Virus record (IMG/VR): IMGVR_UViG_3300020222_000158
Location: 1 to 26,279 of that record
DNA length: 26,279 bases
Reading direction: 5' to 3' (one strand)
From: a virus
The notes below the pieces were generated by a model. It had not been told where the DNA came from. It made no database searches and was given only the letters and a program-made list of their open reading frames with translations. The position numbers and the translations under genes were made by a program. How positions within the stretch are numbered: position 1 is the first letter of the stretch; each line of letters starts with the position of its first letter. Shown one piece after another: positions 1 through 26,279 of this stretch.

Positions 1-3000
1 GCATTTACAGAAAGTAATTTTGTAATCACTATTCTAAATCCTGGTTCTGCTCCAAATATTCAAACAGGTGATATCATTTATGTCAATCCAGATGCTGTTC
101 AAATATCTTCATCTACTGATAGTGCTAGTGGATTAACTTCGGGAAGTATTACTCTACAATTACCATCAACGTATTTTGGAACTATCCCAGCAAACGGAAC
201 ATTCCCTAAGTTAAAATTAACGGCAACTCTAGAAGTAAGTAACGCAAAACCAAGACTTAAGACATCTGTTACTAACAAAAGAATTATTGTTGCTTCTGCT
301 GGAGATAGAGTTATCCCATTTAGAGGAAAAGATGCTGATGATGAGGTAATTGATATTTTATCATATTCAGATGCCTACAAATTAAGATACGTTTATGAAG
401 GGACAACTACTCAACCACCAGAAGTAGATACTGCTGGTAATTTAGTATCTGGAACTGATGTATCTTCAAGATTTACTTTTGATGATGGTCAAAGAGATAC
501 CGTTTATGATGTATCAAGAATTGTTTTAAAACCAGGATTTGAGCCAACGATTGGTCAGTTATTGATTGCATTTGATTATTTCGAGCATTCTCAAGGAGAC
601 TTCTGTACTGTAGATAGTTACTTGCATGAAGATGGAGTTACTGAAGATGAAATTCCTTCCTTTAATTCATCAGTTCTTGGAAATATTGAACTGAAAAATG
701 TATTAGATTTTAGACCAAAGGTTGATAATTCTGCAATTATTGCTGGTTTCCAAGATACCGCATCCTTGGCGATTACAACTGGAAAATTCTCTGGATCTGG
801 TGCTGTTGTTGCATCAACTCCTGCTCCAGATCCAAACTTAGAATATACATTTTCGTTTAGTCAAGTTCAATACTTAGATCGTATTGATGGAGTATTCTTG
901 AATAAAAAAGGAGAATTTTTTGTAAAAGAAGGCAACTCTTCTCTCAACCCGTCAAAACCAGATACTATTGATGATAGTATTCCTCTATTTTATATTTACG
1001 TTCCAGCATATACAAAAACTGGTAAAGATGTAAGGATTACTCCTGTAGATAATCGTAGATATACAATGAGAGATATTGGTAAACTTGAAAAACGCATTGA
1101 ACGTTTGGAGTATTATACAACTCTCAGTATTCTTGAGCAACAAGCTCTTAACATGCAAGTTAAAGATGAAATTGGATTGGACAGATTTAAGAGTGGTTTC
1201 TTTGTTGATAATTTTGAGTCTCACAAGGTTGGCAATTTAGCATCTCTTGATTATCAATGTTCTGTTGATACGCAACAATCTGTTCTGAGATCTCAATCCA
1301 AAGAAGATTCTATTACCCTAAAAGAAGTTAATACAAGACAAGATCAAAGATCTGTATCTGGTTATCAAAAATCTGGAAATATTATAACACTTCCATATTC
1401 TAGTCTTCCATTACTAGGAAATTCGTTTGCCTTCAAAACTATCAATCCAAATCCATTTGTTGTTATTCAATATGTTGGAGACGCAGAGATTATTCCAAGT
1501 ATCGATCATTGGTACGATCAAACTATAAATCCAATTGTTGTTGATACAAATACAAGTCTCTTCAATATATTTTTAGCAAAAACAAATTCCAAAGAAAGTT
1601 TTTCAAGTCTATACAATTCATTTGTTATTAATTGGGTTGGAACATCACCAGCATTTACATCAATTAATTCACTTGGAGAAGTTAATAGTCAACAAGCAAA
1701 TGCTTCTGTTACCTCTGCTTCTATATCAAGTTCGTCTAATATTAGTCCACAAAATAATGATATAGCAAAAGGTGTTCAAACAAAGTCTGTAAAAGGTAAT
1801 ATTGTTTCATCCGCGCTATCATTTTTTGCTAGAAGTGTAGCAGTAAAATATGTTATTAGAAGACTTAAGCCAAATACTGTTGTAAATGTTTTTCTGGAAG
1901 GAAGAGATATAAATCGCTGGGTTAATCCAGATTTAAGATTTACTGGTGTAGCAGGAAATTCTTCATCAGCATTTAATGGAAAGGTTATTACTGACGAAAA
2001 CGGAAATGCTAGTGGTATTGTTTTAATTCCTGCTGGTGTTCCACCAAGAGAAAATGCAACTTGGACTGGAGATATCGATACGATTGATTATGATACAACT
2101 GGTAAGGAAGTTAGAGTTACAACAGGAGTATTAACATTTAGATTTACATCTAGTTCAACATATTCAGAAAAAGATAAAGATAGTGCTAGCACGTATGCAG
2201 AGGTTAAGTTTTATGCAACTGGTATTCTTCCAGAAAATCCATCTAGCATCGTCTCAACAAAACCAGCATATTTTAAATCAAATGAGGGTGTTCAAATAAT
2301 TGATAATAATACAGCAAATCCACTTAGACCAAATCCTCTTGCTCAAACATTTAAAATTGAAAATTACAGCGGTGGATTATTTACTACTGGTCTTGATTTA
2401 TTCTTCTCTAGTAAGAGCACCAATGTTCCAATTAAAGTTTATATTAGTGATGTTATCTCTGGAAAACCTGGAAAAAATATTGTTCCTGGATCTGAAAAAG
2501 TTCTTAATCCTAATACTTTCTTGAAGTGTTATGCAAATGGTAATGTAACTATTACAAAAGGAGAAAATGTTACGGGAGCAAGCTCTTCAGCAAGCGGACC
2601 AATTTTAAAATTAATTGATAAGAATGGTGTAGAAGTTATTGCATCGACATCCAATACTTTTTCTCTTACTAATGAACAAGTTTATACTCTTGTTCTGAGT
2701 AATCATAATGGAAAATCATTCAAAGAAAACGAGGATCTTAACATTCCTTCCGTTACATTAGCTAATGCCACTAATGGGACAAATCTAAAACTGACAATTG
2801 CAAAAAATAGTGGTAAACTATCTGATATTAAAGTAAAAACAACTGGTCAAAATTATACCAGTGCTATTCTTACTGTTGAAAGTCCACAACTTCCTGGTGG
2901 AGCTGTAGCAACTGCTCGTATTGAAGTTTCTGGTGGAAAAATATACAACGCTGAAATTTCTCTTCCAGGATTTGGATATACAGAACCACCATCAGTTGTT

Positions 3001-5082
3001 GTGAAGGGTGTTGGCAATGGTGCTGGTGGTTGCGAGATAGAAACGTTTATTGAGATTGATACTCCAGCAGTTGTGATGGGTGTCGCCATAGATGTAGATG
3101 GTGTTACTAAATCAACAGTGCCAACAAATTTTGCATTTGATTATCCAGTTTATCTACAAAATGACACTGAGTATGCTCTAGTAGTAGAAACAGATTCTGT
3201 TGATTATCAAGTTTGGGCATCAAAACTTGGTGAAATTGATATTGCTACTAGCACAGTAATCACTACACAACCTTCTCTTGGATCAGTTTATAGATCACAA
3301 AATGTTGATAACTGGACTGAAGATTTATTTGAAGATTTAAAGTTCAAATTATATCGTGCCAAGTTTGATATATCCAGAACAGCAGAGTTACTAATAACAA
3401 ATAATAATCTAGGATATGAAAAACTAGATTCTAATCCATTTGAAACTAATGCAAGTTCTAATACAAATGCAACTTCTAAGTTATTTAAAAATAATAATAG
3501 CATTGTAAAAGTAACTCATAAAAATCATGGATTTGAAACTTCTGGTAAATCTTATGTTTTCTTTAGATCAGCTTTAGAGACAGCAGGAGTAACCGCTGAT
3601 ATCCTAAACAATACATTATTCCAGATAAGTAATTCTGGAATAGACACCTATAATATTATTTCTATTGCGAACGCATCAGCAAATTCATTTGGAGGTGGGT
3701 CTGGTGTATATGCATCTTATAATAGAAAATTTGAAATTCTTTACCCACAAATTCATTACTTGTCTTTAACTGGGACAAAATTAGAAAGTTCTGTCAAAAC
3801 TACAAATATTATTCCAGTAGATTCTTCTACAACAAACTATGTGTCATATTCACAAACGTCTGATTATGAAAAAACTTTCCTCAATGAAACTCATTATTTT
3901 ACAAATCAAAAAGTAATAACTTCAAGAATTAATGAAACTTTGAATAATCTCACAAGATCACTAACATATAAATTACAATTATCATCAACTAAGGATTATT
4001 TGTCTCCTCTTATTGATCTCTCAAGTGCTTGTGTAAAACTCTCTACTAATAGAATTGAATATGCTTCTGGACAGGAAGATCGTTTTGGAAGGAGAGATCA
4101 AATCATTGAGTTTTATCCAGTATATCAATTCCAATTAACTGGAAATGGTACTACTGCTATTCAATCTAACCAAACAGTTAAAGGTAAATCAACCAAAGCT
4201 ACTGGAACTATTGCCAAAATTAGTGGTTCAAATGTTTGGGTTCGAGTATCTACATCTCAATTTTTTGAAAAAGGGGAGGGTGTAGAACTAGGAAATCAAC
4301 CTACATTGACTGCTGTAGTTATTGATTCAAATCCAAATCAGGTTTTTGCAACAATTCCAGACTCCTCAACAATTGTAGCAAGAAACCCATCTAGTATCTT
4401 ACAAACTTATGATAATACTATAACTGGAAAAACAGTTTTATGGAATAATAAAACCCAAGAACTTTTTGTAAGAAATGACGCACAACCAATCAATAATGAT
4501 TTTACTGGAAGAATTGTTGACAATCCTAATTATAATAGAAATTCAGTAGTAACTTCTCAAGCTGCTGATATTTTTAGAGTTGGAGATATTGTTAAGTATC
4601 CCAATCAACCAAATGATGAAGCTTCTTTCTTACAAGTCGGTAAAGTTAGGTATGATGATGGTATTGATTTTGTTCCCGACAATACATCAAAGAATAGTTC
4701 TTCAATTGCTAAGTATGTGACTAAAGAAGTTAGTATTAGTAATCCCGCAACTTCTATTGATGTTCGTTTAACTGCTAATATTAAAGATATTTCTAATATT
4801 CAAGTTCTATACAGATTTAAAAAAGCATCAAGTCAAGAAAACTTTGAAGACATCGATTGGATCTACTTTAATACATTAGGAAGTCCAGACACTTTAGAAA
4901 TAGCAAGTAGTGAAAATACAATTTCCGCTACCACAGAGAAGCAATCTTCATACCAAGAATTCAAATATAGTATTTCTAATTTGCCAGAATTCTCATCGTT
5001 TGCTGTCAAGATTGTAATGAAATCGGTTGATCCTGCTTATGTACCTAAGATTCAAGATATTCGTGCTGTAGCTTCATTCTAA
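1..5082 (+). CDS. DUF4815-type virion structural protein (5' end outside window)
   Basis: The reading frame is open from base 1, so at least 1693 residues belong to this protein and its true start lies upstream. The TTG at 562 is internal. Residues 180-205 contain the phrase AFDYFEHSQGDFCTVDSY and residues 350-420 the phrase YTMRDIGKLEKRIERLEYY followed by GLDRFKSGFFVDNF. I know both as hallmarks of the large DUF4815 proteins of marine T4-like phages. The second phrase begins a short coiled coil. The rest is rich in Ser, Thr, Asn and Val and looks like beta-structure, with a stretch around residues 795-870 resembling tail-protein sheets (LDLFFSSKSTNVPIKVYIS) and one GxGY repeat pair at residues 942-1014. 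The role is a virion protein of the tail or baseplate region; the exact position is not known to me. Two more virion-type genes follow closely. I see no signal peptide or membrane segment. Confidence 0.88.
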   Translation, partial: AFTESNFVITILNPGSAPNIQTGDIIYVNPDAVQISSSTDSASGLTSGSITLQLPSTYFGTIPANGTFPKLKLTATLEVSNAKPRLKTSVTNKRIIVASAGDRVIPFRGKDADDEVIDILSYSDAYKLRYVYEGTTTQPPEVDTAGNLVSGTDVSSRFTFDDGQRDTVYDVSRIVLKPGFEPTIGQLLIAFDYFEHSQGDFCTVDSYLHEDGVTEDEIPSFNSSVLGNIELKNVLDFRPKVDNSAIIAGFQDTASLAITTGKFSGSGAVVASTPAPDPNLEYTFSFSQVQYLDRIDGVFLNKKGEFFVKEGNSSLNPSKPDTIDDSIPLFYIYVPAYTKTGKDVRITPVDNRRYTMRDIGKLEKRIERLEYYTTLSILEQQALNMQVKDEIGLDRFKSGFFVDNFESHKVGNLASLDYQCSVDTQQSVLRSQSKEDSITLKEVNTRQDQRSVSGYQKSGNIITLPYSSLPLLGNSFAFKTINPNPFVVIQYVGDAEIIPSIDHWYDQTINPIVVDTNTSLFNIFLAKTNSKESFSSLYNSFVINWVGTSPAFTSINSLGEVNSQQANASVTSASISSSSNISPQNNDIAKGVQTKSVKGNIVSSALSFFARSVAVKYVIRRLKPNTVVNVFLEGRDINRWVNPDLRFTGVAGNSSSAFNGKVITDENGNASGIVLIPAGVPPRENATWTGDIDTIDYDTTGKEVRVTTGVLTFRFTSSSTYSEKDKDSASTYAEVKFYATGILPENPSSIVSTKPAYFKSNEGVQIIDNNTANPLRPNPLAQTFKIENYSGGLFTTGLDLFFSSKSTNVPIKVYISDVISGKPGKNIVPGSEKVLNPNTFLKCYANGNVTITKGENVTGASSSASGPILKLIDKNGVEVIASTSNTFSLTNEQVYTLVLSNHNGKSFKENEDLNIPSVTLANATNGTNLKLTIAKNSGKLSDIKVKTTGQNYTSAILTVESPQLPGGAVATARIEVSGGKIYNAEISLPGFGYTEPPSVVVKGVGNGAGGCEIETFIEIDTPAVVMGVAIDVDGVTKSTVPTNFAFDYPVYLQNDTEYALVVETDSVDYQVWASKLGEIDIATSTVITTQPSLGSVYRSQNVDNWTEDLFEDLKFKLYRAKFDISRTAELLITNNNLGYEKLDSNPFETNASSNTNATSKLFKNNNSIVKVTHKNHGFETSGKSYVFFRSALETAGVTADILNNTLFQISNSGIDTYNIISIANASANSFGGGSGVYASYNRKFEILYPQIHYLSLTGTKLESSVKTTNIIPVDSSTTNYVSYSQTSDYEKTFLNETHYFTNQKVITSRINETLNNLTRSLTYKLQLSSTKDYLSPLIDLSSACVKLSTNRIEYASGQEDRFGRRDQIIEFYPVYQFQLTGNGTTAIQSNQTVKGKSTKATGTIAKISGSNVWVRVSTSQFFEKGEGVELGNQPTLTAVVIDSNPNQVFATIPDSSTIVARNPSSILQTYDNTITGKTVLWNNKTQELFVRNDAQPINNDFTGRIVDNPNYNRNSVVTSQAADIFRVGDIVKYPNQPNDEASFLQVGKVRYDDGIDFVPDNTSKNSSSIAKYVTKEVSISNPATSIDVRLTANIKDISNIQVLYRFKKASSQENFEDIDWIYFNTLGSPDTLEIASSENTISATTEKQSSYQEFKYSISNLPEFSSFAVKIVMKSVDPAYVPKIQDIRAVASF
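2824..3042 (+). repeat. GxGY repeat pair in the DUF4815 protein
   Basis: Two degenerate copies of a beta-repeat lie side by side. The first contains TTGQNYTSAILTV and the second LPGFGYTEPPSVVV, each followed by a Gly/Ala-rich strand. The same module occurs in the two large fibre proteins downstream. Limits are approximate. Confidence 0.6.
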
Positions 5083-5099
5083 TTTATTAATTTCCGCTT

Positions 5100-5306
5100 A
5101 TGGATTTTTCAAAAGTAGAAGGTCATGATGGTCTTGTAAGGGACCAAAACACAGGTGCTATCATTAATTTAGATGATGCTGCTATAGAAGCTAGAAGGAA
5201 ATCAAAACATCTGAGTTCCGCGTTGGAAGATATAAATATGTTGAAGAATGAAGTCTTTGAGATCAAATCTTTACTAAGAGAGTTAATAAGAAATGCCAAT
5301 TCTTAG
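5100..5306 (+). CDS. small helical virion-cluster protein
   Basis: This 68-residue protein starts 17 bases after the previous stop and overlaps the next gene by 14 bases, so it sits inside the structural block and is probably co-translated with it. It is charged and has no membrane segment. Residues 35-66 ([26 protein letters not shown]) have leucine spacing suited to a short coiled coil, split here by hydrophobic positions every three to four residues. There is no clear Shine-Dalgarno before the ATG. Small proteins of this type occur between structural genes in marine T4-like phages, and a minor structural or chaperone role is the simplest inference. I do not recognise a named family. Confidence 0.7.
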
Positions 5307-8300
5307 AAGTGTTGCCAAGACAGATACATTTGAACAGCAACGATTAAAAATTAACGAAATTGCCAATGAGCTGTTTTTAGTTCAAACTTCTGTTGGTCAA
5401 GGTGCTTTCAGTATGAGTGATGGAACAGTGCAATCTCCAGCACTGTTTTTTACAAATGCAACTGATGTAGGAATTTATAGGGGAAGTTCTGGAAAACAAT
5501 TAATAATTGGTGCAGAAGGGAGTGCTGTAGCATCTTTTAATTCTTCACATTTGACTGCTTTACAACCAATAAGAACTTTATCTTCCGTAATACCAACAGG
5601 AAATGCATCATTAACAATTTCAAATCCTGGTTCTTTATACAATATTGGCACTTATCCAAAAGCAAAATTATCAGGTGGTTCTGGAAATGGAGCTAGAGCA
5701 TCTGTTGTTGTTTCTGTTGTTGGGAATATAACTAATGGCGGAAGTAGTTATGCCGCAGGTAATTATTCTGATGTCCCTCTAACGCAGGGATCTGGAACTG
5801 GTATGCGAGCCAGTATCACAGTTACTGCTTTTGATGGATCTGTAACTGCAGCAGGAACTGGAGGATCAAGTACATCAACATTTAACAACGTTTCATTAAC
5901 AACTATTACTGGCACAGGTACTGGTGCCGTTGCAACTATTAGTACTAATCAGTTTGGACCTAATATTGGGGTTGGAACTGTTACAATTACAAGTGTTGGT
6001 TCTGGTTATCAGCCTGGTGATATTCTTTCTGCGGCACCTGGAAGTATTGGAGGAGTTACTGGATTTAATTATACATTAACTGGATCTGGCAATGTTTCAC
6101 AATTAACAGTTACTTCTGGTGGTTCTGGATATACAGTTGGGAATGTTTTATCTGTCAATAATACAAATTTGGGCGGATCTGGAAGTGGATTACAATATAC
6201 TATCACTTCAATTGGAGCAATATCAAGCATATCCGTTACTAATGGTGGCGATAATTATAAGACTGGTGATATATTAACAATATCACAGTCAGAATTAGTT
6301 GAAACAGTTACAACTTATGTAAAAATTCTTCCTACACAACTTATAGAATTTACAGGAACTTTGCCAACTACTGGATTTACAGTTGGTAGTACTGTAACTT
6401 ACAATGGGGCAACTGCTACTGTTGTAAAAGTATTTACAACTGGGTCGTCAATAAATGCTGTTACAGTAAATGAGTTTGATTTAGTTTTCGCTAATGGTTT
6501 AACCGCATCTTCTGGTGGAGCGACTGCTACAGTATCTGCAATCACAAATGCGTTAAATTATTTCTTTAGCCCTACGCCTAGTGGTACATATACAAATATC
6601 CCAGATTTTACATTCCAGAAAAATAAAAGATTTGAATTTGTTCAATCAGATCCTACAAATATTGGTCACCCATTACGTTTTAGTACAACAAGAGATGGAT
6701 TTCATACAGTTGTTGTGCCAAATCCAACAGAATATGGTGAAAAATATGAGGGATCAGAAGTAGATTACAGTTATACTTCAAATTCTCTTGCTATCATTCC
6801 AAACGATAGTACTCCAACAACGCTTTATTACTATTGTGATGCTGGATTTGAAGGTGGAAACGCACACTTAGATGAGGGCGGGTATAATAATAGAGAGGGT
6901 GTTATTACTATAAGTGGGTCCGCCCCATTAGTTGGCAGTGGAATTTCTTTAACAGTTGGAACAGTAACAGAATCTTCAAATATAATATTAGAAAAAGATG
7001 GCACTAGTTTATTAGGAAATACTACTACTGGTGAGTTAGTTGTTGTTGGGGACTTGGAAGTTAATGGAGATTCTATTTTCTTTGGAGATCTCAATGTAAG
7101 TAATAATTTTACTATTGCTGCAGCGACTGGAAATACTGCAATCGCTGGTACGCTTACAGTAAATGATGATCTATCATTTTTATCAGATGCCGCATTTGGA
7201 TCGACTTTATATGTTGATTCTGTTAACAACAAAGTATCTGTAAATATAGATCCCGCAGTAACTCCACTAACTTATCAATTTGAAGTTGATGGTGATGTAA
7301 AAAATACTGGAGATGCATATCTTTCTTCTGCTTCTGGAAAATATGTTAGAATTGGAGATATTGCTAATCTAGCTGGAACTTCAAGATTGCAAGTTGATGG
7401 TTCTATTTCTTCTACTAATGGATATAGAACATCACCATCTAATGACATTAAAATACCATCATACACATTCACTGGTAACACAAGATATGGTATTGGATTT
7501 AATAGTAGTTCTCTCACATTATCCGCAACTGTTGGAAATGGAGAATCTCTGAGATTTGGAGATTTAGTTACTACTTCATACAGAGATTTAAATTTTGATT
7601 ATAAAGTTGTTACTAGCACATCTATAACTGGTGGTAGTGGATATACAAATGGATCTTATAGTGGTATTCAACCGACTGGTGGATCTGGAACTGGATTTAC
7701 AATCGATGCCACAGTTTCTGGAAATGCTTTAACTGGAATTGTAGTTACAGATAGTGGAGTTGGTTATGAAGTTGGAGACGTTCTTACTGTCAATTTAGCA
7801 GGCATTCCAGGTGCCACTGGAGCAACAGTAACAATTACAAATACAACAATCACAAATACAATTTCAGCTGTTGTCTCAACTGGAACGATTACTGTTAATG
7901 CTCTTAATACTGTTGGATCTGGTATTCTAGTAGATAATAAATTATCAATTGACGGAACTTCAATATCTTCAACTCAAGATGAAGACATTACTGTTGTTCC
8001 AGGAGCTTCTTCTAGATTACTTTCTGTTTCTGGAACTGGTGGTGTAAAACTTCCAGTTGGTAATTCTACAAATAGACCATCTGCTACAACTGCTGGTATT
8101 ATTAGATATAATACTCAAACTTCTCAATATGAAGGATCTAATGGCGTTAACTTCATTTCTCTTGGTGGTGTAAGAGACGTTGATGGAAATACTTTCATTA
8201 TTGCTGAAGAAACTGTTGGTGAAAACGATAATGTATTGTATTTTTATAACGATGGTGCGAATTCTGCAAGATTAAAGAGAACAGAATTAGAACTTGTAAC

Positions 8301-9138
8301 TGCTCTAAAAATTTCGGCAAAAGACACTGAAAATAAAACACTATGGAAACCATCCACTGCACTTACTTTAAACACATATGTATATTTTGGTGATAACATT
8401 TATGAGGTAACATCAGCAGGGACAACAGGATCAACTGGTCCATCTCATACCACTGGTGCTGCTGAAAATGGATCCGCAACCTTAACTTGGATCAGTGATA
8501 GTTATACTAATTTAGAAATTCGTGGAGACGAAATAAAATTAGGAACCAGAGTAAATATTAATGATAAATTAAACATCTATGGATATGGCAGCGGGGCGCA
8601 GAGTTTAATTTTAGAAAATACATTACTTACTACAAAATTTGCTTTTGGTAATATTTTAGGGGTTCCTGATACATTACTAACAGTGAACGGGGCAAATGGT
8701 AGTCTAGAAATTAATAGAAATTATGATACATCCAGTGTAGAAAATAATATTTCCATCTTAGATAAGACACTGAAATTCTTCCAATTAAATGATGTTCGTA
8801 ATGAAACATTTTCAGATACTTTAACTAAGGGAACGAGTGAAATTACAGCAACAACCTGTATAGACGTGGCACAACATTCTTCGGCAAAAATATTTTTATC
8901 TGTACACAACATAACAACAGGGGATAAGCAAGTTGCTGAATACAATGTCATTGCTAAAGATTCTGATATTGTTGCCGTGGAGTATGGTAACATAAATACG
9001 GGTAATACTGATTTATATGCTGCTGCGTTTGATTTTGATGTAACTAGCAATGTTCGTATTACTATAACTCTTTCATCTGGAGTTGCGAATGGTAATATTG
9101 TAAAAATAGTTGTTAACAAAATTCAAATTAAAACGTAA
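5293..9138 (+). CDS. large tail-fibre-like virion protein (1281 aa)
   Basis: The N-terminus ([20 protein letters not shown], then [22 protein letters not shown] near residues 43-64) is the attachment-type N-terminus I associate with cyanophage fibre or baseplate-associated structural proteins. Residues 105-335 and 773-855 carry GxGY beta-repeats. Residues 410-550 contain a compact, aromatic-rich segment ([23 protein letters not shown]) that could be a small folded domain. Residues 575-700 have the repeating [17 protein letters not shown]-like pattern of trimeric fibre shafts. A W/Y module lies at 1018-1066. The ATG overlaps the upstream stop by 14 bases, and the 168-aa gene starts seven bases after its stop. 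No enzyme motif is visible. It is probably a trimeric host-contact or baseplate-linked fibre. Confidence 0.85.
5608..6300 (+). repeat. GxGY beta-repeat array
   Basis: Five or more degenerate copies are visible at protein level: [46 protein letters not shown] and [12 protein letters not shown]. Spacing is roughly 30-45 residues. The later copies form a GDxL variant distinct from the APxI variant seen in other proteins of this window. DNA similarity between copies is low, so the duplications are old or the unit is kept by selection on protein structure. Confidence 0.7.
7612..7854 (+). repeat. second GxGY repeat pair in the 1281-aa protein
   Basis: Two copies are visible: [15 protein letters not shown] followed by [13 protein letters not shown], and [15 protein letters not shown]. 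They are of the same two sub-types as the array 1.5 kb upstream, here inserted after a shaft-like region. Limits are approximate. Confidence 0.62.
8344..8490 (+). repeat. W/Y module, copy 1
   Basis: The protein pattern is W-x4-A/N-x-N-T-x-F/Y-F-x-D-N-I-Y-x-V-x-S-G-T-T-G-S-x-x-P-x-H-T-T-G, with NGS and a closing W or V. Related copies occur twice in the 2960-aa fibre. It resembles the short aromatic carbohydrate-binding-like modules common in phage fibres. Glycan binding is inference. Confidence 0.55.
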
Positions 9139-9144
9139 CTTACC

Positions 9145-9651
9145 ATGGCTACTACAATACAAACATTTAACTCTAGAAGTGGATTTGGAATTGATCGAAC
9201 TTCTTTAATTTCAAATACACTTGATGTAAAAAATGTTAATACTTTAGAATTACAAAATTCAAATTTTATTGATGGGTCCAGTAAAAAATTTATCTTAAAA
9301 GGAAATAGTACTACTACATTGGGTACAGACAATGCTGGATCCGCAATACCAATTTCTAATAATACAGTTAATTTTATTACATCTCATGTAATTGGTGTTG
9401 ATCCAACTGGAGCGGGTCATTACTCATTAAAAAATGAAGTAGTAATTAAATGTGGACCTTCTGGAATTATTGAAATTCTTTCTTCATTAGATACTATCAT
9501 TAAAGATAGCATTCCAACTGGACAAACTTGGACAGTTTCTCCTAGCACTCCCCAAGCAAACGCATTTAGTTATTTTGTTACCAGAAGTGGCACATCTGCT
9601 GCTATCAAATGGTTTGCATATTCTGAGGTAGTTAAAGTTGTCTGGACCTAA
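9145..9651 (+). CDS. small virion-cluster structural protein (168 aa)
   Basis: This gene begins seven bases after the 1281-aa fibre gene and ends three bases before a late promoter, so it closes the first structural block. The protein has no Cys-rich site, signal peptide or membrane segment. The N-terminal 60 residues are Ser/Thr/Asn-rich, like the N-termini of the neighbouring fibres (TLDVKNVNTLELQNSNFIDG). The C-terminal half has alternating hydrophobic residues and ends in YSEVVKVVWT, which suggests a small beta-domain such as a jelly roll. The ATG lies in the context TTACCATGG without a Shine-Dalgarno; the same context precedes the 63-aa protein near 25957. The likely role is a minor virion protein or fibre accessory. 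I do not recognise a named family. Confidence 0.7.
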   Translation: MATTIQTFNSRSGFGIDRTSLISNTLDVKNVNTLELQNSNFIDGSSKKFILKGNSTTTLGTDNAGSAIPISNNTVNFITSHVIGVDPTGAGHYSLKNEVVIKCGPSGIIEILSSLDTIIKDSIPTGQTWTVSPSTPQANAFSYFVTRSGTSAAIKWFAYSEVVKVVWT

Positions 9652-9653
9652 TG

Positions 9654-9660
9654 CTAAATA
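9654..9660 (+). promoter_or_regulatory. T4-type late promoter (CTAAATA)
   Basis: CTAAATA is the one-base variant of the T4 late element TATAAATA. It lies three bases after a stop codon and 41 bases before the ATG of the giant fibre gene. By T4 geometry transcription would begin near 9666. No other promoter-like element is visible in this 50-base gap. Confidence 0.6.
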
Positions 9661-9701
9661 ATACAAGATAGATACCAGAACTCTCGGAGCACCAAGGGCA
9701 A

Positions 9702-12700
9702 ATGAGTTTAGAATTAAATGCTGACAAACAGTATATTAAAGGCACCAATCCTCAAATTCTAGGAACTAGCGAATTTACAGTACGTTCTGGTACTGGAACT
9801 AGTGAAAAGGAGTTAATGCGTTGGCAGTTAGATCCGACGCAACAACTTACTCGTGTTGGCATTAATAGAAATGGTCAGCAAGTAGAAAAAATTACACTTA
9901 CAAACACAGGTGGTGGATACTCTTCTGCTCCATCTGTAATTATTAGTGCTCCGACTGGAACAGGTGGAGTTCAAGCTACTGCTAGTGCGCTTATTAATCT
10001 TGGCGTGATCGCTGCTGTTGTCATTGATAATCCAGGTAATGGATATTTATCTGCTCCCACGATAAGTTTTACAGGTGGTGGTGGGACTGGAGCTTCTGCA
10101 ACTGCTTCCTTAAACAAGATTGAATTCGAATTAGATGTAAACGGTGCTATTAGAACATCAACTTCTATTATTTCAGATACTGCTAGAGTTATTAATCTAG
10201 ACTTTGTAAATCTTACAACTGCAGATGGGACTTTTCGTGCTCCTCAATTAAAATTATATACTAATAATACAGGATTATCTTGGTTACCAAATACTAATGT
10301 AACTAAAGACACATTTAGATATTTTCAAGATAATATTTATAGGGTAAAAACAAGCGGAACCACTGGATCTAATGCTCCTACTCATACTACGGGAACAGTA
10401 ACAAATGGAAGTACTGAATTAGAACATGTAGGATTTAGAGTTAATAGTTCTTCTTTGCCGCTGTTCGGACTTACTGGAGATGGTCTTTTTCCAAGATCAG
10501 TTACTCCATTACAGGGAGATAGATCTGATAAGATTGCTACAACCGAATATGTTCTTGGTCTTGCCACAAATGACGTTGGTGGTCGTATATATGTTTCGCA
10601 GCAAATTGGTTCTGATTTAAATGATGGTCGTTCAGCAGTTGCTCCTGTTAGAACCATTAAAAAAGCTTGTCAAATTGCTACCAGCACAGTTGGTGTCAGA
10701 GAAACTGTTATTGTTTCTGGTGGAGATTACGAAGAAAATAATCCAATTTCCCTTCCACCAGATTGTTCAGTTGTTGGTGACTCTCTCCGTATTGTTAATG
10801 TAAGACCATTAAATGCTGGCAAGCATATGTTTAAGTTTGCCGACAAAAACTATATTACTGGTATTACATTTAGAGATAAACTAAATGCTTCTGGTGGTTC
10901 TGCTTTTACTTGGGACTTTGCTTGCGTATTTGATGATAGACAAAGAATTTATTATGACTTAAATAGTGGTGGAGATTATTTCAGAAAATTACCAATTGGT
11001 TATCAAATATTTGGAAGACAAGAAACAAGAGTATTTTTTACTGCTAATTCTGCTACAACCGACAAAATCGCAGTTGGAGAAACTATTCATGGATCAATTA
11101 ATGGTGCAAGTGCTACAGTAATTGCTGTTTCGTATAATGCTACAACTGGTGATCAAGCATTTGATAAAGGATTTGTTGATGTTGTTTTAAATCCAAATAG
11201 TAATCAACTAGATATTGGAGCTGATTTCTTATACGGTGGTCCTGCTACAACCCTGGGAACATTTACAGTACCATGGGTAGCTAATACAGCATTTGCTGCT
11301 GGTGTATATCTATGGGTTGCTGGAACAACTGGAACAGCTGGAAGAGTATATGTTACTACCGCAGCTATTACAACTGGTGCTTCTGTACCAGTTCATACTA
11401 CTGGAACACAATCAAATCTAACCTATGTAAGAGATCGTTTTAGATTTACCTCTACAACTTCACGTTCAATTAGAGCAGAAGGCGAAGTTGTAGAGATTGG
11501 ACAAGATTTAACCACGGAACACATCATTACAAGAATTGATGCATCTTCTACAGCATATAATACTTATGGTGGTGTTGTAATCTATACAAATAGTAGTTCT
11601 TCTGGTAATCCTGTTGGAGTATCAGGTATTCATAATTTTAAAGAGGGGGAAGAAATTGAAATTACTGGTCTCCCAACATCATCTCCAGATCTTTCTTGGT
11701 TGAATGGAAAGCAAAGAGTTTATAAATTTATTGAAGATGCTGATAGTAGATCAAGAAGGATAGTCATTTCAAAACAAGGAAGTAGAGTAGGATTTACAGA
11801 TAGTAATTTTAGTCCAAGCTCGGTTAATGCAACTGCTAAATTAAAATCATATTCTCACTACATTACACTATCACTTCTAAACTCTCCAAACAAATTTAGA
11901 ATTACAGATCCTGTAGGAGGCGCGACAGCTGGTGCCAGGTTCCAAGATGCTTGTACTCTAATTAGAAATAATGTAGAGTTTATTAAAGATGAAACATATC
12001 AAATTATTGCAGACGATTTCCATCCAAATTTTAATATTTCTTCGATTAAGACTACTAGTGGAACTGGATTAGATTTAGGAAAAGTTATTTTAGAAATAAC
12101 AACTAGTGCTGCTCACGGATTCCATATTTCTGATGATATTACTATTAAAAAACTAGGATCAACTTTTGCAAATAATTTATTAAATGGTGATTATACTGTT
12201 ACGAATGTAATAGGCACTACAGTTCTTCAAGTTCAATATGCAGGAACTATTACATCACTTGGTTTAACATCAGGAAGTACCTACACATTTGTAACTGCTC
12301 CTTCTTTAGGACAAGCTACACAAGGAACTGTAGGGCAATTTAGTTTTAGTGGTACAGCAGTTACTGGAAATCAATCTTATACTAACATAGCTCAGTCAAC
12401 AAGTTCTGGATCTGGTAATGGAGCAACATTTAACGTTAGTCGTTCTGGTGGAGTATACACATCTGTAACTGTAAATAATACTGGCGCTGGATACATACCA
12501 GGCGATACAATTACAATTCCAGGAACATCTCTTGGTGGCACATCGGCAAACAATATTACTGTTAAACTAGCAAGTATTGGATATAGACCTAATCTTCAAA
12601 GAAAATTCTCCACACCAAATGAAGCAAAATGTCGTAGAGATATCGGACATCTTGTAAATGCTATCATTATGGATCTTGAGTATGGTGGAAACTATCACGT

Positions 12701-15700
12701 AGTCGAAGCAGCAAAAAGATATAGAACTAATGGAGTTCTGGGTTATGTTGGAAATGAATTAGCATGGACAGTTAGATCGATTAATGTCGCAAGACTGCTA
12801 TGTCTATATGCTATGCGTAATTGGAATTTGAATAGTGGATTATATAATCAAATTGATTATGTACCACAATTTTCTACACTGCCACGTTACGTTGATGGAA
12901 CAGTATCAGAAGATACTAGTGGAGCTGGATCTACAGGTTTCACATGTAGTAATGTTGCTAGTGCTATTGATACTTTAGCATATCTTTATGCTGATATTTT
13001 ATCAAATAAGCAAAACCCAAATACTCCCTCAATTAGCACTAGGAATGATGCTGGTTATCTCATCATGCGTAATGCTGATTTCATCGCATCTGAGGCACTT
13101 GGATTTGCTAAAGCATTATTCCCAACACTTGGGTTAACATCAGATCAAGAAAGAAAGTGTAAGAGAGATATTCGAATTGTATTACAGGGTCTTACACGAG
13201 ATATAATTGCTGGAGGGAACAGTGGAATTGTAACTGCCGCAGAGTCTTACTTTACTGGAGCAACACTAACTGGTCTACCAGCAAATGAACTTACAGCAAC
13301 TAGATATGCTTTTACTAAGGTTGCGGAATTAGCAATTCTTGCAATGAGAAATTGGAAGACAGGAACTGATGGTACTGGCGCTCTTTATATTCCAGTACAT
13401 GAAACTGTTATTCCTTTACAAAGAGAGTATGGTCCAGTAGGAAATATTCAAGAAATAGTTTTAGTTGACCCCGCTGCAAATAAGTGCGCTACTATTGTAG
13501 CTGCTATCAACACAGAGATGGGAATATTTGATAGTATTTTAAGTGGTTCTGTTACACCAGGAACAATAGCAAAAACCTACGGCACTTTATATGATCCAAC
13601 TATTACATATCCAGAAAATGTAATGGTTGATCAAGATGGATTTTATATTACTCCCAGAGGAAGATGGGATGATCTACCTTTCATTGAAGGATCGCCATAT
13701 ATCCAAAATGCTTCTGTAATTTCATTCTTAGGAGGTGGTGGATGTGAAATTGATGGATCAAAAGTTAAATCACCAAACTGTCCTTTCCCTGGTTTAGAGC
13801 AAGATGGAAAAGCAAGTAATCCAAATCAAGGAAAATCAATGGTTGCTGCTCAGTTTACCATTGTTTCTTTTGGTGGGGTTGGTTATAAAATCAATAATGA
13901 TGGATATGCTCAATTAGTTTCCGTATTCGTTCTATTCTGTGCTGATGGTGTATTAGCAGAATCTGGTGGATATGTTTCTATTACCAACGCAGCAACTAAC
14001 TTCGGACTTTATGCGTTGCGTGCTGTAGGATATAGAAAAGACCCATATGTATTTGATGTTGGAAAAATTAAAGAAATTAGTGAGACAATTACTGGAAGAA
14101 CAATTTTAAAAGTTGAATTACTTGGAAGAAAACCACTAGAGCATTATGTTATAAAAATTCCTGGGTACGTCAATCAAACTGAAGCAATAGAATATACTAT
14201 TGAAAAAGTAACCTCTTCTTCTATTGGTCCAATTTTTGAATCGACATTTGAAGTTAATGCTGCAATGATGCTGAAGAGATCTTCAGATAATGTACTATTC
14301 AATGCTCCACTAAGTACGGCTGAATTTGTTGGGAAAACAATCAATTTTCTTAGACCATCCATTGTTAACTCTTCAGGACATACTTGGGAATATGCTGGTT
14401 CTGGAATTAATTATAATGCATTACCAGAAAATGGTGGTATAAAAAAAGAATTATTCGAACAGGTATCCGAGAATTATGGGCGTGTATATACCTCAGGTAC
14501 TGATGAACTTGGTGACTTCAAAGTAGGTTACTTTGCTAAGATTGAAAACAGAACTGGTAATATTACATTCACTGGTACAGTTTCGATCTCGGAAGTTGAA
14601 TTCCTTAAGTTGAAAGGTGGCGACGTTGTTGTTACTGGATTTTCTGCTGATAATACTTTAGGTGGTGCTAATGCATTAAATAGTCTACTACCAACTCAAA
14701 AAGCAGTTAAGGATTATATTACAACAAATCTTGGCTCATATGTCAATAAACCATTCTCTACAAATGCTATTCCTAGAGCACTTGTAGAACTCACAGACAG
14801 TGGTAAGATCTCTATTGACCAAATTCCTGCTTTAAGACCATTTAGCGTCTTTACGGTTGCTGATCAATCAGAGAGATTAAATCTTGAAGGAGCCCTAGCT
14901 GGTGACATTGCTATTCAAGCAGATACAAGCACCTCATTTATTTTGAATAATGACTTAAGTAGTCTTTTTGCAGCATTCCCAGTCAATACATCATTACAGT
15001 TTACAATCAATAATCTATTTACTTCTAGTCCAAGTGGTGCTCAAATTCAAGCAAAAGAATATAGACAGGGTGTAGTTTTTCAAATTAATCTTACTAACGC
15101 TGGATCTGGATATACGCAAGCACCAAATATAAGTTTTAGTAACCCACAACAATCTGGTGGGGTTTTACCAACTGCGGTAGCTACTATAGCAAATGGACAA
15201 GTTACAAGTATCAAAATTACATCAAATGGTGGAATATTTGGTGGTAGAGGATACACTTCTGCGCCTACTATTACTATAGCGTCTCCTGGTGGAGCTGGAA
15301 TAACTGCTACAGCAATAGCTTTACTTGAAAGTAGGTTATATGGCGATATCACTAATAATAAAAAAGTACTTGATACCGATACAATCCTATCTTCAAATTC
15401 AACACCAGTTCTTGTAGACATTAGTAGAGTTGTTAATACTTCATCATTCATTGCATCAAACTGGGTTTCACTTTCATCTAATCAAGTTGCCGCAGATCAA
15501 ATTACCAGTGGTGTAATTTCAACTTCAAGATTAGCAACAAATGCGGGTGCTGCAAACTCGTTCACATTCTTAAGAGGCGATCAGTCATATGTAAAAGCAA
15601 CTCAAACAATTAGAGGAACTGAAACACGTTATTTTGTAAAAACCTCATCTTCAACAGGGGCTGGTGGTCAACAATTATTCTTTACAGAATCAAATGCTGC

Positions 15701-18584
15701 TCTTATATTAAAAGGTCATAATATACCTACTCTTGCTGGAAATGGTATTGCTCCTGGAACATCTGTTACTAGCATTACATTAAATGCTGGATTATATACT
15801 GTTAATATTAATAATCCAACATCACAACTTATTTCTGCAGGATCTATTGTTGAATTTTCACGCCCGACTTCTCCATTAGTAATTGATACACCATTAACAG
15901 ATAATAATTATATTTCCACTGTTGTTATTGTAAGTCCTGGTTCTGGATTTACAAATGGTGTTTATACAAATGTAGGTCTACAAGGTGGTTCTGGAACTGG
16001 TTTGAGAGCAGATATTACTGTTACTGCAGGAGAGATTTCATCTGTAACAGTAATAGAACCTGGAAATGGATATAATGAAGACTTTACAATTACTGGATTT
16101 TCAACTAGTCTAGGAACTTTTGGTGTTGGTTTAGTATTAAGTGCGAAGAAAAATTCTGTCCTAAAATATGCTGGCAATATTATTCTAGATGTTACAAGAG
16201 TATCAGACTCTGCAATTGATACTTATTCAACTGTTGGCGTAGCTAGATTTTTACGTACTCAAAATACTACTAACGAACAAGCAGGATTTATTATTAATGC
16301 CGATGGTAATGGATCGATTGCTATAAAAACTGGTCAGGGAAGTGGTTTAAATGCTGATAAATTGGATAACCAAGATGGTGGACACTATCTAAATGGGGTT
16401 AATTTTAATGTTGGAAGTATTGGACCTGATAAACTTACAACTGGTAAATTTAATATTGATTGTAATAATGCGGAGACGAGCAAACTGATCACTGCTCTCG
16501 ACCAAGGATCTTCCGATCCATTACCATCTGGGACAGGCGACGCGGGCGTCCGTGCGGATCTGAGAAATAATTCAGCAAACGGATTAAACGATGGTGGAAC
16601 AAGAAATTTTGTTCTTAATCTTAGAAATGGTATTGATGCTTCTTATGGCGGTGTAAGACAACTTTCATTTACAGATAATAATAATTTGTGGTTGCGTGGT
16701 TCTGGCACATCACTGACAGCATGGTCTTCTTGGTTTAAAATATGGCATTCTGGTAATGATGCTTCTACTGGATCTGGATCTGGACCAGACGCATTTAGAC
16801 TTAGTAATAAATTAGAAGAATTTTATAGAACCGCATATAATATTAATGTTGGTCAATTATCTGATAATAGAATTCCCTTCTATCAAACAGCAAAAGCACA
16901 TGATGATAATATTTCAATTCGTTGGCAAAAACTTGCGATAATATACGACTTTTATATTCCAAATCAACTCTTATCTGGAGCGCCAAATGGAAATCCTGAT
17001 ACAAACCCGTTTTCCCTAGGGAAAAATGTAAAACTATTCCAACCAAATGGAGTTGAAAATGGCGTTGTACAGGTAACATCAGTTTCTAACAACGCAGCAT
17101 CTGTCACTGATACTAGTTTGAGATTTAGTATAGTTAGGGCTAGAGTAGTTAGTGGAGCTGTTATTGTTGGTGGAATACAAGCTGTAAAAATTGGTGCAGA
17201 TATTTCTAATAGTGTTGTCTTCGCAGATTTTACAATAACTACAGACAATACAATTGAGGTTGCTAAATTACAATCAACTTCTGGAACAGCTCTTCTCAAA
17301 TTAGGTAGAGTTGATGGGGTTGCGTCATCTCCAGCCATACACTTTAATAGCAGTGATTCTGCGGCAACTTATAATGTTGCTTTAATTTCTTCTGGTGGTA
17401 CATCAACTACTGGAAGTGGAAGTCTCAATATTGTTGCTGGCAGTACTAATGCTGTTACGATAAACAATAATAAAATTTGGAATGAGGGAAATCTAACATT
17501 TTCTACTGGAATAAGTGGATCTTCCTATGCCGCTGAAGGAAATGGTAAAGCAGCAATAAGAGATGGTAGTGGTAATATTGCTTTTAATAGTATTATTGGA
17601 ACTTTAACTGGATCTGCTTCTCTCAACGTATTGAAAGCAGGCGATACGATGACTGGTAACCTCAACTGGGGGACTACTGGTTTCGGTTTAACTTGGGGAA
17701 TGAATACTGATGGAGCATCCATCAAGTTCTACAATACTGGAGATAGTGACGCAGATTCAAGATTAGAGTTCCAAACAACTGATAATAATAATGAATATTT
17801 TAGATGGACACATCTCACTGGATCAACAACGTATGAATCAATGCGATTGGTTCCTAATAGTGACACTAATGCTGAACTTCGTGTTAGAGGTTTCTTAAAT
17901 GTTGGTGGAGATCCAAGAACTGCTGCTTATGCTCCTCTAACGGTTCGTATCAAGAATGCCGATGCTCCAACATCAGGAGATCAGGGATACTTCGCTACCG
18001 CTGTTCTCGAAAAACAATCTGCTACTTGGAACAGATTGAGATTTGATAGATCTGGTAAAGCTGAGTGGGGTGTTGCTTCAAATCCAAACAGTAACTTTGT
18101 TATTAGCAGACTTACCAATGCTATCGGAACTAACGGAACTGCTGATGATGACAACTTCTGCATTAAACTAACAAATGGATTTGTTGGTATTCAAACTGAA
18201 GATCCACAATATCAGCTTCAAGTTGTTGGAAGCTTTGCTGCCACATCCAAGTCATTCTGTATTTCTCACCCAACCAAAGAGAACCATAATCTCGTATATG
18301 GTTCGCTAGAAGGACCAGAACACGCAGTATATGTTCGTGGCAAGGCATCTAATGTAATTACTCTGCCAGATTACTGGACTGCTCTTGTTGATGAGAACAC
18401 CATCACAGTTCAACTCACAGCTATTGGTAACCACGCAGCATGGGTTGAAAAGATTGAAAATAATAAGATCTTTATTGGTGGCGGAGAATCATTCTACTTT
18501 GTTCAGGCAGAGCGTAAGGATATTGAACCACTTGAGGTTGAAGTTGAGTTACCAGTTGAGTTACCAATTGAGGAAGAAGAGTGA
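9702..18584 (+). CDS. giant tail-fibre protein (2960 aa)
   Basis: The N-terminus (SLELNADKQYIKGTNPQILG) matches what I know of cyanophage fibre proteins. In order I see: GxGY repeats (residues 63-140); a W/Y module (194-243); the start of a parallel beta-helix (297-400, SQQIGSDLNDGRS then VRTIKKACQIA); a second W/Y module (525-576); a mainly helical, Cys-containing insertion (about 745-1280); renewed beta-helix (1310-1453, with SPYIQNASVISFLGGGG); an oligomerisation-type segment (1540-1680); GxGY repeats (about 1795-1875 and 2070-2135); fibre phrases DKLDNQDGGHYLN (about 2217) and FKIWHSGND (about 2345); a shaft with GDTMTGNLNW (about 2650); and a conserved C-terminal domain (2851-2946) followed by an acidic tail. 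No catalytic motif is evident. A late promoter lies 41 bases upstream of the ATG. It is probably the longest host-range fibre of the virion. Confidence 0.88.
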   Translation: MSLELNADKQYIKGTNPQILGTSEFTVRSGTGTSEKELMRWQLDPTQQLTRVGINRNGQQVEKITLTNTGGGYSSAPSVIISAPTGTGGVQATASALINLGVIAAVVIDNPGNGYLSAPTISFTGGGGTGASATASLNKIEFELDVNGAIRTSTSIISDTARVINLDFVNLTTADGTFRAPQLKLYTNNTGLSWLPNTNVTKDTFRYFQDNIYRVKTSGTTGSNAPTHTTGTVTNGSTELEHVGFRVNSSSLPLFGLTGDGLFPRSVTPLQGDRSDKIATTEYVLGLATNDVGGRIYVSQQIGSDLNDGRSAVAPVRTIKKACQIATSTVGVRETVIVSGGDYEENNPISLPPDCSVVGDSLRIVNVRPLNAGKHMFKFADKNYITGITFRDKLNASGGSAFTWDFACVFDDRQRIYYDLNSGGDYFRKLPIGYQIFGRQETRVFFTANSATTDKIAVGETIHGSINGASATVIAVSYNATTGDQAFDKGFVDVVLNPNSNQLDIGADFLYGGPATTLGTFTVPWVANTAFAAGVYLWVAGTTGTAGRVYVTTAAITTGASVPVHTTGTQSNLTYVRDRFRFTSTTSRSIRAEGEVVEIGQDLTTEHIITRIDASSTAYNTYGGVVIYTNSSSSGNPVGVSGIHNFKEGEEIEITGLPTSSPDLSWLNGKQRVYKFIEDADSRSRRIVISKQGSRVGFTDSNFSPSSVNATAKLKSYSHYITLSLLNSPNKFRITDPVGGATAGARFQDACTLIRNNVEFIKDETYQIIADDFHPNFNISSIKTTSGTGLDLGKVILEITTSAAHGFHISDDITIKKLGSTFANNLLNGDYTVTNVIGTTVLQVQYAGTITSLGLTSGSTYTFVTAPSLGQATQGTVGQFSFSGTAVTGNQSYTNIAQSTSSGSGNGATFNVSRSGGVYTSVTVNNTGAGYIPGDTITIPGTSLGGTSANNITVKLASIGYRPNLQRKFSTPNEAKCRRDIGHLVNAIIMDLEYGGNYHVVEAAKRYRTNGVLGYVGNELAWTVRSINVARLLCLYAMRNWNLNSGLYNQIDYVPQFSTLPRYVDGTVSEDTSGAGSTGFTCSNVASAIDTLAYLYADILSNKQNPNTPSISTRNDAGYLIMRNADFIASEALGFAKALFPTLGLTSDQERKCKRDIRIVLQGLTRDIIAGGNSGIVTAAESYFTGATLTGLPANELTATRYAFTKVAELAILAMRNWKTGTDGTGALYIPVHETVIPLQREYGPVGNIQEIVLVDPAANKCATIVAAINTEMGIFDSILSGSVTPGTIAKTYGTLYDPTITYPENVMVDQDGFYITPRGRWDDLPFIEGSPYIQNASVISFLGGGGCEIDGSKVKSPNCPFPGLEQDGKASNPNQGKSMVAAQFTIVSFGGVGYKINNDGYAQLVSVFVLFCADGVLAESGGYVSITNAATNFGLYALRAVGYRKDPYVFDVGKIKEISETITGRTILKVELLGRKPLEHYVIKIPGYVNQTEAIEYTIEKVTSSSIGPIFESTFEVNAAMMLKRSSDNVLFNAPLSTAEFVGKTINFLRPSIVNSSGHTWEYAGSGINYNALPENGGIKKELFEQVSENYGRVYTSGTDELGDFKVGYFAKIENRTGNITFTGTVSISEVEFLKLKGGDVVVTGFSADNTLGGANALNSLLPTQKAVKDYITTNLGSYVNKPFSTNAIPRALVELTDSGKISIDQIPALRPFSVFTVADQSERLNLEGALAGDIAIQADTSTSFILNNDLSSLFAAFPVNTSLQFTINNLFTSSPSGAQIQAKEYRQGVVFQINLTNAGSGYTQAPNISFSNPQQSGGVLPTAVATIANGQVTSIKITSNGGIFGGRGYTSAPTITIASPGGAGITATAIALLESRLYGDITNNKKVLDTDTILSSNSTPVLVDISRVVNTSSFIASNWVSLSSNQVAADQITSGVISTSRLATNAGAANSFTFLRGDQSYVKATQTIRGTETRYFVKTSSSTGAGGQQLFFTESNAALILKGHNIPTLAGNGIAPGTSVTSITLNAGLYTVNINNPTSQLISAGSIVEFSRPTSPLVIDTPLTDNNYISTVVIVSPGSGFTNGVYTNVGLQGGSGTGLRADITVTAGEISSVTVIEPGNGYNEDFTITGFSTSLGTFGVGLVLSAKKNSVLKYAGNIILDVTRVSDSAIDTYSTVGVARFLRTQNTTNEQAGFIINADGNGSIAIKTGQGSGLNADKLDNQDGGHYLNGVNFNVGSIGPDKLTTGKFNIDCNNAETSKLITALDQGSSDPLPSGTGDAGVRADLRNNSANGLNDGGTRNFVLNLRNGIDASYGGVRQLSFTDNNNLWLRGSGTSLTAWSSWFKIWHSGNDASTGSGSGPDAFRLSNKLEEFYRTAYNINVGQLSDNRIPFYQTAKAHDDNISIRWQKLAIIYDFYIPNQLLSGAPNGNPDTNPFSLGKNVKLFQPNGVENGVVQVTSVSNNAASVTDTSLRFSIVRARVVSGAVIVGGIQAVKIGADISNSVVFADFTITTDNTIEVAKLQSTSGTALLKLGRVDGVASSPAIHFNSSDSAATYNVALISSGGTSTTGSGSLNIVAGSTNAVTINNNKIWNEGNLTFSTGISGSSYAAEGNGKAAIRDGSGNIAFNSIIGTLTGSASLNVLKAGDTMTGNLNWGTTGFGLTWGMNTDGASIKFYNTGDSDADSRLEFQTTDNNNEYFRWTHLTGSTTYESMRLVPNSDTNAELRVRGFLNVGGDPRTAAYAPLTVRIKNADAPTSGDQGYFATAVLEKQSATWNRLRFDRSGKAEWGVASNPNSNFVISRLTNAIGTNGTADDDNFCIKLTNGFVGIQTEDPQYQLQVVGSFAATSKSFCISHPTKENHNLVYGSLEGPEHAVYVRGKASNVITLPDYWTALVDENTITVQLTAIGNHAAWVEKIENNKIFIGGGESFYFVQAERKDIEPLEVEVELPVELPIEEEE
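9889..10119 (+). repeat. GxGY repeat pair near the N-terminus of the giant fibre
   Basis: Two copies of the APxI variant occur: TNTGGGYSSAPSVIISAP and DNPGNGYLSAPTISFTGG, each followed by an Ala/Thr-rich strand. They sit directly after the N-terminal attachment segment. Limits are approximate. Confidence 0.65.
10281..10430 (+). repeat. W/Y module, copy 2
   Basis: The sequence follows the copy-1 pattern closely (FQDNIYRVKTSGTTGSNAP then HTTG and NGS). It lies just before the beta-helix of the giant fibre. Confidence 0.55.
10591..10890 (+). other. parallel beta-helix, first part (within giant fibre)
   Basis: The entry phrase SQQIGSDLNDGRSAVAPVRT, then IKKACQIATS, VIVSGGDYEENNPISLPPDC, and SVVGDSLRIVNVRP and ITGITFRD, is the typical start of a pectin-lyase-like right-handed beta-helix. 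Such helices bind or cleave surface glycans in many phages. I see no obvious catalytic triad, so binding or a structural role is more likely. Confidence 0.6.
11274..11429 (+). repeat. W/Y module, copy 3 (divergent)
   Basis: This copy keeps the opening W-x-A-N-T and the HTTG end but differs in the middle (LWVAGTTGTAGRVYVTTAAI). It appears to be an older or more diverged duplicate of the other two. Confidence 0.45.
11940..13545 (+). other. helical Cys-containing insertion within the giant fibre
   Basis: This part of the fibre contains several amphipathic helical segments beginning with a cysteine: DACTLIRNNVEFI, KCRRDIGHLVNAIIMDLEYGG, FTCSNVASAIDTLAYLYADI, KCKRDIRIVLQGLTRDIIAGG and NKCATIVAAINTEM. 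The second and fourth share KC(R/K)RDI, GG-N and AA-x-x-Y and are clear internal duplicates. A GxGY repeat unit sits between the first and second. The stretch separates two halves of beta-helix. It may form a side domain of the fibre. Confidence 0.55.
12390..12585 (+). repeat. GxGY repeat inside the helical insertion
   Basis: SGSGNGATFNVSRSGGVYTS is followed by NNTGAGYIPGDTITIPG, the GDxL variant of the module. Limits are approximate. Confidence 0.55.
13627..14060 (+). other. parallel beta-helix, second part (within giant fibre)
   Basis: After the insertion, the sequence resumes regular short strands and turns: GFYITPRGRWDDLPFIEG, SPYIQNASVISFLGGGG, then FTIVSFGGVGYKINNDGYAQ, LVSVFVLFCADGVLAESGGY and VSITNAATNFG. 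The rhythm of about 22-25 residues fits beta-helix rungs and suits continuation of the helix that starts near 10591. Confidence 0.5.
15085..15330 (+). repeat. GxGY repeat pair in the giant fibre, APxI variant
   Basis: LTNAGSGYTQAPNISFSNP and GGRGYTSAPTITIASPGG are separated by an Ala/Val strand with NGQVTSIKI. These two copies are closest in sequence to the pair near the N-terminus of the same protein. Limits are approximate. Confidence 0.65.
15910..16110 (+). repeat. GxGY repeat pair in the giant fibre, mixed variant
   Basis: SPGSGFTNGVYTNVGLQGGS matches the second unit of the array near 5730 ([16 protein letters not shown]) and is followed by EPGNGYNEDFTITG. This links the giant fibre with the 1281-aa protein by a shared sub-type. 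Limits are approximate. Confidence 0.62.
18252..18540 (+). other. conserved C-terminal fibre domain
   Basis: Residues 2851-2946 contain CISHPTKENHNLVYGSLEGP, EHAVYVRGKA, ITLPDYWTALVDE and FYFVQAERKD. I recognise this as the C-terminal domain recurring in many cyanophage and other marine phage fibres. It normally ends the fibre and is preceded, as here, by a PQYQLQVVGSF phrase (GIGT-type motif). Its function is unproven, with trimerisation or tip folding most likely. Confidence 0.72.
18543..18566 (+). repeat. perfect tandem 12-base repeat
   Basis: GTTGAGTTACCA occurs twice in a row and encodes VELPVELP in the acidic tail of the giant fibre. Unlike the GxGY repeats it is identical at DNA level, so it is a recent slippage event. 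Confidence 0.85.
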
Positions 18585-18595
18585 TGATGCTTACT

Positions 18596-18603
18596 TATAA
18601 ATA
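18596..18603 (+). promoter_or_regulatory. T4-type late promoter (TATAAATA)
   Basis: This is an exact match to the T4 late consensus, in the 41-base gap between the giant fibre and the 658-aa fibre. The ATG follows 22 bases after it. The predicted start is near 18609, which leaves AAAAGG (18610-18615) as a ribosome site ten bases before the ATG, almost at the RNA 5' end. Confidence 0.78.
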
Positions 18604-18625
18604 TTCAATAAAAGGCGTGTAACAA

Positions 18626-20602
18626 ATGGCGAATTCTGATAAGGATATCATTATAACGCCTAATAGAAATCAGGCGGCACTACCAGAAATTAGATTTGTT
18701 GGTACGGGAAATTCTCCTCGTTTACTTAGAGTAAATGATGACAATAGTTTAGCATTTTTAAATAATAGTGGAACCGAACGATTTTCTATCAATGAAGATT
18801 TAATAAGAACTAGTTTATCAGCTAGCGGCAATTTTAGAGTTAATAATAGTGGAGGAACAACTTTATTTAATATAAAAAATAGCACTAATACTATTGAGAT
18901 CGGTGCTGCTGGAACTGGTGTTGCTATGGTTGGAGGAGTGACGGCGGCGACTTCACCAAAATTAGCAATCGTCCAAACAACAGCAGGAACAAGATATTCT
19001 TTACAGTTACAAGTTAATGGTGGTATTGCTGACGGTCAGTATGATGGTGTTGGATTTACTCAAGGTGACGCTGGCGGAACTCCTCTTGCTGGTATTAGAG
19101 TTGAATATAGAAATAGTGGAAGTCCTGATTTAGGAGTTTATACCAGAAGTGGTGCTACTACTGAATCTAGAAAAATAATGATCTGGAACTCTGGTAATGT
19201 TTCTATTGGTACGGCAGATCAAACACAATATACTCGTTTAAGCGTTCTTGGAGGTTCTGGTATTACTATTAGGGCAGATAGTTCATCGACAAATAATCAG
19301 TATATTTATTTCAGACAAGCACCAAATGATTACGGTTTCCGTATTACACAAGACGATTCTTCAGTTGGTATGCTTTTCTTTAGAGCAGTTGATAATGGAA
19401 ATAATACTAACCCATTAATTACTTTAGATAGACCAACATTAAGAGTTGGTATTGGTAATTTTAGTACAACTACAAGACCTGGATATCAACTTGATGTTGC
19501 TGGTGATATTAATACAACTGGAGAATTTAGAAAGAACGGAGCTGTATTTAGTCCACTACCAACTCAAAGTGCTTCAACTATTGGTGCTACGTTAAGAAGT
19601 AATGGCACAACCGCATTCTGGGATGTACAAACTTCTTTCAGTGGAACCACAGGGGTCACAAATGCTGCTGGCACTGCTTCTGGAACTGTTACTACTCTTC
19701 CATATAATGCAGAAGATAGATACAGAGTTGGGTTCCAAATTTCCAGAGGATACGCTATGGCTGGATATAAAGATAGCGTCTCTTATAAAAACGTGTGCTC
19801 TATAAATCATGGTACAATTACTCTTGTCAATCACGGAGATTTATTAACAAACGGTCAGGGATATTGCGCTGGAGCACAAAATCTTAGTATGCAAGCATAT
19901 GTATTCATTGCAGTTAATGGTGTTGGTGGAACAGGTAGTACGTGTTCTAAAATTAATATGAATAACAGTTCAAACGCAGGTACTACTAGTATTAATAATA
20001 ATAGATCAGCGACTTCTTTAATGAGGAGGGATTTTAGATTTGCTTATGTTTATGGTGGTGGTGATAGTAGACCAAGTAAATTTAATTTATCTAATGACAC
20101 TTGTGCATTTTCTCCAAATGGAAATCCTGCAGGAGATGAAAATAATCCTGCTGGAGCACATGGAGCAACTTATGGGTGGAGCAGAAGGAATGGTGCGTAT
20201 TTATTCTCCTGGGCAAATGAAACATTTGCTGCTTGGCCTAATGCTCCTGGAGGTGATGGAACAAACAAAACATTATCTGCAAGACACGGATTTAATTATT
20301 GGAATACTGCTGGTGGATACAGAACTTCTGCGAATTTATCTAAAAGAAGTTCATATACAGGAACAGAAGCAACTCAAGTTAGTAAATTTGAATGTGGGGA
20401 AGAAACATGGCATACTGGTATGGATAAGGGATTTATGTGTGGAATGTATGATGGAGCTCAGAAAAATACTGGGGCGGTTTTAAACTATGCTGCAGAAACA
20501 TTTTCTGCAAATAGTTCTATAGATAGAGTAGGTCCTCCTGGATCTGCTTCTGGCGCAGGTGCTGAATTCGGGACAGTTCTTACAGGTTACGACGGTATTT
20601 AA
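18626..20602 (+). CDS. tail fibre with probable beta-propeller-like tip (658 aa)
   Basis: Residues 1-320 are a fibre shaft: LPEIRFVGTGNSPRLLRVND, LAFLNNSGTERFSIN, then VGIGNFSTTTRPGYQLDVAG and a FRKNGAVFSPLPTQSASTIG linker. From about residue 365 the composition changes: Trp, Tyr, Cys, His and Gly become common and blade-like units appear, each with a strand phrase followed by a turn (GYAMAGYKD near 375, YVFIAVNG near 424, FAYVYGGGD near 472, AYLFSWANE near 524, GFNYWNTAGGYR near 554, GFMCGMYDG near 602). I associate such units with kelch- or propeller-like tips of cyanophage fibres. The tip has six or more cysteines, rare elsewhere in these fibres. It has its own late promoter. The next gene starts two bases after its stop. 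It is probably the receptor-binding fibre. Confidence 0.83.
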   Translation: MANSDKDIIITPNRNQAALPEIRFVGTGNSPRLLRVNDDNSLAFLNNSGTERFSINEDLIRTSLSASGNFRVNNSGGTTLFNIKNSTNTIEIGAAGTGVAMVGGVTAATSPKLAIVQTTAGTRYSLQLQVNGGIADGQYDGVGFTQGDAGGTPLAGIRVEYRNSGSPDLGVYTRSGATTESRKIMIWNSGNVSIGTADQTQYTRLSVLGGSGITIRADSSSTNNQYIYFRQAPNDYGFRITQDDSSVGMLFFRAVDNGNNTNPLITLDRPTLRVGIGNFSTTTRPGYQLDVAGDINTTGEFRKNGAVFSPLPTQSASTIGATLRSNGTTAFWDVQTSFSGTTGVTNAAGTASGTVTTLPYNAEDRYRVGFQISRGYAMAGYKDSVSYKNVCSINHGTITLVNHGDLLTNGQGYCAGAQNLSMQAYVFIAVNGVGGTGSTCSKINMNNSSNAGTTSINNNRSATSLMRRDFRFAYVYGGGDSRPSKFNLSNDTCAFSPNGNPAGDENNPAGAHGATYGWSRRNGAYLFSWANETFAAWPNAPGGDGTNKTLSARHGFNYWNTAGGYRTSANLSKRSSYTGTEATQVSKFECGEETWHTGMDKGFMCGMYDGAQKNTGAVLNYAAETFSANSSIDRVGPPGSASGAGAEFGTVLTGYDGI

Positions 20603-20604
20603 AA

Positions 20605-21375
20605 ATGAGAAAATATTTTTTAACTAACTGCACTGAGGTATCTAAGTTATACTCATTTCATTCTCATGGAAATATTTTAGGATGGATTTTCTTTTCTGTA
20701 GAAAAGATTGATTTTGAAAAATTAAAATTATATGCTTCTTCAAAATTAATTGAAGTAGAAAAATATGTAGCGATATATGGTATTAAATCTTGGGGAGATG
20801 TTAGAGATGTAATTTCTGTTTATTCAATCGATATTGATAATGATAATGAGTTTGAAGATGAGATTGATATTCTATCTTTAATACCAGAAGGTACTGAATT
20901 AACTCCTCTGGACAAAGTAAAAATTCCATTATCTGAAAAAAGAAAACTTGTTGTTATTAAAGCAATGAAATTAGTAGCAAAAATGTTAGTTGAAACCGAA
21001 TATGATAGAAGATATCAAGATTTTATTTCCAGAACCTCTATTTTAGAGAGAGAAAGTTGGAAGTATCAAATTTCTGACAACTCATTTAGGAACTCATTAG
21101 CTGTGTTAAAGGGGAAGGAGGAGGAAGAATTTTCCGAAGTTATAATTACAAAGCAGTCTTCGTATGAGGCGGAAGTAAAACGTTTATATATAGAGTGTCA
21201 GGAATTAAAACAAAAATTCTATGACGCAGAAACAATAAGAGAACTAAATCTTTTGTATGAAGATTATTTCAATCTTCCAATGCACGGGCGACAAGCAATA
21301 GAAATTGGAAGAGAAATAGTAAATGAAGACAAGCCAAACGAAAGAAAAAATGTTGGCATTGGTATAAATTTTTAA
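20605..21375 (+). CDS. unknown charged helical protein, possible fibre-assembly factor
   Basis: I do not recognise a family. The 256-residue protein begins two bases after the 658-aa fibre, so it is translated with it. Residues 1-80 look like a small alpha/beta domain (NILGWIFFSVEKIDFEKLKL, then VAIYGIKSWGDVRDVISVYS). An acidic patch follows (DIDNDNEFEDEID, about 76-88). Residues 108-160 and 185-235 are long amphipathic helices, separated by a Glu-run (GKEEEEFSE near 170). There is no signal peptide, membrane segment or cysteine cluster. Position directly behind a fibre gene is typical of fibre chaperones, so an assembly role is reasonable inference, though it lacks any resemblance that I can see to T4 gp38 or gp57A. 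Confidence 0.68.
   Translation: MRKYFLTNCTEVSKLYSFHSHGNILGWIFFSVEKIDFEKLKLYASSKLIEVEKYVAIYGIKSWGDVRDVISVYSIDIDNDNEFEDEIDILSLIPEGTELTPLDKVKIPLSEKRKLVVIKAMKLVAKMLVETEYDRRYQDFISRTSILERESWKYQISDNSFRNSLAVLKGKEEEEFSEVIITKQSSYEAEVKRLYIECQELKQKFYDAETIRELNLLYEDYFNLPMHGRQAIEIGREIVNEDKPNERKNVGIGINF
21363..21370 (+). promoter_or_regulatory. possible late promoter (TATAAATT)
   Basis: It has seven of eight matches to the late consensus and lies at the 3' end of the 256-aa gene, 34 bases before the next ATG, a spacing like the better promoters here. In AT-rich coding sequence such a match can arise by chance. Confidence 0.3.
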
Positions 21376-21404
21376 TTTTTTAATATACAAACTTGAGAAT
21401 TAAT

Positions 21405-22199
21405 ATGGCACTTGATAGAGATACTGTTGAAAAAATTGCTAGAAAATGGAGCTCTGGTATGTCAACAGAGCAAATGGATTGGTATGTAATTCACTCGCAT
21501 GTTACTAAAGATAGGCAAATCAAACAGTGTTTATTAGAGATAGAAAATAGATCTCATAATTTAGACAAGGTTAGTATAGAAAAAAGAAAGCATGATATAA
21601 AATATAAGCAAATACAGGCAGAGTTAGAAAAAGAGAGTGACCCATATGAAAGACAATTATTAGAATTAGAATTAGAAAGTATGGATCTTGATTTCAATGT
21701 TTTCAATAGAAGAGTTGAAACTATGAAAAAGGAACTTAATGTATTCTATGATCATTTAATCAAGTTAGATATCGATGAAGCAGAGTTAGAAAAAAAATTA
21801 GAATACGATCCAACAGAAGAAAGAAAATATTGGATCGCTCGTATGGGGAAACAAGCAGCATTGGATTTTATTGTTCAAGGAAGAATAGGAACTGGCAATT
21901 TAGATTCCATTGCTATGATGTCAGAACAAGATCAACAAGCTATTTTTGAAGTTGCTATTCAATATTCATCATTATTCAACGTCAGTATGAATAAGATACA
22001 ACAAAAACTTGCTCCCTATATAAACGAGTTACAAAAATCAAATTCAAATGCTCTTCCAACTTTTCATGGTATAGAAGAGAATTTTGAAGTTTCTTTATTG
22101 AGTGAATTAAAAACTGTGAGGGGTGAACTAAATGAATCGAAATCAAATCCAACACCGTCAAAAAATCTTCAGCTTACCTATAAACCCAAAACTTCCTGA
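21405..22199 (+). CDS. conserved phage helical coiled-coil protein (264 aa)
   Basis: I choose ATG 21405 over the in-frame TTG 21393 because it gives the start MALDRDTVEKIARKW, which fits homologues I recall from marine T4-like phages, and because GAG at 21395-21397 lies eight bases before it. Residues 14-45 include MSTEQMDWYVIHSHV. Residues 45-135 are a long charged coiled coil. Residues 138-180 hold the most conserved-looking part (EERKYWIARMGKQAALDFI, then GTGNLDSIAMM). The C-terminus is a poorly ordered Ser/Asn/Pro tail that overlaps the next gene by 68 bases. No enzymatic motif is visible. A structural or assembly role in the virion is inferred from position; it has no assigned T4 counterpart that I can name. 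Confidence 0.72.
   Translation: MALDRDTVEKIARKWSSGMSTEQMDWYVIHSHVTKDRQIKQCLLEIENRSHNLDKVSIEKRKHDIKYKQIQAELEKESDPYERQLLELELESMDLDFNVFNRRVETMKKELNVFYDHLIKLDIDEAELEKKLEYDPTEERKYWIARMGKQAALDFIVQGRIGTGNLDSIAMMSEQDQQAIFEVAIQYSSLFNVSMNKIQQKLAPYINELQKSNSNALPTFHGIEENFEVSLLSELKTVRGELNESKSNPTPSKNLQLTYKPKTS
22118..22123 (+). promoter_or_regulatory. strong ribosome binding site that fixes an overlapping start
   Basis: GAGGGG lies eight bases before ATG 22132, inside the end of the upstream gene. It is the clearest Shine-Dalgarno in the window and supports the unusual 68-base gene overlap as real. Confidence 0.7.
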
Positions 22200-23844
22200 A
22201 GATTTTGTAGAAAATATTTTTATCCCATTTCTTCAAGAAAATAAAGAATATATTTTTGATTTGTATTTTACTTGCCGAATGCCTCCTTTTGAACAAGATG
22301 CTATGGGGGATAATTTTGTAAATGCAAAAGATACAACATTTGGTGCTTTTTACATTTCCAAGAAAACTGGAATTCCCTTATCAGCAACTTTTAATAATAT
22401 ATTTGTTAGACCAGATCAAGAAAATTTAGATTTATTCATAAAAAATTTTAAATTTGTTTATGACAGAGGAGTTAAAATAGCAACTATTCCCCATACTTCT
22501 TGGTTGATGACTGGTCAAATCCAAAAAGAATTTCCAGAATTGTTTATAAAAAATACAATTTTACGAGAAGTAACTAGACCAAATGAAATTGTATCTTTAG
22601 CAAAAGCAGGATTTCACTATATAAATCTTGATAGAGATTTGATGAGAGATAGAGATCAACTTCTTCGTATTATAGAAGCAAAAAATTATTGCGCTTCTAT
22701 AGGAAAACCAATTAAATTATCATTACTTGCAAATGAAAATTGCTGGGGTGGATGCCCTATTATGCCAGAGCATTATCATTATAATAACACAAGGGGAATT
22801 GATAACCCAGAATTTTTTGCTGATGCAATAAGTAGAACTTCTTGTTCTACTTGGGATATATTAGATTCATCCCATTCATTAAAAGCTGCTAATATTCCAC
22901 CATGGAGAGAAGATTGGCAGGAATTTTTAGATCTCGGAATAGATGTTTTTAAGATGCATGGTAGAGAAACTGCTTTGCGTTTGAAAGAAAGTATGGATAT
23001 AATCAAAAATTGGTCCAACAATGAGATTTATTTGTTTCCAAATTTTAATGAGTTTATACATGATATTCATATAGAAAATAAACCTATTGATATTTGGAGA
23101 GATAAAATTAAAAACTGCAAGTTTGATTGCTGGAAATGTAATTACTGCGAATCTGTTATAGAATCTAGAGTTAAAAAATATGATAGAGATCATCATCCAT
23201 ATGTTTATCATGTAATAAATTCTTTGGATAAATCTGGGAAAAACCAATCAAAATTTGATGATACAAAATATCAAATTGAAGGTCTTACCTCTGGCAGAGT
23301 TCAACATTTTTTAAATAACATATGTTCTTTAAATGATGTAAGATATTTAGAAATAGGAGCATATGCTGGTAGCACATTTTTTGCGGCTACAATGAATAAT
23401 AATATTCCAGCGTATGCCGTAGATAACTATCTTGTTAATGTGTCTCCAGCAAGATTAGATATAAAATGGAATGGATACTCTGCTCCAAAAGTAAATTTTT
23501 TAAAAAATCAATCAAAGTATAAAATAGGAAAACTGATCGACAAAAAAATAGAACACGTTGGCATTTATGATATTGATAATAAAAAAGTGAATGTAATTTT
23601 TTATGATGGCAATCATGATTATGAGGAACAAAAAAAATCTCTATCTTCTATGCTAAAATTAGTTGAAGATATTTTTATCTTAATTATTGATGATGCCAAT
23701 TTTACAGATGTAGTAAAATCTGCAAAAGATTTTATTACAGAAAATAATCTCACATCATTATATGAAAATCAATTATTAACAACAACATATGAAGATGCCA
23801 ATAGTTGGTGGAATGGTTTGTTTATATCGGTACTAAAAAAATGA
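22132..23844 (+). CDS. fusion: U32-peptidase-like Fe-S barrel + class I methyltransferase
   Basis: Residues about 40-345 look like the U32-like TIM-barrel family. They show NENCWGGCPIMPEHYHYN (201-218), the strand phrase LGIDVFKMHGRE (268-279, like the usual GxxyFKLxGR) and a C-terminal cysteine set CKFDCWKCNYC (329-339), with Cys204, Cys208, Cys238, Cys329, Cys333, Cys336 and Cys339 as candidate Fe-S ligands. The family includes hydroxylases of tRNA, rRNA and quinones rather than true peptidases. Residues about 380-570 are a class I SAM methyltransferase of the Methyltransf_24 type: motif I YLEIGAYAGSTFF (405-417), acidic AVDN (429-432), FYDGNHDYEEQKKS (490-503) and LIIDDANF (517-524). The start is set by a strong ribosome site. 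The stop overlaps the next start (ATGA). The substrate is unknown; hydroxylation followed by methylation is an inference. Confidence 0.78.
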   Translation: MNRNQIQHRQKIFSLPINPKLPEDFVENIFIPFLQENKEYIFDLYFTCRMPPFEQDAMGDNFVNAKDTTFGAFYISKKTGIPLSATFNNIFVRPDQENLDLFIKNFKFVYDRGVKIATIPHTSWLMTGQIQKEFPELFIKNTILREVTRPNEIVSLAKAGFHYINLDRDLMRDRDQLLRIIEAKNYCASIGKPIKLSLLANENCWGGCPIMPEHYHYNNTRGIDNPEFFADAISRTSCSTWDILDSSHSLKAANIPPWREDWQEFLDLGIDVFKMHGRETALRLKESMDIIKNWSNNEIYLFPNFNEFIHDIHIENKPIDIWRDKIKNCKFDCWKCNYCESVIESRVKKYDRDHHPYVYHVINSLDKSGKNQSKFDDTKYQIEGLTSGRVQHFLNNICSLNDVRYLEIGAYAGSTFFAATMNNNIPAYAVDNYLVNVSPARLDIKWNGYSAPKVNFLKNQSKYKIGKLIDKKIEHVGIYDIDNKKVNVIFYDGNHDYEEQKKSLSSMLKLVEDIFILIIDDANFTDVVKSAKDFITENNLTSLYENQLLTTTYEDANSWWNGLFISVLKK

Positions 23845-24491
23845 AATTGTTTGATATCTTTCCATGTCCTATTTTTGGAACACAATATCCAGAACATCAA
23901 TGTCTAAAGAAAAAAGTTTTAGAAATTGTAGAAACTCATATAGATGACTTTGAAGAAAATATTTCCTCAAAAAATCTACTTCATTTTAAAAACAGATTAG
24001 ATCAATCAATTTTATATGATCCGATATTTTCGGATTTTAAAATTTGGTTAGAAGATATGTGTTATAATTACATCACTTCCCTTTTGGGATATGAACTACC
24101 TGATAAAGTTATTGTTACAGATAGTTGGTTGAATAAATGTAATGCTGGCGGTGAGCAAATGGCCCACTATCATTCAAATTCATTTGTATCTGGAACATAT
24201 TATTTAAATTTTGATCCAGAGAAACATTCTCCTATAATGTTTAATAAAAAATCTACTTTATCTCATCCACATCAACCCTCTATTTCATTATTGCAAAAGG
24301 AAGATTTCATCACGAAATACAATTCAGATTCTATTGTTTATCCAGAAGAAGGAGAAGTTTATCTTTGGGAGTCACATATGTCACATTCTGTTCCAAAAAA
24401 TTTAGCAGATAACAGAATTACTTTATCAATGAATTTTATGCCGACAGTTGTTAGTAATTCTAGATATGGTTTTAAGGTGAGATATACATAA
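23841..24491 (+). CDS. 2-oxoglutarate/Fe(II)-dependent oxygenase (first of two)
   Basis: The start ATG 23841 overlaps the previous stop as ATGA; a longer frame from 23805 lacks this logic and would run deep into the upstream gene. The 216-residue protein shows the double-stranded beta-helix pattern of the phage 2OG-FeII oxygenase family (PF13759 type): MAHYHSNSFVSGTYYLNF with His109/His111 as the first iron-ligand region, EEGEVYLWESHMSHSVPKN with distal His182, and NRITLSMNF with Arg192 as the likely 2-oxoglutarate anchor. The N-terminus (FDIFPCPIFGTQYP) is also typical. Such enzymes hydroxylate protein side chains, nucleobases or small molecules; the substrate is not visible. The stop overlaps the next start (TAATG), so expression is coupled with the cassette. 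Confidence 0.85.
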   Translation: MKLFDIFPCPIFGTQYPEHQCLKKKVLEIVETHIDDFEENISSKNLLHFKNRLDQSILYDPIFSDFKIWLEDMCYNYITSLLGYELPDKVIVTDSWLNKCNAGGEQMAHYHSNSFVSGTYYLNFDPEKHSPIMFNKKSTLSHPHQPSISLLQKEDFITKYNSDSIVYPEEGEVYLWESHMSHSVPKNLADNRITLSMNFMPTVVSNSRYGFKVRYT

Positions 24492-25288
24492 TGTCAATAG
24501 ATTTTATGGACATAAAGAATAGATTTGCAGATGAACTATGGGACATAGGTATTCTAAATGGTTCCGAATATAAAAAAGTATTAAATTCTCCAGTAAAAGC
24601 AGCTTGTCACTTTAAAGGAGAAATGCTAACGAATAGACTTCAAGCACCATATCAATCTAACAACACATTAGTTCTTGCAAGATCTTCAAAAGTTGCTGCA
24701 GATTATTCCCTATATGAAGAAGCTTGTGTGTTATTAAAAGATTATATTGATTCTGGTATCTGTATTCAAGTTTATTTAAACTTTAAAGAAGCAGCAATAT
24801 ATTCGGGTCTTGGAGTACGAGCAAAAAACTCGTTGGTTTATAATAAAAAATTTGGATTTCAATGTAAATTATGTGCTTTTGTATTTTTGGAAGATATTCT
24901 TAATTTTCCAAAACCAGAAATCAACCGACAAATGTTGAATTTATGCGATGGATGCAACGACTGCATAAACAACTGCCCTGCAAATGCTATACATGAAGAT
25001 TTTATAGATGGAAATGCTTGTGATACTTTTGTAGGAGTTGGTAACAGTGATAAACAAATTTCATTAAAGTGGTTTTGGTATGAATTATTAAAACCAGATA
25101 TTCCAAGAGAAGTTGTATCTTCCTGGAAAACATTAGATGACTTTAAAAATATTGTTTGGTATAATGGATATGAAATGACAGCAAATGGATTGATGAAAGA
25201 TGGCAAGGTTATAGAAATGCCGCTATGTCGTCTATGTCAAGAACAACCAAAATGTAGCAAGAGACCGATAGATGGAGCAGAAATGTGA
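24491..25288 (+). CDS. QueG-like protein with two predicted 4Fe-4S clusters
   Basis: The 265-residue protein has the core of the epoxyqueuosine reductase/reductive dehalogenase group. AAIYSGLGVRAKNSLVYNKK (101-120) matches the AGLGWxGKN phrase. It is followed by a ferredoxin motif CDGCNDCINNCP with Cys152, Cys155, Cys158 and Cys162. FIDGNACDTF (171-180) resembles the LDARRCIS phrase, and CRLCQEQPKC gives Cys246, Cys249 and Cys255. With Cys177 this makes eight cysteines for two clusters in the QueG order. It is shorter than cellular QueG (commonly 350-380 residues) and lacks the C-terminal HEAT-like part. I cannot identify a cobalamin site. It is therefore likely an Fe-S reductase or electron carrier; action on queuosine itself is only one option. 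It starts on TAATG and its stop overlaps the next GTG. Confidence 0.8.
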   Translation: MSIDFMDIKNRFADELWDIGILNGSEYKKVLNSPVKAACHFKGEMLTNRLQAPYQSNNTLVLARSSKVAADYSLYEEACVLLKDYIDSGICIQVYLNFKEAAIYSGLGVRAKNSLVYNKKFGFQCKLCAFVFLEDILNFPKPEINRQMLNLCDGCNDCINNCPANAIHEDFIDGNACDTFVGVGNSDKQISLKWFWYELLKPDIPREVVSSWKTLDDFKNIVWYNGYEMTANGLMKDGKVIEMPLCRLCQEQPKCSKRPIDGAEM

Positions 25289-25929
25289 CGTTTACTTTAA
25301 ATGATGAAATTACAGAATCAAAACTAGAATGGAATGTAACTCCATTGTTTTCAAAAGTATTATCTATTGCAGAAATAGATAATAATACGTGTTCAAATTT
25401 ACAAAAAATTTGCTCTACAGTTTCATGGATAGATGATAATCAAGAAACTGGACATCTAAGTGGATATTCTGAAAATAGAGAAATATTGGACAAATACTTA
25501 GGTATAAAACAATATTTAAACTCTGTCTCTCTTAGCTGTATGAAAGGTATTTTAAATTTTGATACTGAGATACAGATCACAACTTCTTGGTTTACAAGAA
25601 CTTTCAAGAACGGATATTGTACAGAGCATTCTCATTGCAATTCTTGGTATAGTGCTGTTTTATATTTTGGAGACTATGATGATAATTCTTCTAAGATTAT
25701 GTTTAAAACTGATTCTCCCAGAATATTAGTAAATCAACTCAAAAATAATTTTCTTAATTCTACATGGTTGACATTATCTCCACAACAAGGTATGATAATA
25801 ATCTTTCCAAGCGAAGTCAGGCATTTGGTAACTCCAAACAATTCAGAAAATATTAGATATTCTTTATCATTCAATATAATGCCAAGAGGAACCGTTGGAA
25901 AGGGTGATTCTTCATTTACTTATAAATAA
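25285..25929 (+). CDS. 2-oxoglutarate/Fe(II)-dependent oxygenase (second of two)
   Basis: GTG 25285 overlaps the upstream stop (GTGA), and the next in-frame ATG is about 85 codons further on, so the GTG start is favoured. The 214-residue protein has YCTEHSHCNSWYSAVLYFGD with His115/His117, PQQGMIIIFPSEVRHLVTP with distal His180, and NIRYSLSFNIMPRG with Arg191. These are the iron and 2-oxoglutarate positions of the same oxygenase family as the gene at 23841. Identity outside the motifs is low, and the N-terminal 90 residues differ (LEWNVTPLFSKVLSI, then WIDDNQETGHLSGY), so this is a diverged paralogue or an independent acquisition, likely with another substrate or site. The stop codon lies inside a late promoter for the next gene. 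Confidence 0.84.
   Translation: MTFTLNDEITESKLEWNVTPLFSKVLSIAEIDNNTCSNLQKICSTVSWIDDNQETGHLSGYSENREILDKYLGIKQYLNSVSLSCMKGILNFDTEIQITTSWFTRTFKNGYCTEHSHCNSWYSAVLYFGDYDDNSSKIMFKTDSPRILVNQLKNNFLNSTWLTLSPQQGMIIIFPSEVRHLVTPNNSENIRYSLSFNIMPRGTVGKGDSSFTYK
25921..25928 (+). promoter_or_regulatory. T4-type late promoter (TATAAATA) over a stop codon
   Basis: It is an exact consensus match. It contains two bases of the TAA stop of the second oxygenase gene (25927-25929), with the ATG of the 63-aa gene 28 bases later. The predicted start is near 25934. Confidence 0.75.
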
Positions 25930-25956
25930 CAATACACACGATTACTTGTGATTACC

Positions 25957-26148
25957 ATGGACACTGCAACACTCAAGAAAAACTTTGAAGAGCAACTTGC
26001 TACGACTGATAAGCAAATTGCTGACCTCGAAGAAAATATTGCTAAGGCAAGAGAATATAGACTGAAACTACAAGGCGGTTTAGAAACTCTAACTCTTCTA
26101 GAACCAGAAGCAGAAACAGAAGAAGCACCTACAGAAGTTGTAGAATAA
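25957..26148 (+). CDS. small coiled-coil phage protein (63 aa)
   Basis: I choose ATG 25957 (MDTATLKKNFEEQ) over GTG 25948 because homologues I recall from cyanophages begin with this phrase. Residues 3-45 form a single coiled coil (LATTDKQIADLEENIAKARE). Residues 46-63 form an acidic tail (EPEAETEEAPTEVVE). Proteins of this kind occur immediately before neck gene 13 in marine T4-like phages. There is no strong ribosome site; the ATG context TTACCATGG is shared with the gene at 9145. A late promoter precedes it and a terminator follows its stop by eight bases, so it forms a one-gene late unit. Function is unknown. Confidence 0.75.
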   Translation: MDTATLKKNFEEQLATTDKQIADLEENIAKAREYRLKLQGGLETLTLLEPEAETEEAPTEVVE

Positions 26149-26156
26149 TCTCAGAT

Positions 26157-26189
26157 CCCTTCTTACTAAATATGTAAGAAGGGTTTTTT
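26157..26189 (+). terminator. intrinsic terminator with a perfect 10-bp stem
   Basis: CCCTTCTTAC (26157-26166) pairs without mismatch with GTAAGAAGGG (26174-26183), leaving a 7-base loop TAAATAT and six T residues (26184-26189). It acts on the + strand only, because the opposite strand lacks a T-run. It would end transcripts of the enzyme cassette and the 63-aa gene before gene 13. Confidence 0.88.
26166..26172 (+). promoter_or_regulatory. late promoter (CTAAATA) in the terminator loop
   Basis: CTAAATA consists of the last stem base and six of the seven loop bases of the terminator. The gene 13 ATG lies 24 bases downstream. The predicted start is near 26178, in the 3' arm, so RNA from this promoter could not fold the hairpin. 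The motif equals the one at 9654. Confidence 0.6.
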
Positions 26190-26196
26190 GTGGCTA

Positions 26197-26279
26197 ATGG
26201 CATCTCCAAATAGTAGAGCTAGTCTTATCACATATTGTAAGAGGCAGCTTGGCGAACCTGTCCTTCAAGTCAATATTGA
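26197..26279 (+). CDS. 13: T4 gp13-like neck protein (3' end outside window)
   Basis: Only 27 codons are present. The phrase ITYCKRQLGEPVLQVNI aligns with the N-terminus of T4 gp13 (LKDVILRRLGAPIINVEL), and the opening ASPNSRASLI resembles cyanophage gp13 proteins. In T4, gp13 and gp14 form the neck that seals the packaged head and joins it to the tail. The alternative GTG 26190 runs into a stop within eight codons, so ATG 26197 is the start. Gene order in marine T4-like phages (fibre cluster, small coiled-coil gene, 13, 14) agrees. The identification rests on a short match and position. Confidence 0.7.
   Translation, partial: MASPNSRASLITYCKRQLGEPVLQVNI

Follow-up and report, generated by a model that had tools for sequence, protein, structure and literature searches.

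Exchangeable oxidising and methylating enzyme genes beside the fibre genes of an uncultured virus and its relatives

Four overlapping genes between the fibre region and gene 13

The window, which is the whole stretch of 26,279 nucleotides of viral DNA analysed here, carries four consecutive genes at positions 22132-25929, all on the + strand and placed as the original prediction had described them, with overlaps of 4 bases between g1 and g2, 1 base between g2 and g3 and 4 bases between g3 and g4. The first gene, g1 (22132..23844), encodes a 570-residue fusion protein assigned to phrog_1458 / T4-GC 354 (PHROG E-value 1.9e-224); it starts at the ATG at 22132 with a GAGGGG-like site ahead, and its first 68 bases are shared with the gene upstream. 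The genes g2 (23841..24491, 216 residues, phrog_81) and g4 (25285..25929, 214 residues) both encode 2OG-Fe(II) oxygenase-like proteins of the PF13759 family, while g3 (24491..25288) encodes a 265-residue member of the QueG/RdhA superfamily with eight invariant cysteines. The order g1-g2-g3-g4 with gp13 downstream is also found in independent contigs.

Upstream of this cassette, and also on the + strand, lie a Ser/Thr/Asn/Gly-rich, fibre-like protein of 658 residues (18626..20602), a putative substrate of the enzymes, a 256-residue protein of phrog_1604 (20605..21375) that is conserved between the fibre gene and g1, and a 268-residue protein of phrog_1409 (21393..22199), the immediate neighbour of g1. 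The fibre-like protein matches gp93 of ACG-2014j (blastp, 4e-14) and is related to the cyanophage 'sericin 1 precursor-like' protein (T4-GC 351), and its gene keeps its position in nearly all g1 loci. Downstream, a 66-residue acidic coiled-coil-like protein of phrog_580 (25948..26148, + strand) closes the operon before gp13. It is followed by an intrinsic-terminator-like hairpin (26157..26183, + strand; 10 pairs, then T6) that has its position in its favour only, since such sites in the region are no more numerous than in shuffles.

Domain composition of the four proteins

The N-terminal part of g1 (22168..23166, + strand) is predicted to form a TIM barrel. In the AlphaFold2 model of g1 (mean pLDDT 82.8), the best fold match for residues 8-284 is the U32 protein Mk0906 (5d88; Z 16.3, rmsd 3.3 Å, 224 of 247 residues aligned). 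At the sequence level, a U32 profile scores 19.5 with hhalign against a shuffled maximum of 19.4, and none of 30 g1 relatives gives a PF01136/U32 Pfam match, so that membership in U32 by sequence was rejected and only the fold-level assignment retained. Like the U32 enzymes TrhP, RlhA and UbiU/UbiV, g1 combines a TIM barrel with cysteines after strand 6 and a K-x-x-G-R motif near the last strand (here K274-M-H-G-R278, invariant together with C204, C208, C238, C329, C333, C336 and C339). However, the U32 four-cysteine motif CX6CX15CX3/4C (PMC6747719) does not fit the g1 spacing, which is CX3CX29C plus CX3CX2CX2C, and g1 is fused to a methyltransferase. The modelled barrel is thus a U32 fold that lacks the U32 sequence signature, and an Fe-S cluster within it is a candidate only.

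The C-terminal domain of g1 (23248..23841, + strand) scores 24.3 bits by itself against Methyltransf_24 (PF13578; cut-off 26.3), while all 30 of 30 relatives match this family, the best at 2.2e-11. Its fold is matched by both TrmR (5zw3, Z 16.3) and a COMT (8c9s, Z 16.4), and its motifs FYD and DDAN, both invariant, line up with FID and DN in 3ntv. The domain has the class I fold of the COMT group, here as the C-terminal half of a fusion. TrmR as its specific relative was rejected, being indistinguishable from the COMTs by fold score; because TrmR ties with these small-molecule enzymes, the fold does not pick out a substrate. The fusion is present in all of the 123 isolated cyanophage records that carry g1, with at least 80% of its length covered. 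Two matches in species genomes were considered as cellular relatives and rejected: both sit on contigs that look viral and have the same fibre genes nearby, and we take them as virus sequence binned into MAGs.

Both oxygenase-like proteins score well above the PF13759 cut-off of 27 bits (g2, 61.9 bits, 8.1e-17; g4, 67.1 bits, 1.9e-18), and g4 is also above the cut-off for TIGR02466. They share a conserved HxH...H...R motif where the 2OG-Fe(II) superfamily has an HxD/E...H triad and a 2OG-binding Arg; with HxH in place of HxD/E, a dependence on 2OG is presumed from the name of the family. The PF13759 group to which they belong is already listed in cyanophage genomes. In Syn9, the fibre region contains two halogenases and several oxygenases, and the matching region also holds the peptidyl-hydroxylase-type families JmjC_2 and Cupin_8.

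The best NCBIfam matches of g3 are QueG (TIGR00276, 1.1e-8, 34 bits against a cut-off of 200) and the reductive dehalogenases (TIGR02486, 3.1e-7, 30.6 bits against a cut-off of 160.35), both below cut-off; these two are the first matches for 18/18 aligned family members. Over its whole length the family is best matched by the RdhA profile (hhalign, 98.5% of the length aligned globally), with a local score of 92.6, where 20 column shuffles reached 23.4 at best. The reverse search of 101 Chloroflexota genomes retrieved QueG/RdhA-type proteins. The first predicted Fe-S motif (24944..25021, + strand) reads C152xxC155xxC158xxxC162P plus C177 and is kept in 47-48 of 48 clusters; the second (25226..25255, + strand), C246-R-x-C249-x-x-Q-P-x-C255, is kept in 48/48 and coincides with RdhA's second cluster motif in the global profile alignment. 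Judged by sequence, all eight cysteines, which make up two [4Fe-4S] ligand sets, are therefore invariant in 47-48 of the 48 g3 clusters.

With QueG, g3 shares the core AGLG..GKN..I....G motif and the ligand order CxxCxxCxxxCP...C...CxxC. The QueG alignment places the nearly invariant Y72 and N97 of g3 on the active-site Tyr-101 and Asp-130 and, through QueG, at Tyr-246 and Asn-272 of the S. multivorans RdhA; a direct alignment to RdhA leaves this loop ambiguous. The roles of these residues, including the equivalence of Asp-130 with Asn-272 of RdhA, have been described (PMC4646009). In the QueG alignment g3 keeps the active-site Tyr, while the DYH histidine and the catalytic Asp of QueG (S. thermophilus Asp-130) are absent from it, the latter replaced by Asn97. 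In addition, g3 has an aromatic-rich insert between the cluster motifs and, with 265 residues compared with 379 in E. coli QueG, ends directly after the second cluster motif without the C-terminal α-helical repeat domain. A role in the queuosine pathway was rejected on features of g3 itself, the missing histidine, Asp and C-terminal domain. RdhA shares with g3 the two cluster motifs and, by way of the QueG alignment, perhaps the Tyr and Asn, but g3 is far shorter and was found here on viral contigs only. The AlphaFold2 model of g3, built from 11 sequences, reached a pLDDT of 54.6, and a fold search with it gave no match below E 0.19; the resulting weak list (nitroreductases and two QueG entries) was not counted as evidence.

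By these profile comparisons, g3 belongs to the QueG/RdhA superfamily, is neither a QueG nor an RdhA, and forms a compact phage branch with predicted ligands for two [4Fe-4S] clusters. Its sequence core matches the class III enzymes QueG and RdhA, in which a nitroreductase-type module binds base-off cobalamin, and it may depend on B12 (corrinoid). The family appears undescribed, as far as the searches made show. Altogether, the enzyme families proposed in the original prediction stood up to profile and structure searches at the level of fold or superfamily for all four genes, with corrections: the U32 sequence signature is absent from g1, and the protein named QueG-like is not a QueG.

Cargo behind g1 and neighbours of g3

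The gene that follows g1 varies among viruses and can be a PF13759 or PF13640 oxygenase, a tryptophan halogenase or DUF6445, or be lacking altogether. Four non-homologous families share this slot; g4 is missing from two cassettes (L006 and L111). An oxygenase, halogenase or DUF6445 gene comes next after g1 in 25 of 37 clusters, where random genes give 1.98 ± 1.23 and 5000 draws never exceeded 7, a count that comes from fragmentary contigs with phylogeny incompletely corrected. The theme of oxidation and methylation seen at this site is statistically real. g1 is constant in the fibre neighbourhood, and the slot between it and gene 13 takes interchangeable enzymes, of which most are Fe(II) oxygenases and flavin halogenases.

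The distribution of g3 is different: it is absent from 50,697 phage records and present in 78 uncultured viral loci, forming 48 clusters, all on viral contigs. A 2OG oxygenase adjoins g3 in 19 of the 48 clusters (random 5.0 ± 1.9) and, outside the cassette, in 12 of 39 (random 3.2 ± 1.5), values not reached in any of 5000 draws in either case and subject to the same fragmentation and incomplete phylogenetic correction. The pairing of g3 with 2OG oxygenases is therefore supported, in several unrelated gene neighbourhoods. A tryptophan halogenase adjoins g3 twice (L244 and L230), and some homologues lie among DNA or nucleotide genes, next to nrdAB in L117 and between gp47 and gp46 in L229. In the 192-kb contig G001, the only contig in which psbA, sought as a pointer to the host, was seen, the others being fragments, g3 lies 60 kb from g1, and in other viruses g3 occurs without g1 nearby.

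Strict co-occurrence of the four genes was rejected, as g1 is widespread with other cargo or none; what remains of the expected association is the g3-oxygenase pairing and the non-random cargo after g1. The proposal of one pathway with a redox donor is likewise unsupported as it was put, because the four genes do not stay together as one set, and g3 could equally well be a redox donor or a reductase that acts on a substrate of its own.

Possible functions of the locus

That a marine virus of bacteria carries interchangeable genes for oxidation and methylation next to its fibre genes suggests chemical tailoring late in infection, perhaps of the phage's own fibres. We tentatively favour a modular late-operon tailoring locus whose most likely targets would be fibre or adhesin proteins. 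The model for g1 is the bacterial TrhP-TrmR pair, whose genes (trhP1, trhP2 and trmR) share one operon in B. subtilis (PMC6599085): like that pair, g1 may hydroxylate and then O-methylate an aromatic or other ring, while g2 and g4 would hydroxylate other positions using O2 and 2-oxoglutarate. The clusters of g3, probably together with a corrinoid, could carry out a single reduction, either of the same substrate or of an over-oxidised or halogenated product. The substrate would be the fibre or adhesin protein encoded just upstream, which is the weakest step, and a fibre substrate fits g3 poorly given its homologues among DNA and nucleotide genes. Exchange of the cargo would then alter the receptor-binding surfaces between related phages. 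It is distinctly unlikely, as a more specific form of this model, that marine and freshwater viruses carry a minimal, undescribed class III corrinoid/Fe-S reductase family that partners 2OG oxygenases and flavin halogenases in tailoring virion adhesins, with one slot swapping the chemistry of the receptor-binding surface.

The high variability of the slot, and the separate occurrence of the four families elsewhere, would also be expected if the site before gene 13 were simply an insertion hot spot whose four enzymes serve unconnected routes of host metabolism (small-molecule, nitrogen or redox); 2OG oxygenases are common in cyanophages anyway, according to passages of PMC3037559 and PMC9964418. 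We consider such unlinked cargo rather unlikely, however, as the genes after g1 are a non-random sample, g3 adjoins 2OG oxygenases in unrelated neighbourhoods and g1 itself is constant.

An action on RNA is unlikely. Here g1 would be a fused TrhP-TrmR making hydroxy- and then methoxy-pyrimidines in the tRNA or rRNA of infected cells, g3 a QueG-like tRNA reductase and the oxygenases enzymes of nucleic acid, with the fibre neighbourhood merely reflecting a shared late operon. A U32 protein and TrmR rank among the top structural hits for g1, the B. subtilis operon joins their counterparts, tRNA is the substrate of QueG (PMC4646009), and nucleic-acid genes surround some g3 homologues. Yet the score of TrmR, which methylates ho5U34 in tRNA, is tied by small-molecule COMTs, E162, C170 and C177 of TrhP have no equivalent by spacing in g1, g3 lacks the QueG-specific C-terminal domain and DYH histidine, and a slot that also takes tryptophan halogenases and DUF6445 does not point to RNA. 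That g3 is a true reductive dehalogenase, reversing or limiting phage or host halogenation, with the oxygenases working on the same aromatic framework, is very unlikely: RdhA is its closest known profile and halogenases occupy the g1 slot of other phages and adjoin g3 in two loci, but g3 falls some 200 residues short of most RdhAs compared, scores far under the RDH cut-off, and no halogenase was found in the long, though fragmentary, contigs carrying both g3 and g1 (G001, G003-G005).

Returning to the tailoring locus that we favour, the literature searched agrees with the original prediction that no system with this set of genes has been described. Earlier proposals for cyanophage oxygenases and PrnA halogenases, in passages of PMC3037559, PMC9964418 and PMC2984593, invoke DNA repair, 2-oxoglutarate metabolism and antibiotic protection, and those passages do not discuss a placement beside g1 and the fibres. 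The crowding of such enzymes into one slot behind a conserved hydroxylase-like/methyltransferase fusion, beside the fibres, offers a testable hypothesis for the abundance of oxygenases and halogenases in cyanophages, one that can be pinned to T4-GC 351-354 of the cultured phages P-SSM4 and P-HM2. If g3 binds a corrinoid, its family would in addition link phages to cobamide chemistry.

The g1 locus and its variable cargo

In the window, a virus record of 26,279 bases, the four predicted ORFs are present on the plus strand: g1 (22132-23844, a 570-residue fusion of a TIM barrel and a C-terminal O-methyltransferase), g2 (23841-24491), g3 (24491-25288) and g4 (25285-25929), with overlaps of 4, 1 and 4 bases. 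Upstream of this cassette lie a fibre-like gene and then two further genes that are conserved. Downstream is a small acidic gene of 66 residues (25948-26148, phrog_580), found directly before gp13 in related contigs, and after it a terminator-like hairpin (26157-26183). This small gene is kept in most g1 loci of the cassette type regardless of cargo.

We read the cassette as one of several configurations that a modular tailoring locus can take. Among 78 non-redundant loci, the gene after g1 encodes a PF13759 protein in 39, a PF13640 protein in 8, a tryptophan halogenase in 8 (checked in L080, 1.4e-90), a DUF6445 protein in 7, a 210-residue oxygenase-like protein in 4, and something else or nothing in 12. 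An oxygenase, halogenase or DUF6445 gene comes next after g1 in 25 of 37 g1 clusters, versus 1.98 ± 1.23 for random genes; oxygenases were detected with profiles built here from panel sequences and, as in all our neighbourhood tests, the contigs are fragmentary and the gene calls mechanical ORFs. In the 192-kb contig G001, probably a cyanophage because it carries psbA, g1 has two adjoining PF13759 genes and g3 lies 60 kb away. The Syn9 fibre region, considered irrespective of g1, holds two halogenases, several oxygenases and one JmjC_2/Cupin_8 protein.

Several side observations emerged from the compared loci. A family of about 250 residues, lacking a Pfam match, lies directly or one gene after tryptophan halogenases in three divergent phages (L080:11790-12527, L244:8489-9298 and L202:8571-9359; blastp 1e-24 to 1e-83). 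Genes labelled 'DNA endonuclease V' match the PF13640 2OG oxygenases (weakly in Syn9), and those labelled 'minor coat protein' match DUF6445 (L202:13415-13933, L202:14538-15122 and L202:13930-14541 in Syn9, and L001:1328-1927 and L001:7700-8410 in ACG-2014j); judging from these matches, both labels are likely misannotations in cyanophage records. Virus contigs also appear to have been binned into cellular MAGs: g1 has phage fibre-region neighbours both in L101, assigned to the Dehalococcoidia MAG RS371, and in L102, assigned to the Euryarchaeota MAG UBA439.

The g1 fusion and the oxygenase-like proteins g2 and g4

g1 matches phrog_1458 (E 1.9e-224), annotated as 'unknown function'. In all 123 cyanophage records with g1 the match covers 80% or more of the protein, which marks the fusion as old and stable. 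P-SSM4 and P-HM2 carry it as T4-GC 354, behind T4-GC 351-353 and thus in the gene order seen here. Of the proposed U32-like/methyltransferase fusion, the methyltransferase half holds, with Methyltransf_24 matches in 30 of 30 aligned relatives, and so does the fold of the other half. In an AlphaFold2 model (pLDDT 82.8), residues 8-284 best match the U32 protein Mk0906 (5d88; Z 16.3, rmsd 3.3 Å, 224/247 aligned), and the C-terminal part resembles COMT-type O-methyltransferases (Z 16.4 and below), TrmR among them (5zw3, Z 16.3), all tied. The N-domain is thus classed as having a U32 fold rather than as a U32 family member, because no sequence profile linked it to U32 and the seven invariant cysteines of g1 depart from the CX6CX15CX3/4C spacing of U32 proteins (PMC6747719). 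In Bacillus subtilis the ho5U methyltransferase TrmR shares an operon with the U32 proteins TrhP1 and TrhP2 (PMC6599085). Since g1 looks like such a pair fused, the most natural guess by analogy would be hydroxylation followed by O-methylation.

g2 and g4 score well above the PF13759 cut-off, in keeping with the predicted 2OG-Fe(II) oxygenases, but their conserved motif is HxH...H...R; because the usual HxD/E is absent, their dependence on iron and 2-oxoglutarate is presumed from the name of the family.

g3, a QueG/RdhA relative found beside oxygenases

g3, originally predicted to be QueG-like with two 4Fe-4S clusters, has QueG and reductive dehalogenase as its top matches, with scores far below the curated cut-offs in both cases; 18 of 18 aligned relatives match both families. 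Profile-profile comparison with alignments built here gave 97.0% (score 81) for QueG and 97.6% (score 93; 98.5% in global alignment) for RdhA, with column shuffles at most 24, and a reverse search of 101 Chloroflexota genomes retrieved QueG- and RdhA-type proteins, typed by hit length and position. The 48 g3 clusters show full or almost full conservation of eight cysteines and of Y72, N97 and K99. Y72 aligns with the active-site Tyr-101 of QueG and N97 with Asp-130, the counterpart of Asn-272 in RdhA (residue roles as described in PMC4646009). These matches and residues place g3 by sequence in the QueG/RdhA superfamily, yet the DYH histidine and C-terminal domain of QueG are absent, so by the tests made it is neither QueG nor RdhA. 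It probably keeps the redox core, and we infer that it binds a corrinoid. Searches of the literature for phage reductive dehalogenases or phage QueG, incomplete in coverage, returned nothing on a g3-like family.

Three different g3 members found no match among 50,697 phage records; IMG/VR yielded 78 loci. In the marine cassette g3 always follows g2, with g4 next in most cases. Elsewhere it adjoins PF13759 or PF13640 oxygenases (L118, L226, L227, L231, L237, L244, L248, L257 and L258; Pfam-checked for most) and, in L244 and L230, a tryptophan halogenase. A 2OG oxygenase is adjacent to g3 in 19 of 48 clusters versus 5.0 ± 1.9 for randomly drawn genes lying no more than eight genes from g3, and in 12 of 39 versus 3.2 ± 1.5 with the cassette left out (0 of 5000 draws as high in either case). 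The test allows only partly for shared ancestry, but the partners belong to two oxygenase families and are located on either side of g3. Other g3 homologues are flanked by T4 gp47-like and gp46-like proteins (L229:4940-8531) or follow nrdA-like and nrdB-like genes (L117:1-3144). L257:5027-6011 and L258:5068-6001, related genes upstream of the g3-2OG pair, look like cupins by eye; the one checked against Pfam had no match, and L268 also carries relatives.

Possible targets

Cyanophage oxygenases and halogenases have been proposed to serve in DNA repair, 2-oxoglutarate metabolism or antibiotic protection, with no tie to fibres or g1 in the portions of these sources consulted (PMC3037559, PMC9964418, PMC2984593). 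Candidate targets of the proposed tailoring locus are fibre proteins, to which the constant fibre neighbour and the peptidyl-hydroxylase-type families in the region point; RNA, to which the U32/TrmR analogy and the QueG relationship point; and small molecules.
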